DNA of 64,000 bases from Spirosoma taeanense (GTDB taxonomy: Bacteria; Bacteroidota; Bacteroidia; Cytophagales; Spirosomataceae), in the NCBI RefSeq assembly GCF_013127955.1, contig NZ_CP053435.1, positions 4,464,001 to 4,528,000 on the forward strand. Direction: 5' to 3'. The translations under genes were made by a program, and so were the position numbers. Positions 1 to 64,000 of the stretch are shown here, one piece after another (the stretch's first letter is position 1; each line of letters opens with the position of its first letter). The notes under the pieces were generated by a model that did no database searches, was not told the DNA's origin, and saw only the letters and a list, made by a program, of their open reading frames with translations.

Positions 1-1
1 T

Positions 2-106
2 CCAATTATCCTGATCTTTGCCTTCACGGCTTTGTGGTTCTGGGCAGGTAATCGCAAAACAGGTCATGTTGACGAGACACTGGTAGCAGAACAGCCGCAA
101 CTGTAA
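2..106 (+). CDS. C-terminal end of a membrane protein (partial)
   Basis: An open frame enters from the left edge and stops at TAA 104-106. It encodes 34 residues: a hydrophobic stretch (PIILIFAFTALWFWAG), then a short polar tail. This fits the last transmembrane helix and cytoplasmic tail of a multi-pass membrane protein such as a transporter, but the family cannot be named from this piece. A strong hairpin terminator follows 20 bases after the stop, which supports a real gene end here. Confidence 0.6.
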   Translation, partial: PIILIFAFTALWFWAGNRKTGHVDETLVAEQPQL

Positions 107-126
107 ATCTGAATTAACTAAACTAG

Positions 127-168
127 AAAATTCCTGTCGTGAGTTCACGACAGGAATTTTCTTTTTGT
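127..168 (+). terminator. Rho-independent terminator after the truncated gene
   Basis: A perfect 16-bp inverted repeat (arms 127-142 and 145-160) is followed by CTTTTTG. Because the left arm starts with AAAA, it could also work on the minus strand. It lies directly after the partial gene ending at 106. Confidence 0.85.
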
Positions 169-399
169 CTTAATCAAGGCAAAAGGCTCTAAACGTAGTC
201 AACCATATGTCTGTTCTAATGATGAAGGCACCTGGTAAAAGGTGACCGGCTGGCTAGGTCGAATCGCCCTGTAAGAGTTTGAAAACGATTAATTGTAGTC
301 TCTAATGATGGTGTAGGCCGTAGTGCCGGAACTGCTTACCGAGCTCTGTTCTCTTAAACAGCTATTTCTAAATACCCGGTAAACGCTTAATTTCCGGGC

Positions 400-1914
400 A
401 TGAAAACGCTGCTCCTCCTTCTCTTGTTTATCGTTTCAATTGTCGCTTCGGCGCAAAAACAACCCGCTTTCATTAGTGACAGCCTCGACAGTTACGTAAA
501 GCGCGGTATGGCCGACTGGCAGATTCCCGGTCTGGCTATTGCGATTGTCAAAGACGGCAAAGCCGTTATATCAAAGGGCTACGGCGTACGGGAAGTTGGC
601 CAGAATGAACCGGTTGACGAGAATACGCTTTTCTTCATTGCTACTAACTCCAAACTCTTCACCGGATCGGCGATGGCGAGGCTTGAAGACGAGAAAAAGC
701 TGTCGCTGAACGATAAGGTCACGAAATACCTGCCCGATTACAAACTCTACGATCCGGCAGCCACGCAGCTGGTAACCGTTCGCGATCTGCTCTGCCACCG
801 GCTGGGCACCAAGACGTTCCAGGGTGATTTTACGTTCTGGGACTCAAACCTATCCAGAGCCGAGATCGTCCGACGGATGCGTCTGCTGAAGCCAGAAGGC
901 CAGTTTCGGCAGGATTACGGCTACTGCAACTCCGGTTTCGTGACGGCTGGCGAAGTTCTCCAGAAAGTGACCGGCCAAACGTGGGAGCAGTACATAGAAA
1001 GCAACATTGTGAAGCCGCTGGGCATGACCAATACGTATATGCTGACGGCTGGGGCTGAAAATCGCCCCAACATTGCCCGCCCTTACACGACCAGCTTTGG
1101 CAGCCTGACGCGCATTCCCTACGACAATATTGATAATATGGCCCCCGCTGGCAGTATCGTCTCGTGCGTCAAAGACCTCAGCAAGTGGCTCCTGATGCAG
1201 CTGGACAGCGGCCGGTTCGAGGGGAAACGCGTATTGCCCTGGCCGGTTATCCAGAAAACCCGCGATGCCAATACCTTGCTGGGGAGCCGTAAATCGAGTG
1301 TTTTCCCGACGCATGTCCGGGCCTACGGCTTAGGCGTGTTGATGACCGATTACAACGGGCGCGAGGTATACTGGCACACGGGCGGAGCCTTTGGCTTTGT
1401 CACCAACACCTGCTTTGTACCGGAAGAGAAGCTAGCCATTACCATTTTGACCAATCAGGATAACCAAAGCTTTTTTGAAGCCTTGCGGTATCAGATTCTG
1501 GATGCCTATCTGGGCGTTCCGTACACCAACCGTAGCCAGTTTTTTCTGACGGGTGCCAGGCGGGACGATGCGCAGCAACAGCAGGAACTCAAAGCTCTGG
1601 CTGAACGGGTAGCCAGGAAAGCCAAACCCGAACTCCCCTTAGCAGCTTATACGGGTACGTATCGGCATGAGCTATACGGCACCATTTCGATCCAGCCGGA
1701 TGGAACAGGCCTCAAAGTTTCTTTTCAGAATCATCCCAACCTGTCGGCCCGGCTGGATCACATGGACGATAACACCTTCCGGCTTACGTATTCCAATCAG
1801 GCGTTTGGCGTTTTTCCGGCGAAGTTTTCAACGAAAGGCAGTACGGCGGAGAGCGTCGTGATTAAGGCCAGCGACTTTGTGGAATACGACCCATACGTAT
1901 TCGTCAAGTTATAA
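400..1914 (+). CDS. Beta-lactamase-family serine hydrolase (class C/esterase type), exported, with Thr at the nucleophile position
   Basis: This 504-residue protein has a clear signal peptide (hydrophobic residues 4-17, ending ASAQ). Residues about 28-380 match the beta-lactamase/penicillin-binding-protein-like hydrolase family. The Tyr motif is Y175-C-N177, the third motif is H326-T-G-G329, and the usual LLCHRLG segment is near 131. A C-terminal lipocalin-like tail (about 410-504) is common in Bacteroidota members. The family's SxxK nucleophile motif reads T82-N-S-K85 (codons ACT AAC TCC AAA), so the catalytic Ser is replaced by Thr. Known members hydrolyse esters, amides or D-amino-acid peptides in the periplasm; the substrate here is unknown. 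Whether Thr is active cannot be told from sequence. Confidence 0.9.
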   Translation: MKTLLLLLLFIVSIVASAQKQPAFISDSLDSYVKRGMADWQIPGLAIAIVKDGKAVISKGYGVREVGQNEPVDENTLFFIATNSKLFTGSAMARLEDEKKLSLNDKVTKYLPDYKLYDPAATQLVTVRDLLCHRLGTKTFQGDFTFWDSNLSRAEIVRRMRLLKPEGQFRQDYGYCNSGFVTAGEVLQKVTGQTWEQYIESNIVKPLGMTNTYMLTAGAENRPNIARPYTTSFGSLTRIPYDNIDNMAPAGSIVSCVKDLSKWLLMQLDSGRFEGKRVLPWPVIQKTRDANTLLGSRKSSVFPTHVRAYGLGVLMTDYNGREVYWHTGGAFGFVTNTCFVPEEKLAITILTNQDNQSFFEALRYQILDAYLGVPYTNRSQFFLTGARRDDAQQQQELKALAERVARKAKPELPLAAYTGTYRHELYGTISIQPDGTGLKVSFQNHPNLSARLDHMDDNTFRLTYSNQAFGVFPAKFSTKGSTAESVVIKASDFVEYDPYVFVKL

Positions 1915-1927
1915 GCCACCTGTTGAC

Positions 1928-2653
1928 ATGCAGCCTACCCTGACAAATCTGACAACGGCCCCTCCCCTCTGGCTCGCGATTGCCTTTGCCTTAACAACCG
2001 CTGTTACGTTATGGGGGTTTGTCCGGGCTGTTCGCGTGGGGACTCCCAGGCTCACCACCGCTGTTTTTTTGGGTCTGCTTAGCTGGCTGGCGCTGCTGGG
2101 TTTGCTGGCTAGCCAGGACTTTTTCACAAAGCTGGACGTCTTTCCACCCCGGCTGGTTGTAGCAGTGCTGCCCAACCTGTTGCTGATTCTGGCCCTGTTC
2201 GTTACAAAAGGTGGCCGCCGGTTTGTGGATGCGCTGCCGCTATCGACCCTTACATACCTGAACATGGTTCGCATACCGGTCGAGCTGGTGCTTTACGGTT
2301 TGGCGGTACATCGGCAGATTCCCGAACTCATGACGTTCGATGGGCGCAATTTTGATATTCTGGCGGGGCTGACGGCACCGCTCATTGCTTATTTCACCCT
2401 GGGTCGGCCGGTGCTCTCTATGCGCTGGCTATTGGTCTGGCACAGTGCTGCCCTGCTGTTGTTAGTCAATATTGTTACGCTGGCAGTGCTGTCGGCCCCG
2501 TCGCCGTTTCAGCAACTGGCTTTTGACCAGCCGAATGTGGCCGTGCTGAAGTTTCCGTTCATCTGGCTGCCCGGCTTCATTGTTCCAATCGTCCTGCTGG
2601 GGCATTTGATTGCCATACGACGGCTCAGTACAACCACTTCACGGCCTTTTTGA
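1928..2653 (+). CDS. Multi-pass membrane protein of unknown function
   Basis: This 241-residue protein has about six or seven hydrophobic segments, spaced like an integral inner-membrane protein (for example around LWLAIAFALTTAV, LVVAVLPNLLLILALF, LLVWHSAALLLLVNIVTLAVL and FIVPIVLLGHLI). I recognise no family. An earlier in-frame ATG at 1877 lies inside the preceding hydrolase gene. ATG 1928, 13 bases after that gene's stop, is preferred. Its 3' end overlaps the convergent reductase gene by 29 bases. Confidence 0.7.
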   Translation: MQPTLTNLTTAPPLWLAIAFALTTAVTLWGFVRAVRVGTPRLTTAVFLGLLSWLALLGLLASQDFFTKLDVFPPRLVVAVLPNLLLILALFVTKGGRRFVDALPLSTLTYLNMVRIPVELVLYGLAVHRQIPELMTFDGRNFDILAGLTAPLIAYFTLGRPVLSMRWLLVWHSAALLLLVNIVTLAVLSAPSPFQQLAFDQPNVAVLKFPFIWLPGFIVPIVLLGHLIAIRRLSTTTSRPF

Positions 2654-4097
2654 CTATGCCCGGCAGATTGTCCGATATGTGATCTACCCAGACCGATTTG
2701 TTAACGCGGCTGGCCGTTGGATAGGGGTAAATCTTGTTAAAGAAATCGCCCGCCGTTAGCTTGTGCTGAATGGCCAGAATCAACTCCTGCACCAGCTCGC
2801 CCGCGTTCGGCGCGATGATGGTGCCGCCCAGAATTTTTGTCCCGAACGGATTGATTCCTTTCGGTTCGGTGAACAGAATCATCCGGGCGTATTCATAGTC
2901 TTCAATGATGGCCCGGTCGTCGTGGGCAAAGTCATACTCCAGTCGCTCGTAGCCGATGCTGCGTTTCTTTAGCTCATCGTCCAGCAGCCCGAACGTTGCG
3001 ACTTCAGGATCGGTGAAGGTGACCCAGGAGAAATAATCGTAGGTCAGTTTTTTGTCCAGCACCCGGCCGGGCGTAATCAGATTGCTGATCAGGGTCGAAA
3101 CATGCAGTTCGGCCGCGTGAGAAAACAGGCGCTGACCGGCTGGCGCACCGGCTGCCGCGTCGCCCGCAGCAAAAACGTGGGTGTTGGTGGTTTGCAGATA
3201 ATCATTCAGCTTAAGCCGGCCTTGGTCATCCAGGTCAATACCGGCAGCCGCCAGGTTCAGGTCATCGTAGTTGAAGGTTCGGCCAATAGCGACCAGCACT
3301 ACGTCGAACTGAACGAGTTCTACCCTACCCTCAGCGGATTCGACTTCGGCGATATGGGCATCGCGAAATGCGTTGACCCGGCTTTTCAGCTTAAACTCAA
3401 TTCCTTCTTCGGCAAGACGTTTCTGGAGCAGGTCAGATACCTCGGGCAACTCCTTATCCAGAATTCGTGCTTCGCTACCAACCACCGTTACCTGGCTGCC
3501 AAAACGCTGGAAAGCCTGAGCCATTTCTATGCCAATGGGACCGGCTCCAATGACCAGCAGACGCTGTGGTAGTTGTTTGAGCGTAAAGATGTTTTCGTTG
3601 GTATAAACGTTAACCCGGTCAATCCCCTCCACGTCGAGCTGCCGGGGTTTCGATCCGGTACAGAGAATGATATTCCTGGCCGATGTCCGTTCGGGGGGTC
3701 CGCCGTTAGTCGGGCGAACTTCGATTTCCTGTTTACCGACGAATGAGGCTGTGCCCAGCGCTACGTCCAGTTTTTCGGCTTCGCGCAGGTACGCGGCATT
3801 TTCATGCGCCCGGATAATGTCCTGCCGCTCCCGTACGTACTGCATCACGGCAGCCAGGTCGGTAGCACCCTCGGCTGTCCAGCCAAACGGCTGCGTCCGA
3901 CGAGCGTTGTGCATCATCCGGCTTACGTGGATTAATGCTTTACTCGGCACACAGCCGTCGTTCAAACAGTCACCCCCAATGCGTTGGTCGTATCGGTCAA
4001 TGAGCAGGACCTCAAAGCCGAGCCGCTTCATGGCAATAGAAACACCTAAGCCAGCCGAACCGGCTCCAATGGCAATCAGATCATACTGTGATTTCAT
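2625..4097 (-). CDS. FAD-dependent pyridine nucleotide-disulfide oxidoreductase (mercuric reductase/lipoamide dehydrogenase-like)
   Basis: This 490-residue flavoprotein is of class I disulfide-reductase length. The N-terminal FAD fold has GAGSAG at residues 11-16, and the redox-active pair C44-LNDG-C49 is followed by VPSK. A second dinucleotide fold (VIGAGPIGIEMAQ) follows, then the FAD motif FAAGDAA and the C-terminal dimerisation domain. The HPTxxE signature of true lipoamide dehydrogenases and mercuric reductases is not kept: the matching place reads YPYPTASR, so the His-Glu base pair is missing. A specific substrate should therefore not be assigned. The gene starts 1 base inside the stop of the upstream WHy-domain gene (TAATG overlap), so the two are translationally coupled. 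Confidence 0.9.
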   Translation of the reverse strand: MKSQYDLIAIGAGSAGLGVSIAMKRLGFEVLLIDRYDQRIGGDCLNDGCVPSKALIHVSRMMHNARRTQPFGWTAEGATDLAAVMQYVRERQDIIRAHENAAYLREAEKLDVALGTASFVGKQEIEVRPTNGGPPERTSARNIILCTGSKPRQLDVEGIDRVNVYTNENIFTLKQLPQRLLVIGAGPIGIEMAQAFQRFGSQVTVVGSEARILDKELPEVSDLLQKRLAEEGIEFKLKSRVNAFRDAHIAEVESAEGRVELVQFDVVLVAIGRTFNYDDLNLAAAGIDLDDQGRLKLNDYLQTTNTHVFAAGDAAAGAPAGQRLFSHAAELHVSTLISNLITPGRVLDKKLTYDYFSWVTFTDPEVATFGLLDDELKKRSIGYERLEYDFAHDDRAIIEDYEYARMILFTEPKGINPFGTKILGGTIIAPNAGELVQELILAIQHKLTAGDFFNKIYPYPTASRVNKSVWVDHISDNLPGIVKKAVKWLY

Positions 4098-5005
4098 TAA
4101 TCTTTTTTGAAGTCGGCAAGCGTGCCCCGAATGGTGGTGTTGAATTTACTATTATTAAGCATTACGCTCCCGCTTTTATCGATAAGTTTACTAGTCATGG
4201 TTACCAGAAAAGGGGTGTCTTTTTTATCGAACAACATTTTCGGCAACAATTCCAGCGTCTGGCCCGGCTTGATCGTGATAGGATATACCACGGGCGTAGT
4301 GGCCTGCTTTTTGATAACGATGGGCTCTGGCTGATACCCTTCCGCAATTTCTTTGCCGTTAATCGATACCGTATAACGCGTGTCCGTAAAACTGAAGTCG
4401 AACTTGTTTTTATTGACGATGTTCACTTTAGCCGCTACGTCGGTTCGCTTTAAGCCCAGTTTGCCGAAATCAATGTCTTCGACTTTTATCTTCGGAATGT
4501 AAAACGTGGGTAACCGCTTTTCAAAGGTCTGGCTAAACGTACGATTGCCAAGAATGGGGACATCGAGGTCGAATGTACTCCGAACGGTATAGGTTGTACT
4601 GTCGATGCCTTTTTTATCAAGTGTTTCCAGCACCGTCGACAGTTTTTTGATCATTACCCGCATCGGCAGTGTTACGTAGGTGCTGTCGCCAGATTTTACT
4701 TCAATGGCCTTCTCGTATTTATCCTCCACGATAGGTGTATTGGCCATCAATACGGTGTAATTGAGTCGACTTGCCTTAAAGCCTACGGGTAATGGGTTGT
4801 CGATCAACATCCTGACATCCATGTCGATATAATCATCGTCGATGTTGTGGATGTCGATGGTGCTCATCTCCAGCCGTGGCTTGAGCGTGTTATCATACGG
4901 CCCACCTTCGGCTGCGGCATTGCTTTTCAGACGACTATACCAGATAAAAGCTCCGACGATTCCAATCAGCAGGAGTGTAAGCGCAATAATCCATCCCTTC
5001 TTCAT
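4097..5005 (-). CDS. LEA14/WHy-domain-like membrane-anchored protein
   Basis: This 302-residue protein has one N-terminal membrane anchor (WIIALTLLLIGIVGAFIW). The rest has two repeated beta-sandwich-like units with the pattern of the LEA type 2/WHy fold: 'DMDVRMLIDNPLPVGF', and later 'AAKVNIVNKNKFDFSF'. Each is followed by a short strand-rich half that ends in a Val/Thr-Pro segment. WHy proteins are linked to desiccation and stress tolerance, but the bacterial role is mostly unknown. It forms a two-gene operon with the downstream reductase, and is divergent from the META lipoprotein gene across 113 bases. Confidence 0.75.
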   Translation of the reverse strand: MKKGWIIALTLLLIGIVGAFIWYSRLKSNAAAEGGPYDNTLKPRLEMSTIDIHNIDDDYIDMDVRMLIDNPLPVGFKASRLNYTVLMANTPIVEDKYEKAIEVKSGDSTYVTLPMRVMIKKLSTVLETLDKKGIDSTTYTVRSTFDLDVPILGNRTFSQTFEKRLPTFYIPKIKVEDIDFGKLGLKRTDVAAKVNIVNKNKFDFSFTDTRYTVSINGKEIAEGYQPEPIVIKKQATTPVVYPITIKPGQTLELLPKMLFDKKDTPFLVTMTSKLIDKSGSVMLNNSKFNTTIRGTLADFKKD

Positions 5006-5118
5006 AACGTTTTGTTAATAAACAGATTTAACTCTTCGTCTGGTTAGACTGTTTAATACCTGCCGTAACCTCGCTAATCGTCCGGAATTGCCTAACCGCA
5101 TTCGTCAACGCCCTGCCT

Positions 5119-5928
5119 ATGCGCTTTCTCCTGTTTGGCCTCCTGCTGTTCGTTACAGCCTGCCGTCGTCCGTCGCGCCAGCTGGCCGCTACGCTTACCC
5201 CGCTCAATAAGCCAACTGAAGCGACCACCCAGACGCCAACACCCAGCCTGCCCGATTTCAGCCGTAACCTCCGGGCGGGCGATGAGCTTGTTGCGCTGGG
5301 TAACGACCCTGACTGGTCAATGACCATCAATCCAACCCAGGGACTTCGGTTTAAATCGTTCAACGGCGACAGTGTTCTATCGAATGTACCACAGCGGTTA
5401 AACGATTCCGACGGTTCTTTCCGCTTCAATGTTGACCTGAGTGACTCCGCCGGACGCATCAGAGTGCTGTTCAGACCCGACAGCTGCGTGGACAATGCGT
5501 CGGGGTATCGGTTCGATTACCGCGTGGAAGTAGACGTACACGGTAAAAGTTATCTCGGCTGTGGCGTATCGCTCCGACAGATTACTCTGCTGCAGGACAC
5601 GTGGGTGCTGACCAGTTTTCAGAATCATACCGTAACGGCTGGCGGCCCGCGGAATGAGTTGCCCCGCCTTGAAATTTCATTGACCAATCAGCGCGTAACT
5701 GGCACAACCGGCTGTAACCGGCTCAGCGGAAAGGTGCAGTCCGACAGTCGGCAAATTCGGTTTGGACCGCTGGTAACGACCAAAATGGCCTGCGCGGGCG
5801 AAACGGGTCGTTTTGAAGGCGATTTTCTGGAGGCTCTGAGCCAGCCGCTAACCTACCGTGTTGGCGAGGGCAATCTCATCTTGCTGCAGGACGGCAAACC
5901 ACTTATGACGTTCCGAAAAACCGACTGA
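5119..5928 (+). CDS. META-domain (HslJ-like) lipoprotein with an N-terminal COG3650-like domain
   Basis: This 269-residue protein starts with a lipoprotein signal (LLFVTAC, lipobox Cys 15). Residues about 55-150 (GNDPDWSMTI and following) resemble the domain often found before META domains in Bacteroidota envelope proteins. Residues about 155-269 form a META/HslJ domain with the marks WVLTSF, GTTGCNRLSG, MAC and a C-terminal LILLQDGKPLMTF. HslJ-type proteins are envelope stress-related, and their biochemical role is unsettled. It is a single-gene unit divergent from the WHy protein. Confidence 0.85.
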   Translation: MRFLLFGLLLFVTACRRPSRQLAATLTPLNKPTEATTQTPTPSLPDFSRNLRAGDELVALGNDPDWSMTINPTQGLRFKSFNGDSVLSNVPQRLNDSDGSFRFNVDLSDSAGRIRVLFRPDSCVDNASGYRFDYRVEVDVHGKSYLGCGVSLRQITLLQDTWVLTSFQNHTVTAGGPRNELPRLEISLTNQRVTGTTGCNRLSGKVQSDSRQIRFGPLVTTKMACAGETGRFEGDFLEALSQPLTYRVGEGNLILLQDGKPLMTFRKTD

Positions 5929-6079
5929 TGATCGGGGGTAGCCAGTAATCCAAAGGCTGACTCAAAGAAGCTTTGGACACGGCGTCGCAATGCACAGATA
6001 AATAAGTTAGCCGCAAGTATAAAAACCATCGCTTATGGTCTTTTAGCAGCAGTTGCCGATTTCAAATCAGGTGCTGCCT

Positions 6080-7729
6080 ATGCGTTACCGTTCTGCTCTC
6101 TTTTTACTGCTGTTAGCCGTTGCCGGACTGGCCTCGGGCTGGCTTCCCCTTTCTGAAGATTTAGCCCCGGCTCCCGACCGCCCCAACATTCTCTGGATTT
6201 CCTGCGAAGATATGTCGCCCCGGTTGGCGAGTTATGGCGATTCAACCATCAGCACGCCCAATATCAGTCGGCTGGCGCGGGAGGGTGTTCGCTACACAAA
6301 CGTCTTCTGCACGGCCGGTGTATGTGCACCAAGCCGCAACGCCATCATTACGGGCATGTACCAGACCAGCACCGGCGGTCACAATATGCGCACGCTCAAC
6401 AACACCTATCCCGAAAAAACTGGCCTGCCAAAGGAATACTCTATTGTGATGCCGCCTGATGTAAAAGCGTTTCCAGAATATTTGCGGGCGGCCGGGTATT
6501 ATACCACCAATAACGACAAAACCGATTACCAGTTTGAAGCGCCCCCAACGGTCTGGGACGAAGTCAGCAAAAAGGCGCACTGGCGCAATCGCAGCCCGGA
6601 CCAACCGTTTTTTGCGGTATTCAACAGCGTCGTTACGCATGAATCGCAGGTATGGATGCGGAAAGACCTACCGCTTCGGGCTAATCCGGCTCAGCTACAT
6701 GTACCGCCTTATTATCCGGATACGAAGACCGTTCGGCAGGATATGGCCCGGTTTTACAGCAACATTCGGGATATGGACGATTGGGTGGGCCAGCTGCTCG
6801 ACGAGCTGGAAGCGGATGGCCAGCTTGATAAAACGATCATTTTCTTCTGGTCCGACCACGGCGATGGCCTTCCGTTCGTCAAACGTGAGATCTATGACCG
6901 GGGTCTGCGGGTGCCGCTGCTTGTGCGGTTTCCAGACGGCCGTTTTGCCGGAACCACCCGCGAGGAACTTGTTTCGATGATCGACCTTGCTCCAGCCGTC
7001 CTGACGCTGGCCGGTATCAAGCCGCCGGATTATATGCAGGGAAACGCTTTTCTAAACCTAAAAACGGGAAAGCGGCCCGCCAGTATTCAGCCGCATCGGT
7101 ACGTCTTTGCGGCCCGCGACCGGCTGGATTCAGAGTACGACCGCGTGCGGACGGTTCATGACGGACGCTACCAGTACATCCGTAATTTCTTTCCTCAGAA
7201 ACCGCTTTACATGGATATTGACTACCGAAAACAACAGCCGATGATGGCCGAGCTGTTACGGTTACGCGATGCGGGGGCTCTCAACCCGACGCAGATGTTG
7301 TGGTTCCAGAAAACCAAACCCGTTGAGGAATTATACGACCTGAAAACCGACCCGTATGAATTAACCAACCTCGCGACGCAGCCTGCATATAGCCAGCATT
7401 TACGCCGGTTGCGGCAGGAAATGGATCGCTGGCTGACTGACACTAAAGACCTGGGGGCCATTCCGGAGAAGGAACTTGTGCGGCAGTGGTGGCACGGGCA
7501 GGATACACCGCCGACAACCGCGTCTCCACAAATGATTTGGTCGGGCAATAAACTAACGCTGAGCTGTTCGACGCCAGGGGCTTCTCTAGCGTATAAACCA
7601 GCAGGTGCCGGTTCAGGCTGGCGGGTCTATACCGGTCCCGTTACCTTGCCACCGGGCCAGAGCATTACGGCTGTAGCCATGCGCATCGGCTACCAGAAAA
7701 GTTCTGAAGTAAGCTCTACCAGTAAGTGA
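6080..7729 (+). CDS. Family S1 sulfatase (exported) with C-terminal CHB_HEX-type domain
   Basis: This 549-residue protein hydrolyses sulfate esters. The N-terminal metal-site segment (PNILWISCEDMSP) is present. The formylglycine motif is C82-A-P-S-R86, so activation by a formylglycine-generating enzyme is required. A later metal/active-site region is FFWSDHGDG. The last ~70 residues (from about SPQMIWSG) resemble the C-terminal domain of chitobiase/hexosaminidases. A signal peptide is present. A TTG at 6053 would add nine residues with no signal-peptide character, so ATG 6080 is chosen. It lies head-to-tail against the GH106-type gene and, with the GH35-type gene, suggests a sulfated polysaccharide as target. 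Confidence 0.92.
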   Translation: MRYRSALFLLLLAVAGLASGWLPLSEDLAPAPDRPNILWISCEDMSPRLASYGDSTISTPNISRLAREGVRYTNVFCTAGVCAPSRNAIITGMYQTSTGGHNMRTLNNTYPEKTGLPKEYSIVMPPDVKAFPEYLRAAGYYTTNNDKTDYQFEAPPTVWDEVSKKAHWRNRSPDQPFFAVFNSVVTHESQVWMRKDLPLRANPAQLHVPPYYPDTKTVRQDMARFYSNIRDMDDWVGQLLDELEADGQLDKTIIFFWSDHGDGLPFVKREIYDRGLRVPLLVRFPDGRFAGTTREELVSMIDLAPAVLTLAGIKPPDYMQGNAFLNLKTGKRPASIQPHRYVFAARDRLDSEYDRVRTVHDGRYQYIRNFFPQKPLYMDIDYRKQQPMMAELLRLRDAGALNPTQMLWFQKTKPVEELYDLKTDPYELTNLATQPAYSQHLRRLRQEMDRWLTDTKDLGAIPEKELVRQWWHGQDTPPTTASPQMIWSGNKLTLSCSTPGASLAYKPAGAGSGWRVYTGPVTLPPGQSITAVAMRIGYQKSSEVSSTSK

Positions 7730-7756
7730 GCCTTGATCTTCAGCGCTACATCGAAA

Positions 7757-7797
7757 GCCCGGCTGCAATACGTGAGAAAAGCATATTACAGCCGGGC
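7757..7797. terminator. Bidirectional hairpin between convergent sulfatase and GH106-type genes
   Basis: The arms GCCCGGCTG (7757-7765) and CAGCCGGGC (7789-7797) pair perfectly, and the stem extends inward with one mismatch. It sits between two stop codons of convergent genes (7729 and 7817). Confidence 0.6.
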
Positions 7798-7816
7798 GGC
7801 AGGCAATTTACGGTAA

Positions 7817-10800
7817 CTAGTTACTTTCCACGGATGCCGCGATCAGCTTAACCGGCCCTAATAAACCCGAAGGCAACAACTTCGAGTCTGCCTGATAAAA
7901 TGGCAAAGCTGTGTACGTAATCTTGCTGGTTACACCGGGCTGCGCATCGCCAATCAGGCGGTTCACCCACAGGTTGGTAACCTTTACCTCAATGACGTTC
8001 TCCCCCGCTTTCAGGGCATTACCCACATCCAGTTTGAAGGGTGCCTTCCAGACTGTACCCAGCGACTTTCCGTTTACTGTCACTTCGGCCAGATTCTTTA
8101 CGTCGCCCAGGTCAAGCATCACCTGTCTGCCACCGGCCAGCATGTTAGCCGGTACGTTGACCCGCTTGGTGTAGGTAGCCGTTCCCGAGAAGTATTTGAT
8201 ACCGGCATTGCTGTTGTCCGTGAAGGAAGCCAGTTGGGTAAACGTAGCCTGTGCAGGTGCACCCCGGTTGGGTTGAAAGCTTACGTTCCAGGGCCCGTCA
8301 AGCGTCATCAATTCCTTCGTTACGCGCTGCGGAGCGGTATAACTTGCCTGCGTAGTGGTGTTTTTGAACACGACAAACACTGCATCGGCAGGTTCCAGGT
8401 GCAGAGGAACGGTGGTAATGCCGTTTGCAGACGAGTAGCTTACTTTCTCGACCTTACCGGTTTCGGGATGCCACACTTCGGCTTCTTTGCCGCTGACGCG
8501 GAAGCGGGCCTGCAAATCCTCGACCCGGTTGTTCCGGTTGTTTACCCAGAACACATCAGCACCCGGCAGCGTACGGTGCACAAACCGTAGTTCGGTAGTA
8601 GCCTGCGGTTTTGCATACGTAAAATCAGGGGCTACGTTCAGGTCGCTGAGCACGGCCTGCAGGGATTGTCCACGTACTTTACCGGCTGCTGCGCTCCCGT
8701 TGGCCGACCACAGTTCATTGACGATGGCGTTAAACTCAGCTTTGTCGTCGTTCAGACTGGGCGTGCCAGTGGGCTTCGGACCAACCACAACGGCCCCGGC
8801 TTTCACTAGATCGCGCAGTTTACGGGCTACCTTCAAGGTCATCTGACGGCTGTTGGAATCCAGAGCCATTACCCGATAGCGCATACCGCTGGGGGTAACG
8901 AGCCTGCCCTCTTTGACCTGGAGCAGGTTGACCAGCGCATCGGCATTGATAAAGTCGAAGTTGTAACCAGCGGGAATAGCGGGCATCTTCTGACCGAACA
9001 GGAACGTAACGTTATTGTCTTCGCCGTAGTAGTACACTACATCGGCCACGAATTTACCCTGCTGAAGCATGTAGCTGCTACGGGCCAGGTAATCCGTCCA
9101 GACTTTCGCCTGCGGAGCCCAGGTTTCATGCCGGTTGAACCACTGCCCGAAAGGTCCAAGCCCTAAGCCGGGAATCTTGTCATCGACCGGCTGGTGGGCC
9201 GACGTGTGAATGACAAATCGGTTCAGGCCGTTGGCCAGCTCCAGATCAGCCGTAGGTTTCAGCTTTTCTGGGGAATACGACCAGGCACCATTGGGTCCAA
9301 AACCAATGGCGGTCAACGACTCGGCCGCTACCAGATTCTGGCCGTAGATATGCGCGACAGATGCCGACTCGCGAATATCCGCTTCCGCCATACTCAATGT
9401 AGAGCCGCCCGGGCCTGGTGTCCACATGGCCGACATGGGCACCGCGGCCGTCCGCTTCACTTCCATCCCATCGACGATAAACACCCGGCCGTTTTCGTGC
9501 GATTCGGTGTAGCGCTTCATGCCACGCTTAGCCAGAATGTCGGTCAATTGGTCGTAATGGTTCTCCACAATAAGCTCGCCGATCGTTTTGCGAAAATCCC
9601 ATAGAAACTGCTCGCTGGCTTCCACGCTTTTAATGACGGCTCCGGTTAATACCGGCATCCAGAGCCGTAGGCTGTAGCCACGACGCTTCTGGAATTCTTC
9701 GGCCATTTTCGGCGTCCAGTTTTCCTGCCCCGATTCGTAGCTATCGGTAACCATGTACTGCAGCCCCTTGGCGCCCATCAACCCACCGGTGGCGTTCTTG
9801 TATTGATCCAGGTAGTTTTCGAAGTACCGTTTCACGGCTTCGCCATCCAGCTTGTTAACTTCCAGTCCCGTCGCTTCGGGTGAGGCCGGATGGTTTAGCT
9901 TACCCGTAAGGGAATAGCCAAACCGCACAATTTTCCAGTTGCCAGACGGTATAGTCCAGTTCAGAGTACCGTCGGTCGTCAGTTTACTGGTCAAATCCAC
10001 AACGTCTGCTTCGGCCACGACATCGCTGGCTGCTGGCGTAGGGTATTTACTCAGATTGACGCCGGCAGCATATCCCGCTTTTTCCTCTGCGTGGTTGATT
10101 CGTGCCGCCGGATGAAGTACCAGTTCAGCAATACCCGTTCCGGCCGGGGGCTTGGGAGCTTCCCGTCTTCCACCCATCAATGCCCCAAAGTTGATGGGTG
10201 GTGGCGGGTTCTTAAAGGTTACCCGAAAGTATTTAGCGGTTGTTGCCGGAATGCTGATGGTCAGCTGCCGCAGCGTACTGATTGGAATAACGTCTATCCG
10301 ACGAAAATTCACGCCATCATCGCTCGCTTCGAGAATACGATCCTCGCTGGCCGGAGGCACGCCAAACCCCATGAAGGTTCCACCACCCACCACCGATACG
10401 GCTTTGATCGTTTGCGGCTGGGTAAATTCGTACTGTATCCAGGCGTATCCCTTTACCGTGTCGGATGGCAGCAGCGTCGTAGTAGCCAGGTCACCGTCGG
10501 TTAGCTGAGCCAAATTAAAGCTGCCACCGCTCGAGGTAATTGTTGGTTTCAGGTCATCCAGAGCTATGTCGGCGGCTGGCAGCCGGTAAGCAATCACGGC
10601 AATATCGCCGTAATACTCGGCCGCCGGGGTAACCGGCCCGGCAGCACCGAAGCCCGGTAGTAGGGGCAGATTCTGAAAGTCGCCGGTTGTGTTGGGCGGC
10701 TTGGGTAACTGGCCGTTGAAGGGCTGCCCGCCTTTTACCCGCATTTCGCTCCAGACAATTTTCTTCATCCCGTCTTTGGGCTCTACCCACGGCCCACCAC

Positions 10801-11182
10801 TTTCGCTCCAGCCGGGCGAACCGGCAATGGCCATCTCCAGCTTTAAGGAATCGGCCAGTTTGGTGGTATAGCGGAACGCATCCTGCCACTCCGGGGTCAT
10901 GTAAGTCAGGCGCTTGCTGACGATCTGCGGGGTGGTGAGGCCCGCATCAAAATTCTGGAAACCACCAATGCCGGAGCGGTGCATCCACAAAAGGTCTTTG
11001 CGAATCCCATCTTTCGTGATATTGCCGTTCATCCAGTGCCACCACACCCGGGGCCTCGCGGCCTCGTTGGTGGTCATGAAATTTTTCAACAGCGGGTCGG
11101 TGGTTTTCGTCTGCGCCTGGCTTTGGCCGTAGGCGGATACGAGCAGCCCGAGTGCGAGTCCTTTTACAAAACGTTTTTTCAT
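7817..11182 (-). CDS. GH106-type (alpha-L-rhamnosidase-like) glycoside hydrolase, exported
   Basis: This 1121-residue protein has a signal peptide cut after AQ. The N-terminal region has the GH106 hallmarks RPRVWWHWMNGNITKDGI and the DLLWMHRSGIGGFQNF barrel segment. A galactose-binding-like module follows (about 225-345, 'FRVTFKNPPPP' end). The catalytic (beta/alpha) barrel includes VTDSYESGQENWTP and RYTESHENGR. The C-terminus has a GH2-like jelly roll (TATYTKRVNVP, DLGDVKNLAEVTVNG, VTNLWVNRLIGD). GH106 enzymes release alpha-L-rhamnose from plant rhamnogalacturonans, ulvan-like polymers or glycosides. The catalytic Glu residues cannot be pinned without an alignment. It is transcribed apart from the GH35-type gene, with a 289-base gap. 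Confidence 0.9.
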   Translation of the reverse strand: MKKRFVKGLALGLLVSAYGQSQAQTKTTDPLLKNFMTTNEAARPRVWWHWMNGNITKDGIRKDLLWMHRSGIGGFQNFDAGLTTPQIVSKRLTYMTPEWQDAFRYTTKLADSLKLEMAIAGSPGWSESGGPWVEPKDGMKKIVWSEMRVKGGQPFNGQLPKPPNTTGDFQNLPLLPGFGAAGPVTPAAEYYGDIAVIAYRLPAADIALDDLKPTITSSGGSFNLAQLTDGDLATTTLLPSDTVKGYAWIQYEFTQPQTIKAVSVVGGGTFMGFGVPPASEDRILEASDDGVNFRRIDVIPISTLRQLTISIPATTAKYFRVTFKNPPPPINFGALMGGRREAPKPPAGTGIAELVLHPAARINHAEEKAGYAAGVNLSKYPTPAASDVVAEADVVDLTSKLTTDGTLNWTIPSGNWKIVRFGYSLTGKLNHPASPEATGLEVNKLDGEAVKRYFENYLDQYKNATGGLMGAKGLQYMVTDSYESGQENWTPKMAEEFQKRRGYSLRLWMPVLTGAVIKSVEASEQFLWDFRKTIGELIVENHYDQLTDILAKRGMKRYTESHENGRVFIVDGMEVKRTAAVPMSAMWTPGPGGSTLSMAEADIRESASVAHIYGQNLVAAESLTAIGFGPNGAWSYSPEKLKPTADLELANGLNRFVIHTSAHQPVDDKIPGLGLGPFGQWFNRHETWAPQAKVWTDYLARSSYMLQQGKFVADVVYYYGEDNNVTFLFGQKMPAIPAGYNFDFINADALVNLLQVKEGRLVTPSGMRYRVMALDSNSRQMTLKVARKLRDLVKAGAVVVGPKPTGTPSLNDDKAEFNAIVNELWSANGSAAAGKVRGQSLQAVLSDLNVAPDFTYAKPQATTELRFVHRTLPGADVFWVNNRNNRVEDLQARFRVSGKEAEVWHPETGKVEKVSYSSANGITTVPLHLEPADAVFVVFKNTTTQASYTAPQRVTKELMTLDGPWNVSFQPNRGAPAQATFTQLASFTDNSNAGIKYFSGTATYTKRVNVPANMLAGGRQVMLDLGDVKNLAEVTVNGKSLGTVWKAPFKLDVGNALKAGENVIEVKVTNLWVNRLIGDAQPGVTSKITYTALPFYQADSKLLPSGLLGPVKLIAASVESN

Positions 11183-11471
11183 TGGGGTTCCTGGTTAGGG
11201 TTAGTGTGTTCGTAAGCAGGCGAATCAGGAGAGCGCCATTCTACGCAGCGGATGCTGGCACATTCTCCGCGTTCCTTCCTGAAACAGGGGCTATTGGCTA
11301 TAGAGGTAGAGTTTAATTTAATAGCCAAATATTGCTAGTTGACCAGACTAAACTCTCCTGCACGTACCTGCTCTCCGTACATTTTACGTAAAGAGTTTGA
11401 TCCGACTCATTAGCAATTCCGCTCTGGGCGACGTATTAGAAAACCGGTGTTACGTGTCAGGTTATACGCCC
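11183..11471. promoter_or_regulatory. Leader of the GH106-type gene with an 8-bp dyad
   Basis: This gap between two same-strand glycosidase genes has no supported coding region. A dyad TTGGCTAT (11294-11301) / ATAGCCAA (11321-11328) with a 19-base spacer lies about 110-145 bases upstream of the GH106-type start. It could be a regulator site, perhaps for the AraC protein encoded at 14734. No matching promoter pair is clear. Confidence 0.25.
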
Positions 11472-13190
11472 TTAGTACCGGTAAAACTTAATGCGGACAA
11501 CGCTGTAATCGCCATTCGGATTCTTTTGAAAGCGTAGCATGCCAACTCGCGTATTTTTTATCGCAAAGCTGCCAATGCTACCGCCACCGGTGCCTTCATC
11601 GCCGTTCAGTCGACGGGTGGTTACCCATTTGTCGTTTACGAACGAGCCTTCATCCATGAAGTCCACGTCCACCTGAGGCTTCTGGGCGTTTGCGGTTAAG
11701 GGCGTAAACGTAAGCTCGTAATCCCTCCCCACGGCAATGAATTCATCCGGACCAACGGCAAAAACCAGCCCGCCCGCCAGCGTAGCGCTTTTGACGGCGG
11801 GTGGCGCACCAGGAAATACCCTGGGTACCACCAGGTCGGCCTTCACCGAATAGCCCGGCAACGTAAACGTTTGTGACTTAGCCGTTGTATCGACAAATAC
11901 GCCAGCCATCGTTCCTTTCCCCTGGTGTTGCAGAATCAGTTCCTGCACCTGCTCCAGAACGGCAAAGGTTTTGGTGAACGGGTCCTCTTCGGCCGGCGTA
12001 GCGTCTATCCCGAAGGGAGCCACACCCATAGCGTCGTGCTGACCGTATATCCACAAAGCCAGATTGGCGGGTTCCAGTCCCTGTCTGATCTCCGGAATAA
12101 ACACCGGATTACCGGGGCGATGGTATTGCTCCACCAGGTTATAAATTCCCTGTTTCGATGCGTAGACGTTCGGCGTAATGAAATCAATTGCGGGCGCATT
12201 GGCCCGCCAGATATCCAGGGTGTGCGGAACGGGACCACCACTGGGGTATTTGCCCGGCACACCCGTAAACCCGGCTGCTTTCGGCCAGGCGTTTACGAAC
12301 ATCGGTATCGGATACGCTTCTTTGCCCGCACCCGCTAATTGGCCGACGAACCTGGTGTACTGATGAACCGAGAACAGTTCTTCGGGGAAATATGAAAAGA
12401 CTTTAGGGTTCTTCTCATCCAGTTGGCTTTTACCAAACACCTCTTCCCAGCTTCCTGATGTTTTGTAGCCACTGGCCCGCCATACACTGTCAATCTCCGG
12501 TTGCAGCTTTCCTTTGTTGGCCGCCAGATAGCGCATCAGGTCGGCCGGAACGCCCTGATCATACGCCTTGTTGGCAGCATCACTGTAGTCACGCGGATTG
12601 TTGAAGATTCCGACTTCATTTTCCACCTGCGCCATAATCACGGTCTGATCTTTTTCGTCTACCTGCCGGATGTGCTGCATCAGGGTTTTAAACGCCTTGG
12701 CATCGGCTTTCAGATTAGCCTCGGAAAATACAGATAGCATAGGCAGCAGTTCGCCCTTGCTGTTTCTGGCCCTTGGATACTTCTCAACGTTGGTCTTGAT
12801 CCAGGACGGTACGTAGGTGGAGTAGGTAGTTTTGAAAGCGCCAAACCAGAGAATACCCAGATGCAGATTTTGTTTTCTGGCCCCGTAGATCAGACTGTCC
12901 ACCAGAGCAAAATCAAATTTTCCCTCCTGTGGCTCAATCAGTTCCCAGTACACCGGTGCCAGAACCGTGTTGACATGTTTCTTCTTCATCTGAGCCCATA
13001 CCGGCCGCATGTAAGCCGCCCCCGAAACGGTTGAATTGTGCAGCTCACCGCCCCGAACTAAAAAAGGCTTATCGTTTACAACCAACTGCACCGTATTTCC
13101 TTTTTTCTCCAGATGCGGAGGTTTATGACTTTGGGCAAAAAGAGAAAAACCGGCTAACTGTAAAAAGAGCAAAACAGTAGAGAACCGCAT
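11472..13190 (-). CDS. GH35-type beta-galactosidase-like glycoside hydrolase with DUF5597-like C-terminus, exported
   Basis: This 572-residue protein has a signal peptide (LLFLQLAGFSLFAQ). The barrel domain carries the GH35/GH42-like segments 'PFLVRGGELHNST', 'MKKKHVNTVLAPVYWELIEP' and MAQVENEVG, where the E-N-E holds the presumed acid/base. A later FIPEIRQG is the presumed nucleophile strand. The C-terminal ~150 residues look like the beta-sandwich DUF5597 domain found on these enzymes. The likely activity is on beta-galactosides or related sugars in the periplasm or outside the cell, but the linkage is not predictable. It sits between the cupin and GH106-type genes on the same strand. Confidence 0.88.
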   Translation of the reverse strand: MRFSTVLLFLQLAGFSLFAQSHKPPHLEKKGNTVQLVVNDKPFLVRGGELHNSTVSGAAYMRPVWAQMKKKHVNTVLAPVYWELIEPQEGKFDFALVDSLIYGARKQNLHLGILWFGAFKTTYSTYVPSWIKTNVEKYPRARNSKGELLPMLSVFSEANLKADAKAFKTLMQHIRQVDEKDQTVIMAQVENEVGIFNNPRDYSDAANKAYDQGVPADLMRYLAANKGKLQPEIDSVWRASGYKTSGSWEEVFGKSQLDEKNPKVFSYFPEELFSVHQYTRFVGQLAGAGKEAYPIPMFVNAWPKAAGFTGVPGKYPSGGPVPHTLDIWRANAPAIDFITPNVYASKQGIYNLVEQYHRPGNPVFIPEIRQGLEPANLALWIYGQHDAMGVAPFGIDATPAEEDPFTKTFAVLEQVQELILQHQGKGTMAGVFVDTTAKSQTFTLPGYSVKADLVVPRVFPGAPPAVKSATLAGGLVFAVGPDEFIAVGRDYELTFTPLTANAQKPQVDVDFMDEGSFVNDKWVTTRRLNGDEGTGGGSIGSFAIKNTRVGMLRFQKNPNGDYSVVRIKFYRY

Positions 13191-13286
13191 AGTTTTCAGT
13201 GGATTAAGGGCTAGTGACTTTTGGGGTTTGGGATGAATGCTTTCGAAAGCAAACGAATCAACTACTGATTCTTACCTCTGTTTAAA

Positions 13287-13330
13287 CGCGTTACGTATTG
13301 ATCGAGAAGTTGCAATCAATACGTAACGCG
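13287..13330 (-). terminator. Hairpin terminator after the cupin gene
   Basis: A perfect 16-bp inverted repeat (13287-13302 and 13315-13330) with a 12-base loop starts 7 bases after the cupin stop on the minus strand. The trailing sequence (TTTAAAC) is only a weak U-tract, so attenuation or mRNA protection is also possible. Confidence 0.6.
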
Positions 13331-13337
13331 TAGTATG

Positions 13338-14522
13338 CTAGTCCTTTTTGACCTGGCTGGACGGAGGTGCGGGAGGCCCTTCCAGCAGCACCAGATCCAG
13401 TTCGTTGAGCTTGCTGAAGTTAGGCCCACCTAAGGGAACCTGCGGATACACGTGCTGGGAATAGGCGGATGCTGAACGGAAAAAGTTTTCGAAAATACCG
13501 GGGGTCAGAACGCCCATGAAGCGGGTATAGGGACGTTTGAGCTGATACGCGTGGATGGTTCCGGCCGGCACCGCCACGTAATCGCCGGGATTGACATCCA
13601 GCAGCAGCTGGTTAGCCCACATACTCATCTGCCCATCGATGCAGAAGAAGGTTTCCGAATGTTTGAGGTGATAGTGTTTGCCGATCATTTGTCCGGCCGG
13701 GCCTTCCGTAGTAACCACCAGCAGTTTTCCGGCCGTAGTCGCGTTATCGCTGAGGATACCAAAAAGCTGGTCGCCAATCGTGTACCGATCTCCCTCGCCA
13801 GCCGCTAACACATAAGGGGCCACGGTCTTAGGTAACGCTGCATTAGTGACCCGTTGGGGCGTTTGCCCGCTGAGCGGTTGGCCATCGAAGTGAACATCGG
13901 CGGTCTGTTCGGCTTTTTTTAACGTAGTCTCATCGAGGGCAGGCACCGCATCCGAAGGTTGCACATAACCCTTATAGGGCTTACCCATCGTTTGGTATAA
14001 GGCACTGATGCGATTGCCACTCGTAATAGAGGCTAGTTGCGTATGATGGCTCATCAGGCGAAACGCGTGGGCCGTAGCCGGGGGAACACTGGCGAAATCA
14101 CCTTTAATCAACCGGTAATGGGTACCAGCCAGCCACAAATCAACTTCACCTTCCAGCACCAGAATAGCCTCGTGGGTGCTGGCATGGGTATGCGATGGCA
14201 GTTGGGCACCCTTGCCACCCGTGATTACGGCCCATTCATACAGATCGCCGGTATCGCTGCCCCGGGCAATGAGGTTAACGACCAGACCGCCCACCAGATG
14301 ACGTTCCCCATCGCCCTGCCGAATGAAGTAGGGTATTTTTTCACCTGGCAGTTCTCCTTTCGGGGTTACAGCCTGAATAGCCGCCAGTCCGCCGGTGATG
14401 CTGGTGCCCCGCTGCATGGTAACGGCATCGGCCGTTTGCGCCTGTATGGGCGAACTCCAGAGACTTGCCACAGTCAGGGTAGCCAGAAGAAGTTGCCTGT
14501 TGATCCATTTCGATTGTTGCAT
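13338..14522 (-). CDS. Exported two-domain cupin protein (quercetin 2,3-dioxygenase-like)
   Basis: This 394-residue protein has a signal peptide (SSPIQAQ). It carries two cupin barrels. The first has the metal motif HTHASTHE with a Gly-rich second half (LIKGDFASVPPATAHAF). The second has HYHLKHSE with LDVNPGDYVAVPAGTIHAY. Both keep His/His/Glu/His-type metal ligands, as in bicupin dioxygenases such as quercetinase. The substrate is unknown: quercetinase-like names in this family are often transferred without proof. The neighbouring GH106-type enzyme could free aglycones from rhamnosylated flavonoids, which makes a flavonoid link possible but speculative. It is divergent from the AraC regulator gene. 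Confidence 0.8.
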   Translation of the reverse strand: MQQSKWINRQLLLATLTVASLWSSPIQAQTADAVTMQRGTSITGGLAAIQAVTPKGELPGEKIPYFIRQGDGERHLVGGLVVNLIARGSDTGDLYEWAVITGGKGAQLPSHTHASTHEAILVLEGEVDLWLAGTHYRLIKGDFASVPPATAHAFRLMSHHTQLASITSGNRISALYQTMGKPYKGYVQPSDAVPALDETTLKKAEQTADVHFDGQPLSGQTPQRVTNAALPKTVAPYVLAAGEGDRYTIGDQLFGILSDNATTAGKLLVVTTEGPAGQMIGKHYHLKHSETFFCIDGQMSMWANQLLLDVNPGDYVAVPAGTIHAYQLKRPYTRFMGVLTPGIFENFFRSASAYSQHVYPQVPLGGPNFSKLNELDLVLLEGPPAPPSSQVKKD

Positions 14523-14526
14523 GGAA

Positions 14527-14534
14527 CAAAGGTA
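14527..14534 (-). promoter_or_regulatory. Candidate Bacteroidota -7 box for the cupin gene
   Basis: Read on the minus strand this is TACCTTTG, a perfect match to the TAnnTTTG consensus, only 4 bases before the cupin ATG. A transcript from here would be leaderless or nearly so. No -33 TTTG at the expected spacing was found. An inverted repeat GTCCTAC (14535-14541) / GTAGGAC (14576-14582) spans the core promoter and is a candidate site for the divergent AraC protein. Confidence 0.4.
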
Positions 14535-14733
14535 GTCCTACCCTAAGCGCAGCCCTGTCACAATCCGATTTTAGAGTAGGACAAATAAAACATAGCTAAA
14601 CCCTTTAGCTGTGCGTTATTCTTCAGGTCTGATCCGCATTAGCCGACCCGTTGAGTATTTTCAAAAGCTGAATCCCTTTCAGTTTCCAGCAGCTCATTTA
14701 GGATGGGCAGCAATAAAAGACTGATAATGACCC

Positions 14734-15639
14734 ATGAACAATACCATCACCAACTACGACGTGTATGGAGAAGCCTATACCCCTCATTTGCCGGATTACG
14801 TCTTTAGTGAACAATTCGGCGACCGTCTCCGTAAGGTAGACTGGACAATTGAACCACACGTACACACCGATTTATTCCAAATCTTCTTCGTTGAGACGGG
14901 CCAGTTGACGAGCCAGTTAGGCGCCCGGACAGTCCAGTTGCAGGCACCTTGCCTGGTTATTATCCCGATTGATACGGTGCATAGCTGCCGGTTTTCGGAA
15001 GATGTGAGCGGGTCGGCGCTGTTATTTTCGAATGCCTATCTGGAAACGTTTTTTCAGGCATCTCCCTTAGTATTAGTGGCCCTAAGCCAGCCACAGATTA
15101 TCCTGGCAGAAGAGGATCCGTTCGCCTTTAGCTCGATAGTTGACTTAATCAGGCAGGTACACACTGAATTGTACGATGATTTGCCCGAGCGGGGGTTTGC
15201 CATCAGAGCCACCCTCTCGCTGCTCTTAGTGAGTATATACCGATTCGTGCAGAAACGTTCAGTGAATAACCAGGCAGCCACCAATCGCCACTTAGCGTAT
15301 TTCCGCCGGTTTCAGCAATTGATCAAACTGCACTTGCCGGGCGAACGTAGCATTGGTCAGTATGCGCAGGAGATTGGCATTACGGCCGTACACTTAAACC
15401 GCGTCTGCAGAACGGTGGTTCAACAGTCGGCATTAGGGGTGATACAGGATCAGCTTCTGCTGGAAGCGCAGCGCTATTTATTACATTCCGCTTACTCGAT
15501 CTCCGAGATTGCGTATCAACTGAACTTTGAGGACCCGGGTTATTTTGCCCGCCTGTTTAAGAAGCGGTTAGGCATTTCTCCGAGTGCTTTCCGGGCCAAC
15601 GCACAGGAGTCCGCAAAACGAACCCTATTGTCTACTTGA
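14734..15639 (+). CDS. AraC-family transcriptional regulator with cupin sensor domain
   Basis: This 301-residue regulator has an N-terminal cupin-like ligand domain (about 35-105; EPHVHTDLFQIFFVETG, then PCLVIIPIDTVHSC). The C-terminal double helix-turn-helix is at about 195-290. Its second HTH has the AraC signature ISEIAYQLNFEDPGYFARLFKKRLGISPSAFR, cited here in part as the FEDPGYFARLFKK core. It is divergent from the cupin gene and flanked by sugar-degrading genes, so it probably senses a breakdown product of the target glycan and controls this locus. The GTCCTAC dyad at 14535-14582 is a plausible operator. Confidence 0.92.
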   Translation: MNNTITNYDVYGEAYTPHLPDYVFSEQFGDRLRKVDWTIEPHVHTDLFQIFFVETGQLTSQLGARTVQLQAPCLVIIPIDTVHSCRFSEDVSGSALLFSNAYLETFFQASPLVLVALSQPQIILAEEDPFAFSSIVDLIRQVHTELYDDLPERGFAIRATLSLLLVSIYRFVQKRSVNNQAATNRHLAYFRRFQQLIKLHLPGERSIGQYAQEIGITAVHLNRVCRTVVQQSALGVIQDQLLLEAQRYLLHSAYSISEIAYQLNFEDPGYFARLFKKRLGISPSAFRANAQESAKRTLLST

Positions 15640-15703
15640 AAATACGGTTTAGACGCCACTGCTAGTGAGATACCTCAAATGCACTTACGTTGTCATTTGT
15701 TCA

Positions 15704-15760
15704 TAAAAAGAACGGTAGTTAAGCGAGATTGAGCAGCTCGCTTAACTACCGTTCTTTTTA
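15704..15760. terminator. Strong bidirectional terminator between araC-type and Gfo/Idh/MocA genes
   Basis: A perfect 24-bp inverted repeat (15704-15727 and 15737-15760) with a 9-base loop starts TAAAAAG and ends CTTTTTA, giving a U-tract on both strands. It lies between convergent stop codons (15639 and 15774). Confidence 0.92.
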
Positions 15761-15773
15761 TGGCTTCCTTTCC

Positions 15774-17180
15774 CTATACCTTCAACTTCATGTTGACAGG
15801 GTCCCACTGCACGATTTTTTTGCTCAGGAAACTTGCGTTACAGGACAGCGCAGGTGCGGCAGCCCGAAAGCCAAACTGGGCATCCTCCACGACGGGTTTA
15901 TCCATTCTGATCGCATCGAAGAAGTTGGTAAAGTGATCCAGATGATCACTATAGCCATCGGGGGCTTTAAAAACAATATCCTCCTTGACTGGTCTTTTTC
16001 GTTGCTCAGGAGTCCATTTGGCATCATACTCCTGTCGCATTTCTTCCTGCATCGCCTTGGAGAAGGTGAACACCGAATCATAACCGCCAAAGCCGGGCGC
16101 TTCGGGCATAAGACTATGCCTGACGCTGATGTTATTACCAACCACATCAATAACTCCTTCCGAACCAACCAGCCGGATCACCTCCTGCCCGCCCGTACCG
16201 CTGATAAAATTCACCTGCAGGGTCAACTGAAACGCAGCATGTTCGGGGCTGTCGGGGTATTGCATCACGCCCGACATTACGTCGGGCAGGTTACGTCCAT
16301 CTTTCCAGTAACTGAACTGCCCGGTACTATAAATGCTTTGGGGCCCTTTTGAGTTGGTGATAAAGTGCGTACCACTCAGCAGGTGGATAAACAGGTCGCC
16401 CGCTACGCCCGTACCTACCTCTTTAAACGCCCGCCACCAGAAAAACTTCTTGGCATCGAACGGCATTTTAGTAGCCGTTACGCTAATAAACCGCTCCCAA
16501 TCCGTTGTCTGGGCATTTGCATCCTTAGGAATCGTGTATTCCCAGGCGCCAATCGAGCTTTGCCGGTCATAGACGGCATTCACCATGTTGAGTTTACCGA
16601 TTTCACCGGCCGCCAGCAGTTCTTTGGCTTTGGCATACCCGATGCTACTGACCCGTTGGCTACCCACCTGCAATACCTTACCCGCCTTTTTAGCGGCTGC
16701 TATGACCGGATACCCTTCGCTGATTTTATAGACCATCGGTTTTTCGCAATACACGTGCTTGCCTTTGGCCAGCGCTTCCAACGTAATGCGCGCGTGCCAG
16801 ACATCATGGGTGGCAATAATCACCGCGTCGATATCTTTCCGGTCTAATAGTTCTTTATAGTTACGGGTCGTATATAACTCAGTACCATATTGCTCTTTGG
16901 CATTTTCAAGGCGGCCTGTATATAAATCGCAGATGCCCGCCAGTTCAACGCCCGGCACTTTGAGGGCCGTATTAAGGTCAAAATGACCCTGAACCCCATA
17001 CCCAATCACCCCTAATCGGATAGTATCGTTGGGCGAGATGGGTTTTTCATAGTGTAAGATGCGCTCTTCGGCTTTGGCACGAGCGGCCAGCGACGATAAG
17101 GGCGAGGACGCGGCCACTAAACTGGTTGCCCCAATTTGTTGTAGAAAACGTCTTCTTGAAGCTTGGTTATGGTTTTTCAC
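15774..17180 (-). CDS. Gfo/Idh/MocA-family oxidoreductase with Tat signal
   Basis: This NAD(P)-dependent sugar dehydrogenase-type protein is about 468 residues long from GTG 17180. It opens with a twin-arginine signal (SRRRFLQQIGATSLVAAS). A Rossmann domain follows (RLGVIGYGVQGHFD, with GYGVQG). Then comes the family's EKP motif (HVYCEKPMVY) holding the catalytic Lys, and the C-terminal alpha/beta domain. The open frame continues upstream to a TTG at 17234, but those 18 extra codons run into the tail of a degraded gene and would place the Tat motif far from the N-terminus. GTG 17180 is therefore preferred. Members oxidise or epimerise sugars and inositols, and exported versions are frequent in Bacteroidota glycan loci. 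It is convergent with the araC-type gene. Confidence 0.88.
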   Translation of the reverse strand: MKNHNQASRRRFLQQIGATSLVAASSPLSSLAARAKAEERILHYEKPISPNDTIRLGVIGYGVQGHFDLNTALKVPGVELAGICDLYTGRLENAKEQYGTELYTTRNYKELLDRKDIDAVIIATHDVWHARITLEALAKGKHVYCEKPMVYKISEGYPVIAAAKKAGKVLQVGSQRVSSIGYAKAKELLAAGEIGKLNMVNAVYDRQSSIGAWEYTIPKDANAQTTDWERFISVTATKMPFDAKKFFWWRAFKEVGTGVAGDLFIHLLSGTHFITNSKGPQSIYSTGQFSYWKDGRNLPDVMSGVMQYPDSPEHAAFQLTLQVNFISGTGGQEVIRLVGSEGVIDVVGNNISVRHSLMPEAPGFGGYDSVFTFSKAMQEEMRQEYDAKWTPEQRKRPVKEDIVFKAPDGYSDHLDHFTNFFDAIRMDKPVVEDAQFGFRAAAPALSCNASFLSKKIVQWDPVNMKLKV

Positions 17181-17205
17181 GCGAAAAAAAGTTTGAGATA
17201 ATTTC

Positions 17206-17512
17206 TTAGTTGACCCGGTAACTAACAAAGGCAATCGTTCGGCTATCGGAGCTCCACGACGGTACGCTGATCGTACCCTGACTACCGTAAAACACCAGAG
17301 GAATGTCTTTAATGGCTTTGGTTTTAAGGTCCATCAGGCGCAGCTTAACGTTTTACCGAACAGATGACTTTGCTTTTCATCGGACGTGTAGGCAATGTAC
17401 ACAATCCAGTTGTTATCGGGTGCGGGATGGGCAAACCAATTCGAATTTTCGTCAAACGTCAACTGTTCGGGCTTTGACCCACCGGCCAGATTTGCATATG
17501 CCCGGATGTATT
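17206..17512 (-). pseudogene. Degraded 3' end of a TolB/PD40 beta-propeller protein
   Basis: On the minus strand three frames together spell a TolB-like C-terminus. First comes NTSGHMQIW (about 17512-17486), then, after a frame change, GGSKPEQLTFDENSNW and PAPDNNWIVYIAYTSD. After a second change near 17345, VKLRLMDLKTKAIKD and SQGTISVPSWSSDSRTIAF follow, to TAA 17206-17208. These are classic PD40 repeat sequences (DGKWIVY-like, PSWSPDS-like). At least two frameshifts and no upstream part make it a relic. Directly upstream (about 17591-17512) another short open piece ends in a stop (ACDVPVQTELQILNHWLKNT); its family is unknown. Confidence 0.8.
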
Positions 17513-17611
17513 CAGGTATTTTTCAGCCAATGATTCAAAATTTGCAACTCGGTTTGAACAGGAACGTCGCAGGCTAGCTTTCTTATTCTATCACCCCTTT
17601 AAAATCTAAAT

Positions 17612-17647
17612 CCCTGCCCGTCAATCAGCGCTGATTGACGGGCAGGG
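17612..17647 (-). terminator. Perfect 36-bp palindrome, former SusD terminator
   Basis: The arms 17612-17629 and 17630-17647 pair fully without a spacer. On the minus strand it is followed by a T-rich run. It is nearly the same as the hairpin after the intact SusD gene at 34114-34157 (CCTGYCCGTCAATC core), and lies at the same distance from a SusD-type stop codon. Confidence 0.8.
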
Positions 17648-17669
17648 TTTGGCTCTAATTCACCGACTA

Positions 17670-17708
17670 TTACTTATCCCACCAGACGGCCTGGTAGATG
17701 TCGCTGAT
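17670..17708 (-). pseudogene. Last 12 codons of a SusD gene (relic)
   Basis: The minus strand reads ISDIYQAVWWDK and stop (TAA at 17670-17672). The last 11 residues, SDIYQAVWWDK, are the same as the C-terminus of the intact SusD encoded at 34177-35553. The DNA match extends through the spacer (CTCTAATTCACC) and the terminator, roughly 17609-17708 against 34115-34205 with a few substitutions. Upstream of the match nothing SusD-like remains: the frame is open but reads unrelated residues. So only the tail of a second SusD copy survives, by deletion or recombination. Confidence 0.75.
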
Positions 17709-17782
17709 TTGGTGGGCTTCAGTACTCAATATGGATAAGTGTGGTATATAGCATGATCTTCTATCATTACACTTGAGCGGAT

Positions 17783-18439
17783 CTAGCTATTTTTCGGAGT
17801 GACCTTCCTGCTTTTAGTCAGGAAGTTAAAAATGAGTTGCCGCCACTGCTTCTGTAGCTGTTGTATTCGTGTACTTAGACTTTTCTTAATTTCCTCGATC
17901 AACATACGGGAAATGGCAATGGGAAACCGGAAGACAACTAGTTGGGCATGAGCGTAATAAAGCTGAGCGTTTTTCAACTGTCCATTCACCTCAATAGTTT
18001 CCTGAAACAACAGATGGCAAAGGAGCGTTCGCTGCCGCCGGGCTACTTTCGCTTCAAAACTACCCCCGAGAATTGTCGTGTTAGCTAGCCAGGACTGCCA
18101 GGTAACTGCTTTTAGAACACTCTGTAGATACAATTCTGCCTTTGCAAAAACTGGGAAAGGCCGATCGCGCGCGTGCCAGATGCAGGTAACCTCGGTTACA
18201 TTGTTTAGCTGGTGCGACCGCAGTAACTCCTGTCCGAAAGCTTCGGAAAAATGTTCCAGATAACGAAGCGGCAGTGTACGGTTAATAATAAATCCAGCTA
18301 CTAAATGGTCATTCAGATAACAGCCCCATACTTCGCTATTCTGAAGATAATCCGTTTTGATAGACGTGCCATTGTTTTTCAGGAATGCGTTCCGGAAGAT
18401 TATCCGGTCAGTGTTGGTCAATAAGCGTTTTGTTTTCAT
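17783..18439 (-). CDS. Unknown protein, 218 residues
   Basis: I do not recognise a family with confidence. There is no signal peptide or membrane helix. The N-terminal half has a pattern loosely like acetyltransferase-type folds (WGCYLNDHLVAGFIIN, then LRYLEHF). The C-terminal part (from about 165) is helical and basic (IEEIKKSLSTRIQQLQKQW). Its base composition is more AT-rich than the glycosidase genes. It is divergent from the response-regulator gene. An imperfect dyad GATTCGG / CCGAATC lies just upstream of its ATG (about 18443-18466), a possible regulatory site. Confidence 0.6.
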   Translation of the reverse strand: MKTKRLLTNTDRIIFRNAFLKNNGTSIKTDYLQNSEVWGCYLNDHLVAGFIINRTLPLRYLEHFSEAFGQELLRSHQLNNVTEVTCIWHARDRPFPVFAKAELYLQSVLKAVTWQSWLANTTILGGSFEAKVARRQRTLLCHLLFQETIEVNGQLKNAQLYYAHAQLVVFRFPIAISRMLIEEIKKSLSTRIQQLQKQWRQLIFNFLTKSRKVTPKNS

Positions 18440-18617
18440 TAGATTCGGAGGTTTACCCCCGAATCCGGCACTTTAAAAAGTACCCCCCTTTAATATATTT
18501 TACCTCGTTACTGCTATACCTAACCGTAATTCCTGATTACTTTGGAACCATGGAAAATGAGGCCAATATCACTTTGCTTCATTGATAAACAATGGTTTAC
18601 GAAGTTGTTACCAATTT

Positions 18618-19274
18618 ATGGATAAGGTGAAATCAGTGCTGATAGCAGAGGATTTTCCACTAATGACAGCGAGTATTAAACGAATTCTGTATGATATTAA
18701 TCCAGAGTATGATGTGCAATGCGTTAGCCGATTAGCAGAGGCAGAAAAAATGTTGCTCAGGCAATCATTTGATCTATTAATCGCCGATGTTCAGTTATTT
18801 GACGAAAAACAAGCGGGTCTTCGACTAGTAACTCTTGCCCGCCAACAACACCCAGCTATTCGATCGGTGATCTATACACAGTTTGATGATGCCGAGGTAG
18901 TACAGGCAGGTGTTCTGGCAGGGGCAAATGGCTACGTGGTCAAATACGAAACTGAGGCCCAACTTCGCCTGGTATTGCAGGCCGTAGTAGATGGAGAGGA
19001 ATACTTATCCCCGGCTGTTGCCCGAACGCTGATCCAGTTGCAACAAAGACGAGTAGACGCTGATGGGCAGTCTAATGAATTGAAAGCGCTTACCCTCGAT
19101 GAGTTGGCTATTATTAAATTAGTGGCGGAGGATATGCCCAAGAAAGAGATAGCAGCTCAGATGAACCTCTCACCGTCAGCTATTTATGCTCAGGTCAAGC
19201 GAATTGCCGAAAAAATTGGTGTTGTCGGCGATGTAGGCATTGCCTTATTTGCCCGTAAGAATGGGCTGATCTGA
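18618..19274 (+). CDS. NarL/FixJ-type response regulator (receiver + LuxR HTH)
   Basis: This regulator is 218 residues from ATG 18618. A TTG at 18582 would add 12 residues with no receiver character. The receiver domain (1-125) has its acidic pocket (IAEDF), phospho-acceptor Asp in LLIADVQL, Thr in VIYTQFDD and Lys in GYVVKYE, so it should be phosphorylatable. The C-terminal helix-turn-helix (about 155-215: LTLDELAIIKLVAEDMPKKE, MNLSPSAIYAQVKRIAEKI) is GerE/LuxR-like. The 7TMR-DISM kinase gene is convergent with it (30-base overlap of 3' ends) and is the likely partner. TTACTTTG at about 18535-18542 is one base off the TAnnTTTG promoter box. Confidence 0.88.
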   Translation: MDKVKSVLIAEDFPLMTASIKRILYDINPEYDVQCVSRLAEAEKMLLRQSFDLLIADVQLFDEKQAGLRLVTLARQQHPAIRSVIYTQFDDAEVVQAGVLAGANGYVVKYETEAQLRLVLQAVVDGEEYLSPAVARTLIQLQQRRVDADGQSNELKALTLDELAIIKLVAEDMPKKEIAAQMNLSPSAIYAQVKRIAEKIGVVGDVGIALFARKNGLI

Positions 19275-21095
19275 CAGCGGAATCTGAACAACTACTTTCA
19301 TTCCACGATCACGGAGCCGATGCGTTTCATAGGTGCCACCAATGCGAGTCAGTCGCTTCCTAATTGTATCTAATCCCATGCCTCCTGCAGACGAACCCAC
19401 CGGCTGAATGAAGCCAATGCCGTCGTCGCGGCATTCGGTTATAACAAGGTTCTGTTGGATACAAACGTATAGACTCGCTTCTGTTGCCTGCGCGTGTTTT
19501 ATTATGTTATTGACCAATTCAACGCAGACATAGTATAATTCAAACTGAACCTTCAAAGGCAGTTTATCTTCATCACCTGTTATTAACAACAAAAACGAGA
19601 CAGTTTCCGTCTGATTAGCCCGGTCTATCAATTTTTGCAGAGCAATAGCCAATCCCTGATTCAGGAGTGTTTCGGGCGTTGCGGAATATGCCCAGTTACG
19701 TACCATCGAGTAGCTGTCAAAAGCCTGGCTGTAGAGCATCTTGATGGTTTGCCCCGAAATAGGCTGATCAGGCGAAAGCCGCTCAATGGTTTTCAAGAGC
19801 AGAAGCAGGTTATTCCCCGCTTCGTGGTGTAGCCGCAGGGCTACCAAGTTGAGTTCCTCGGCACGCCCTTCGGTAAATGCAGTCCTGGCCTTTTCGGAAA
19901 AGTATATAGTATTTCTCTGCTCCTGTCGCAAGGCAAAAGCAACACCAAACGACATTAGAATGATTTCCAGAATGGAACCGAGGTTACCCGTATAATGTAC
20001 AGCGAAGTCGTCACCGGGTAAGATACCTGCCCGATTGATTGAAAACAGGACTCCTCCACCAATGAAGCATATAAGTGAATACAAATAAAAATGAGTATAG
20101 ATATGGCCCGCCCGCAATTTTCGGAAACCAACAACAACCAGAAAACCAGCCGTAGGTAGAAATTGGCAAATAGCGATGAAGTTACGAGACAGTCCAGGAA
20201 CAAAGAACAGAAGCAACCATAAACAAATGATGTACCCAGCTATTAAAGCTGTACTAATCTTCGCTCGTTTGGATTCTAACCTAAAACCGAATACGTAACT
20301 ATAGAAGTTAACAAATGCGAGCAGGGTAACGGTAAAAAATAGGTTCAGGCCATTTTGGATCAGCCATCTCAAACCGGGCCATAAATATTGCTGAGCTGGA
20401 CTCAGCCCCCGGTTAATCTCGAATAAAAAATACGTAGCTAGATACAGGCTCAGATAAGCATAAGCGGTTTGCCTGGTAAACATCCATAGTAACAGGTGGT
20501 ACAAAAAGCCAGTTAACAACAACCCGTAATAAATACCCCATAGCAGGACGGCAAGCTGGTCATGTTGTTTGTAAACGAATAGGGTTGACAGATACATCGG
20601 AAAAAACGCCTGGCCTCCGTAGGGTACCATTCGTACGTACACCGTTGCTACTTTACCCTGACCGACGCGTAACAGAAATGCGTAGCCAGCACTGGCCAGC
20701 TGTTGCTTACGTGAATAGATAAAATCCCCGCCCCACTGCGGTAGGACCCGACCTCCGGGATCGATCACATATACCTCAATCTGACCCATGCCTCGCAGAG
20801 CTTGCTCAAACACCCACAGGCTGTCGCGTGAGAGATTGCGCACGCTGAAGCGAAACCAGAATGCAGCATTTCGAAAGCCGAAGTTGGGAGCCTTTTGGTG
20901 AGTTGAGATAAACCGGTTGCGGTACAGTCTTGAACGAACATCGCTTAACGAGAGCTGGTACGTCGAATCCTCCACATACTCAACCCACTGGCCTATGGAC
21001 AGTCGACCCGTTGAATCGGTTAGTGGCACAGAAGCCGCGACCGACTTAATTGATACCAACAGGAGCAGCCAGCAGGCCAATTTGATAAAGGCCAT
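19245..21095 (-). CDS. 7TMR-DISM sensor histidine kinase
   Basis: This 616-residue membrane kinase has a signal peptide (to about residue 22). An extracellular 7TMR-DISMED2-like beta domain follows (about 30-170; NFGFRNAAFWFRFSVRNLS, YVRMVPYGGQAFFPM). Seven transmembrane helices occupy about 180-385. The cytoplasmic kinase part has LRLHHEAGNNLL, the HisKA_3-like phospho-His segment. The ATPase domain has the N-box ELVNNIIKHA, G1 box DDGIGF and G2 box GGMGLDTI. All catalytic boxes look intact. The DISM domain usually senses carbohydrates or other small ligands. It is convergent with the response-regulator gene, with which it shares 30 bases at the 3' end. Confidence 0.9.
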   Translation of the reverse strand: MAFIKLACWLLLLVSIKSVAASVPLTDSTGRLSIGQWVEYVEDSTYQLSLSDVRSRLYRNRFISTHQKAPNFGFRNAAFWFRFSVRNLSRDSLWVFEQALRGMGQIEVYVIDPGGRVLPQWGGDFIYSRKQQLASAGYAFLLRVGQGKVATVYVRMVPYGGQAFFPMYLSTLFVYKQHDQLAVLLWGIYYGLLLTGFLYHLLLWMFTRQTAYAYLSLYLATYFLFEINRGLSPAQQYLWPGLRWLIQNGLNLFFTVTLLAFVNFYSYVFGFRLESKRAKISTALIAGYIICLWLLLFFVPGLSRNFIAICQFLPTAGFLVVVGFRKLRAGHIYTHFYLYSLICFIGGGVLFSINRAGILPGDDFAVHYTGNLGSILEIILMSFGVAFALRQEQRNTIYFSEKARTAFTEGRAEELNLVALRLHHEAGNNLLLLLKTIERLSPDQPISGQTIKMLYSQAFDSYSMVRNWAYSATPETLLNQGLAIALQKLIDRANQTETVSFLLLITGDEDKLPLKVQFELYYVCVELVNNIIKHAQATEASLYVCIQQNLVITECRDDGIGFIQPVGSSAGGMGLDTIRKRLTRIGGTYETHRLRDRGMKVVVQIPLSDQPILTGK

Positions 21096-21522
21096 TCGAG
21101 TGAATCATAAATACATAGCAAAGTACGGCATCCAGCTCCACAGGCTCGAAGAAAATTTCCAGAAGTAAGATCAAAAGACAGGAAATTTTCCAATTGGCTA
21201 CTCCACAAACTGCTGTTTTTCAGCAGCGTAAATTATTGCCCCTTCCCATTTTTGTCAGGTCAAACAGCCGCTTTCCATTTGTATCCACACCAGCTTCTCA
21301 ACCTATTCTCTTTTAGTATTAGTAGCCTTAGCCTATGTACATATTGTAATTAATAGTAAGCTAAACCCACTTGTAATTTCAAAAAACGGCTTACTAGATA
21401 AAAGAAAACCAATCTATGTACCCTACTGACCAAAGCGTCTCCTGGCAGAGGATATACTAGTCACTCATGAGTCACCAATTTCACCCATACCTCGTAAACG
21501 ATCACTTTATAGCTACTACGCA
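21096..21522. other. 427-base intergenic region, AT-rich, divergent
   Basis: There is no supported gene. It separates the kinase gene (minus) and the secreted-protein gene (plus), so it should hold both promoters. A dyad TAGTAAGC (21354-21361) / GCTTACTA (21389-21396) is the only clear symmetric element. No full TAnnTTTG box was found. Confidence 0.4.
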
Positions 21523-22212
21523 ATGAAACTATTATTTGTAAGTCTGCTGGTCACCAGCTTAGTAATTACTGCCGTTCATGCACAACAGTTTTTGCCCGAA
21601 ATGGAATTTTTGTCCATGCAGAAGCCAGGGTATTTAATTACCAAAGATGGACAGCGTTTAACGGTCATACTTGAGAAAATTCGTCGTAAGAAAGGCGCTA
21701 TCGAAGGGCTTACTGTCAAAACAGCCGATGGAAAGTCAGTCGAATATAACGCTGCCGACCTACAGGAAATGGGCTTTCCACCCGCCGATGCCGCTAAGGG
21801 CATTGCCGCACTAGAATCGGTAGGATCAGTCTACCGAGCCAAGAATTCGAACATGAATGAAATCAAGCGGGATATGGTCAATTTCTATCATGAATATCTG
21901 AGTGATCAGCAGCGCGATGTATTACTTCAACTGTTGAATCCCGGCTTTGACAATAAGATCCGGGTTTATCATGATCCGGCAGCAGGCCAAACGTCTGGAG
22001 TTGGTTTCGGACCTGTGATGATTACCGGTGGCCTTGACAAGTCCTATTACATACGAAAAAACAACGTAGCATACCGGTTGCGGAAAGGGGAATACGAATC
22101 CAAATTCAAGGAGTTGTACGCTGATTGTCCAGCGTTAGCTACCAAGTATCCTGCTTCCGCCTGGCGGGATTTTGTCCGGCATGTCTACGACTACGACCAG
22201 GCCTGCCATTGA
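21523..22212 (+). CDS. Secreted protein of unknown function
   Basis: This 229-residue protein has a clear signal peptide (VSLLVTSLVITAVHAQ). No known domain is recognised. The mature part begins with a strand-rich segment (GYLITKDGQRLTVILEKIRRKKG) that looks like a small beta-barrel 'no-catalysis' domain often seen in Bacteroidota envelope proteins. A charged region and a C-terminus with three Cys-poor helices follow. It opens the plus-strand run of envelope genes that continues to 31.4 kb. Confidence 0.65.
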   Translation: MKLLFVSLLVTSLVITAVHAQQFLPEMEFLSMQKPGYLITKDGQRLTVILEKIRRKKGAIEGLTVKTADGKSVEYNAADLQEMGFPPADAAKGIAALESVGSVYRAKNSNMNEIKRDMVNFYHEYLSDQQRDVLLQLLNPGFDNKIRVYHDPAAGQTSGVGFGPVMITGGLDKSYYIRKNNVAYRLRKGEYESKFKELYADCPALATKYPASAWRDFVRHVYDYDQACH

Positions 22213-22293
22213 TAAAGCTCCCGTACTGTATAGTACGACTAAATCCATTTCCCCGCAAAATTTATCAACCACTTTTATAAACCTTCATCCTTT

Positions 22294-23982
22294 ATGCAAC
22301 CACGATTACTTCTTCAGTTGGGATCAATCCGATTAAGTGTATGGATGCAATCTCATCCGGCTGCATTATTGCTAAAGGTGGCATTCCTGTGCCTGATCTT
22401 CTCTAGCTGTAACAAAGAAAATAAGCCCCCAAGGCAACCTCCCGTCGCTAAAGTCACTAGTGTAACTCAGACGGCCGTACTAAATAAAGCGGTTGTTCTC
22501 GACGCATCAACGTCAAGCGATCCTCAGCAGAAAAGCCTGACTTACACCTGGACAATCAAAACCAAGCCCGCCGACAGTAAAGCGGTAATTACCAACCCGA
22601 ACAACATGGTGGCGGAGTTTACGCCCGATAAGCCCGGCATCTATGTGCTGGTATTGACGGTGACTAACAGCGATGGACAAACTTCTTCAATGGAAGTGAC
22701 AATTACAGTGGCGTTGCCAGGTAGCCCGCCAAATGTCAACGCGGGAGTATCAACCACCGTTTCGACCGGCCGTAAGGTGACGCTAGATGGATCAAAATCA
22801 AGCGATCCAGATGGCGACCGACTAACTTACAACTGGACTATCAAAGCCAAACCAACGGGCAGTAATCCTACTTTGGCCAATGCCGATAAAGCAGTAGCCG
22901 AGTTAACTCCCGATGGTTTAGGCACCTACGTCATGACCTTAACCGTATCGGATGGTGTCTGGCCAGCGGTCACGGCCGACGTTACTGTAACAGTAACGGT
23001 GCCTGTAGTTCGCGTAACTACGGGAAGCTGGACAGTTGCCGATGGAACTGGCGGGGGCAACGACTACACGCCCCGTAATCACTTCTACACGTTCGAGGTA
23101 GTTACCAACAATCAGCCCGTTTCTCTGACGCTGACCTCACCAGATATCAACGTGGGACTTTACGTCTATAATCCGAACGGAGAGGAAATTGGCCGGTCAG
23201 GATTCGGACGTAATCAGACGGAAGATGTGATTGTAAATTCCGGAAAATACAAGATTATGGTTTGTTCAGGCCGACGATACGACATTGGTGCATATACCTT
23301 AAAAGGACGCGGTTTAAGCGCAGACTTCGTCCGTGTAGCGGCCTTACGCGCCAAAGCAACTGAAGTAACGTTTGGGCCGGAAGGCGGGGGCGGGAATGAG
23401 TATACACCTCGTAATCACTACTATACGTTCGACGTAGTAGCCGATAATTCGTATACCGATCTTGATATACAGTCGGGGGAGACGACCCTCTGGATGACAT
23501 TGTTTGGACCTTCGGGCGCCGAGGTCCGCTACTCTGGTGTGGGGACACCCAATCATTTAAATGAGAAGCTCAACAAAGGCACCTATGGTTTCTGGCTTGG
23601 TTCAGGCAGACGGGATGCGATCAGTAAGTATACCCTAGATATATTCGGCCAGGTACAAAATCTGAAACAATATGTGTTCGAGTCATCGATTCTGAAAGAT
23701 GAGTACAGAGGCAAAAACGCTGCGACAACGTATACACTAAACGTAACGGATAATAACACCCTTATTGATGTTTCGCTTCGTTCGCCAGATATCAGGGGCT
23801 ATTTCAACGTGTATAACCCTAACGGAGAAGAGATCGGTTACTCTGGCAGTGGAAATTACGTGGCTCTGATCCGGGCTACCACTAAAGGGCAATATAAGAT
23901 TGTAGTGACGCCCCTTGACAGTGGTATCGGCAAATACACCCTTTCTGTTTACGGCAGATTTTCTGACCTGAAAAAGCAGTAA
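22294..23982 (+). CDS. Lipoprotein with two PKD domains and three PPC-like repeats
   Basis: This 562-residue protein has a long N-terminal segment, then a lipobox (LIFSSCNKE). A second Met (22369) does not change this. Two PKD-type Ig domains follow (about 50-140 and 145-235), each with a DASTSSDPQ/DGSKSSDPDGD turn and a TYTWTIK/TYNWTIK strand. Three ~105-residue repeats then follow, each with TPRNHxYTF or TTYTLNV, then a YNPNGEEIG or GPSGAEVRY turn and IGAYTL/ISKYTL/IGKYTL. They resemble pre-peptidase C-terminal (PPC) domains. No catalytic domain is seen. It is probably surface-exposed and adhesive or glycan-binding (inference). Confidence 0.75.
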   Translation: MQPRLLLQLGSIRLSVWMQSHPAALLLKVAFLCLIFSSCNKENKPPRQPPVAKVTSVTQTAVLNKAVVLDASTSSDPQQKSLTYTWTIKTKPADSKAVITNPNNMVAEFTPDKPGIYVLVLTVTNSDGQTSSMEVTITVALPGSPPNVNAGVSTTVSTGRKVTLDGSKSSDPDGDRLTYNWTIKAKPTGSNPTLANADKAVAELTPDGLGTYVMTLTVSDGVWPAVTADVTVTVTVPVVRVTTGSWTVADGTGGGNDYTPRNHFYTFEVVTNNQPVSLTLTSPDINVGLYVYNPNGEEIGRSGFGRNQTEDVIVNSGKYKIMVCSGRRYDIGAYTLKGRGLSADFVRVAALRAKATEVTFGPEGGGGNEYTPRNHYYTFDVVADNSYTDLDIQSGETTLWMTLFGPSGAEVRYSGVGTPNHLNEKLNKGTYGFWLGSGRRDAISKYTLDIFGQVQNLKQYVFESSILKDEYRGKNAATTYTLNVTDNNTLIDVSLRSPDIRGYFNVYNPNGEEIGYSGSGNYVALIRATTKGQYKIVVTPLDSGIGKYTLSVYGRFSDLKKQ

Positions 23983-23993
23983 TAAACAAACTG

Positions 23994-24027
23994 TTCGGGT
24001 GGGTTGAGCTAGCTCGCCCGCCCGAGC
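23994..24027 (+). terminator. Hairpin after the PKD/PPC lipoprotein gene
   Basis: The arms TCGGGTGGGTTGAGCT (from 23995) and AGCTCGCCCGCCCGA (to 24025) pair with G-U and one bulge. CTGCTTTTG follows. It lies between stop 23982 and the OmpA-like start at 24081, so transcription may be partly uncoupled there. Confidence 0.5.
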
Positions 24028-24080
24028 ACTGCTTTTGATCTTCGCGTCGTTTTTCTTAATCCTTTACCCTTCTTCTGCTT

Positions 24081-25367
24081 ATGACTAAGCTTTACTGGCT
24101 TCTACTAGGTATAGCCCTGCTAGTTAATCCGGCCCGTTCACAGCAACCGCAGTCAACACCCCGCGATTCGGTCGCGCGGATTAACAGCCCGCTTCAACAA
24201 ATTCTCGACTCGTTGCGACAGCGGCCTAATCTGAAAGGGCTGAAAATTAAACTTCAGGACATTAATTTTGAGACAAACTCTTTCCGGCTTACGGCTAGCA
24301 GCGCGGTTTATCTCGATACAATAGCGGCCGTACTCAACAAAATTCCAGCGGTTATCCTCGAAATTGGTGGGCATACCGATAACATCGGGCTACCCCGCAA
24401 TAATCAGGTATTGTCGGAAAATCGCGCCCGGGCCGTGCGTGACCGCCTGATTGGGCCAGGACAGGTAGTGGCCAAACGGATTACGTTTCGGGGCTATGGA
24501 GAAGAGCGGCCCGTTGCGCCCAATACAACGGAGAGCGGCCGGTTGCTGAATCGGCGGGTTGAGATGCAGTTTATTGGTCTCAATACTGAGGTAGTGAACA
24601 AAATCTACCTGCGCAGCGGACAGACCATTTTAGTGCCGCTAGTGTATTTGTCGGATCGGACCATACTCTACAAAACTGGAGAAAATGACCCTCTGCAAGA
24701 AATTCCCTGTGGTAGTGTGCTACGGGTAGAGTTTGCCGACGGCCGGGTGCAACTTATTGACTGCCCGCCTGAACAAACCCCAACGACCATTATCCAACAG
24801 CCGCCTACTGTGCGCAAAGCGTCGCAACTGTACACACAACTACGGGGAGCGGCTGGGTATATGGTTGGAGACCGGCCCAACTGGACCAGTAAAACCGATG
24901 GCTATGCGCACGTCGTTGGTTTCGGTGGGGAGGGCTTAGTAGGATACCGGCTCTCGAACTGGTTTACCGTAGCGCTGCAAACGGGTTACTGGCGTTGGTC
25001 AACTCAGGTTGATTACAAAGAAAGCGCCGAAGGCCCTGTACAGAGTCAGTACTTCAGCGAAGCTACCCAGATTCCATTATTTCTATCCATACCTGTTTAC
25101 TTGACACATTCCGTCCATTTGACTCCCGAAGCAGGCATCAATCTATTGATGATCAAGGCGGGATTTGATTCCAGCCGTGAGAGTTTTTCGGGCCTGCAAA
25201 TCGGCTATGGCGGAGCGATAGGTTACACCACTAACCGTAGTAAACGCGTGTGGACTGACTTAAGCTTGTTTTACCGAGCCCACCAAAAAGCTACCTGGAC
25301 CGGCCAGTATGGCGTTCCACCAATGAATTATGCAGGATTGCGCATTGGCGTCGGCTTCTTATTCTAA
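24081..25367 (+). CDS. OmpA-domain protein followed by a C-terminal outer-membrane-like barrel (reversed order)
   Basis: This 428-residue protein has a signal peptide (LLVNPARSQ). Residues about 55-170 form an OmpA-like peptidoglycan-binding domain (INFETNSFRL, GHTDNIG, LSENRARAVRDRL, GYGEERP, NRRVEM). A ~55-residue beta segment follows (IYLRSGQTILVPLVYLSD). The rest (from about 250) alternates strands typical of small outer-membrane barrels and ends GLRIGVGFLF, a terminal Phe as used for barrel insertion. Canonical OmpA has the barrel first, so the order is inverted. It probably ties the outer membrane to the cell wall. Confidence 0.8.
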   Translation: MTKLYWLLLGIALLVNPARSQQPQSTPRDSVARINSPLQQILDSLRQRPNLKGLKIKLQDINFETNSFRLTASSAVYLDTIAAVLNKIPAVILEIGGHTDNIGLPRNNQVLSENRARAVRDRLIGPGQVVAKRITFRGYGEERPVAPNTTESGRLLNRRVEMQFIGLNTEVVNKIYLRSGQTILVPLVYLSDRTILYKTGENDPLQEIPCGSVLRVEFADGRVQLIDCPPEQTPTTIIQQPPTVRKASQLYTQLRGAAGYMVGDRPNWTSKTDGYAHVVGFGGEGLVGYRLSNWFTVALQTGYWRWSTQVDYKESAEGPVQSQYFSEATQIPLFLSIPVYLTHSVHLTPEAGINLLMIKAGFDSSRESFSGLQIGYGGAIGYTTNRSKRVWTDLSLFYRAHQKATWTGQYGVPPMNYAGLRIGVGFLF

Positions 25368-25388
25368 CTTAATCTTCACACCAGTAGT

Positions 25389-26096
25389 ATGAAAAAAGTA
25401 TTTTTTACAGCGGCCTCTTTGCTATTCTGTCTGGCAGGCTGCACTATAAAACGAGAAGTCATCCAGCCTAACGGCAACGATTTCAGCAGCGCCATTCTAA
25501 AGGCTGTTCCGGCCGAAACCATCGCCAAAATACGTGATCTGGGTGTTCCTGTATACGACGGGCGTACGCCACCCCCGGTAGAAGGCGCGTACTTGATTTC
25601 GCGGTTGTACATGACCAAAAGTACCGTACCGAATGAGCCCGTAAAGCCGGACGGATTTGCTGATCTGAAATTAAAAATTTACAATCAGAATCGTACTGCG
25701 CTGACAGCCTCACTCGACACTAAGGCGGTGGATGGCAGCCGGGTGATTGCCACCTCAACGGGCCAGGGAACGCTGCTTTCCGGCAGCGGTAACTTCTTTT
25801 CACTGTTCATCGTGCTTGAAACCGTGAGGCCCAGCAACGGGAGCCGTAGCCGCACACTGGATGTCTATTCCGGCGAAATAACCCCGACCGGCATCCGCAA
25901 TCTGCAAAGTACGCTGTTTATGCTCAATGACTACGGCGATCCCAACAACGACCTGATTCCGGTGAACACAGGACGGGCGTTCAAAGACAATGATGGATTT
26001 TCGGAGAGTATCAGCAATTTCCGTATAGCTGCCCCCGACGACGAGTCTGGTAGTCAACTCCTGCGCCGGACATTGCTTTCCGCAGATAGCCAGTGA
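25389..26096 (+). CDS. Lipoprotein of unknown function
   Basis: This 235-residue protein has a lipobox (LFCLAGCTIKR). The mature part has strand-rich segments (GAYLISRLYMTKS, FFSLFIVLETVR, LDVYSGEITPTGIRNLQ) and an NDYGDPNNDLIPVNTGRAFKD loop. No family is recognised. It follows the OmpA-like gene by 21 bases and is probably co-transcribed with it and the downstream genes. Confidence 0.7.
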   Translation: MKKVFFTAASLLFCLAGCTIKREVIQPNGNDFSSAILKAVPAETIAKIRDLGVPVYDGRTPPPVEGAYLISRLYMTKSTVPNEPVKPDGFADLKLKIYNQNRTALTASLDTKAVDGSRVIATSTGQGTLLSGSGNFFSLFIVLETVRPSNGSRSRTLDVYSGEITPTGIRNLQSTLFMLNDYGDPNNDLIPVNTGRAFKDNDGFSESISNFRIAAPDDESGSQLLRRTLLSADSQ

Positions 26097-26125
26097 CCTT
26101 TCTGTTGACAAACTCCATAACAGCA

Positions 26126-26452
26126 ATGGCAAATCATCACACATTCGCTCGGGGCAGCAAAGCCCGCTTTCGAATCAGTATGCTCCTTCTGGTGGCCCTG
26201 CTGCTGGCCAAACTATTCTGGCCAGTCCGCCGGTCTACGGGCAGTGCTGATCAGCCGATAGCTCAATCAGGCGAAGCGAACAACCGATTCAGGCCGGTTG
26301 GCGACGAAAACGCGCAGGTATGGGGACTAGCTGGCTCACTGCTCAACCTGTTTAGTGGCGGTTACCGATCACCAGCCCAACGTCATAGTGAATGGGAGCA
26401 AGAAGAAGCCGACCGAAGACTTCAGGAGCAGGCTGATAATAAGCGGCACTGA
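26126..26452 (+). CDS. Single-pass membrane protein, cut short by an in-frame TGA
   Basis: From ATG 26126 the frame gives 108 residues: a short basic N-terminus, one transmembrane helix (ISMLLLVALLLAKLFWPV), then a polar region ending in a charged stretch (EWEQEEADRRLQEQADNKRH). A GTG at 26093 overlapping the previous stop is an alternative start. The same frame goes on for 50 more codons past the TGA at 26450-26452 with the same Glu/Arg/Gln-rich composition. This suggests a longer coiled-coil protein interrupted by a nonsense change, or readthrough. Confidence 0.6.
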   Translation: MANHHTFARGSKARFRISMLLLVALLLAKLFWPVRRSTGSADQPIAQSGEANNRFRPVGDENAQVWGLAGSLLNLFSGGYRSPAQRHSEWEQEEADRRLQEQADNKRH

Positions 26453-26605
26453 GAAGAATATGACCAGCGACGTAAGGAAGAACGCGATGAGCGCGAACAG
26501 GAGATGTATGAGCATCAGCAACAACAGCGTGCCGAAGAACAGGCACGCTACGACCGGCAGCAGGAAGAGTATTATCAGAAACGGCAGGAAGAACAGGGAT
26601 TTTAA
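26453..26605 (+). pseudogene. In-frame continuation beyond the TGA: charged coiled-coil tail
   Basis: Directly after TGA 26450-26452 and in the same frame, 50 sense codons run to TAA 26603-26605, 5 bases before the next ATG. They begin EEYDQRRKEERDEREQEMYE and include QQQQRAEEQARYDRQQEEYY. This composition matches the residues just before the TGA and the tail fills exactly the gap to the next gene. It therefore looks like the lost C-terminal half of the preceding protein. Confidence 0.65.
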
Positions 26606-26610
26606 GGATC

Positions 26611-27192
26611 ATGGAAATTTTAAATGCCAATACAACTACACCGGCCCGGAGCGCTTTCTGGAATCAGGTGCCCCGGCCTGTCTTGTTTTTTGCCACCTTG
26701 ATTTTGTTATTAGCTATTCTTCAGGCGCTGATTGGAGGGTTAACCAGTCGACCAGATAAGGTAGCTTTAGCCATAGGCGACGGTTTGATGAGCGTCTTTC
26801 ACGACGACAAGAGCCTTAAAAATATGGTACTGATCTTTACCAAAAACGGCAAAAACAATGACGGTACGGCTGAACTTCGTGATTTCGGAGCCGGGCTGGG
26901 CGGACTATTTACCGGCCAAATGCGCGCCGGGGGTGAACTTTATTTTCATAATTACAGGCATCGCTCCGGAGTCGTGCTGAACGGTGGACCGCTGGACGTT
27001 GAACTGTCTAATACCGATGATGGACAACAGAAGGCCGGACGACTGCGTATCCAGGGACAGGTAGCCGTAACAGGTAGCGATCAGCCCGTTTACGTCCAGT
27101 TAGACTTTATTAGTCCTAAGGAAACCTACGAGGTGCAGCAACTGAGCGGCACTATTACGCTGAACGGCGCTCAAACTACTCTGAAGCCATGA
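26611..27192 (+). CDS. Single-pass membrane-anchored protein of unknown function
   Basis: This 193-residue protein has one helix near the N-terminus (VLFFATLILLLAILQALIGGL) and then a soluble region rich in strands and Gly (DFGAGLGGLFTGQMRAGGELYF, QQLSGTITLNGAQTTLKP). No family is recognised. Its stop overlaps the next start by 4 bases (ATGA at 27189-27192), so translation of the two is coupled. Confidence 0.7.
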   Translation: MEILNANTTTPARSAFWNQVPRPVLFFATLILLLAILQALIGGLTSRPDKVALAIGDGLMSVFHDDKSLKNMVLIFTKNGKNNDGTAELRDFGAGLGGLFTGQMRAGGELYFHNYRHRSGVVLNGGPLDVELSNTDDGQQKAGRLRIQGQVAVTGSDQPVYVQLDFISPKETYEVQQLSGTITLNGAQTTLKP

Positions 27193-27950
27193 ACAATAGC
27201 TTGTACTATGTAGCTATATCTGAACAGCAAACCGGCCCGTTCACGGCCGAGGAGGTTAGGCAGCAGCAACTGCCCGGTAACGCTATGGTCTGGAAAGTTG
27301 GCATGGACACATGGGCTACGCTAGACACTTTTATTGAACTGCAACCGGCCGATCCAGCCTCAATACCACCCCTGCTCCGCACACCCCACGCTTTGTCATT
27401 GCTGGGAAACGTTACCAAAGATTTCAATTTAGCCGCCTTATGCGGCATGAGTGGCGCAGCACTTGCCTACATCGACCAACTCATCGACCTAAAGCTTGCA
27501 GGCTTTATTTTATTTTCGCTGGCTCAGTTAATATTTTACTGGGGTTTACTACACCTCGGTCGGCTTTACGGGTTGCGGGGTACAATCCGGGGTGCAAAGC
27601 TACTCATGCTGGCTAATTTGCTGGGCTGGGTACCACTGTTTTTGGGCGGGTTTATAGCGTCTGCTGCCGAATGGGTTGGTTCACTGTTTTCGGCCATTGG
27701 CACCATCGTTGCCTTTGTGGACTTATGGCCTCTACGTACCGAACTAAACCGAAATTTAGTAATGGTAGTTGTTATAGGTCATGTTGCCGAAGAGTTTATG
27801 GTCAAGCTTGGGATTAGTACCCAGTCGATTTTTCGGCTTATTGAGGCAACCAATGTAGTTCTCTTAGCCTGGCTTTTTTATGAAATTATAGCTCATCTAG
27901 CCCCTCAGCCAGACGAAAGACAGGTTAGCTCTGGTGACAAAATCGCTTAG
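27189..27950 (+). CDS. GYF_2-domain multi-pass membrane protein
   Basis: In this 253-residue protein the first ~50 residues form a GYF_2/DUF4339 domain (LYYVAISEQQTGPFTAEEV, then MVWKVGMDTWATLDTF), a fold that binds Pro-rich or partner peptides. At least four hydrophobic segments follow (AALCGMSGAALAYI, LAGFILFSLAQLIFYWG, LLMLANLLGWVPLFLGGFI, VVLLAWLFYEII). Such fusions often act as scaffolds in the inner membrane. It closes the envelope-gene run before the sigma-like gene. Confidence 0.75.
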   Translation: MNNSLYYVAISEQQTGPFTAEEVRQQQLPGNAMVWKVGMDTWATLDTFIELQPADPASIPPLLRTPHALSLLGNVTKDFNLAALCGMSGAALAYIDQLIDLKLAGFILFSLAQLIFYWGLLHLGRLYGLRGTIRGAKLLMLANLLGWVPLFLGGFIASAAEWVGSLFSAIGTIVAFVDLWPLRTELNRNLVMVVVIGHVAEEFMVKLGISTQSIFRLIEATNVVLLAWLFYEIIAHLAPQPDERQVSSGDKIA

Positions 27951-28020
27951 ACGTGTATCTTTAGGCATCCGATCCTAACCTGGCTCAGACGTACAGCTAT
28001 GGACAGGTTGGCTGCACACC

Positions 28021-29085
28021 ATGCTTACGGAGATCAAAGAACAAGCCTGGCTCGACCGGATTCGGGGCGGATATCAGGACGGCTTGCGGCTTAAAGCCCA
28101 TTACATGTCTGCCGAGCCGGTACGGCAGTACATCGCCGACGCCTGTCAGGCGATGAATATCCGGTATTACGGAACCATCTGCGACAACGCTCTCGATGCG
28201 ACCGTGCAGTATGTCTGTAAAGCCAGCGGCCCTATTAACTTGGCCCGGTTCGACAGCCGTTTTCGCGATCTTTTTCACGAGCAACTGCTTATTTACACCT
28301 TCCGCAAGCAGACATCCGCCGAACAAAGCCGCAACCGCAATGGCCTGATGCAAGTGCTCCACACTAGCGATGACATCATCCGGCGAACCCTGATGAACCA
28401 GTTTGACCGTCTGGAGGCCGCCGAAATTGATGATATCGTGCGGGACTCTATTGAGATTTTTCTACGCAGACTAAACGATCCCTTATTCAAACTGACCAGT
28501 AGCGTGCATACGTACTTGCTCAATACGGCCGTTCATCTGGCACAGCAGGGTGTTGAAAAAAAGAGGCAGGCCCCGAAACTAATCAAATCACTGGATCGGG
28601 CCGATAGTCCCCCCATCTGGCACGAACAAATTCGACAGCGGGTTCTCGATGCGGTCAATCAATACATTCAGCAGCAGGAATCCTCCACCTGCCAGGCGTT
28701 TCTGGAAGTGTACTGGCAGCTAAAAAGTCCTTTTGATTTTACAGACCCGATCACTCGTCAACCCATTCGCGAAACCCTAATTCAGGAACGGTTGAGTATA
28801 ACCCCTGTGCAACTTGCCCGTTTGAAGGCCAGTACACTTAAACTGACACAAACTGAAGTCCTGCAATTAATATCGGGGAAGAAGCGCCGGAAGCAAAAGG
28901 TGCAGGCATTCTATCAGGATTGTCTTGCCAGTCTGCTGGATTACGTAGCTAAACGGGCTAATTTACCCTTACTGTTCAGACAGACAGACGGAAAGAAAGA
29001 CGAAAAGCCAACGACTGATTTCAAAAAACTTGTGATTCGATGGATGAAATCCGCGCAGACAACCTCGATGACTTCCTCCTCATAG
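28021..29085 (+). CDS. Divergent sigma-70-like protein (tentative)
   Basis: This 354-residue soluble protein has a segment at about 130-175 (EAAEIDDIVRDSIEIFLRRL, LTSSVHTYLLNTAVHLAQQ) that follows the region-2 pattern of ECF sigma factors (DxxQEVFxxFWRN...SSxxTYLxxIAxN). A basic linker follows. The C-terminal half is helical (from HEQIRQRVLDAV) with no standard region-4 HTH that I can pick out. It is about twice the usual ECF length. The main support is context: the next gene overlaps it by 46 bases and has the layout of an anti-sigma factor. TATCTTTA at 27956-27963 is one base off the TAnnTTTG box. Confidence 0.45.
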   Translation: MLTEIKEQAWLDRIRGGYQDGLRLKAHYMSAEPVRQYIADACQAMNIRYYGTICDNALDATVQYVCKASGPINLARFDSRFRDLFHEQLLIYTFRKQTSAEQSRNRNGLMQVLHTSDDIIRRTLMNQFDRLEAAEIDDIVRDSIEIFLRRLNDPLFKLTSSVHTYLLNTAVHLAQQGVEKKRQAPKLIKSLDRADSPPIWHEQIRQRVLDAVNQYIQQQESSTCQAFLEVYWQLKSPFDFTDPITRQPIRETLIQERLSITPVQLARLKASTLKLTQTEVLQLISGKKRRKQKVQAFYQDCLASLLDYVAKRANLPLLFRQTDGKKDEKPTTDFKKLVIRWMKSAQTTSMTSSS

Positions 29086-29828
29086 ACCTATATCTGGAAG
29101 GTTGGTTAGACGAAGGGGTAATCGCCGAAGTAAACCAGCGTCTGGAAACTGACGCCGAATTTCAACAGCGGGTCGTAATCGCACTGGCTATGCGCGAAGA
29201 GGCTGGTCAACTCGCGCAGGAAGCTGCCAGTCGGAAAGCTGTTCAGCAAATGCTCCGGGACATGGCCGCTGACCGCACACCCGTGAAGCGGCTGCGGCAT
29301 CTTAACCGACCCGCATCCGGCTGGTGGTCAGTAGCAGCTGTTGTGATATTAGTAGCCGGCTTGACTTTGCTACTATATCCGGTTTTCAAAAAACCGGATC
29401 GACCGCCCATAGCCCGCAATCCACCTGTTGTTCGCCCTGGCACCAGCCGACCACCTGAAAAGGAAGACAAGCAGGTAGCCGAGTCAGATAACACCCCAAA
29501 AAAGCCATCTACCCGGCCGGACTCCCAATTGGCACTACCGATAGCTACCCAACCAGTTACTGTGTTTGTACCGGAGAAATCCGACGATTCGTTTGGGCTA
29601 GGCAATGCCGAAATACCGAGCGATACGTTGACAGCGCACTTGTACCGGGTTAACGGCCCGGCCGAGTATCTGTTTCAGGGCGATACGCTGAATCTCTATC
29701 TGCCGAAGCGGCTGCTGGCTCAGCCGGTCAAGTTACGGCTGAGCCAGCAGCCCGATAGTACATACCAATTACGACTTAACACAAACTCGTATCAACTTCG
29801 GCGCGGGAAACGCCAGCTTCTCCGATAA
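29040..29828 (+). CDS. Anti-sigma-factor-like single-pass membrane protein
   Basis: In this 262-residue protein residues 1-80 are acidic and helical (LIDLYLEGWLDEGVIAEVNQ, then ETDAEFQQRV), like the cytoplasmic domain of Bacteroidota anti-sigma factors. One transmembrane helix follows at about 98-120 (WWSVAAVVILVAGLTLLLYP). A Pro-rich periplasmic linker then leads to a small beta domain (ALYRVNG-like start, ending LRRGKRQLLR). No zinc-binding HxxxCxxC is present. The 46-base overlap with the sigma-like gene and the 4-base gap to the peptidase gene point to one operon. Confidence 0.55.
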   Translation: MDEIRADNLDDFLLIDLYLEGWLDEGVIAEVNQRLETDAEFQQRVVIALAMREEAGQLAQEAASRKAVQQMLRDMAADRTPVKRLRHLNRPASGWWSVAAVVILVAGLTLLLYPVFKKPDRPPIARNPPVVRPGTSRPPEKEDKQVAESDNTPKKPSTRPDSQLALPIATQPVTVFVPEKSDDSFGLGNAEIPSDTLTAHLYRVNGPAEYLFQGDTLNLYLPKRLLAQPVKLRLSQQPDSTYQLRLNTNSYQLRRGKRQLLR

Positions 29829-29832
29829 GCGT

Positions 29833-31413
29833 ATGAACCAGCTAGTAAGCCGATTACTATTTCTGCTACTGATCGGCGGGCTTAACCCAGTCCGCGCCCA
29901 GCAGTCCCGCGAGTTGCTCCAGACGGTAATAACCGTTGCCAGGCAGGTATGGCGAACATTCCCCGATCAGCGCCCACTGCCTGGGATAGAGATAGTGCCC
30001 CGGCACAAACAGCCGGTGCTGGCCCGGTTTCGACCTGGATCGTCGCCTACCCTGTTGATCAACGAAAGCCTATATGACTTGTGCCAAACCTTTGGTACGG
30101 ATTCACTGGCGGCCCTCGCGCTCATTATTGGACATGAACTAACTCACTTCCATGCTCAGCATAAAGAGTGGCTGGAAATCGCTCAGTATCGGCGGGCCAG
30201 TACCTCGGGAATAGTAACTCAAAAGCAGGCCGACGATTTGCTTATGCTGGAAGCGTTTGCCGACAGGGAAGGAACGCTGCATGCTTACTTAGCCGGATAC
30301 GCTGGGTTCCAACTACTAAAACCTCTTTACGAGCGCATCTACCAAACCTATGATCTGCCTGATAATCTACCAGGCTACCCGACCAAAGCGGATCGTATTG
30401 CTCTATCGCTTAGCAGACTCTCATCGGTCCGTCCAAATGCGCTTCTAGTTGATGCAGCAACGTTTCTGTTTGCTATGGGGCAGTACGACATGGCAGTCCC
30501 TTGTCTGACAGCCGTTGTTCAGCAATGGCCGCTGGCCGAGCTGCAGAACAATCTGGCCAGCCTGTATCTAAAAAAGACACTAAGCTTGACAAGCTGCCGT
30601 GAGATGCCCTTTTGGCTACCTATCGAGTGGGACAACTACAACCGCCTTTTAACACTTCGAGGCTCAACCGAGGAATCCGACAGAACCCTATTACTGGAAC
30701 AAGCCCAGATATATGCAACCCAAGCACACCGAACCGATCCAGATTACACGCCGGCTACTCTAAATCTGGCTATAACTCATTTATTAAGACGGCGGCTGGG
30801 CACGGCCGAAGATTTATTAGACGAATTGACTCAGCAGGCCCAGCCCAATCCAAATGCCATGCTAGTACGATCTATAGTTCAACTAAAGCGCACAAATAAT
30901 ATAGCTGATTTCCGCCGGGATTTTACAGCAATAACTGGTTCTGCTAACGAACTTTATAATCGAGCGGCATTAGATGTTTGGCCTGCCTGCCCACCTAACT
31001 TTAGCGATGAAATTTCTGCGCTGGCTCTAGCCCCTGAACCGGGACTAGGCCAGGGCATCCTGCCATTACCAGCAACGGAGATACTACCCGTTACAATGCA
31101 CGTTTCAGGGTCACGCGAACTTAGGTTAATGGGTAAGTTTGACCAGCAGACCGGTGTAGATGTGCTCCGAATCACAGATAGACAGGCGAGCCGATATGAA
31201 ATTTTGAAAACAAACTCGCCAGCCTGGTCAACAGCCCGAGGATTGCGGGTAGGTCAGTCCGAAGCTATCATTACAGTGCAATATGGCTCGCCTGATGTAC
31301 AAATTAATCTAAATACTCACTACCGCGTTTATCATTACAAACAGGCAGGTCTCCAAATAATGGCACGAGAAGGCTTAATCTGCCAGCTTATTGTATATCG
31401 TCGTTATCCGTAA
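29833..31413 (+). CDS. Exported M48-like zinc metallopeptidase with helical repeat tail
   Basis: This 526-residue protein has a signal peptide (LLIGGLNPVRAQ). The zinc motif is H101-E102-L-T-H105 (in IIGHELTHFHAQH) and the third-ligand motif is E140-AFA-D144 (EAFADREG), the HExxH...ExxxD arrangement of M48 peptidases. The following ~200 residues are helical, with TPR-like pairs (ALLVDAATFLFAMGQYDMAV, LLLEQAQIYATQAHR). The C-terminus is a ~110-residue beta part. All catalytic ligands are present. It is last in the sigma-like/anti-sigma-like operon, which suggests a stress or processing role in the periplasm, possibly cutting the anti-sigma-like protein (inference). Confidence 0.75.
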   Translation: MNQLVSRLLFLLLIGGLNPVRAQQSRELLQTVITVARQVWRTFPDQRPLPGIEIVPRHKQPVLARFRPGSSPTLLINESLYDLCQTFGTDSLAALALIIGHELTHFHAQHKEWLEIAQYRRASTSGIVTQKQADDLLMLEAFADREGTLHAYLAGYAGFQLLKPLYERIYQTYDLPDNLPGYPTKADRIALSLSRLSSVRPNALLVDAATFLFAMGQYDMAVPCLTAVVQQWPLAELQNNLASLYLKKTLSLTSCREMPFWLPIEWDNYNRLLTLRGSTEESDRTLLLEQAQIYATQAHRTDPDYTPATLNLAITHLLRRRLGTAEDLLDELTQQAQPNPNAMLVRSIVQLKRTNNIADFRRDFTAITGSANELYNRAALDVWPACPPNFSDEISALALAPEPGLGQGILPLPATEILPVTMHVSGSRELRLMGKFDQQTGVDVLRITDRQASRYEILKTNSPAWSTARGLRVGQSEAIITVQYGSPDVQINLNTHYRVYHYKQAGLQIMAREGLICQLIVYRRYP

Positions 31414-31464
31414 ATGGCTAAAAACGCAAATTATTCTAAACCCCATGCCTATCAGTAACAGTAC

Positions 31465-33828
31465 TCATCGCAATAAAACGAAGCCTGCCCAGTAAAAAGG
31501 AGGATGACGTGATTTCATCAAAAACTGGGCGTTTTGAAAGGCCCGTTCGACTGATTGGCCCTGGACCAAATTGCTGTAAAAAAAGTCCATCATGTCGGCT
31601 GTTTCCTGATCAGGAATCTCCCAAAGCGTCATTAGCAAGTACTCTGCTCCGGCAAGTTTGAAGGCTCGTTGAAGTCCGAGGATACCTTCATTGCTTTTTT
31701 GTTCACCTAATCCAGACTCGCAAGCGCTAAGCACTACTAGCTTTGAATTCAGGTTGAGTTGTGAAATTTCGAGAGCCGTTAGAATACCGTCTTCCTGTCC
31801 GGATTCCGGAGGTATATTGGCACCGGCCAAAACCAGACCAGCCTTTAACATTGTTTCGGAGTAGGGAGACGAAAATTTATTAGCTTCCTGATCCAGACTT
31901 TTAAGCGTCATTTTGTCGTAAAATCCGTGCGTGGCAATGTGTAGAATATGTGGATGGACCAGGTTGGTATACTGATATTTAAAATTGAATTCGCTGGCTT
32001 TGGTTTTAGTATATATTTCAAGGTTTCGTTTCCCAAATACCTTCAATATATTTCGAACTTTATTAATTTCTTCATCAGCTCCTTTTAAGGCCGTCCACTT
32101 GCGACCACGTGTCAGCGTAGCGACTGCTCCCCGCAAAGGAATAGCTGAATTAGGCAATTTGGTATTATGAGGTATTTTGGCCGCCTTAGCATCATATATG
32201 ATCCCCCCCCAGAAATCGGCGTTAATCTGCCTTTCAGAGAGTCGCTCTGGAACAAGTGTAATGGAGTCAGCGAAGGCTGCAGGGACAGTTAGGATTCTTT
32301 TTATGGTGAATTGTTCACAAAGAGGTTTTCCCCCAGGCTCAGAGAGCAAGGCATCGAACGCAACGGCATTAAGCAGATCTATCGGTAAGTAATCGATACG
32401 ATGAATACCGTTTAGCATTGGCATCAATGGCTTCCAGAGCAATTCATATAGGCGAGATGATGAATATAATTGATTAATTGAACTCATCAATTGGTAATCA
32501 TCCGTTGACGTTTGCCTTCTCTGACGCTCACTTAGCTGCCATATATCGGCCCGACTACCCAGCAGTATTAAATCTGGTGAAGATCGGTGTTGGGTATAAA
32601 CAATAGCAGCGTAACCACTATTGGGTGGATATACACCATCGGTGTATGAAAAAAAGTCGATAATGGCCTGATCTGGCTTTAGCATACGCATGACTGCAGC
32701 CGGGCCGGACAAGGTAAGCTGATCGATAAATTGCCCAACACTATCAATTAGTTGACTTTCTAATTGCTCATATGCACCTCTATCCTGACTTGATTTCAAT
32801 TTGGTCGTAGTCCAGTCAATATACAGTTGGTTACGTCGCGCTTTGGTATTGACCTGCTGGATGAGAGTTTGCCGACGCGCAATTTCATCCACTGCTTCCT
32901 GATGTTCTTTAGAATCCGGGGATGTCTCTTTCACCGTCTCCTGTAAGTAGGGGATTCCTACACTCATTCCAAAAGCGACCATCCCCTCTGCCACAGTTTT
33001 TACGATGAAGTGTTCCCGAATAATTCGTTGCCCATTTAGCTGAAGGTTACGAGATGCCAAAAGGTAGTCAGCAATTATAGTTTTTAGTCCGGGTTGCTCC
33101 TTGTGGTATTTAACGCAAATGCATAACAGTTGGTCAATATATCGCTGATGCAGAGCCAGAAAGGTATCATACTCAAGATCATTGAGTAAAAACGCTGCTA
33201 GATGCCTCTGTCGCTGCCGCAATACCAAACTCATTTTACGGATTACTTCAGTAAGGAGGGGCAGATTCCGAGTTTTATCGTAATACTGAATTTGCTCATA
33301 CAGCAAACTTGTATAAAGTTCACTATATGGTCCCCATTCGTCCAGTACTTGAAGAGTCAATTCAGCTAGGTTCTGTTCTGCACTTTTCAGGCCACGTGCA
33401 GCATTGAGTAAATAAAGCTGCTGTTGTAGCCGCCTAGCGCTGGAAGACCTCGCCTGAAGCGGCTCTAGTTGTTTCAGCGTTTTTATATATAGTTCCTCTG
33501 CAGCCTGTGACTGACCTGACATTTGGAGAGCTTCTCCTTGAATAATTACATCATCAAAGGGTTGATATAGATATTTTGTCCAGGGTTTCCCGCCCTGCGC
33601 CATTATAGTAAGAATTCCAGATTTGGTGCGTTCAACTATAGACTGTCCATAAGTTACACGGGAAAGCGTTTTTTCGCCTGCCTGCTCATACTGGCCAGCT
33701 TTAAGTTCCAGTTCTTCAGATAGCGAACTAGGCCAGGGTATGCTCTTATTTGCCTGCGCATAACAAACTGAATCTAACCAACCTAATAATCCAACAATGA
33801 GAAGAATAACTGTAGAGTAATTCAACAT
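31465..33828 (-). CDS. Exported CHAT-domain (caspase-like) protease with helical repeats
   Basis: This protein is 787 residues from ATG 33828, where a signal peptide starts (LLIVGLLGWLDSVCYAQ). The frame opens 19 codons earlier at 33885, but that start would bury the signal. Residues about 30-330 are TPR-like helices. The C-terminal CHAT domain (about 400-787) keeps the caspase dyad: His 634 in HIATHGFYD and Cys 703 in VVLSACESGLG, with the usual DGILTALEI and GAEYLLMTLWEIPD segments. CHAT proteases are related to separase and caspases. Most bacterial ones studied in defence are cytoplasmic, so an exported one is notable. The gene is more AT-rich than its neighbours and convergent with the M48-like gene (51-base gap). 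Confidence 0.9.
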   Translation of the reverse strand: MLNYSTVILLIVGLLGWLDSVCYAQANKSIPWPSSLSEELELKAGQYEQAGEKTLSRVTYGQSIVERTKSGILTIMAQGGKPWTKYLYQPFDDVIIQGEALQMSGQSQAAEELYIKTLKQLEPLQARSSSARRLQQQLYLLNAARGLKSAEQNLAELTLQVLDEWGPYSELYTSLLYEQIQYYDKTRNLPLLTEVIRKMSLVLRQRQRHLAAFLLNDLEYDTFLALHQRYIDQLLCICVKYHKEQPGLKTIIADYLLASRNLQLNGQRIIREHFIVKTVAEGMVAFGMSVGIPYLQETVKETSPDSKEHQEAVDEIARRQTLIQQVNTKARRNQLYIDWTTTKLKSSQDRGAYEQLESQLIDSVGQFIDQLTLSGPAAVMRMLKPDQAIIDFFSYTDGVYPPNSGYAAIVYTQHRSSPDLILLGSRADIWQLSERQRRQTSTDDYQLMSSINQLYSSSRLYELLWKPLMPMLNGIHRIDYLPIDLLNAVAFDALLSEPGGKPLCEQFTIKRILTVPAAFADSITLVPERLSERQINADFWGGIIYDAKAAKIPHNTKLPNSAIPLRGAVATLTRGRKWTALKGADEEINKVRNILKVFGKRNLEIYTKTKASEFNFKYQYTNLVHPHILHIATHGFYDKMTLKSLDQEANKFSSPYSETMLKAGLVLAGANIPPESGQEDGILTALEISQLNLNSKLVVLSACESGLGEQKSNEGILGLQRAFKLAGAEYLLMTLWEIPDQETADMMDFFYSNLVQGQSVERAFQNAQFLMKSRHPPFYWAGFVLLR

Positions 33829-34176
33829 ATTGTTAGGCAACGCTTGTTCTTTGACTTTTATATATGAGGGAGTATGCAGGAACATCTATTCTGCTTTTAA
33901 CCAGATACTTACTAATATTGAATAACCCTGTTTCGCGGGACAGCTAAGCAAGCTTTGATTCAAAGTTAGATAATTGTTTTGTTCAATTAACTTAGGGCTA
34001 ATACCTGAAATTGAATGGATATTTTCTTCTCTGCTCCCTTAGACCTGCTCCAATCCCATTGGCTGTACCTCAGACTATTAAATTTCCAGATATTCTCCTC
34101 ATCTTTCAATCACAAATCCCTGTCCGTCAATCCATGCTGATTGACGGACAGGGATTTGCCTCTAATTCACCAACTA
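33829..34176. promoter_or_regulatory. CHAT gene leader with -7 box, then SusD terminator
   Basis: This 348-base stretch has no supported gene. On the minus strand 33968-33961 reads TAACTTTG, a perfect TAnnTTTG box, about 130 bases before the chosen CHAT start. A TTG lies further upstream but at shorter spacing than usual. The right part holds the SusD terminator, listed separately. Confidence 0.45.
34114..34157 (-). terminator. Terminator after the SusC/SusD operon
   Basis: Perfect 17-bp arms (34114-34130 and 34141-34157) extend by two inner pairs, leaving a 6-base loop. They start AAATCCC and end GGGATTT. The hairpin lies 19 bases after the SusD stop. The same hairpin in slightly changed form occurs at 17612-17647. 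Confidence 0.85.
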
Positions 34177-35553
34177 TTACTTATCCCACCAGACGGCCTG
34201 GTAGATGTCGCTGACCACGGTGGCGTTCAGGTTATAGTTGCGTTCGTCCTGCGACGTGGGCAGCCTCAGCGGAATGGCTTTCTGCTGCGATTCCTGATTC
34301 GCTTTCAATCGTGGGAAGCTGGTTCGACGCCAGTCATTATATGCTTCCGGCGACGTAAACAGCGCTACGTATTTCTGGTTGATGATTTTTTCGAGCGAAA
34401 TCGTAGCCGCAGTTTCGCTGGCGGTCGATTGTTTAAAAGCCGCCGGTATAGCCGCACCGGTTGTCCGTTTGATGGCGGCAGCCACCGCTGCGTTGTAAGC
34501 CGCAGCGGCTTCGGCGGCTTTGCCCAACCGCAACTGGGCTTCGGCCTCAATAAACCTGGCTTCATCATACGTCGCAATGGGCGTCGGTGAGTCGGCGGAC
34601 GCTACGCCCGGACCCGGATCAGACGCGGCCGTGTTATCCGACTCTTCGGGTGCCAGTCCCGAATAGCCTCCGTTATCATCCTTGGCGACAAAAAAAGGCA
34701 GTCGGGGATCGTTGGTGCTTTTGAGGTAGTCCACGAAAAATTTACCCATCTTGATATACCCCGCCCGGTTCGACAGGAAATCGTACCACTGATTGAAGCT
34801 CCCGGCTATGTTGTAGAAAACAGCGTTCAGATCGGGTTGATCGGGCGACACTTTGCTCAGAGCTGCTAACGCTTGCGTAGCGCTGCCTACCGGATCAATC
34901 TGGCTGAGCCGGTTGGCGTAGCGAGCTTTGATGATGTAAGCGGCATTGGTCCAGGCCTTAACATCGCCTTTAAAGATAATGTCGTCGGCACCCGGCAGGA
35001 ACTGGTTGGCCGTCTGCGGCTGGCTTAAATCCGTAATGGCCTCATCCAGCAGCGACTGAATGCCCTTGATCACGTCTTCCTGCTTGTCGTATTTCGGCTG
35101 AAAATTACCCTGCAATCCCTGCGCGGCTTCGGTAAAAGGCACATCCCCCCAGAAATCGGTCGCAATGCCAAAGTTCAGCGCCATCAGCACCTTCGTCATG
35201 CCGGAGTAATACGGATTTCCCTGACCGTATTTATCGAGCAGCGTCCGGGTATTAATCAGCGTCCCGTTATAGATCGTCGCCCACTCGTTGGTAATATCAG
35301 CCTCGGTAATCACGTACTGGCCAAAGGTTTCGTACTGAAACTGATTGCCGGCCGCCTGCTGAACCAGCACGCTGCTGATGCGACCCAACTGGCCGCCATA
35401 GGTCGCAAACGTCGCCACTTCGGCACCCGACAGCAGTAGAGACGCCGAGGCTGTTTCGGGCGCGTTGGGATTGACCCCGTATTCATCAAATTGTTCCTGG
35501 CAGGAACTGGTCACCAGACTCAATCCCAAAACCGCTAAAAAGAGCTTCTTCAT
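34177..35553 (-). CDS. SusD/RagB-like outer-membrane lipoprotein (SusD-like_2 type)
   Basis: This 458-residue protein has a lipobox (LVTSSC, Cys 18) followed by the family start EQFDEYGVNPNAPE. The TPR-like SusD fold is seen in LVQQAAGNQFQYETFGQYV, a FGIATDFWGDVPFTEA segment and the C-terminal YNDWRRTSFPRL near a closing SDIYQAVWWDK. SusD proteins cap SusC and bind the incoming glycan or peptide. It lies 23 bases after SusC in the same operon. No glycosidase adjoins the pair, so the ligand cannot be inferred from context. Confidence 0.95.
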   Translation of the reverse strand: MKKLFLAVLGLSLVTSSCQEQFDEYGVNPNAPETASASLLLSGAEVATFATYGGQLGRISSVLVQQAAGNQFQYETFGQYVITEADITNEWATIYNGTLINTRTLLDKYGQGNPYYSGMTKVLMALNFGIATDFWGDVPFTEAAQGLQGNFQPKYDKQEDVIKGIQSLLDEAITDLSQPQTANQFLPGADDIIFKGDVKAWTNAAYIIKARYANRLSQIDPVGSATQALAALSKVSPDQPDLNAVFYNIAGSFNQWYDFLSNRAGYIKMGKFFVDYLKSTNDPRLPFFVAKDDNGGYSGLAPEESDNTAASDPGPGVASADSPTPIATYDEARFIEAEAQLRLGKAAEAAAAYNAAVAAAIKRTTGAAIPAAFKQSTASETAATISLEKIINQKYVALFTSPEAYNDWRRTSFPRLKANQESQQKAIPLRLPTSQDERNYNLNATVVSDIYQAVWWDK

Positions 35554-35576
35554 GACTTTGTTGAGCTTTAGGTGCG

Positions 35577-38500
35577 TTAGAATCCGAAGTTGACACTAAA
35601 AATATACGAGCGCGTACCGGGGTTGTTGAAGTAATCGAACCCCTGCAGGTTTGAACCGGCCCCCGTCAGACTCGTCTCCGGATCGACGCCTTTATAATTG
35701 GTTTTGAGATAGAGGTTTCGGCTGCTGACCGACAGGTCGACGTACTCGACGTATTTTTTGAGCTTGAGCCGGTAGCTCAGCGCCACTTCTCGCAGCCGGA
35801 CCCAGTTTACGTTTTCGACGAACTGCTCGGCGGCTCCGCCATTATCGCCTAAATACCGGCCGAAGTAGTCCAGCGCCGAAACGGCTATGGTGTTGGGACT
35901 ACCATCCGACATGACACCCGGAATGACGTACGTCCGCTCCCGATCAGCCGACTCCTGCGTGCGGCCGATACGTTGCAGACGGGCATACGTACCGTTCCAG
36001 ATCGCCCCGCCCCGCCGAATGTCCAGTAAAGCCGTCAGCGTAATTCCCTTGAAGGTAAACGTGTTCCGCAGGTTGCCCAGCCAGAGGGGATACGGATTGC
36101 CGATATTGCTCTGCGCACCCTGCAGCAGCGGGATGCCATTGGAGCCGATGATTAGCTGGTCCTGTTCGTTACGCTGCCACTGGGTGCCGTACAGAACGCC
36201 CAGTGGTTCACCAACAATGGCGTAGCCGCCGATACCGTTAAACGCCGACTCCAGACTCACTTCGGTTACCCCTTCGGTCAGTCGAAGCACTTTACTGCGG
36301 TTCATAGACCAGTTCAGGTTGACATCCCAGGTGAAAGCCGGTGTCCGCACGGCGTTGATGCCCAGCATTACTTCAAGCCCTCGGTTGCGTAGTTGCCCCG
36401 AATTGGTGTAACTGGCCGTAAAGCCGGATGCGGGTGCGGTTGGGCGCTGCAGGAGAATATCGACTGTCGTTTGCTGATAGGCCGTTACGTCCAGATCAAT
36501 CCGGTTCTGGAGGAACTTGACGTTCAACCCGGCCTCCAGTCCTTTTACCCGTTCGGGCCGCAGATCCGGCGTGCCAACGATCTGGTTGTAGTAAGCAAAC
36601 CCATTCACCCCGCCGTAGGGAAAGATCAGTCCGTTGGTGAACCCATCGGTGAAGGAAGGTTTGCCGAAGTAGGTCCGGGTCCGGTAGGGAACCGGCGGAA
36701 TCCCCGACTCGGCGTAGGCCAGTCGCAGCTTACCAAACGTAACTGGACTGTTTTTCAACACGGTTTCCGTAAACACCCAGGATAGCGAAGCCGAGGGATA
36801 GAAGAAATTATTCTTCTTCGTGCGATCGAAAGTCGACGACCATTCGTTCCGGCCGGTGAGCGACAGATACAACTGGTTGGCATAATCAAAATCGGCCTGC
36901 CCGAAAACTGCCGTTGTCAGTCGGCGCGTACCCGTGTTGGATGCATACAGTTCGGCCGCGTTGCCCAGATTATAGAAGTTGGGAATCGAGAGGTTACGTC
37001 CCCGGGCAAAGTTTTCCGTGAAATTGAACGAGGTGATGTTATGCCCGGCCGTGTAGTTGATTCCAAACTTCTCGCTGAATCGGTGCTCACCCCGCAGAAT
37101 CAGATCGGCGTAAATGTCGCGGCTCGTGATGTTGTCGTAATTGACCTGCCCATACGTCTGCTGGTTGTCGTCCCCATTTGAACTGATTGAAAACACCTGC
37201 CGCCGGGCGTCCGAATATGCATCAGCCCCGATTTTATAGGTCAGGTCCAGATGCGACGACCGGTGATAGTTCAGATACACGTTCCCCAGAACCCGGTTAA
37301 TATCATCGGTGAACGGATTGTTGTATACGGTGTAATACGGGTTGTCGTAGAAGGCGTAGTAATTACGGTTATAGCCGTTGCTGTACTGGTAGTTGCGCAG
37401 GTCGTAGGAAGCGGGGGCCCGCAGCAAACTCAGCATTACGCCGGCCACGTTACTCCCGTTCTGCGCCTTGATCCCACCCGATTTGATGTAGCTGACCGTC
37501 CCGCCAATTTTCAGATTGTCGGTCATGTTGCCATCGGCCGTCAACCGGATCGTGTTTCGTTTGTAATCGGTATTGGGCACCACACCATTCTGCATCAGAT
37601 TACCAAACGAGATGCGGAAGCTGGCCCGTTCGTTTCCCCCAACCAGTGCTACGTTGGTCGTGTGCGACACCGCCGTTTTGAAGAAATTACCGGTATTGTC
37701 ATAAGTCTGTAACGTCGGATCGCTGGAAATCCGGGGTCCCCAGCTGTTGGGCGTACCTGCCGCTACGTCATCGTCCGTACCCAGGCGCTGGTCGGGCCCG
37801 GCGTCGGCGGTCTGGTATTTGCCTCCCGCTCCCTGCGCATACTCCGATTGCAGGTCGGGCAGTTTGTTAACCTGCGAAAGTTCCAGCCGATACCCGACCG
37901 TTACGCCAATTCCCCGCTGACTGCGGCCTTTCTTGGTGGTATAGACAATGGCTCCGTTTCCGGCCCGGGCACCGTAGAGAGCCGCAGCCGCTGGACCTTT
38001 CAGAATACTGACCGACGCAATATCGTCGGGGTTGAGGTCCAGCGCGCGGTTCGAATTATTAACGCCCTGCAGATTGGGGTTGAACGGATAGTCGGCCGAG
38101 GACGACGTAAAGGTTTCGTTGTTAATCGGCACGCCATCCACCACAATCAGCGGCTGCTGCTCGCCGGTGAAGGTCGACGGGCCGCGCAGCACAATCTTAC
38201 TCGAAGCCCCCGGCGTTCCGGCGGCACTGGTCACAATCACCCCGGCGGTCTTAGCCGCCAGCCCCTGGATTACATTGGGTTCGCCGGATCGGGTGAGGGC
38301 GTCGCCACCCACGTTCGAAACCGAATAGCCCAGCGTCCGTTTTTCGCGCTGTGCGCCTAAAGCCGTTACAACAACTTCCTGTAGCTGCCGGGTATCGGCT
38401 TTGAGCGCTACATTAATAACCGACTGCGTACCAACCGCAATCTCCTGCGATTCGAGGCCAATGGCGCTGAAAATAAGCGTAGCGTTATCGCCAACGGTAA

Positions 38501-38681
38501 GACGGTAGTTCCCATCGGCATCCGAGTTGGTTCCCCGGGTCGTTCCTTTAATCTGAATATTTGCGCCGGGCAGGGTCTTCCCATCTTCGGCCGTTGTGAC
38601 GGTTCCCGTCACGGTCCGCTCCTGTGCACGAGCCATGCTTATCGAGCCAAGCAGGGCCATTCCCAATAAAAGCTTTTTCAT
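35577..38681 (-). CDS. SusC/RagA-like TonB-linked outer-membrane transporter
   Basis: The chosen ATG at 38681 gives 1034 residues starting with a signal peptide (LLLGMALLGSISMARAQ). A 22-codon upstream extension is open but unlikely. A carboxypeptidase-D-like domain follows (TVTGTVTTAEDGKTLPGANI). The TonB box/plug region has EVVVTALGAQREKRTLGYSV, with VLRGPSTF and GARAGNGAIVYTTKKG. A 22-strand barrel follows, ending YIFSVNFGF. It imports the ligand captured by SusD across the outer membrane using TonB energy. Confidence 0.96.
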   Translation of the reverse strand: MKKLLLGMALLGSISMARAQERTVTGTVTTAEDGKTLPGANIQIKGTTRGTNSDADGNYRLTVGDNATLIFSAIGLESQEIAVGTQSVINVALKADTRQLQEVVVTALGAQREKRTLGYSVSNVGGDALTRSGEPNVIQGLAAKTAGVIVTSAAGTPGASSKIVLRGPSTFTGEQQPLIVVDGVPINNETFTSSSADYPFNPNLQGVNNSNRALDLNPDDIASVSILKGPAAAALYGARAGNGAIVYTTKKGRSQRGIGVTVGYRLELSQVNKLPDLQSEYAQGAGGKYQTADAGPDQRLGTDDDVAAGTPNSWGPRISSDPTLQTYDNTGNFFKTAVSHTTNVALVGGNERASFRISFGNLMQNGVVPNTDYKRNTIRLTADGNMTDNLKIGGTVSYIKSGGIKAQNGSNVAGVMLSLLRAPASYDLRNYQYSNGYNRNYYAFYDNPYYTVYNNPFTDDINRVLGNVYLNYHRSSHLDLTYKIGADAYSDARRQVFSISSNGDDNQQTYGQVNYDNITSRDIYADLILRGEHRFSEKFGINYTAGHNITSFNFTENFARGRNLSIPNFYNLGNAAELYASNTGTRRLTTAVFGQADFDYANQLYLSLTGRNEWSSTFDRTKKNNFFYPSASLSWVFTETVLKNSPVTFGKLRLAYAESGIPPVPYRTRTYFGKPSFTDGFTNGLIFPYGGVNGFAYYNQIVGTPDLRPERVKGLEAGLNVKFLQNRIDLDVTAYQQTTVDILLQRPTAPASGFTASYTNSGQLRNRGLEVMLGINAVRTPAFTWDVNLNWSMNRSKVLRLTEGVTEVSLESAFNGIGGYAIVGEPLGVLYGTQWQRNEQDQLIIGSNGIPLLQGAQSNIGNPYPLWLGNLRNTFTFKGITLTALLDIRRGGAIWNGTYARLQRIGRTQESADRERTYVIPGVMSDGSPNTIAVSALDYFGRYLGDNGGAAEQFVENVNWVRLREVALSYRLKLKKYVEYVDLSVSSRNLYLKTNYKGVDPETSLTGAGSNLQGFDYFNNPGTRSYIFSVNFGF

Positions 38682-38804
38682 GGATGAGTCTAGTTTTGAT
38701 GAACTGTTGAATGCAATCATTTCCTGGCGGAGCAAAACGATGCCCAACCCGTCAATCCAGCGGAACGTACAGGAGTCGCACCCGGCCGGGTATTGATCCG
38801 CAGT

Positions 38805-39203
38805 TTACAATACCGTTATGGTACGCGTCACCGGGGTTATCTTGTGCGGACTAATCTTGATCTCGCGAATCATCATCTCTAGTCCATTCGACACTTTCAG
38901 TGTATAGTCACCTTCGGTTAAATCGCTCAGGTCCAGCAGGAACCGCACGGTCGTATCCGCTGCATACATGGTTCGGTCGAAATAAAGCTGCCCTTTCCGG
39001 TCGTTAAGCTGGATGTGAACCTCGCCACCAAGCTGCTTATCGACATTTACATGCAGCTTGCCTTTTACGTCCATGTAGGCGCCCATTTCGTAGTGGGCCA
39101 GTTTGGTCGGACGCGCTCGCTGAATACCCTGATTAATCAGTGGACGAGGTGTTACAGCGCTGATATTAAGCGCAATGAGCATAGAAATAGCTAACGTATT
39201 CAT
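38805..39203 (-). CDS. Small secreted protein, DUF3244-like
   Basis: It is 132 residues from ATG 39203. The frame is open further upstream, but a signal-like N-terminus begins here (LAISMLIALNISAV). The mature part is a small beta domain (KLHVNVDKQLGGEVHIQLND, then LDLSDLTEGDYTLKVSNG), like the short C-terminal-sorting or DUF3244 domains of Bacteroidota. It lies 123 bases upstream of SusC on the same strand; a shared role is possible but unproven. Confidence 0.65.
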   Translation of the reverse strand: MNTLAISMLIALNISAVTPRPLINQGIQRARPTKLAHYEMGAYMDVKGKLHVNVDKQLGGEVHIQLNDRKGQLYFDRTMYAADTTVRFLLDLSDLTEGDYTLKVSNGLEMMIREIKISPHKITPVTRTITVL

Positions 39204-39608
39204 AACTGAATCCTTGAGAGAAGTTAGATAATAGTTTAGCACAACCGGGCCCCTGGCTGGACAGCGTAAAGACGTATACGAAATCGAAGTACGTTTTTTT
39301 TTATGTGAAAGGTCACCTTTCTCCATGAGCGGTAAAGACTATCGTAATCAACTCATGACTAACGTCTTATACCTTACTAGCAGGACATCAAAACCGCGTA
39401 TGAAGCAGTCCATGGCTCCGGCAACGCCTTCGTTGTTTCCTCTTCTGTTCGTCCATAAGCGTACGTAGAGTGTCCGTTTCTGGACAAAGAAATCTGTTGC
39501 CGGATGCCAGAAATAGGCGCTGATTAAGCCCAATGGCCTTATTCAGGTTTTGGCAGGGCATTTGTTTAGCAAATGATAAGCAAATGCAGACAAAGCCATA
39601 AAACAACC
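39204..39608. promoter_or_regulatory. Divergent region with a candidate PadR operator
   Basis: This 405-base stretch contains no supported gene. Short open frames on the minus strand lack family or start support. Close to the padR start, CATTTG (39559-39564), CAAATG (39570-39575) and CAAATGC (39581-39587) form two overlapping dyads about 22-50 bases before ATG 39609. This is a typical place for autorepression by PadR proteins. Confidence 0.35.
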
Positions 39609-39935
39609 ATGAGTCGGGCTTACCTGGGTGAATTTGAAGAACTGGTCTTACTTACCGTAGCTGTGCTGGAAGGTGAGGCTTATGGCGTCACGATAGCCGC
39701 CGAGCTAAAGCAGCGTACGAACCGAACCATCAGCCTGAGCGGGGTGCATATCGCGCTCTACCGACTGGAGGAAAAAGGCTTTGTTCGGTCCGAGCTGGGC
39801 GGGGCAACAGCCGCCCGGGGTGGCCGCCGAAAGCGGTTGTTTACCATCACGGCAACCGGTAAGCACATGCTGAGCGAGATGCGGCAGATACGTAATGAGC
39901 TATGGAATTCCATTCCTAACCCTTCCCTATCCTAA
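39609..39935 (+). CDS. PadR-family transcriptional regulator
   Basis: This 108-residue protein is a PadR winged helix-turn-helix. It has the LGEFEELVLLTVAVLEGEAYG opening helix, VHIALYRLEEKGFVRSEL as recognition helix and wing, and GGRRKRLFTITATG. ATG 39609 is chosen; an earlier in-frame ATG at 39573 falls inside the candidate operator. It is followed after 3 bases by a permease gene. PadR genes of this type often control, and sit directly before, FtsX-type permeases in Bacteroidota. Confidence 0.9.
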   Translation: MSRAYLGEFEELVLLTVAVLEGEAYGVTIAAELKQRTNRTISLSGVHIALYRLEEKGFVRSELGGATAARGGRRKRLFTITATGKHMLSEMRQIRNELWNSIPNPSLS

Positions 39936-39938
39936 ATC

Positions 39939-42638
39939 ATGGCCAAGCCTCTTCAACCCCCTACTCCCCCGGCCTGGGCAGATCGCCTGCTGCGACGGTT
40001 CCTGCCCCTTTACCTGCAGGAAGAACTGTTGGGCGACCTGCATGAGCAGTTTGCCCAACAGGTTGCTCAGACTAGCGAGCAAAAGGCCCGACGGCTTTAC
40101 GTACTGGAGGCCATAAAATTCTGCCGGCCTTACTTCCTGAAACGCCGGGCCCTTCACCAGCCGGGCAAACACCCTCAACCAGACTACCGAACCACCTTTT
40201 TACTCAGCCCGGATATGTTACGTAACTACATCAAAATTGCCTTTCGTACCCTCTGGAAAAGCAAAGGCTATGCGGCCATAAACATCGTGGGCCTTTCGGT
40301 GGCCTTCTGCATCTGTGTGTTTCTGTTTCTGACGACCTATCGGCAGCTAACGTTTGATTCCTTCCACGCGGATGCCGACCGCATTTTCCAGCCTTACTTC
40401 TTCTCGAACGATCCGGAACGGGTCACGCGGTCGGGTGGCTTGCCCTTACCCCTGACTCCCACCTTAAAAGCCGAATATCCAGAAGTGGAAGCGGCCGCCC
40501 GGATAATGACGGGTGCAACGAGCCTGATCGCTTACCAGGGAAAGTACTTCGATAAACTGGTTACGCTGACGGACCCTGACTTTCTGAATCTGTTTTCGTT
40601 TCCGCTAATCAAGGGGAACCGGCAAAACGCCCTCCAGGATTTAAGCAGCATCGTCATCAGCGAAAGTATGGCCCGGACCATCTTTGGCAGTGAAGACCCC
40701 ATGGGCAGGCAGTTGCAGGTAGGCGGTGACGATAATCCCAGGAACTATATTGTTACGGGCGTCCTGGCCGATTTGCCGGACAATTCATCGATTCGGGGCG
40801 ATGCGTTGATTCGGATTGAAAATGCTGCCAATTACCAGGCCGATAAAGATAAATGGGATGCCAACACGCATACCGCTTTTATAAAACTGTCGCCCAACGC
40901 CGATCAGCAAACGGTTGAAGACCGGCTGAAGCTGTTTTCCCTAAAGTATTTTCCGAGTAGCATCGAAACGCTGAAAAAAAAGGGAGCCCAACCCGATGAG
41001 CGGGGTGATCTGTTCGCCATACGGCTGCAGAAACTGGCCGATGTCCATTTTAACACCGACATATCCGGCGGGAAAGGCGCTCCAATTGCGGTCGTTTACG
41101 CCCTGTCCGGCCTCGGTCTGTTTATTCTGCTGATTGCCTGTATCAACTTTATCAACCTGAGCGTTGCCCGGTCGTTCAGCCGGGCGCGGGAAGTAGGTGT
41201 CCGGAAGTCGTTGGGAGCGCTTAAAAGCCAGCTTTTCGTTCAGATTTGGGGCGAGTCGATCCTGATCTGCTTTATGGGTTTTATGATCGGTTCGCTGCTT
41301 GCCTATAAACTCGTTCCCGAATTCAATGCGTTCTTTGAGGCCCGTATTGACCTGGCCTATCTGCTCCAGCCGGGCTTCATCGCCGTCATGCTGGGCGTCT
41401 TCGCGGTCGTAACTCTGGTGGCGGGTGGGTTTCCGGCCTGGAAAATGGCTACCTTCAATCCGGTCGAAGTCTTAAAGGGGAAGGTTACGCTGAAACGGCC
41501 GGGGGTGCTGCGCAGCTCACTCATCATTACGCAGTTTACCATATCCAGCCTGTTGATCTGCTGCACCATAATTGCCGTTCAGCAGATCGGGTATTTACGC
41601 CAGCGACCGCTAGGTTTCCAGAAAGAACAGGTAATCAGCATACCCATAGGCAACCGGGTAAACGGCCGACAGGTGCTTGACCGGATACGTAACCGGCTGG
41701 CAAACGACCCAACGGTACTGTCCGTAACGGGTAGCGGGGTCAATCTGGGTCGCGGCAAAGATCGGGTTACGTCCAGAACTGTTCTTGGCTTTACCTATAA
41801 AGACAAAGAGGTTTCTACCGACTGGCTGCTGGTTGACTACGATTACCTGAAGACGCTCAATATTAAGCTATTGGCTGGCCGGGAATTTGACCGGGCTTAC
41901 GCAACGGATTCCGTGAACCGGGTTATTATTACGGAGAGCATGGCCCGGGCTATCGGCCTGAAGAACCCAGTCGGTTCCTATTTTGATACCGATACCGCCG
42001 GAACCCGCTACCAGGTAATCGGGCTGATTCCGGATTTTCATCTGTATTCCGTCACGGATGAACTAAAGCCAATTACGATGCATCTCTCGCACTCGGAGCC
42101 TATCAATTACGTCTTTGTCCGGGTGGTTCCCCAAAGTTTAACGGGTGCGATGGAGAAACTAACCCATCTATGGCAGGAAGTCGCTCCTCAGTCGGAGTTT
42201 ATGGGCTCATTTCTGGATGAGAACATTGACGCCTGGTATAAAAATGAGCAGATGCTGTCGCAGATTTTCAGCCTGGCTTCCGGCGTTGCCATTCTGTTGT
42301 CCTGCTTAGGCCTGTTTGCGGTGGCTCTGCTGGTCATCGAGCAGCGTACCAAAGAGATTGGCGTACGAAAAGTAATGGGCGCCAGCATCGCCAATATTGT
42401 GCTCATGCTTTCGCGGGATTTTGTCAGGTTGGTCTTTATAGCCCTGGCCATTGCCATCCCCTTAGCCTGGTTTGGTATGCAGAAATGGCTGGATCATTAT
42501 CCCTACCGGATTGACATAAACGCGTGGGTATTCGTGCTGGTTGGTCTGTCCGCAATTCTGATTGCCCTTGCAACGGTCAGTTATCAAACAATTAAAGCCG
42601 CCTTAGCGAACCCGGTCAAATCATTACGGTCGGAGTAA
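39939..42638 (+). CDS. FtsX/MacB-type ABC permease with N-terminal prefix domain
   Basis: This 899-residue protein starts with a ~90-residue soluble prefix (LLRRFLPLYLQEELLGDLHEQF) of the 'permease prefix domain' kind found in PadR-linked transporters. Two MacB-like halves follow. Each has a first helix, a periplasmic MacB_PCD domain and an FtsX domain with three helices; the second half ends IGVRKVMGASIANIVLMLSR. It has no ATPase of its own and no ATPase gene adjoins. Such permeases are thought to act as mechanotransmitters or exporters for lipids, peptides or antibiotics. It is co-transcribed with padR. Confidence 0.9.
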   Translation: MAKPLQPPTPPAWADRLLRRFLPLYLQEELLGDLHEQFAQQVAQTSEQKARRLYVLEAIKFCRPYFLKRRALHQPGKHPQPDYRTTFLLSPDMLRNYIKIAFRTLWKSKGYAAINIVGLSVAFCICVFLFLTTYRQLTFDSFHADADRIFQPYFFSNDPERVTRSGGLPLPLTPTLKAEYPEVEAAARIMTGATSLIAYQGKYFDKLVTLTDPDFLNLFSFPLIKGNRQNALQDLSSIVISESMARTIFGSEDPMGRQLQVGGDDNPRNYIVTGVLADLPDNSSIRGDALIRIENAANYQADKDKWDANTHTAFIKLSPNADQQTVEDRLKLFSLKYFPSSIETLKKKGAQPDERGDLFAIRLQKLADVHFNTDISGGKGAPIAVVYALSGLGLFILLIACINFINLSVARSFSRAREVGVRKSLGALKSQLFVQIWGESILICFMGFMIGSLLAYKLVPEFNAFFEARIDLAYLLQPGFIAVMLGVFAVVTLVAGGFPAWKMATFNPVEVLKGKVTLKRPGVLRSSLIITQFTISSLLICCTIIAVQQIGYLRQRPLGFQKEQVISIPIGNRVNGRQVLDRIRNRLANDPTVLSVTGSGVNLGRGKDRVTSRTVLGFTYKDKEVSTDWLLVDYDYLKTLNIKLLAGREFDRAYATDSVNRVIITESMARAIGLKNPVGSYFDTDTAGTRYQVIGLIPDFHLYSVTDELKPITMHLSHSEPINYVFVRVVPQSLTGAMEKLTHLWQEVAPQSEFMGSFLDENIDAWYKNEQMLSQIFSLASGVAILLSCLGLFAVALLVIEQRTKEIGVRKVMGASIANIVLMLSRDFVRLVFIALAIAIPLAWFGMQKWLDHYPYRIDINAWVFVLVGLSAILIALATVSYQTIKAALANPVKSLRSE

Positions 42639-42791
42639 AAGTGGTCTGACGGGCTATTTCTCACCAAGCAACTCAACAGCTGGCAGCCAGTGCGTATATA
42701 CTAACTCTGGCTTTCAGAACGCTTAATCCAGCCATGGGTACAGACGCCAGCACGACACTACAAACCGACGCATATAGTCCGTGCGGGCCAA

Positions 42792-43493
42792 TTACTGCCC
42801 GTAGGGAATCAGCTGGAAACGATACCGAAGCGATAGTCCCTGCCGGGCCTCTTCCGGCAGGTCGTAATCTTGGTACTGAACAGGCATTAACCAGCCGGAC
42901 CAGTCCGTTGCTTGAGTAGGACGCCTGGGCAGGTTAAGCGGAAACAGCATCGGCTGGTTTTGCAGAAATACCCGTATCTCCCACCGCCGGACATCAATGG
43001 GCGCGATTTCCCAGGGTAGAATGACGGCATCGGCCTCTTCACGTAATTGCTCCAAATGGGGGTAGCCGTTGTCTGAGCCACCGCTGAAATCTAGAGAAAG
43101 AATAGAGTCGATCTTACTAGAACCGAGCATGGCTTTCGTGGCCCGCAACTCAACTTCGAGTACGGGCCGTCGGTCGCCATAATCCAGCCGCTGTGGCTGC
43201 TCACCGGCATAGTTCATGTAAACAATTACCCACCCGATCAGGGCAATGCCATCAATCAGCTGAACGATGCGCAGGTAGTGTGGTAACAGGAAACGATAGG
43301 TAAGCCACCAGACCAGAAAGAACCCCGCAATCATAGCCGCGAATCCACCGAACGTACTTCCGTAGGCCACGGCTAAACGATCATCAGGTCCACTGCTGTT
43401 CTGGTTGAAGATTACAAACAGCCAGGCCGTTGCGAAGTAGAACAAAGGAGCAGCGCACAGGCCGGCCAGTAGAGAGGAAAGTATCCGTTCCAT
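42792..43493 (-). CDS. Membrane protein of unknown function
   Basis: This 233-residue protein has three transmembrane helices in the first ~100 residues (LLAGLCAAPLFYFATAWLFV, GGFAAMIAGFFLVWWLTY, IVQLIDGIALIGWVIVYMNY) and then a soluble domain of ~130 residues. That domain resembles small beta-rich sensor regions (LEVELRATKAMLG, RWEIRVFLQ, LPEEARQGLSLRYRFQLIPYG). I do not recognise a family. Confidence 0.65.
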   Translation of the reverse strand: MERILSSLLAGLCAAPLFYFATAWLFVIFNQNSSGPDDRLAVAYGSTFGGFAAMIAGFFLVWWLTYRFLLPHYLRIVQLIDGIALIGWVIVYMNYAGEQPQRLDYGDRRPVLEVELRATKAMLGSSKIDSILSLDFSGGSDNGYPHLEQLREEADAVILPWEIAPIDVRRWEIRVFLQNQPMLFPLNLPRRPTQATDWSGWLMPVQYQDYDLPEEARQGLSLRYRFQLIPYGQ

Positions 43494-43928
43494 AGCGAGT
43501 AAACCCGGTTAAAAAACTCCTGCCCAGCCCGGAGTGTACACCCGTCCGAGCCCGGCCCCATTCTCAAGGAAAGAAGCCCTGCTCTGAATTAACCTACTGA
43601 TAACCAGACAAAGAATATACACTGACCGACAGCTTTACCGAGCTTGGGTTAATAACATGTCACGTTCTGCGTGTTTTCAGGCCTCGACCAGCCACCTTAT
43701 TCATCGATCAGCTTATATAAGCCCTGTGCCTCTCTAATCTGCACCAATAACTTCGGCCCTGTAAATCTTCATAATAGGACAAATTGATACTTGATTAATT
43801 ACATTTAGCGTCTACTTTTTTTATACATTTGCTTCTTGACAAAAGCCAATAGAATATCTGCACAAGCTTTCCGCTTGCTTTACGTCAACGCTAGTTTCCA
43901 AACCAATCTGAATTAATCGTTAATTTCT
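43494..43928 (+). promoter_or_regulatory. Leader of the ThuA-fusion gene with -7 box
   Basis: There is no gene in this 435-base stretch. TACATTTG at 43824-43831 is a perfect TAnnTTTG match, about 98 bases before the ATG at 43929, so a long 5' leader is likely. No -33 TTTG at standard spacing was found. Confidence 0.45.
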
Positions 43929-46900
43929 ATGAAAAACTTACGGCTTCCCTCCCGCGCTGTGTTGCTGGCGGGCGTGCTGGCGGTATCGCTGCCGGGCATT
44001 AATGTGCCGGCCTGGGCGCAGACAGCCGCCCGGCGCACCACGGCCAGCAAACCCGCGTTGGCTTCGGCCGAAACGCCAGTTGCTCTGAACCGGGTGCTGG
44101 TTTTCTCAAAAACCAAAGGTTATCGTCATGCATCGATTCCGGTTGGGAAACGAGCCATTATGAAACTGGGTCAGGAGAACGGCTTCGCAGTTGACACAAC
44201 CGAAGACGCCAGCAAGTTCACCGAAGACAATCTCAAAAAATACAGCGCCGTCATCTGGCTGAGCACTACGGGCAATGTACTGGACGATGCGCAGCAGGCT
44301 GCTTTTGAGCGCTACATTCAGGCCGGGGGTGGTTATGTCGGTATTCACGCGGCTGCCGATACTGAGTATGACTGGCCCTGGTACAACCAACTGGCCGGTG
44401 CCTGGTTCCTGAGCCATCCCAAACAACAGAACGTAGATATCAAGGTGCTCGACAAGAATCACCCGTCGACCAAAATGCTGCCCGACGTCTGGAAACGGTT
44501 CGATGAGCTGTACAACTACAAAAACATTTCCAAAGACATTAAAGTCCTGGCCAAGCTGGATGAAAGCACCTATCAGGGTGGCGCAAACGGCGATAATCAC
44601 CCCTTCATCTGGTACCACGATTTCGACGGTGGCAAGGCTTTCTATACGGGGGGCGGTCACACGGACGAATCTTATAGCGACCCGTTGTTTTTGCAGCACC
44701 TGCTGGGCGGCATTAAATCCGTAATGGCTTCGCAACTGAAATTTGGTCAGGCCAGAACGCAGCCCTTTCCGGAGGAAAACCGTTTCACCAAGAATGTGCT
44801 CGCAACCAAGCTGGACGAGCCCACCGAACTGGTTGTCCTCGACAACGGCAAAGTCCTGTTCGCTGAACGTAAAGGCGCTCTGAAACTATGGGATCCCAAA
44901 AAGAAAGCCATCAAGGTCGTGGCCAACATGCCGGTCTTCACCAAGTTTGAGTATGGGCTTATGGGTCTGAACGCCGATCCTAAGTTTAACGAAAACAAAT
45001 GGCTGTATCTGTACTATACGCCGGGTGAGGGCGCTCCGATGCCGAGCGATACCGCCAACCGGCTAGTTCGGATTAAGTACGATGACGCCCGGGATACCCT
45101 GCTGTTCGATACCGAACAAACCATTATGACCGTTCCGGTAAAACGGACGGGCTGCTGCCACACGGGCGGCTCGATTGCCTGGGACCGTCAGGGCAACCTG
45201 TATCTGTCCGCTGGCGACGACACGAACCCGTTCGAGTCGAAAGGATTTTCGCCATCTGATGACCGCCCCGGCCGTGAAGGCTGGAACGCTCTGACCACCT
45301 CCAGCAACACCATGGACCTGCGCGGCAAGATCATGCGTATTAAGCCGCTGGACAACGGTAAGTACGAAATTCCCGAGGGCAACCTGTTTCCAAAAGGTAC
45401 ACCAAACACCCGGCCCGAGATTTACGTAATGGGTAACCGGAACCCCTACCGCATTGCGGTTGATCAACGCACTGGCTTTTTGTACTGGGGTGAAGTTGGC
45501 CCCGATGCCGGTGAGAACAGTGATAAATATGGTCCCCGCGGCCACGACGAGGTAAACCAGGCCCGGAAAGCGGGTTACTTTGGCTGGCCTCTGTTTGTTG
45601 CCGACAACAAGCCGTATCGTCAGTTCAATTTTGCCGACAGCACCTCCGGGGCATACAACGATCCGGCAAAACCGATCAACTACTCGCAGCGGATTCAGGG
45701 TTTGCGGGAGCTGCCCCCGGCTCAAAAAGCGTTTATTTACTATCCCTACGCCGAATCGCCCGATTTTGGTGAGATCGTAGGTAAAGGTGGCCGTAACGCT
45801 ATGGGCGGGCCCGTTTATTACTACGATGATTATGCAGACAGCCCAGTTAAGTTTCCGCGTCATTATGACGGCAAGTTCTTTGCGTACGAATGGATGCGGG
45901 GCTGGATTAACCCGGTAACGATGACCAAGGATGGTGATTTTGTGAAAATGGAGCGGTTTATGCCCGGCACGAAATTCGACCACCCTATGGACATGCAGTT
46001 TGCGAAAGACGGCTCGCTCTGGTTGCTGGAGTACGGCACGAACTGGTTTGCGCAGAACGACGACGCCCGGCTTGTGCACATCACCTACAATGCCGGTAAC
46101 CGCCAGCCGATTGCAGCCGCCAGCGCCAATAAGGTGGTGGGAGCCGCTCCGCTGACGGTCGCTTTCACCAGCAAAGGCTCGATGGACTACGACGGGGATG
46201 CCATTACGTATGAGTGGACGTTTGGCAAAGGTATGCCGAAGAGTACCCAGGCTAACCCTACCGTTACGTTCAGCAAAGCGGGGGTTTATCAGCCCGTTCT
46301 GAAAGTAACCGATGCAAAAGGCAACGTTGCGACGCACACAGTAGAGATCAAAGTGGGCAATGATGCGCCAAAGGTTGAGGTAGCGCTGAAAGGCAACCGA
46401 ACGTTCTTCTTCGATAACAAGCCCATCGACTACGAGGTGAAAGTTGCCGATAAGGAAGATGGCACGCTGGCGAGCGGTAAGATCAATCCCGAAGACGTCG
46501 TGGTTACGGTCAATTACCTCGAAGGCTTCGACAAAACCATGCTGGCGCAGGGTCACCAGGCCAATACAGGCTTCTCGACCGGAAAGCGTCTGATTGAACT
46601 GAGCGACTGCAAAGCCTGCCACAGCATTGACAAGAAATCTATCGGGCCGGCTTATATGGCCGTTGCTGAGCGTTACGCCAAAGAACGTCGGGCCGCTATT
46701 GTTAACCAGCTGGCAAAGAAAGTCATCGCGGGTGGTGGCGGTAACTGGGGCGAGCAGGCCATGAGCGCGCACCCACAGCTGAAGGAGGACGAAGCGAAAG
46801 AAATGGTCAGCTACATCATGTCGCTGGCCGATAAAAAGCGCGTTGATAAGCAGCCTGTAAAAGGTGCTTACGTAGCTAAAGCCAAGGAAAAAGACGGCTC

Positions 46901-47417
46901 GTATATCTTCACGGCCAGCTACACCGATAAAGGCAGTTCAGTCATTGGCCCACAAACGGGCTCAACGACGGTTGCCCTGCGTTCATCGACGGTGAAAGCG
47001 GTTTCGGCCGACATCAAGCAGGATATCTATCAATTTGACGTACCTAAGCTTGGTCCGGCGGCAATCGGCCTGAAGTCTGGCAGCTACCTGGGTTTCAACG
47101 ATATTGACCTGACGGGCATTCAGTCGATTTCGGCAGGTACCTTCAGTGCGGATGACCGGACAGCCGGCGGTAAACTTGAAGCCCGGATTGATTCGCCAAC
47201 CGGCGCGTTACTGGCCGAGGCCAATGTAAAGCAAGGTTCGACGGGTGGGGTAAATCTGGCCTTCCGGCAACCCGCGACGGGCATGCACAAACTGTTCTTC
47301 GTCTTCGTGAATCCGAGTGCCGGCCAGAAGCCCCTGTTCGCGCTGGACAAATTGCAGTTTATTATGCAGTCTGGTTCGGGCACAGCCAGCAGCGTTGGCA
47401 CTGGCCAGGGTAAATAA
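43929..47417 (+). CDS. ThuA - PQQ-dehydrogenase-like - PKD - cytochrome c - CBM6-like fusion, exported
   Basis: This 1162-residue secreted protein has a signal peptide ending VPAWAQ. In order, residues about 55-275 form a ThuA glutamine-amidotransferase-like domain (KTKGYRHASIPVG, GGYVGIHAAAD, WYHDFDGGKAFYTGGGH). Residues about 285-710 form a sorbosone/glucose dehydrogenase-type beta-propeller (RTGCCHTGGSIAWD, YVMGNRNPYRIAVD). A PKD domain (about 715-800) follows, then a class I cytochrome c (about 865-960) with heme motif C-KA-C-H (DCKACHSID) and Met ligand in EQAMSAHP. The C-terminus is a CBM6-like sandwich (from about 1005). It probably oxidises a sugar and passes electrons to its own heme. 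Cofactor and substrate are not proven. Confidence 0.9.
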   Translation: MKNLRLPSRAVLLAGVLAVSLPGINVPAWAQTAARRTTASKPALASAETPVALNRVLVFSKTKGYRHASIPVGKRAIMKLGQENGFAVDTTEDASKFTEDNLKKYSAVIWLSTTGNVLDDAQQAAFERYIQAGGGYVGIHAAADTEYDWPWYNQLAGAWFLSHPKQQNVDIKVLDKNHPSTKMLPDVWKRFDELYNYKNISKDIKVLAKLDESTYQGGANGDNHPFIWYHDFDGGKAFYTGGGHTDESYSDPLFLQHLLGGIKSVMASQLKFGQARTQPFPEENRFTKNVLATKLDEPTELVVLDNGKVLFAERKGALKLWDPKKKAIKVVANMPVFTKFEYGLMGLNADPKFNENKWLYLYYTPGEGAPMPSDTANRLVRIKYDDARDTLLFDTEQTIMTVPVKRTGCCHTGGSIAWDRQGNLYLSAGDDTNPFESKGFSPSDDRPGREGWNALTTSSNTMDLRGKIMRIKPLDNGKYEIPEGNLFPKGTPNTRPEIYVMGNRNPYRIAVDQRTGFLYWGEVGPDAGENSDKYGPRGHDEVNQARKAGYFGWPLFVADNKPYRQFNFADSTSGAYNDPAKPINYSQRIQGLRELPPAQKAFIYYPYAESPDFGEIVGKGGRNAMGGPVYYYDDYADSPVKFPRHYDGKFFAYEWMRGWINPVTMTKDGDFVKMERFMPGTKFDHPMDMQFAKDGSLWLLEYGTNWFAQNDDARLVHITYNAGNRQPIAAASANKVVGAAPLTVAFTSKGSMDYDGDAITYEWTFGKGMPKSTQANPTVTFSKAGVYQPVLKVTDAKGNVATHTVEIKVGNDAPKVEVALKGNRTFFFDNKPIDYEVKVADKEDGTLASGKINPEDVVVTVNYLEGFDKTMLAQGHQANTGFSTGKRLIELSDCKACHSIDKKSIGPAYMAVAERYAKERRAAIVNQLAKKVIAGGGGNWGEQAMSAHPQLKEDEAKEMVSYIMSLADKKRVDKQPVKGAYVAKAKEKDGSYIFTASYTDKGSSVIGPQTGSTTVALRSSTVKAVSADIKQDIYQFDVPKLGPAAIGLKSGSYLGFNDIDLTGIQSISAGTFSADDRTAGGKLEARIDSPTGALLAEANVKQGSTGGVNLAFRQPATGMHKLFFVFVNPSAGQKPLFALDKLQFIMQSGSGTASSVGTGQGK

Positions 47418-47434
47418 GCCTTCGCCGATTATAT

Positions 47435-47468
47435 AAAAAGCCCCGGTCAGCAACGCCGGGGCTTTTTT
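47435..47468 (+). terminator. Rho-independent terminator after the ThuA-fusion gene
   Basis: AAAAAGCCCCGG (47435-47446) pairs with CCGGGGCTTTTTT (47456-47468) around a 9-base loop. A run of six T gives a strong terminator. Confidence 0.93.
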
Positions 47469-47500
47469 CGTAGGTTTGGCTCTTACTCAACCTGCTGTCT

Positions 47501-48238
47501 ATGCTTCTATTTATCCGGTATACCTGCTTTGCCCTGATACTTCTTGTAGTTGCCTGTCAATCAAAACACGACGCCCGAACGATTATCAGTCAGGCTATTG
47601 ACGCTCATGGCGGGGACGCCTACCAGAATAAACGTATCGAGTTTGATTTCCGGCAATTTCACCTGGTATTAGACCATAAAAACGACCGGTTTCGCTATGA
47701 GCGCACGCATAAGGATTCTTCCGGTGCTACTATTCGGGAAGTGCTGACCAACACTAACTTCAGTCGGTTCCGCAATGGTCAGCGCCAGACCCTTGATACG
47801 GCCCAGACGGGCAAGTATAGCCGGGCCGTTAATTCGATTGCCTATTTTGTGCTATTACCTTTCAAACTAAACGATCCGGCCGTTCTGGCCGATTACGTGG
47901 GAGAAAGTCAGATCGACGGGCAGACGTACGACAAAATCAGGGTTCGGTTTCGGGTAGAAGGCGGTGGCAAGGACTATCAGGATACGTTTTTCTACTGGTT
48001 CAATCGGCAGACGCACACAATGGATTACCTGGCTTATAGCGAAGGTGGGCCACGCTTCCGCAAAGCTATCAATCCGCAGACCGTTGGTGGTATCCGTTTT
48101 CAGGACTACATCAATTATAAAGGCGACGAGCACGACACAGTATCGGTTGGCAATTACGATCAAAAATACCAGGCGCATCAATTAGCTGAACTCTCCCGCA
48201 TCGAGCAGAAATACATTCGGGTAACTGAGTTACCATAA
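47501..48238 (+). CDS. Lipoprotein of unknown function (DUF6503-like)
   Basis: This 245-residue protein has a lipobox (LLVVACQSK). The mature part opens with IISQAIDAHGGDAYQNKRI and continues as alternating strands (IEFDFRQFHLVLD, YDKIRVRFRVEGG, IRFQDYINY). This half-barrel pattern is seen in LolA/LolB-like and outer-membrane-associated lipoproteins. I associate it with the DUF6503 group of Bacteroidota, with moderate confidence. It is a single-gene unit. Confidence 0.7.
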   Translation: MLLFIRYTCFALILLVVACQSKHDARTIISQAIDAHGGDAYQNKRIEFDFRQFHLVLDHKNDRFRYERTHKDSSGATIREVLTNTNFSRFRNGQRQTLDTAQTGKYSRAVNSIAYFVLLPFKLNDPAVLADYVGESQIDGQTYDKIRVRFRVEGGGKDYQDTFFYWFNRQTHTMDYLAYSEGGPRFRKAINPQTVGGIRFQDYINYKGDEHDTVSVGNYDQKYQAHQLAELSRIEQKYIRVTELP

Positions 48239-48564
48239 AATCTTACGTAGCTCAAGCTTCGATATACGTATGCGTAGAATATAAGTTTTATATAAAACGT
48301 GTATAACTCCTGAATTTCCTACCCTTAATCAGGAACCTATAGGTAGTAGTATGGATAAATAACGCTCACAATATATCATTCTTTTGCTATATATAATACA
48401 ACTACAATAAATAGTCATTAATTTTAGGCTCGAAATATAGAGAATGGAATTTAACAGAACCTGCTACGTACTCGCTGTACCATGACTAGAGTGAACGCTT
48501 GCTGGTTACGTAACTGAATGCTGCTTTTTGTACTGTTCGAGTCTTTATTAACTAACTATTGATT
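48239..48564. other. AT-rich intergenic region, no gene
   Basis: These 326 bases are clearly more AT-rich than the surroundings, with runs such as TATATAA and ATATATAATACAAC. No supported reading frame or strong hairpin was found. It may hold the promoter of the small downstream gene. Confidence 0.5.
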
Positions 48565-48762
48565 ATGGCCGCCAAACGAAAACAAATTATCCGCGTCGTC
48601 TTTGATGTCCTCGACGAGATGAAGCACCAGATCCGGCTTGACCAGGATGTATCCGTTGCCGCTGCCGATCCTGACGAAGCCATTGACTGGGTGTTTACGG
48701 AAATGCAACGGCAGTTTAACCGCTCAGATATCCGCCTTTCACGGGTGCGTATCTGTGCCTAA
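48565..48762 (+). CDS. Small protein of unknown function (65 residues)
   Basis: From ATG 48565 it encodes a basic-to-acidic soluble protein: KRKQIIRVVFDVLDEMKHQI, then VAAADPDEAIDWVFTEMQRQ. It reads as one strand and two helices, without signal or membrane segment. A TTG two codons earlier is an alternative start. No family is recognised. It stands alone between an AT-rich region and a sulfatase gene. Confidence 0.55.
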   Translation: MAAKRKQIIRVVFDVLDEMKHQIRLDQDVSVAAADPDEAIDWVFTEMQRQFNRSDIRLSRVRICA

Positions 48763-48995
48763 TAAACTGGTTATAAGAGCTTTCACCGTTTCCAGCAATA
48801 CTATAAAAAGTGCTCCTGTAAAGGGCATCCGGATTGCATTTTCCTGAACGCTATCCGGTTCGTTCCAACCATCCGGGCACCCAGCGGTCAATACAAGAAG
48901 CAGACACTTAAGCAAAGAACTTGGTCCACGCTATGGGCCAAAGTTCGTCATCAATCGCTTATTTTGCTTTATCATGCGTTTGACCTGCGTTTAGT

Positions 48996-50390
48996 ATGAA
49001 AATCCGACTGGGGTTTCCGGCATTAAGCATAGTACTGCTACTGCTGTTCAGTAGCCTGGTGGCCCTGATACCCACTTCCAAACAGAAGCAGGCTAACCGT
49101 GCGCCCAACATCATCCTGATTCTGATCGACGACATGGGGTCAGCCGATGTGGGATGCTACCGATCCAGTAAATCCGCCAATCAGTTACCCCCTACCCCCA
49201 ACATCGACCGACTGGCAACTGAGGGCATTCAGTTTACCAACTACTACAGCGGAGCCCCTATCTGTTCGCCCTCCCGGGTGGCCCTTACGACGGGGAACGT
49301 GCCGGGCAAATGGCGAATCACATCGTTTCTGGCCGAGCGAAAACACAACCGCACCTGTGAACAGGCCGATTTTCTGGACGCTTCGGCTCCATCAGTAGCA
49401 CGTGAACTCAAAACGGCGGGTTATGCCACGGCGCACTTTGGGAAATGGCACATGGGTGGTGGGCGCGACGTCGACAATGCGCCCGGTATCCGGCAATACG
49501 GTTTCGATGAATACGCCAGCACCTGGGAAAGCCCCGACCCCGACCCGCTGCTTACGTCGACCGACTGGATCTGGGCAAAATCGGACAGCATCAAACGCTG
49601 GAACCGGACGGCCTACTTTGTCGATAAAACACTCGATTTTCTAAAGCGAAACGCAGCCAAGCCCTGCTACGTCAACCTCTGGCCCGACGATGTGCATACA
49701 CCCTGGGTACCTGACGAAACAACCCTTAACGATTTTCCAAAGGGAACCGAAAAACCTCGCGAATTCAAGGCCGTCCTGGCCGAACTTGACGTACAGATTG
49801 GCCGACTGATGGCAGGTCTGAAGGCATTGGGCATCGACGACAATACGCTCATCGTGTTCACCAGCGACAACGGCGCCCTACCTACCTTCGAGGGAATCCG
49901 GTCGGGTAAATTTCGCGGTAGTAAGCTCTCGCTGTACGAAGGCGGCATTCGGATGCCTTTCATCGTTCGCTACCCGGCCCGAACGCCCAAAGGCAACATA
50001 GATAACCAGTCGGTGTTGAGCGCGATCGACTTATTGCCTACGTTCGTGAGCCTGGCGGGTAAAAAAACGAGCAACTCACGTGCCGACGGGGAAAACATGG
50101 CAGCGGTGCTGCTGGGCAAACCTATCGTTCGTAAGAAGCCCCTTTTTTGGGAATATGGTCGCAATAACGAATCGTTCCGCTACCCGGCGGGTCGTGACAA
50201 AAGCCCGAATCTGGCCATGCGGCAAGGCGACTGGAAGCTATTGGTCAATGACAATGGCTCCGGCACCGAGCTTTTTAACCTCGCCACCGATCCATCCGAG
50301 CAAACGGATGTGTCCAGTCAGCAGCCGAAGGTGGTGGAAACTATGCGACCAAAGCTGCTCGCCTGGCGGACGGGGCTGGTAAAAGAGTAA
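48996..50390 (+). CDS. Family S1 sulfatase, exported or membrane-anchored
   Basis: This 464-residue sulfate-ester hydrolase has the metal site start IILILIDDMGSAD (Asp 45 and 46), the formylglycine motif C90-S-P-S-R94 and HFGKWHMGG, and later FTSDNGALP. Because it needs formylglycine, a maturase must be encoded elsewhere. The N-terminus is a hydrophobic signal/anchor (LSIVLLLLFSSLVALI). No sugar enzyme adjoins it. It differs from the 6080 sulfatase in its Asp-Asp site (SCED there) and in having no CHB_HEX domain. Confidence 0.92.
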   Translation: MKIRLGFPALSIVLLLLFSSLVALIPTSKQKQANRAPNIILILIDDMGSADVGCYRSSKSANQLPPTPNIDRLATEGIQFTNYYSGAPICSPSRVALTTGNVPGKWRITSFLAERKHNRTCEQADFLDASAPSVARELKTAGYATAHFGKWHMGGGRDVDNAPGIRQYGFDEYASTWESPDPDPLLTSTDWIWAKSDSIKRWNRTAYFVDKTLDFLKRNAAKPCYVNLWPDDVHTPWVPDETTLNDFPKGTEKPREFKAVLAELDVQIGRLMAGLKALGIDDNTLIVFTSDNGALPTFEGIRSGKFRGSKLSLYEGGIRMPFIVRYPARTPKGNIDNQSVLSAIDLLPTFVSLAGKKTSNSRADGENMAAVLLGKPIVRKKPLFWEYGRNNESFRYPAGRDKSPNLAMRQGDWKLLVNDNGSGTELFNLATDPSEQTDVSSQQPKVVETMRPKLLAWRTGLVKE

Positions 50391-50763
50391 ACAGGAAGAG
50401 ATGAACGCGACATGATGTCTAAACGGAACCTGAGTTCTGGCCGTGTCGGTTACGCTAACCCGGCTCCGCAGGTATTTCGGTTATGAGTGCCGACCTTACC
50501 GGCCCAACAAAATGATACGTTCAAAGCGAAGCTCTGGGTCACGGTACCTCATGGCTTGTCTGCTACTGAGTAGCAGCGTAATGGTTCAGACCGACTCCGG
50601 TTCAATAAACGCTATTGCTACCGGATTATGACCGGTATTGCTTTTAATACAGTCCGCACGTGGGTAAAAACGGGTGTGAAGCCGAAAGCCGGCTATCTAG
50701 AATGAGCGGCCTGTAGTTCAAGGCTACCGGATGCGTGTTTCGGCCTGAGACGATATCCTGCAA
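50391..50763. other. 373-base intergenic region, no supported gene
   Basis: It lies between convergent genes. Short open frames (for example 50443-50631 plus, 62 codons) lack any family, signal or start support. A small palindrome (CTGCTACT / AGTAGCAG, about 50559-50575) is the only structure. A degraded gene is possible but cannot be shown. Confidence 0.4.
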
Positions 50764-51387
50764 TCAATATTCGCTGCGCCTGTAGGCAATCAAATCTTTA
50801 ATACTAACCACTTTCAGGGCAAAACGATCGGCCAGTTGGCGTAACTCGGGTAGCCGCGCCATGCTGCCGTCGGCACTTAATACCTCAACCAAAACACCGG
50901 CAGGGCTGAACCCGGCCAGTAGTGCCAGATCCAGTGCCGCTTCAGTATGGCCTGGCCGGTTTAGTACCCCACCCGCCTGGGCAATCAGGGGGAAAATATG
51001 ACCGGGCCTGCCTAGTTGTGCCGGACGAGTAGTTGGGTCAGCCAGTGCGCGTATCGTTCTGGCCCGGTCATGCACCGATATGCCTGTGCCGCAATCATCG
51101 CCCTTCAGATCCACCGAAATAGTGAAGGCCGTTTTATAACTAGCCGTATTGTTGCTGACCATAAGGGGTAAATCCAACTCCTGACAGCGTCGCTCCGGCA
51201 AGGATACGCAAATTAGCCCGCGTCCCTGGGTAACCATAAAATTGACGATTTCTGGCGTAATGGACTCGGCCGCGCAAATCATGTCGCCTTCATTTTCGCG
51301 GTCTTCATCATCCACGACAATAACGATTTTGCCCTGGCGTATCTCTTCAATGGCTTCTTCTATCGTATCCAGTAAACTGTTTTGCAT
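50764..51387 (-). CDS. ribB: 3,4-dihydroxy-2-butanone-4-phosphate synthase
   Basis: This 207-residue enzyme of riboflavin synthesis converts ribulose 5-phosphate to the four-carbon precursor. It has the family marks [42 protein letters not shown] and [16 protein letters not shown]. The length is that of the stand-alone RibB; there is no fused GTP cyclohydrolase II domain. I saw no FMN riboswitch in the 141 bases before it. It lies downstream of a terminator that ends the sugar operon, so it is probably transcribed on its own. Confidence 0.95.
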
Positions 51388-51451
51388 GAAGTTAATAATG
51401 AGCAGCCGAACGCTTCAGATTGAGCCCTGGCCGGACGTAATTAAAAGTAAG

Positions 51452-51494
51452 CGACGGGCAAAGATACAATGGGCACTTGAATCTTTGCCCGTCG
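51452..51494 (-). terminator. Terminator ending the minus-strand sugar operon
   Basis: Perfect 14-bp arms (51452-51465 and 51481-51494) with a 15-base loop lie 35 bases after the stop of the third Sde182-like gene. On the minus strand CTTACTTTTAATT follows. It also separates ribB from the operon. Confidence 0.75.
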
Positions 51495-51528
51495 GGGTGG
51501 GTAGTCGATTGTAGAAGCTGGTTTTAGG

Positions 51529-53031
51529 TTATTGCGTAACCGTGGCAATCACCCGCCCGTAGCGAGTCAGGGCGGGCGTTCCACTATCGGTCACCTCAAG
51601 AATCAGGTGGATTGTTTGACCAGTCGTGGCGTCGGCCGGTACGACAAAGGTGACTTTGGCCTGATCGCTCTGCTGGATGTCAACTTTGCCCGGATAGGTG
51701 CCGGCTTCTGCGTATTGCCACCAGCGGTAATTGACGTTATTGCCGTCCGGGTCGATGGCCGATCCGCTAAGCGTTACGGTCTGACCCGGCTTCACGCGCA
51801 GGTCGCGGGCCTGGTTTAATTTAACCACCGGCGGATGATTGGCTTCTTTGTAGGGTTTGACGCACCAGTCGGCGCGGGCGGCAAAATCGTTCTGCAGGGC
51901 CGGTATCCAGCGCGTTTGCGGAAAAGCGGCATCCGCCTTACCCGTATAGGGATTGTAGTCAGTTACGTCTTTACCGTCTTCCCAGCGATACGGGTTCGTT
52001 TTCGAGGGCACCATGCGGCCACCCCAGCCACCGTACGAGACATCTTCCAGGCTCCGCAGTCCTACGTCAATCAGGTAGAAATAGGCCGGTGAGTCCCCTT
52101 CCGAGATAAAGTCATACTGACTCCGACCGAATTTCCGGGCTTCGGCCATGCTGCCGTGCGTATGTTCGGGATCGCCGGGGAGTTGCTGGCCATCGCCCCA
52201 TAGGTAATAGGAAGCCAGCAACGGACCATGTCCGGTTTTGATGTGTTCCGCAAACCATTTTCCGCCCAGATACGGTTGTAGTTCAGCGGGAACCACCCGT
52301 GGCCATGCGTAGGCAAAGCTCCAGAACTGGTCGGAGTTGTAGAGCACCTTAATCTGGGGCCAGTTGGGAGCCACGTATTTCCTATAGGTCGCGTCCTGGT
52401 CGAGTACGGCGTAAATGATGGCTTTGTCGGATACTTTTTTCTGAATAGTCGACCAGTTGGCGGTGCCTTTATACTGGTCTTCAATGGATTTCAACGCGCG
52501 GGCGACCGTGTTGGTACCACCCCAGATTTGCAGGTAAACGGGGCTAGGATTATTGTCGAGCAGAATCTGTTTAACAAAGTTCGAGCCTTCGGTGTCCCGG
52601 CTCATCTCGCCTTCAAAGTCAATATTGCCGACCCGCACCAGACTCTTCAGCTGCGCCGGTGCCGGGTAGCCTTTGGCGTGTTTCACCAGATTGGAATACA
52701 CCTGCGCGTATTTGTCGATATAAGCCTCCATCCAGGTGGTGCCGGGCCAGCGCAGTTCGGTGCGTTCGCCGTAGCGTTTGGCGGTACTGGCCATTTCGGA
52801 GGTAAACTTGGTGCCTTTCCCGTCGCCTTTGTAATGCCATTGCGAACTACTGTACACCAGCCCAACGATGTCGAACTCGTTGCTGTAGAGCAGCATCCGA
52901 ATAAAGGTATCGACGTCGTCTACCTCCCCGTCGGTGGTCACGATGGTACGTTGTTTACCCTGGGGAACTTGAGCCAGGACAGTTGTTGATAGCAGCGACC
53001 AAAGGCCAAGCAGAAGAATGGTTAGTTTCAT
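51529..53031 (-). CDS. Sde182/DUF1593 nucleoside-hydrolase-like exoprotein, copy 3
   Basis: This 500-residue protein has a signal peptide (LWSLLSTTVLAQ). The N-terminal domain (about 25-370) has a nucleoside-hydrolase-like fold. Its opening strand reads IVTTDGEVDDVDTFIRML, with the TDGEVDDVD acidic cluster in place of the DTDPGxDD calcium site. It also has VYLQIWGGTNTVARALK and IYAVLDQDATYRK. The C-terminal ~100 residues form an Ig-like Sde182 C-domain (VTLSGSAIDPDGNNVNYRWW, VTDSGTPALTRY). It differs more from the other two copies than they do from each other. It is the last gene of the operon, 26 bases after the kinase. Confidence 0.88.
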   Translation of the reverse strand: MKLTILLLGLWSLLSTTVLAQVPQGKQRTIVTTDGEVDDVDTFIRMLLYSNEFDIVGLVYSSSQWHYKGDGKGTKFTSEMASTAKRYGERTELRWPGTTWMEAYIDKYAQVYSNLVKHAKGYPAPAQLKSLVRVGNIDFEGEMSRDTEGSNFVKQILLDNNPSPVYLQIWGGTNTVARALKSIEDQYKGTANWSTIQKKVSDKAIIYAVLDQDATYRKYVAPNWPQIKVLYNSDQFWSFAYAWPRVVPAELQPYLGGKWFAEHIKTGHGPLLASYYLWGDGQQLPGDPEHTHGSMAEARKFGRSQYDFISEGDSPAYFYLIDVGLRSLEDVSYGGWGGRMVPSKTNPYRWEDGKDVTDYNPYTGKADAAFPQTRWIPALQNDFAARADWCVKPYKEANHPPVVKLNQARDLRVKPGQTVTLSGSAIDPDGNNVNYRWWQYAEAGTYPGKVDIQQSDQAKVTFVVPADATTGQTIHLILEVTDSGTPALTRYGRVIATVTQ

Positions 53032-53057
53032 GGTCTTACGTAACGATAGGTAATTAA

Positions 53058-54563
53058 TCAGGATTTAGTCCGGATGGCGTTTTGCCAGCCCTCGTAATAC
53101 ACTACGGTTTGTGATGCCCCGGCACCCGGCCTAAGGGTGTTACGTTGGGCGGTTAACGCTTCCAGATGGGCTAAATCCCTAAAGATGCCTTCTTTCAAAC
53201 CAGCCAGAAAGGCCGCTCCCTGGGCGGATACATCCGGCATCCCCTGGTTGATGACCAATTTCCCCAGTAGGTCCGCTAAGAATTGCAGCACGAAGCCGTT
53301 GGTCGTCAGTCCGCCGTTGACCGCCAGTTCCGCCAGCGATACACCCGTATCCCCTTCCATAGCCACGACAATGTCTTTGATCTGGTAGGGAATGGACTCC
53401 AGGGCTGCCCGCACCAGGTGGGCTTTTGTCGTGCTGAAGGTTATGCCCGATATGGACGCTTTACGCTCCATTTGCCAGTAGGGTGCCCCCAGGCCACTGA
53501 AGGCTGGAACCAGATACACGCCCCCATTGTCGGCTACGGATTGGGCCAGCGCTTCGGTTTCTGTACTGTGGGCAATCAGCTCCAGGCTGTTTTTCAGCCA
53601 TTCAATGGTCGCTCCACAGGTCACAATTACGCCCTCCAGCGCGTAGTCAACCAGCCGTTGGCCCGACCGGTCTTCCATGCTCCAGCAAATGGTGGATACC
53701 ATGCCGTGGCTCGATTCTTTAGGCTCCGGGCCAACGTTCATGATGATGGAACAACCCGTACCCAGAGTAGCCTTCGCCGTACCCGGAGCGAAACAGCCTT
53801 CCCCAAACGCTGCCGCGTGGGAGTCGCCAATCATGGCGGACAGACGAACCGGATGATCAAACAGTCCATTGAAGCAGGACTCCCCAAAATAGGCGGAGGA
53901 CGGTTTGGGCTCGGGCAGGTTCAAGCCTGACAAACCAAACGTGTTCAGTAGCTCGGTATCCCAGGTTAGCGTTTGTAGATTGAAAAACAGCGTCCGGGAT
54001 GCATTGGTGTAATCGGTATAGTAACTGGCTCCGCCTGTGAGTTTGTAAAGCAGCCAGCTATCCACGGTGCCGAAAAAGGCGTTGCCGTCGCGGATGGCCT
54101 GACTTACGTTTTCGATGTGTTCGGCCAGCCAGATCAGTTTAGTACCCGAGAAATAAGGGTCAATGAACAAACCGGTTTTGGCCCGAATCGTGGGTTCCAG
54201 TCCCTGGGCTTTGAGTCGTTCGCAAACGGAGATGGACCGCTTGCATTGCCACACAATAGCCTTGTAAAGCGGTTCACCCGCCCCATTCCAGACAACAAAC
54301 GTTTCGCGCTGGTTAGAAATACCCGCCACCATAATGTCGTGGGGTTTACCGCCCATGGCCGCAAACCCGCCCAGACACTTGCCTACCGAAGTCAGCACAT
54401 TGCGGTATATTTCTTCCGAGTCCTGTTCAACGTAACCGTCACCGTAATAATGGGTCTTGAGAGGTTCCGACGCCCGAACAACGACCTGACCGTCGGCATC
54501 AAAAATAAGCGTCTTGGTACTACTGGTTCCCTGGTCGATGGCCAGGATGAAAGGTGGCTTCAT
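53058..54563 (-). CDS. FGGY carbohydrate kinase, glycerol-kinase-like
   Basis: This 501-residue kinase phosphorylates a sugar or polyol with ATP. It follows glycerol kinase closely: FILAIDQGTSSTKTLIFD (phosphate 1 loop), GISNQRETFVVWN, AIVWQCKRS, GLFIDPYFSGTKL, TLGTGCSIIMN and AVNGGLTTNGFVLQFLADLL. Since it sits in an operon with a ribose-type ABC importer and transketolase, the substrate may be another short polyol or ketose rather than glycerol. 3 bases separate it from the permease. Confidence 0.92.
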   Translation of the reverse strand: MKPPFILAIDQGTSSTKTLIFDADGQVVVRASEPLKTHYYGDGYVEQDSEEIYRNVLTSVGKCLGGFAAMGGKPHDIMVAGISNQRETFVVWNGAGEPLYKAIVWQCKRSISVCERLKAQGLEPTIRAKTGLFIDPYFSGTKLIWLAEHIENVSQAIRDGNAFFGTVDSWLLYKLTGGASYYTDYTNASRTLFFNLQTLTWDTELLNTFGLSGLNLPEPKPSSAYFGESCFNGLFDHPVRLSAMIGDSHAAAFGEGCFAPGTAKATLGTGCSIIMNVGPEPKESSHGMVSTICWSMEDRSGQRLVDYALEGVIVTCGATIEWLKNSLELIAHSTETEALAQSVADNGGVYLVPAFSGLGAPYWQMERKASISGITFSTTKAHLVRAALESIPYQIKDIVVAMEGDTGVSLAELAVNGGLTTNGFVLQFLADLLGKLVINQGMPDVSAQGAAFLAGLKEGIFRDLAHLEALTAQRNTLRPGAGASQTVVYYEGWQNAIRTKS

Positions 54564-54566
54564 GTC

Positions 54567-55550
54567 CTATGCCTCGTTTTTTGCGTTCGATTTATCGATG
54601 ATGACGGCCAGCAGGATAACAAAACCTTTGACGACCTGCTGCCAGAAGGGCGATACGTTGAGTAGCACCAGACCATTGTTCAGGACGCCGATGATGATGG
54701 CCCCCTGTACCGTACCTAGAATGCTGCCCCGTCCGCCCGACAGCGAGGCCCCGCCAATCACGACGGCCGCAATGGAGTCCAGCTCATAGCTGATGCCAGC
54801 ATTAGGCTGGGCCGAATCGAGTCGGGACGTAACCAGCAATCCACCCACCGCAGCCAGTGCCCCGGAGAGGGTGTACACCATCAGCTTTGTGCGGGTGATA
54901 TTAACGCCCGACAACCGGGCCGCGCTTTCGCTGCCGCCAATGGCGTAGATGTACCTGCCGATACGGGTTTTATTAGTCAGCAAGACGGCCAGCGCGACAA
55001 TCAGCGCCGATACCCAGACGGGAACCGGAATGCCCAATAGCCAGCCGGTGCCGAGGTACGTAAACGACTCGCCCAGCCCGGTAATCGGGAAGCCTTCCGT
55101 CCAGAGCATAGTCAGGCCCCGGGCGATGGTGAGCATGGCCAGTGTTGCCACAAAGGGCGGCAAGTTGAAGCGGGTAATGGCCCAGCCATTAAACCAGCCC
55201 AGAACCGAGCCCGTCAGTATACCGACGACTATCGCTCCCAACAGGGTAAAGCCGATAAACAGGTTGGCACTAGGCAGGGGAATGCCGTTACGTAGCAGGC
55301 CCGCTGTGATGGCGCCCGCCAGGGCCAGCACCGAGCCAACGGATAAATCGATGCCCGCCGTCAGCACGACAAGCGTCATACCGGTGGAGATACAGACGTT
55401 GACCGAAATCTGCCGCAGTACGTTCCAGAAGTTGGCTACGGTCAGGAACTTATCGGATAGTATACTAAGGGCCAGACAAAGTACGAACAGCGCAATCAAG
55501 GACTGAAAACGCGTTAGGGCGGGCCGGTAGGTTTGTAGGGTTATGTTCAT
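54567..55550 (-). CDS. Ribose-type ABC transporter permease (RbsC-like)
   Basis: This protein is 327 residues from ATG 55550. The frame opens 20 codons earlier, inside a repeat, and those codons read unlike a permease. It has eight or more helices, with the family segments GMTLVVLTAGIDLSVGSVLA, NLPPFVATLAMLTIARGL, GGSESAARLSGVN and DSIAAVVIGGASLSGGRGS (the EAA-like region). It forms the membrane channel with the ATPase encoded just upstream. Its start is preceded by a large hairpin repeat. Confidence 0.95.
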   Translation of the reverse strand: MNITLQTYRPALTRFQSLIALFVLCLALSILSDKFLTVANFWNVLRQISVNVCISTGMTLVVLTAGIDLSVGSVLALAGAITAGLLRNGIPLPSANLFIGFTLLGAIVVGILTGSVLGWFNGWAITRFNLPPFVATLAMLTIARGLTMLWTEGFPITGLGESFTYLGTGWLLGIPVPVWVSALIVALAVLLTNKTRIGRYIYAIGGSESAARLSGVNITRTKLMVYTLSGALAAVGGLLVTSRLDSAQPNAGISYELDSIAAVVIGGASLSGGRGSILGTVQGAIIIGVLNNGLVLLNVSPFWQQVVKGFVILLAVIIDKSNAKNEA

Positions 55551-55560
55551 ATTGAGTAAT

Positions 55561-55633
55561 TGAGTGAATGAGCGATTGAGTGATTGAGCGAATTTTCTTC
55601 TTCCACTCAATCACTCAATCGCTCATTCACTCA
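55561..55633. repeat. 28-bp perfect inverted repeat built of TGAGYGAW octamers
   Basis: The arms 55561-55588 and 55606-55633 are fully complementary, with a 17-base loop. Each is made of 8-base units such as TGAGTGAA, TGAGCGAT and TGAGTGAT. The last codons of the ABC ATPase (MSE and TGA, 55623-55634) lie within the right arm. It should form a strong hairpin in the operon mRNA between ATPase and permease. A related copy is at 57174-57247. Confidence 0.9.
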
Positions 55634-57149
55634 TTGATTTAGGAATTGCGGCTTTCAGAATGTCGTCCGGTCGGTGTTCCGATTCGGTGGCGTCCTTCAG
55701 GCTCAGGTCGGCCGTCAGCACGCCCTCGCTCATGACCAGAATCCGGTCGGCAATGGCCAGCAGTTCCGGTATTTCGGAGGATACCACCAGCAGGCCCATC
55801 CCATCGGTAGCTAGTTGCGCAATGAGTTTATAGATTTCGTTCTTAGCGTTTACGTCGATGCCGCGGGTGGGCTCATCGAGCATCAGGAGCTTGGGCCCGG
55901 TCGCGAGCCATTTTGACAAGACGATTTTTTGCTGGTTGCCCCCGCTCAGGTTTTTAGCCTTTTGTTTCTCCGAGGAGGTTTTGATGCGTAAATCGTGGAT
56001 ATACTTCTTCGCCAGCGCAGTCTCCTTCGCCTGGTTCAGGAAGCCGCTTTGCTCAATGGCATCCAGGGCGGTCAGGCTGATATTGGTTTGCACGTCCAGG
56101 TCCAGCACCAGACCATCGCGCTTGCGGTCCTCGGGAACCAGCGCCAGCCCCGCCCGGATGGATTCACCCGGCGCTTTGAGTTGGACAGGCTGCCCATCGA
56201 GCCGAACGTTGCCGCTGCTACGTTTCGGGTAGAGGCCAAAGAGGGTTTCGAGCAGTTCGGTCCGGCCCGCGCCCATCAACCCAAACAGGCCGACTACCTC
56301 GCCCCGCCCGACTGTAAAGGAAAGGTTCTTTAGCTGAAAATCGCCTGTCCGGACCGGATACGTAAGGCAAAGGTTTTCGACCGTCAGTAATGGTTGATAC
56401 GTAACGCCAGCCGTTTGCCGCCGGATAATCTGTACATCCCGGCCAACCATTTTTCGAATCAGACTGTCGTGGTCAATCCCCTGCATCTCGCCCGATTCGA
56501 TGGATTTGCCGTCGCGGAGCACCACGTAGCGGTCGGCGATGGTAAACAGTTCGTCCAGTTTGTGGGAGATATACACAATCGCTTTTCCCTTTCGGCGCAA
56601 GTCGGCGATAATGCGAAAAAGCACTGCTACCTCGCTTTCACTGATGGCCGAGGTGGGCTCATCCATGATGATGACTTCCGACTCTTCCAGCAAGGCTTTG
56701 GCAATTTCAACTACCTGTTGCTGGCCTACCTTTAACTGGACAACCGGCGTATCCGGGTCGAGCGAAAGCTTGAGGTCATCGAGTAGCTGACGCGTTTTCT
56801 CGCGCATCGCTTTTTTGTCGAGCGTACCCCAGCGGGTAGTCAACTCCCGGCCCAGAAAGATATTTTCGGTGATGGTCAGGTACGGAATCAGGGCGAGTTC
56901 CTGATGAATGATGGCAATGCCTGCCGCCTGCGCTTCGCGGATGGAGCCAAACCGAATCGTCTGCCCCTTGAACCGAATCTGGCCTTCGTAATCCGTGTAC
57001 ACCCCGGAGAGTATCTTCATCAGGGTCGATTTTCCCGCGCCGTTTTCACCAATAACGGCCGTAACCTGACCAGCGGCAAACGCTAGGCATACCCCGTCCA
57101 GCGCCGTAACGCCCGCAAATCGTTTGGTTATGTTCTCGGCGACTAACAT
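55623..57149 (-). CDS. Ribose-type ABC transporter ATPase with two nucleotide-binding domains (RbsA-like)
   Basis: This 508-residue protein has Walker A GENGAGKST, signature LKVGQQQVVEIAKALL and Walker B VIIMDEPTSAI in the first half. In the second half it has the degenerate GLMGAGRTELL loop, LSGGNQQKIVLSKWL and LLMLDEPTRGIDV. This is the class of sugar importers with fused ATPase halves. Its end (AIPKSMSE) is formed by an inserted repeat. It energises uptake together with the permease. Confidence 0.96.
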   Translation of the reverse strand: MLVAENITKRFAGVTALDGVCLAFAAGQVTAVIGENGAGKSTLMKILSGVYTDYEGQIRFKGQTIRFGSIREAQAAGIAIIHQELALIPYLTITENIFLGRELTTRWGTLDKKAMREKTRQLLDDLKLSLDPDTPVVQLKVGQQQVVEIAKALLEESEVIIMDEPTSAISESEVAVLFRIIADLRRKGKAIVYISHKLDELFTIADRYVVLRDGKSIESGEMQGIDHDSLIRKMVGRDVQIIRRQTAGVTYQPLLTVENLCLTYPVRTGDFQLKNLSFTVGRGEVVGLFGLMGAGRTELLETLFGLYPKRSSGNVRLDGQPVQLKAPGESIRAGLALVPEDRKRDGLVLDLDVQTNISLTALDAIEQSGFLNQAKETALAKKYIHDLRIKTSSEKQKAKNLSGGNQQKIVLSKWLATGPKLLMLDEPTRGIDVNAKNEIYKLIAQLATDGMGLLVVSSEIPELLAIADRILVMSEGVLTADLSLKDATESEHRPDDILKAAIPKSMSE

Positions 57150-57173
57150 AGGTGAAATCGGACCGCCGAAGCG

Positions 57174-57247
57174 GAGTGAATGAGTGAAAGAGCGAATGAG
57201 TGATTGAGTGAACCGTCTGAAAACTCACTCAATCGCTCATTCACTCA
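57174..57247. repeat. Second TGAGYGAW hairpin repeat (imperfect)
   Basis: The arms about 57189-57210 and 57226-57247 pair over 22 bases with three mismatches and a 15-base loop; an extra left segment (57174-57188) continues the octamer pattern. The right arm is the same 20 bases as in the repeat at 55614-55633. The stop codon of the DUF2291 gene (57241-57243) lies in this arm. Confidence 0.85.
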
Positions 57248-57870
57248 ATTATAATTGGTATCATGGTCAGGTTGTCCAGGTGCAAATGCGCTCGGTTGAG
57301 TTCCATTGCGCCGATGAACGAAAGCTTTTTGCCGGGTGCGGCATTGGCCTTCAGCGTTGGTACGATCTGGTTCCGGATGATCTCGTCAAGCTCAGCCGAG
57401 ACGCTGTTGAGATCGGTGGTGTTATCAAACTCGGTGATGTTGATTAAACCCGACGCATCTCGGGCCGCATTACCGAAGATGTACTCCGTGGCGAGGTGGA
57501 CGGTCTCTCCGGATGCCAGCGATACTGTAACATCATTCGGCCCAACAGTGGTAACGGTTCCCTCGCCCTTGACCAGAAAATAGCGGATATTCCCGATACC
57601 CAATGCGTGCGAGTACTGATTGAAGGCTTTCTCTTGGTCCGTTTTCAGGAGTGACAGCAGCGTAGCCAGGTCCGTCGCCAAGCGAGGAGCCGCTGGTAGT
57701 AGTTTGGCATTCCAGAAGGTTTGGGCGTACGGAGCAGCCGCAAACGCTGATTTGCCCGCGCCGGTTACGCCGGCCGCTTTTACCTCATCGAGCCGTTTGA
57801 AGTAAACGGAGTTATAAGCCATTAGCCCCAGCAGCACCACCCCAATAGCGTACTTTACCGTCTTGTTCAT
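57241..57870 (-). CDS. DUF2291 protein of sugar ABC transporter operons
   Basis: This 209-residue protein has an N-terminal membrane anchor (AIGVVLLGLMAYNSVYF) and then a periplasmic domain (AAPYAQTFWNAKLLPAA, ATEYIFGNAARDASGLINI, SFIGAMELNRAHLHL). It matches DUF2291, which is found beside ribose-type ABC importers and is thought to be an accessory lipoprotein or anchor. Its start overlaps the binding-protein stop by 4 bases. A hairpin repeat begins at its stop. Confidence 0.88.
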   Translation of the reverse strand: MNKTVKYAIGVVLLGLMAYNSVYFKRLDEVKAAGVTGAGKSAFAAAPYAQTFWNAKLLPAAPRLATDLATLLSLLKTDQEKAFNQYSHALGIGNIRYFLVKGEGTVTTVGPNDVTVSLASGETVHLATEYIFGNAARDASGLINITEFDNTTDLNSVSAELDEIIRNQIVPTLKANAAPGKKLSFIGAMELNRAHLHLDNLTMIPIIIE

Positions 57871-58814
57871 AGTCTGGCCGGGGTCTGGTAGTCGGAAATA
57901 TTCTGCTGCGTCACCAGTTCAACGGCTACCGGCACCCGCTGGGCAAAATCACGCTTGCCGTTGAAGTATTCATCCGCGTATTGGGCAGCTGTTTTGGCCA
58001 TCGTCTGGGGCGATTGCAGACCCGTTGCCTTGATCTTGCGGTCGCGAATCGAGTTCATGACGTCGTCGGCCCCGTCGAAGCCGTACACGCCCACCTCCTT
58101 TTGTTTGCCGGCTGCGACCAGCGCCTGATATGCGCCCATCGCCATCGCATCATTGCCGCAGAACACCGCGTCGATATCCGGGTGGGCCTGCAGAATGGAT
58201 TCGAGCACTTCCAGCGCCTTATTGCGATCGAAATCGGCGCTTTGCTGGGCTACCATCTTCAGGCCCGGATAGCGATCAACGACGCTGTGAAAGCCCTTCG
58301 AGCGATTCCACGTATTGTTGTCGCCTACCAGCCCCAAGATTTCTACGTAATTTCCCCTCTTGTTCAGCGCCTGCACGAAGTTTACGCCGAGAGCCACGCA
58401 GCCGGAGTAGTTATCCGACAGAATCTGCGAGGTCGCAACGCTGGATGAGTTCACCTCGCGGTCCATGCAGAACACAGGAATGCCCGCTTCCTTCGCTTTC
58501 ATGACGTTCACGATAGAGCCATCCGAATCGGTGGGGTTGAGCAGGATGGCGTTGAATCCTGACACGATGGCGTTCTCGAAATGGTCGGCTTCCAGCGAGG
58601 TGTTGTTCTGCGAATCGAAGATTTTGGCTTCGTAGCCGAGCGCTTTGGCTTCGGCAGCCGCCGTTTCGGCCAGCACCACAAACCAGGGATTGTTGAGCGT
58701 GGAGACAATGACGGCTACCTTCTTAGGCCCATTCTTATCCGATCTGGACGTACAGCTCCCAACCGCAAGCAGGACGAAAAGCAGCCAGGCAGTGAGTATT
58801 CCCTGTTTTTTCAT
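57867..58814 (-). CDS. Ribose-type ABC transporter substrate-binding lipoprotein
   Basis: This 315-residue protein has a lipobox (LLAVGSCTSRS) and the type 1 periplasmic-binding fold: VAVIVSTLNNPWFVVLAETA, ILLNPTDSDGSI, GIPVFCMDREVN, ILQAHPDIDAVFCGND and VYGFDGADDVM. These follow the RbsB pattern. The ligand is probably a pentose or similar small sugar. It lies 12 bases after the first Sde182-like gene and overlaps DUF2291 by 4 bases. Confidence 0.95.
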   Translation of the reverse strand: MKKQGILTAWLLFVLLAVGSCTSRSDKNGPKKVAVIVSTLNNPWFVVLAETAAAEAKALGYEAKIFDSQNNTSLEADHFENAIVSGFNAILLNPTDSDGSIVNVMKAKEAGIPVFCMDREVNSSSVATSQILSDNYSGCVALGVNFVQALNKRGNYVEILGLVGDNNTWNRSKGFHSVVDRYPGLKMVAQQSADFDRNKALEVLESILQAHPDIDAVFCGNDAMAMGAYQALVAAGKQKEVGVYGFDGADDVMNSIRDRKIKATGLQSPQTMAKTAAQYADEYFNGKRDFAQRVPVAVELVTQQNISDYQTPARL

Positions 58815-58826
58815 GCGCGTTCAGGG

Positions 58827-60257
<1,431 letters not shown>

Positions 60258-60281
60258 GAGGTTTAGGTAGTTGGGGTGGCT

Positions 60282-61751
60282 TTAGGGCACTACGGTTACG
60301 ATTACCCGTTTGTAACGCGTTAAGGCAGGAGTACCCTTATCAGTTACTTTCAGAATGAAATGAATCGTTTGCGGGCTCGTTACGGTCGGGGCAATAGGCC
60401 GGGCTTCGTAGATGTTCGAAACAAAATTCTCGTAGTTGACCACCCCCTGGTACGTACCTGCTTCGGGATACTGCATCCAGCGGAAACTCATCGAATCGCC
60501 GTCGGGGTCCGTCGATTCGGAGGCCCGCAGGTAAAATTGCTCGCCCGATTTGACGGTCAGATTTTCGGGGTGCGACAGCCGGGGAACGGGTGGGTGATTA
60601 GCCTCCTTGTAGGGTTTGGTACACCAGTCCATACGGGCGGCAAAATCGTTCTGGAATTCCGTACGCCACCGCCAGATGGTGGCCTGAAGGCTCTTTTTGG
60701 CCGTAGGCTGTTTGGTTTCCGGCGGGGGCATAAAGGTTCTTGGGGTCAGAACCGAGTCCGCTGAATTCGTCCAGATAGGGCGCGTTTCGGGCTCTTCGGC
60801 CGGCGCACTGGCGGGCTTATTACGGCTGGCGATTAACGTAGGCTGTTGCAGGACGTAACGACCACCCCAGCCGCCCCAGTCGGGGTGCTCTGGTGCGTTC
60901 AGACCATTCGGAATCAACCCCAGAAAAGACGGGGTGTCCCCTTCCATCCCAAAGGCTACGTCGGGATACAGTGCCCCCAGTGGTCCATGCCCCTGCTGAA
61001 TGTGTTCGACCAGCCAGGCATCGCTGGCGTACTCCGGATGCGTGCCCGGTTCGCCCGTGTTGATCCCGCGCCAGGTAGCGTGTTCGTAGCCATAGCCAGG
61101 GCTCACCACATAAAACACGCTCGGAAAGGTCTTCCGAATCCAGGGGCCGCTGTCGTCCTGATCGGAAATGGTATAGACCCGCAGTTTGCGGTACAGCCGC
61201 TCGGCCTGCTCGGGTGTGCGGGTTTTCTGAATGGTCCGGAGGGCCTGCGCCAGTGTATTTACACCACCCCAGACCGACACCCATAGCGGCCGGTCCGGTC
61301 CGCCGGTGCGGTCGGGTTTTTCCAGTTGCCGGATAATCCAGTTCGACCCTTCCGAGTCTTTGCCCTCACCCACACCACCCATGCCATACACGGGTAACCC
61401 TTTTTTGATAACCGTTTTCAGAACCTGCGCAGTTGGATAGCCCGGTTCATGTTTCAGCAGATTAGGCTGCACTTTCCCATAGGCGTCCACGATCCGGTGA
61501 ATGGTTTCGGGAGCCACGCGTTTTTGCAGGTGAATGGAGGTAGTCGCCACCAGCCCTTCAATATCAATCAGATTGGCATACGTAAGCAGGCGAACCAGCG
61601 ACTGCGAATCGTCGGGTTCGTTCTCAATATCAGTCAGCACCACTAGTCTCGGCTTTTGGCTGGGTGTCTGGGCCACGCTAGGCCCAGACTGCCCCATAGT
61701 CGGTAGCAGGGCCATTAGAAAAAGAACTACGAACAGATAAGCAGGTTTCAT
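60282..61751 (-). CDS. Sde182/DUF1593 nucleoside-hydrolase-like exoprotein, copy 1
   Basis: This 489-residue protein has a signal peptide (VLFLMALLPTMGQ). It has the same layout as copy 2: [51 protein letters not shown] and a C-domain with ESTDPDGDSMSFRWM. A Pro/Ala-rich insert near residues 310-350 is absent from copy 2. The two lie head to tail (24-base gap), which suggests an old tandem duplication with different substrate ranges. Confidence 0.9.
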   Translation of the reverse strand: MKPAYLFVVLFLMALLPTMGQSGPSVAQTPSQKPRLVVLTDIENEPDDSQSLVRLLTYANLIDIEGLVATTSIHLQKRVAPETIHRIVDAYGKVQPNLLKHEPGYPTAQVLKTVIKKGLPVYGMGGVGEGKDSEGSNWIIRQLEKPDRTGGPDRPLWVSVWGGVNTLAQALRTIQKTRTPEQAERLYRKLRVYTISDQDDSGPWIRKTFPSVFYVVSPGYGYEHATWRGINTGEPGTHPEYASDAWLVEHIQQGHGPLGALYPDVAFGMEGDTPSFLGLIPNGLNAPEHPDWGGWGGRYVLQQPTLIASRNKPASAPAEEPETRPIWTNSADSVLTPRTFMPPPETKQPTAKKSLQATIWRWRTEFQNDFAARMDWCTKPYKEANHPPVPRLSHPENLTVKSGEQFYLRASESTDPDGDSMSFRWMQYPEAGTYQGVVNYENFVSNIYEARPIAPTVTSPQTIHFILKVTDKGTPALTRYKRVIVTVVP

Positions 61752-61778
61752 AAGGTTTAAGAAATAGCGATTCAGGGA

Positions 61779-62750
61779 TTACCGACCCAGTAAGGTCAGC
61801 GCTTCCTGAGCAATGCCGTTTTCAGATAAGCCGTAGTGGTTAAAAATCTCCACCTGCGAGCCGGTAACGGTGTATTCATCCGGAATACCCATGATGTTGA
61901 AGCGGTTGCGGAATCCATTCATCATCAGGAATGACGCGCAGGCTTCGCCTAACCCACCATATACGCTATGCTCTTCGACCGTCAGAATGGGGCAGCCTTT
62001 GGCCGCTACGGTAGCCAGCAGATCGCAGTCGAGCGGCTTGATGGTGTGCATGCTGATAACCGTCGCGCGGATGCCGTGGGTTTGTTCCAACTGGCGGGCG
62101 GCCAGCAGGGCCGGATAAACCGTTTCGCCGGTGGCTACCAGCACCAAATCATCGCCCTCGCTGACCACACGGCCTTTGCCAAACAGAAACTCTTTATTTT
62201 CTTCCGACAGCAGGGGCATCGGCTTTTTGCCAAACCGAATGTAAACAGGGGTGTTCAGTTGAGCCGCCTGCCGGATGGCCTGCTCCGTCTCAAAGTTGTC
62301 GGCTGGGGCCACAATGGTCAGGTTATGCACGGCGCGCAGGGCGGCAAAATCGTGCAGGCTGTGGTGGGTTGACCCTAAAGCCCCGTAGCTGACGCCCGCG
62401 CTGATACCAATCAGCCGCACCGGGTTGTTGGAGTAGGCAACGTCGGTTTTGATCTGCTCAAACGAGCGGGCTGTCAGAAAGCAGGCGGGCGATACGGCAA
62501 ACACATTCTTGCCCGTTGATGCCAGACCGGCCGCTACGCCCACCAGGTTTTGTTCGGCGATGCCAATTTCGACTACTTGCTTCGGGTATTTCTGCGCGAA
62601 GGGCACGAGCTTGCCCGACCCCCGCGAATCGCTAGTGACCACCAGCAGGTTACGGTCGGTAGCCGCTAATTCCTGCAGGGTACTGGAAAAAACATCCAGA
62701 TTGGCCTGCCCCGCTTTTGTGTCCGTTATGACGGTTGTTACATCTCCCAT
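61779..62750 (-). CDS. Transketolase, C-terminal half (pyrimidine-binding and C domains)
   Basis: This 323-residue protein has the PYR-domain segments LLVVTSDSRGSGKLVPFAQK, VEIGIAEQNLVGVAAGLA, STHHSLHDFAALRAVHNL and VYIRFGKKPMP. The C domain is TVEEHSVYGGLGEACASFL. The catalytic Glu (IAEQN) is present. With the N half encoded 12 bases upstream it should form a two-subunit transketolase that moves two-carbon units between sugar phosphates in the cytoplasm. Confidence 0.95.
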   Translation of the reverse strand: MGDVTTVITDTKAGQANLDVFSSTLQELAATDRNLLVVTSDSRGSGKLVPFAQKYPKQVVEIGIAEQNLVGVAAGLASTGKNVFAVSPACFLTARSFEQIKTDVAYSNNPVRLIGISAGVSYGALGSTHHSLHDFAALRAVHNLTIVAPADNFETEQAIRQAAQLNTPVYIRFGKKPMPLLSEENKEFLFGKGRVVSEGDDLVLVATGETVYPALLAARQLEQTHGIRATVISMHTIKPLDCDLLATVAAKGCPILTVEEHSVYGGLGEACASFLMMNGFRNRFNIMGIPDEYTVTGSQVEIFNHYGLSENGIAQEALTLLGR

Positions 62751-62762
62751 GATGTGTATCGC

Positions 62763-63590
62763 TTATGCCAAAGCCAGGGCTGCCTCTTCCAGCTCGTCCA
62801 GAGCCTGAGCGTATTGTTCCGAATTAGGTACGCCATGGTGCCATTTCAATTGCCCCTCCATGAAACTGACGCCCTTGCCTTTTACAGTATGGGCAATAAT
62901 TAGGCTTGGTTTGCCGGGTGCAAACGGCAAGGCATCAAAGACTTCCTGCAAGGCCGCCAGATCATGCCCGTCAACGTGCCGTACTGACCATCCGAACGCT
63001 TCAAATTTTTGATCGAGCGGGTCGGTATTGCACACGTCGGCCGTTGACCCTGAAATCTGCAGGGTGTTTTTGTCGACGATGGCGCAGAGATTATCCAATT
63101 TATAATGCGATGCCAGCAGGGCAGCTTCCCAGTTGGAGCCTTCGGGCAGCTCGCCGTCGCCCAGCAACGTAAACACGCGGTAGTCCAGCTCATCCAGTTT
63201 GGCCGACAGCGCCGTTCCCACACTCAGGGCCAGGCCGTGCCCCAGCGAACCGGTGTTTTGCTCGATGCCCTTAATCTTACGGGTCGGGTGGCCGATGTAG
63301 TGCGATTTATACTGACACAGCGTCTCCAGATCCGATTCCGGGAAAAAGCCTTTATCGGCCAGCACGACGTAAAGGGCCTCTACCGTATGGCCTTTACTCT
63401 GGATATACCGGTCGCGGGTGGGCGAACCAAACGTTTCCGGACTGACTCTGAGTACGTTGTTATACAACACATTCAGGATGTCGACGCAGGACAGGCTGCC
63501 ACCTGTGTGTCCGGCTTTCGCTCCGACTATATACTTCAGAATATTCCGGCGGTACTGCACCGACTTTTGGGCTAATTCATTGACATTCAT
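62763..63590 (-). CDS. Transketolase, N-terminal half (thiamine diphosphate-binding)
   Basis: This 275-residue protein has a thiamine diphosphate/metal motif GDGELPEGSNWEAALLASHY (GDG...N), with AGHTGGSLSCVDILNVLY, IGHPTRKIKGIEQNTGSLGH, VDGHDLAALQE and IIAHTVKGKGVSFME. It has no pyrimidine domain, which is carried by the next gene. It is the first gene of the ten-gene operon, 70 bases after the esterase-like gene. Confidence 0.95.
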   Translation of the reverse strand: MNVNELAQKSVQYRRNILKYIVGAKAGHTGGSLSCVDILNVLYNNVLRVSPETFGSPTRDRYIQSKGHTVEALYVVLADKGFFPESDLETLCQYKSHYIGHPTRKIKGIEQNTGSLGHGLALSVGTALSAKLDELDYRVFTLLGDGELPEGSNWEAALLASHYKLDNLCAIVDKNTLQISGSTADVCNTDPLDQKFEAFGWSVRHVDGHDLAALQEVFDALPFAPGKPSLIIAHTVKGKGVSFMEGQLKWHHGVPNSEQYAQALDELEEAALALA

Positions 63591-63660
63591 GCCGTGATGC
63601 TGAAAGAATTTATCTGGAGTTGCAAAAGATTTCCTGGACGGTTCGGCAAGGAATTTCCTT

Positions 63661-64000
63661 TTATTTGAAAAGCTTCGGCGCCAGCTCCATCAGATAAAGT
63701 CGCCAGTTGACCCAGGTGTGACCACCCTCACTTTCCCGGTACGTATAGGGCATTCCTTGCTGGTCATACAAAGCCCGGAGTTTCGTTACGCTGTCATACA
63801 GGAAATCATCCTTGCCACAGGCAATCCAGTAGAGTTTGGGTTTGGCCTGTTTAAGAGCCTGTATCTGTTTGATGTGTTCCTCTTTGTTATAATTGCGGGC
63901 CATCGGACCATCAAAAAGGCCCATGCTCATGACGCCAATGTAGCCGAACGTAGTGGGGTTGGCGTTGGTAATCTGCTGAGTATGATAGCCGCCCATCGAA
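63661..64000 (-). CDS. Esterase-like alpha/beta hydrolase, C-terminal part (partial)
   Basis: The frame runs off the right edge and ends at 63661. The first visible codons read S-M-G-G-Y-H, so the catalytic Ser of a GxSMGG nucleophile elbow lies at 63997-63999. The Asp is in CGKDDFLYD and the His in SEGGHTWVNWR, which completes the triad. This resembles carbohydrate esterases of the esterase D/xylanase-linked feruloyl esterase kind. Whether it belongs to the transketolase operon cannot be told. Confidence 0.85.
   Translation of the reverse strand, partial: SMGGYHTQQITNANPTTFGYIGVMSMGLFDGPMARNYNKEEHIKQIQALKQAKPKLYWIACGKDDFLYDSVTKLRALYDQQGMPYTYRESEGGHTWVNWRLYLMELAPKLFK

Follow-up and report, generated by a model that had tools for sequence, protein, structure and literature searches.

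A conserved operon of Spirosoma taeanense linking Sde182 proteins to a putative pentose pathway, with D-apiose as the favoured candidate sugar

The window analysed here, a 64,000-nucleotide stretch of Spirosoma taeanense DNA (contig NZ_CP053435.1, positions 4,464,001 to 4,528,000), carries a locus that we read as a pentose-utilization operon, the sugar being most likely D-apiose from plant pectin (rhamnogalacturonan-II or apiogalacturonan), an assignment that we hold at about even confidence. The apparent novelty is that Sde182 proteins repeatedly accompany this pentose pathway. Gene content, synteny, folds and conserved active-site residues were computed, as were the apiosidase-family genes found beside the cassette in several phyla.

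Extent and conservation of the operon

The ORF list of the window places all ten ORFs between 51529 and 63590 on the minus strand, and profile matches give their families as three Sde182 proteins, an FGGY kinase, an RbsC/RbsA/RbsB-type importer, DUF2291 and two transketolase halves; strand, span and families are thus confirmed as originally predicted. Locus L038, which continues the run upstream, is contig 4525001-4545000, and its positions plus 61000 give the window numbering. The features are as follows.

51452..51494, strong hairpin closing the unit, 14-base-pair stem
51529..53031, minus, Sde3, third, divergent Sde182-type protein, 500 aa (PF07632, E 6.2e-66)
53058..54563, minus, FGGY kinase of the glycerol-kinase branch with altered substrate pocket, 501 aa (PF00370/PF02782)
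54567..55550, minus, RbsC-type permease (PF02653), likely ATG start at 55550, with an alternative open TTG at 55610
55551..55622, second copy of the hairpin repeat, from RbsA to the likely RbsC start (genome match at contig 4519554-4519635)
55623..57149, minus, RbsA-type ATPase, 508 aa (PF00005, two stretches)
57150..57240, dispersed GAGTGA-type hairpin repeat between DUF2291 and RbsA (fold z -3.5)
57241..57870, minus, DUF2291 importer protein, 209 aa (PF10054, E 3.7e-52)
57867..58814, minus, RbsB-type substrate-binding protein, 315 aa (PF13407; best PDB match 2fn8, E 9.3e-102)
58827..60257, minus, Sde2, Sde182-type protein, 476 aa, probably secreted
60282..61751, minus, Sde1, Sde182-type nucleoside-hydrolase-like protein, 489 aa, probably secreted (PF07632, E 1.9e-108; PF21027)
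61779..62750, minus, TktC, C-terminal half of split transketolase, 323 aa (PF02779 and PF02780)
62763..63590, minus, TktN, N-terminal half of split transketolase, 275 aa (PF00456, E 1.7e-43)
63661..64000, minus, 3' part of an esterase gene, the rest extending past the window
L038 3830-4720, same strand as the operon, second esterase
L038 4733-6157, same strand, isomerase of L-fucose/L-arabinose-isomerase fold
L038 6164-6940, same strand, DeoR regulator

The intergenic spacings are 12, 27, 24, 12, -4, 91, 12, 3 and 26 bases, the 12-base RbsA-RbsC gap being counted from the upstream TTG start of RbsC. With the likelier ATG start at 55550, this gap becomes the second hairpin-filled one, so that the two gaps filled by hairpin repeats in the original prediction are borne out; the repeat has 42 matches genome-wide, the operon copy included. 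The terminator proposed at 51452..51494 stands as a strong fold (z -6.5 against shuffles), whereas the minus strand shows no canonical T-run there and the site is missing from the output of the terminator scan.

Position 63590 had been taken as the 5' end, but same-strand genes continue upstream beyond the window: a 70-base gap separates it from the esterase gene ending at 63661, and the run in L038 goes on with the second esterase, the isomerase and the DeoR regulator. By strand and spacing, the ten window genes and this upstream run would form one putative operon. The notion of one catabolic unit, in which secreted proteins, importer, kinase and transketolase act in succession, is supported; to call it a full pathway was premature, since the isomerase sits outside the window. 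This enzyme fills the missing step, giving the order isomerase, FGGY kinase, split transketolase.

Conserved synteny, set beforehand by the original prediction as its test of refutation, was found both in near relatives, where the core recurs in 16/16 of those fetched, and in loci of Thermotogota, Planctomycetota, Verrucomicrobiota, KSB1 and others. Note that the loci from other genomes are the best 80 of 357 relatives of the Thermotoga binding protein, so their importer counts are true by construction, and that 28 of the 80 are under 15 kb and lack genes for that reason.

Proposed route and the nature of the sugar

For D-apiose, the following scheme is an inference throughout, in its substrate, its enzyme activities and the sequence of its steps. 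Outside the cytoplasm, apiose-bearing material would be the target of the Sde182 proteins and the esterases, the former acting, at the most economical guess, as Ca2+-dependent furanosidases on a nucleoside-hydrolase fold. The RbsB/DUF2291/RbsA/RbsC importer would take up the free pentose, the isomerase would convert D-apiose to D-apulose and the FGGY kinase D-apulose to D-apulose 4-phosphate, from which the split transketolase would move a two-carbon unit to glyceraldehyde 3-phosphate, yielding xylulose 5-phosphate and dihydroxyacetone phosphate. The kinase and transketolase reactions are those of the D-apiose transketolase pathway reportedly described by Carter and colleagues in 2018.

A sequence search of the PDB at E 0.001 gave no relative of the isomerase, but its fold matches 4r1q with TM 0.82 at about 14% identity, and the D-arabinose isomerase 3a9r is also among the fold matches. 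Glu306, Asp330, His346, His444 and His445, candidate metal-site residues, are invariant in 24/24 aligned sequences; by fold and by these residues, the protein belongs to the L-arabinose/L-fucose isomerase superfamily. It does not count among the characterized apiose isomerases, a point against D-apiose. In 50 of 52 loci, the FGGY kinase comes with the two transketolase halves; in the other two (L064, L101), a contig end cuts the locus. The annotated operon genes include no epimerase, and a scan of 14 operon genes found no PfkB gene. Apulose 4-phosphate calls for such a set, isomerase, ketose kinase and transketolase but no epimerase, and this was counted for D-apiose.

The binding protein points elsewhere. 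Its N-terminus is lipoprotein-like by eye, and its top PDB match, 2fn8, is the ribose-binding protein of a ribose ABC transporter. At 12 chosen pocket positions, it agrees with the T. maritima ribose-binding protein at 12, with R. etli 4ry0 at eight and with the E. coli apiose protein at five, the overall identity being 57% to the Thermotoga protein and 33% to that of the E. coli apiose cluster. This predicted ribose-like pocket is the strongest evidence against the D-apiose reading. Plain ribose use was dropped because the genome has a separate apparent ribose operon with ribokinase, ADP-ribosylglycohydrolase and a sugar transporter, and it was retained as a rival for the sake of the pocket. 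The operon might instead serve D-ribose and/or D-arabinose via D-ribulose, an alternative we consider possible but less probable: Sde182, with a nucleoside-hydrolase paralogue in some relatives, would free ribose or another pentofuranose, the importer would bring it into the cell, the isomerase would form D-ribulose, and the kinase would give D-ribulose 5-phosphate for a housekeeping epimerase and the operon transketolase. Besides the pocket, the nucleoside-hydrolase fold of Sde182, the relatives of a PF01156 protein in 10/16 relatives' loci and the match to 3a9r agree with such a route; at the same time, the separate ribokinase operon argues against it, a ribulose route needs no dedicated transketolase, yet this enzyme is tied to the kinase in 50 of 52 loci, and the apiosidase, pectate-lyase and rhamnosidase neighbours would go unexplained.

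The kinase scores 539.7 bits against the GlpK equivalog TIGR01311, below its cut-off of 590.35, and passes the broader subfamily model NF000756 (536.7 against 498). It is 43% identical to the genome's own GlpK and 38% to E. coli AplK, and is thus nearer to GlpK. It keeps GlpK residues Arg83, Glu84, Trp103, Tyr135 and Asp245, but its pocket reads REWYDSS against REWYDQF in GlpK. Ser replaces Gln246 and Phe270 in all 50 operon kinases aligned, an alignment that omits 6 of 52 FGGY reads outside 430-560 aa. E. coli AplK also has Ser at both positions, unlike the genome's own GlpK, which favours D-apiose; its Leu where the operon kinases have Tyr135, like the greater nearness of the kinase to GlpK, speaks against it. 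Identity as a glycerol kinase was dropped, given the changed pocket and the presence, at contig 5384254, of another GlpK-like kinase whose pocket is that of GlpK. In an FGGY tree built without far outgroups, monophyly of the operon kinases was neither shown nor rejected (p-AU 0.43); with far outgroups, the tree had extreme branches.

Sde182 proteins and pectin-type neighbours

The Sde182 proteins have the nucleoside-hydrolase fold, and all three in the operon carry PF07632 and PF21027, PF07632 scoring 223, 370 and 363 bits against a gathering threshold of 26.8. Sde1, with an N-terminus hydrophobic by eye, has 2yhg as its best PDB match (E 2.1e-82), and Sde3 is 31-32% identical to Sde1 and Sde2. 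Asp36 and Asp273 of Sde2 occur in 22/22 aligned proteins and Asp43 in 21/22, with one gap; we take these residues, by motif, to be the nucleoside-hydrolase Ca site. Nucleoside hydrolases have a catalytic His before the last Ca-site Asp, and at this motif-assigned position Gly stands in 22/22 of the Sde182 proteins. Nucleoside-hydrolase activity of the Sde182 proteins is putative; the solved relative, Sde_0182 of Saccharophagus degradans (PDB 2yhg), is reported, in excerpts of a review, to be inactive on nucleosides, which also speaks against the ribose route, and is proposed there as a furanose-interacting module. In those excerpts, Sde_0182 bears carbohydrate-binding domains; a profile scan found none in the operon copies.

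Together with the Gly at that position, the reported inactivity would fit Sde182 proteins that are non-catalytic furanose-binding modules, whatever the sugar; that they are such modules, or are carried along by chance, seems to us rather unlikely. Among the 80 loci, 63 of 65 Sde182 genes lie on the operon strand, 45 of these within 3 kb of a core gene, across 27 loci and five phylum-level groups, so that chance presence is unlikely. Three copies are no constant feature: the 16 relatives have between one and three of these genes.

Apiosidase-family (PF13204) genes, counted in favour of D-apiose, were found inside at least eight of the 50 loci scanned, against 0.64 expected; the Poisson P for this is a rough guide only because the test assumes even gene spacing and sugar genes cluster. 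The scan covered 50 of the 80 loci, mostly above 15 kb, with L044, L065 (both >15 kb) and L118 left out. The FGGY kinase and the two transketolase halves are also present in five of the eight; Sde182 and the isomerase occur in L062 and L075, and L117 has just the importer and a weak match to nucleoside hydrolase. The gene in L104 lies on the strand opposite to the operon; L075 has one same-strand run of RbsB-DUF2291-RbsA-RbsC-Sde-pectate lyase-apiosidase-Sde-isomerase. PF13204 is the commonest Pfam family (9/90, pectate lyase following with 3, among the matches listed, 25 of 89 families) in 90 flanking same-strand ORFs hand-picked from 157 before the scan; eight of its nine members were traced to loci.

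Nearer to the window, PF13204 is absent from the relatives' operon loci L022-L037 and from L038, and the genome has a single PF13204 gene about 1 Mb from the operon, both points against D-apiose. Among 59 relatives, one orthologue occurs in most members of the genus whether or not they have the operon, so presence or absence in near relatives fails as a test. Another PF13204 class (385-394 bits, the cut-off being set after the list was inspected) is intact in nine relatives, all among the 16 with the operon, and in 7/9 it lies within 70 kb of the operon; the nine share one genus and so do not count as independent. On the side of D-apiose, the relative G031 has an apiosidase gene 34 kb from the operon DUF2291 gene, with GH127, SusC/SusD-type, GH43-like, GH2 and GH141 genes between and beside them; excerpts of PMC12613999 name GH2, GH127 and GH140 among the rhamnogalacturonan-II classes.

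A pectin-type neighbourhood implies many further sugars, and the isomerase fold spans L-arabinose and L-fucose isomerases. The same isomerase-kinase-transketolase chemistry might thus act on another aldopentose or another unusual rhamnogalacturonan-II sugar, with Sde182 as its glycosidases; we think this improbable, since among complete gene-set matches backed by a growth phenotype the one for D-apiose is nearest. The boldest form of the D-apiose reading makes Sde182 (PF07632) a new class of secreted Ca2+-dependent apiofuranosidases with the operon as dedicated catabolic partner across phyla, the FucI/AraA-fold enzyme a new D-apiose isomerase, and the Thermotoga "ribose/D-arabinose" operon one to be re-read likewise; taken as a whole, it must be called doubtful.

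In plant cell walls, the borate cross-link of rhamnogalacturonan-II is borne by apiose, which makes the release and use of this sugar relevant to pectin turnover. For Sde182/DUF1593, a family of solved structure, the conserved operon offers a tie to one pentose pathway and a short list of candidate substrates. If the D-apiose reading is true, the apiose routes would gain a further isomerase, and the question whether the Thermotoga "D-arabinose" genes have been misread would be settled. Our searches of open-access literature found no substrate for Sde182/DUF1593 and no mention of DUF1593, DUF2291 or TM0952, absences of little weight, and Sde182 is unnamed in the titles and abstract openings on apulose, GH140 and apiofuranosidase among the matches listed.

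Comparison with known systems

The earlier pointer to a pentose of the apiose kind is upheld as the best reading, and the nearest described system is the D-apiose cluster of E. coli SE15 (ECSF_RS02670-RS02715), which shares the permease, ATPase, DUF2291, ribose-type binding protein, FGGY kinase (aplK) and split transketolase (aptA, aptB). Matching shared proteins are 33-49% identical (TktN 49% to AptA, TktC 43% to AptB), whereas the binding pocket is different, and the DUF2291 proteins give no BLAST match at 1e-3. Sde182 and a FucI/AraA-type isomerase are not annotated in SE15, which has two SDR oxidoreductases instead. Excerpts of PMC13001218 state that E. coli strains with this cluster grow on D-apiose and that it is without the D-apiose isomerase ApsI. 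Two features of the D-apiose pathway are found in the window operon, namely the clustering of FGGY kinase with split transketolase and the ribose-type importer with DUF2291. An apiose-type pocket is not, and the operon is therefore classed as working like the D-apiose transketolase pathway and not as one of its members.

Another close system is the Thermotogota ribose (RbsR) operon. Two of the Thermotogota loci, L043 and L044, have the order RbsB-DUF2291-RbsA-RbsC-TktN-TktC-FGGY, interrupted in L043 by a regulator gene and followed in L044 by the isomerase. In view of these loci, the original claim that ribose-type operons use no glycerol-kinase-like FGGY enzyme is not supported. They differ from the window operon in that the conserved part of the Thermotogota ribose regulon includes a ribokinase, which the latter lacks, that L041, L043 and L044 have, by eye, a LacI-type regulator where it has DeoR, and that Sde182 was not found in L041-L044, three of which are short contigs. 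With the same architecture in both the E. coli D-apiose cluster and the Thermotogota "ribose" operon, the glycerol-kinase-like kinase is not unprecedented.

Layout and extent of the operon

The ten minus-strand open reading frames of the original prediction were found at 51529–63590, with the families that it had named, and their spacings are 12, 27, 24, 12, −4, 91, 12, 3 and 26 bases. Its two gaps occupied by hairpin repeats were borne out given an RbsC start at ATG 55550, the likelier start, by which the 12-base RbsA–RbsC spacing becomes the second such gap. The repeat is GAGTGA-rich, has 42 matches genome-wide and fills both long gaps of the operon (57150–57240 and 55551–55622). A strong hairpin does lie at 51452–51494, where a terminator had been proposed to end the unit, but it has no canonical T-run and is absent from the list of the terminator scan. 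The ten genes stand as described, but the unit is larger and runs in the same direction beyond the upstream edge of the window, into L038 (contig positions 4525001–4545000).

Genes of L038 upstream of the window
Upstream of the window, operon direction: esterase (PF00756)
Upstream of the window, operon direction: acetyl-esterase-like hydrolase
Upstream of the window, operon direction: 474-aa protein (isomerase) with a Fucose_iso_C domain
Upstream of the window, operon direction: DeoR/AgaR-type regulator

A plus-strand sulfatase gene (PF00884; 48996–50390) is located a little past the operon 3′ end, and 43929–47417 encodes a 1162-aa protein with ThuA, glucose/sorbosone dehydrogenase, PKD, cytochrome c and CBM6 domains. 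An apparent separate ribose-salvage operon (contig 2586071–2589613; L142 6072–9614) contains a ribokinase, an ADP-ribosylglycohydrolase and a sugar/ureide-type permease.

Conservation in relatives and spread across phyla

DUF2291 was present in 17 of 59 near genomes, the genome under study included. RbsB, DUF2291, RbsA, RbsC, the FGGY kinase and at least one Sde182 protein were found in all 16 relatives' loci, TktC in 15, and TktN and the isomerase in 14 each, the gaps being in two loci (L031 and L037) that stop at contig ends. Proteins related to a PF01156 nucleoside-hydrolase relative (L022, 14029–15081) occur in 10 of these 16 loci, have a hydrophobic N-terminus and sit between the transketolase halves in nine of the ten; the L022 protein and its equivalents carry DNDFSGDPDG where the motif is usually DTDPGxDD. 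In one relative (G015, locus L026), the kinase, permease and Sde182 genes are apparently split over several frames, by sequencing error or decay.

The unit is widespread across phyla. When the Thermotoga ribose-binding protein and four cytophagal ones were searched against named genomes, 357 loci were obtained, and the best 80 comprised 29 from Verrucomicrobiota, 20 from Bacteroidota, 16 from Planctomycetota, four each from Thermotogota and KSB1, three from Pseudomonadota and four others. On the importer strand, these 80 loci carried DUF2291 (71), TktN (51), TktC (51), FGGY (50), the isomerase (42) and Sde182 (30). FGGY with both transketolase halves, on any strand, was found in 50 of the 80; among these, 39 had the isomerase and 18 had Sde182, so the catabolic core occurs without Sde182 in many loci, including those of Thermotogota. 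Within the best 80 loci, 63 of 65 Sde182 genes were on the operon strand, and 45 of 65, spread over 27 loci, were less than 3 kb from a core gene. In L063 and L110, the importer lies on one strand and the isomerase, kinase and transketolase on the other. What appears to be new is that Sde182 proteins and a FucI/AraA-fold isomerase are repeatedly coupled to the importer–kinase–transketolase cassette.

Kinase and isomerase

The operon kinase scored 539.7, under the GlpK equivalog cut-off of 590.35, and exceeded that of the broader GlpK subfamily model (536.7 against 498). A second GlpK-like kinase, 43% identical to it and with the GlpK pocket kept, is encoded elsewhere in the genome. Fifty operon kinases were aligned (46 of 52 from the loci, that of the window and three from relatives) and compared at seven pocket positions (Arg83, Glu84, Trp103, Tyr135, Asp245, Gln246 and Phe270 in E. 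coli GlpK numbering). All 50 have the residues R E W Y D S S; the two GlpKs have R E W Y D Q F, and in AplK, the FGGY kinase of the E. coli SE15 D-apiose cluster, they are R E W L D S S. The pocket of the operon kinase may be widened for a ketose.

The isomerase is the sole PF02952 match of the genome. Its model (pLDDT 90.5) matched L-arabinose isomerase 4r1q (TM 0.82) and, further, Bacillus pallidus D-arabinose isomerase and L-fucose isomerases. Glu306, Asp330, His346, His444 and His445 are conserved without exception in the 24 relatives aligned and may form the metal site.

The sugar of the operon

D-apiose stands at about an even chance of being the operon sugar, and the flanking genes bear on this reading. 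Among 90 flanking open reading frames, the apiosidase-like family PF13204 was the top family (nine), and the second polysaccharide-cleaving family, among those listed, was pectate lyase (three). PF13204 fell within the loci of at least eight of the 50 genomes examined, against 0.64 expected under even spacing. Strong matches were in L062, L075, L104, L113 and L117, and BLAST over 97 loci gave the identical five; weaker, DUF5060-type matches were in L063, L068 and L071, and L062 had one of each kind. FGGY and both transketolase halves accompany PF13204 in L063, L068, L071, L104 (where its gene is on the strand opposite to the operon) and L113. L062 and L075 have Sde182 and the isomerase and stop short of any kinase; L117 has the importer and a weak nucleoside-hydrolase match only. 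L075 has a single run that comprises a pectate lyase, an apiosidase, the importer, the isomerase and two Sde182 genes. In one relative (G031), an apiosidase gene is 34 kb from the operon DUF2291, with GH127, SusC/SusD-type, GH43-like, GH2 and GH141 genes close by. T. maritima was the sole one of 14 control genomes to match DUF2291, Fucose_iso_C and PF13204 together. Beside the operon, L063 (16914–18464), L068 (18205–19878), L071 (16903–18507) and L062 (16833–18452) each encode a DUF5060 protein whose PF13204 catalytic domain is weak, possibly a second apiosidase-like group.

Against D-apiose, no PF13204 gene was found in L022–L038, the loci of the near relatives and the upstream region; the only one in the genome lies about 1 Mb from the operon and has orthologue-like matches in operon-free relatives. 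The binding protein also counts against D-apiose. Ribose or D-arabinose, used via ribulose, is a less probable reading that still carries real weight; some other sugar is improbable. Of 12 positions picked as ribose contacts, RbsB shared all 12 with the Thermotoga ribose protein, eight with R. etli 4ry0 and five with the E. coli apiose-cluster protein; an apiose-type pocket was thus not found at these positions, and for this reason the operon was not classed as a member of the D-apiose transketolase pathway. Crystal structures of the R. etli protein are reported with ribose (4ry0) as well as with apiose (5ibq); the pocket is therefore possibly no discriminator.

In its working the operon would resemble the D-apiose transketolase pathway. 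In favour of D-apiose, the cluster of E. coli SE15, the D-apiose query of PMC13001218, has the same importer, DUF2291, FGGY kinase and split transketolase.
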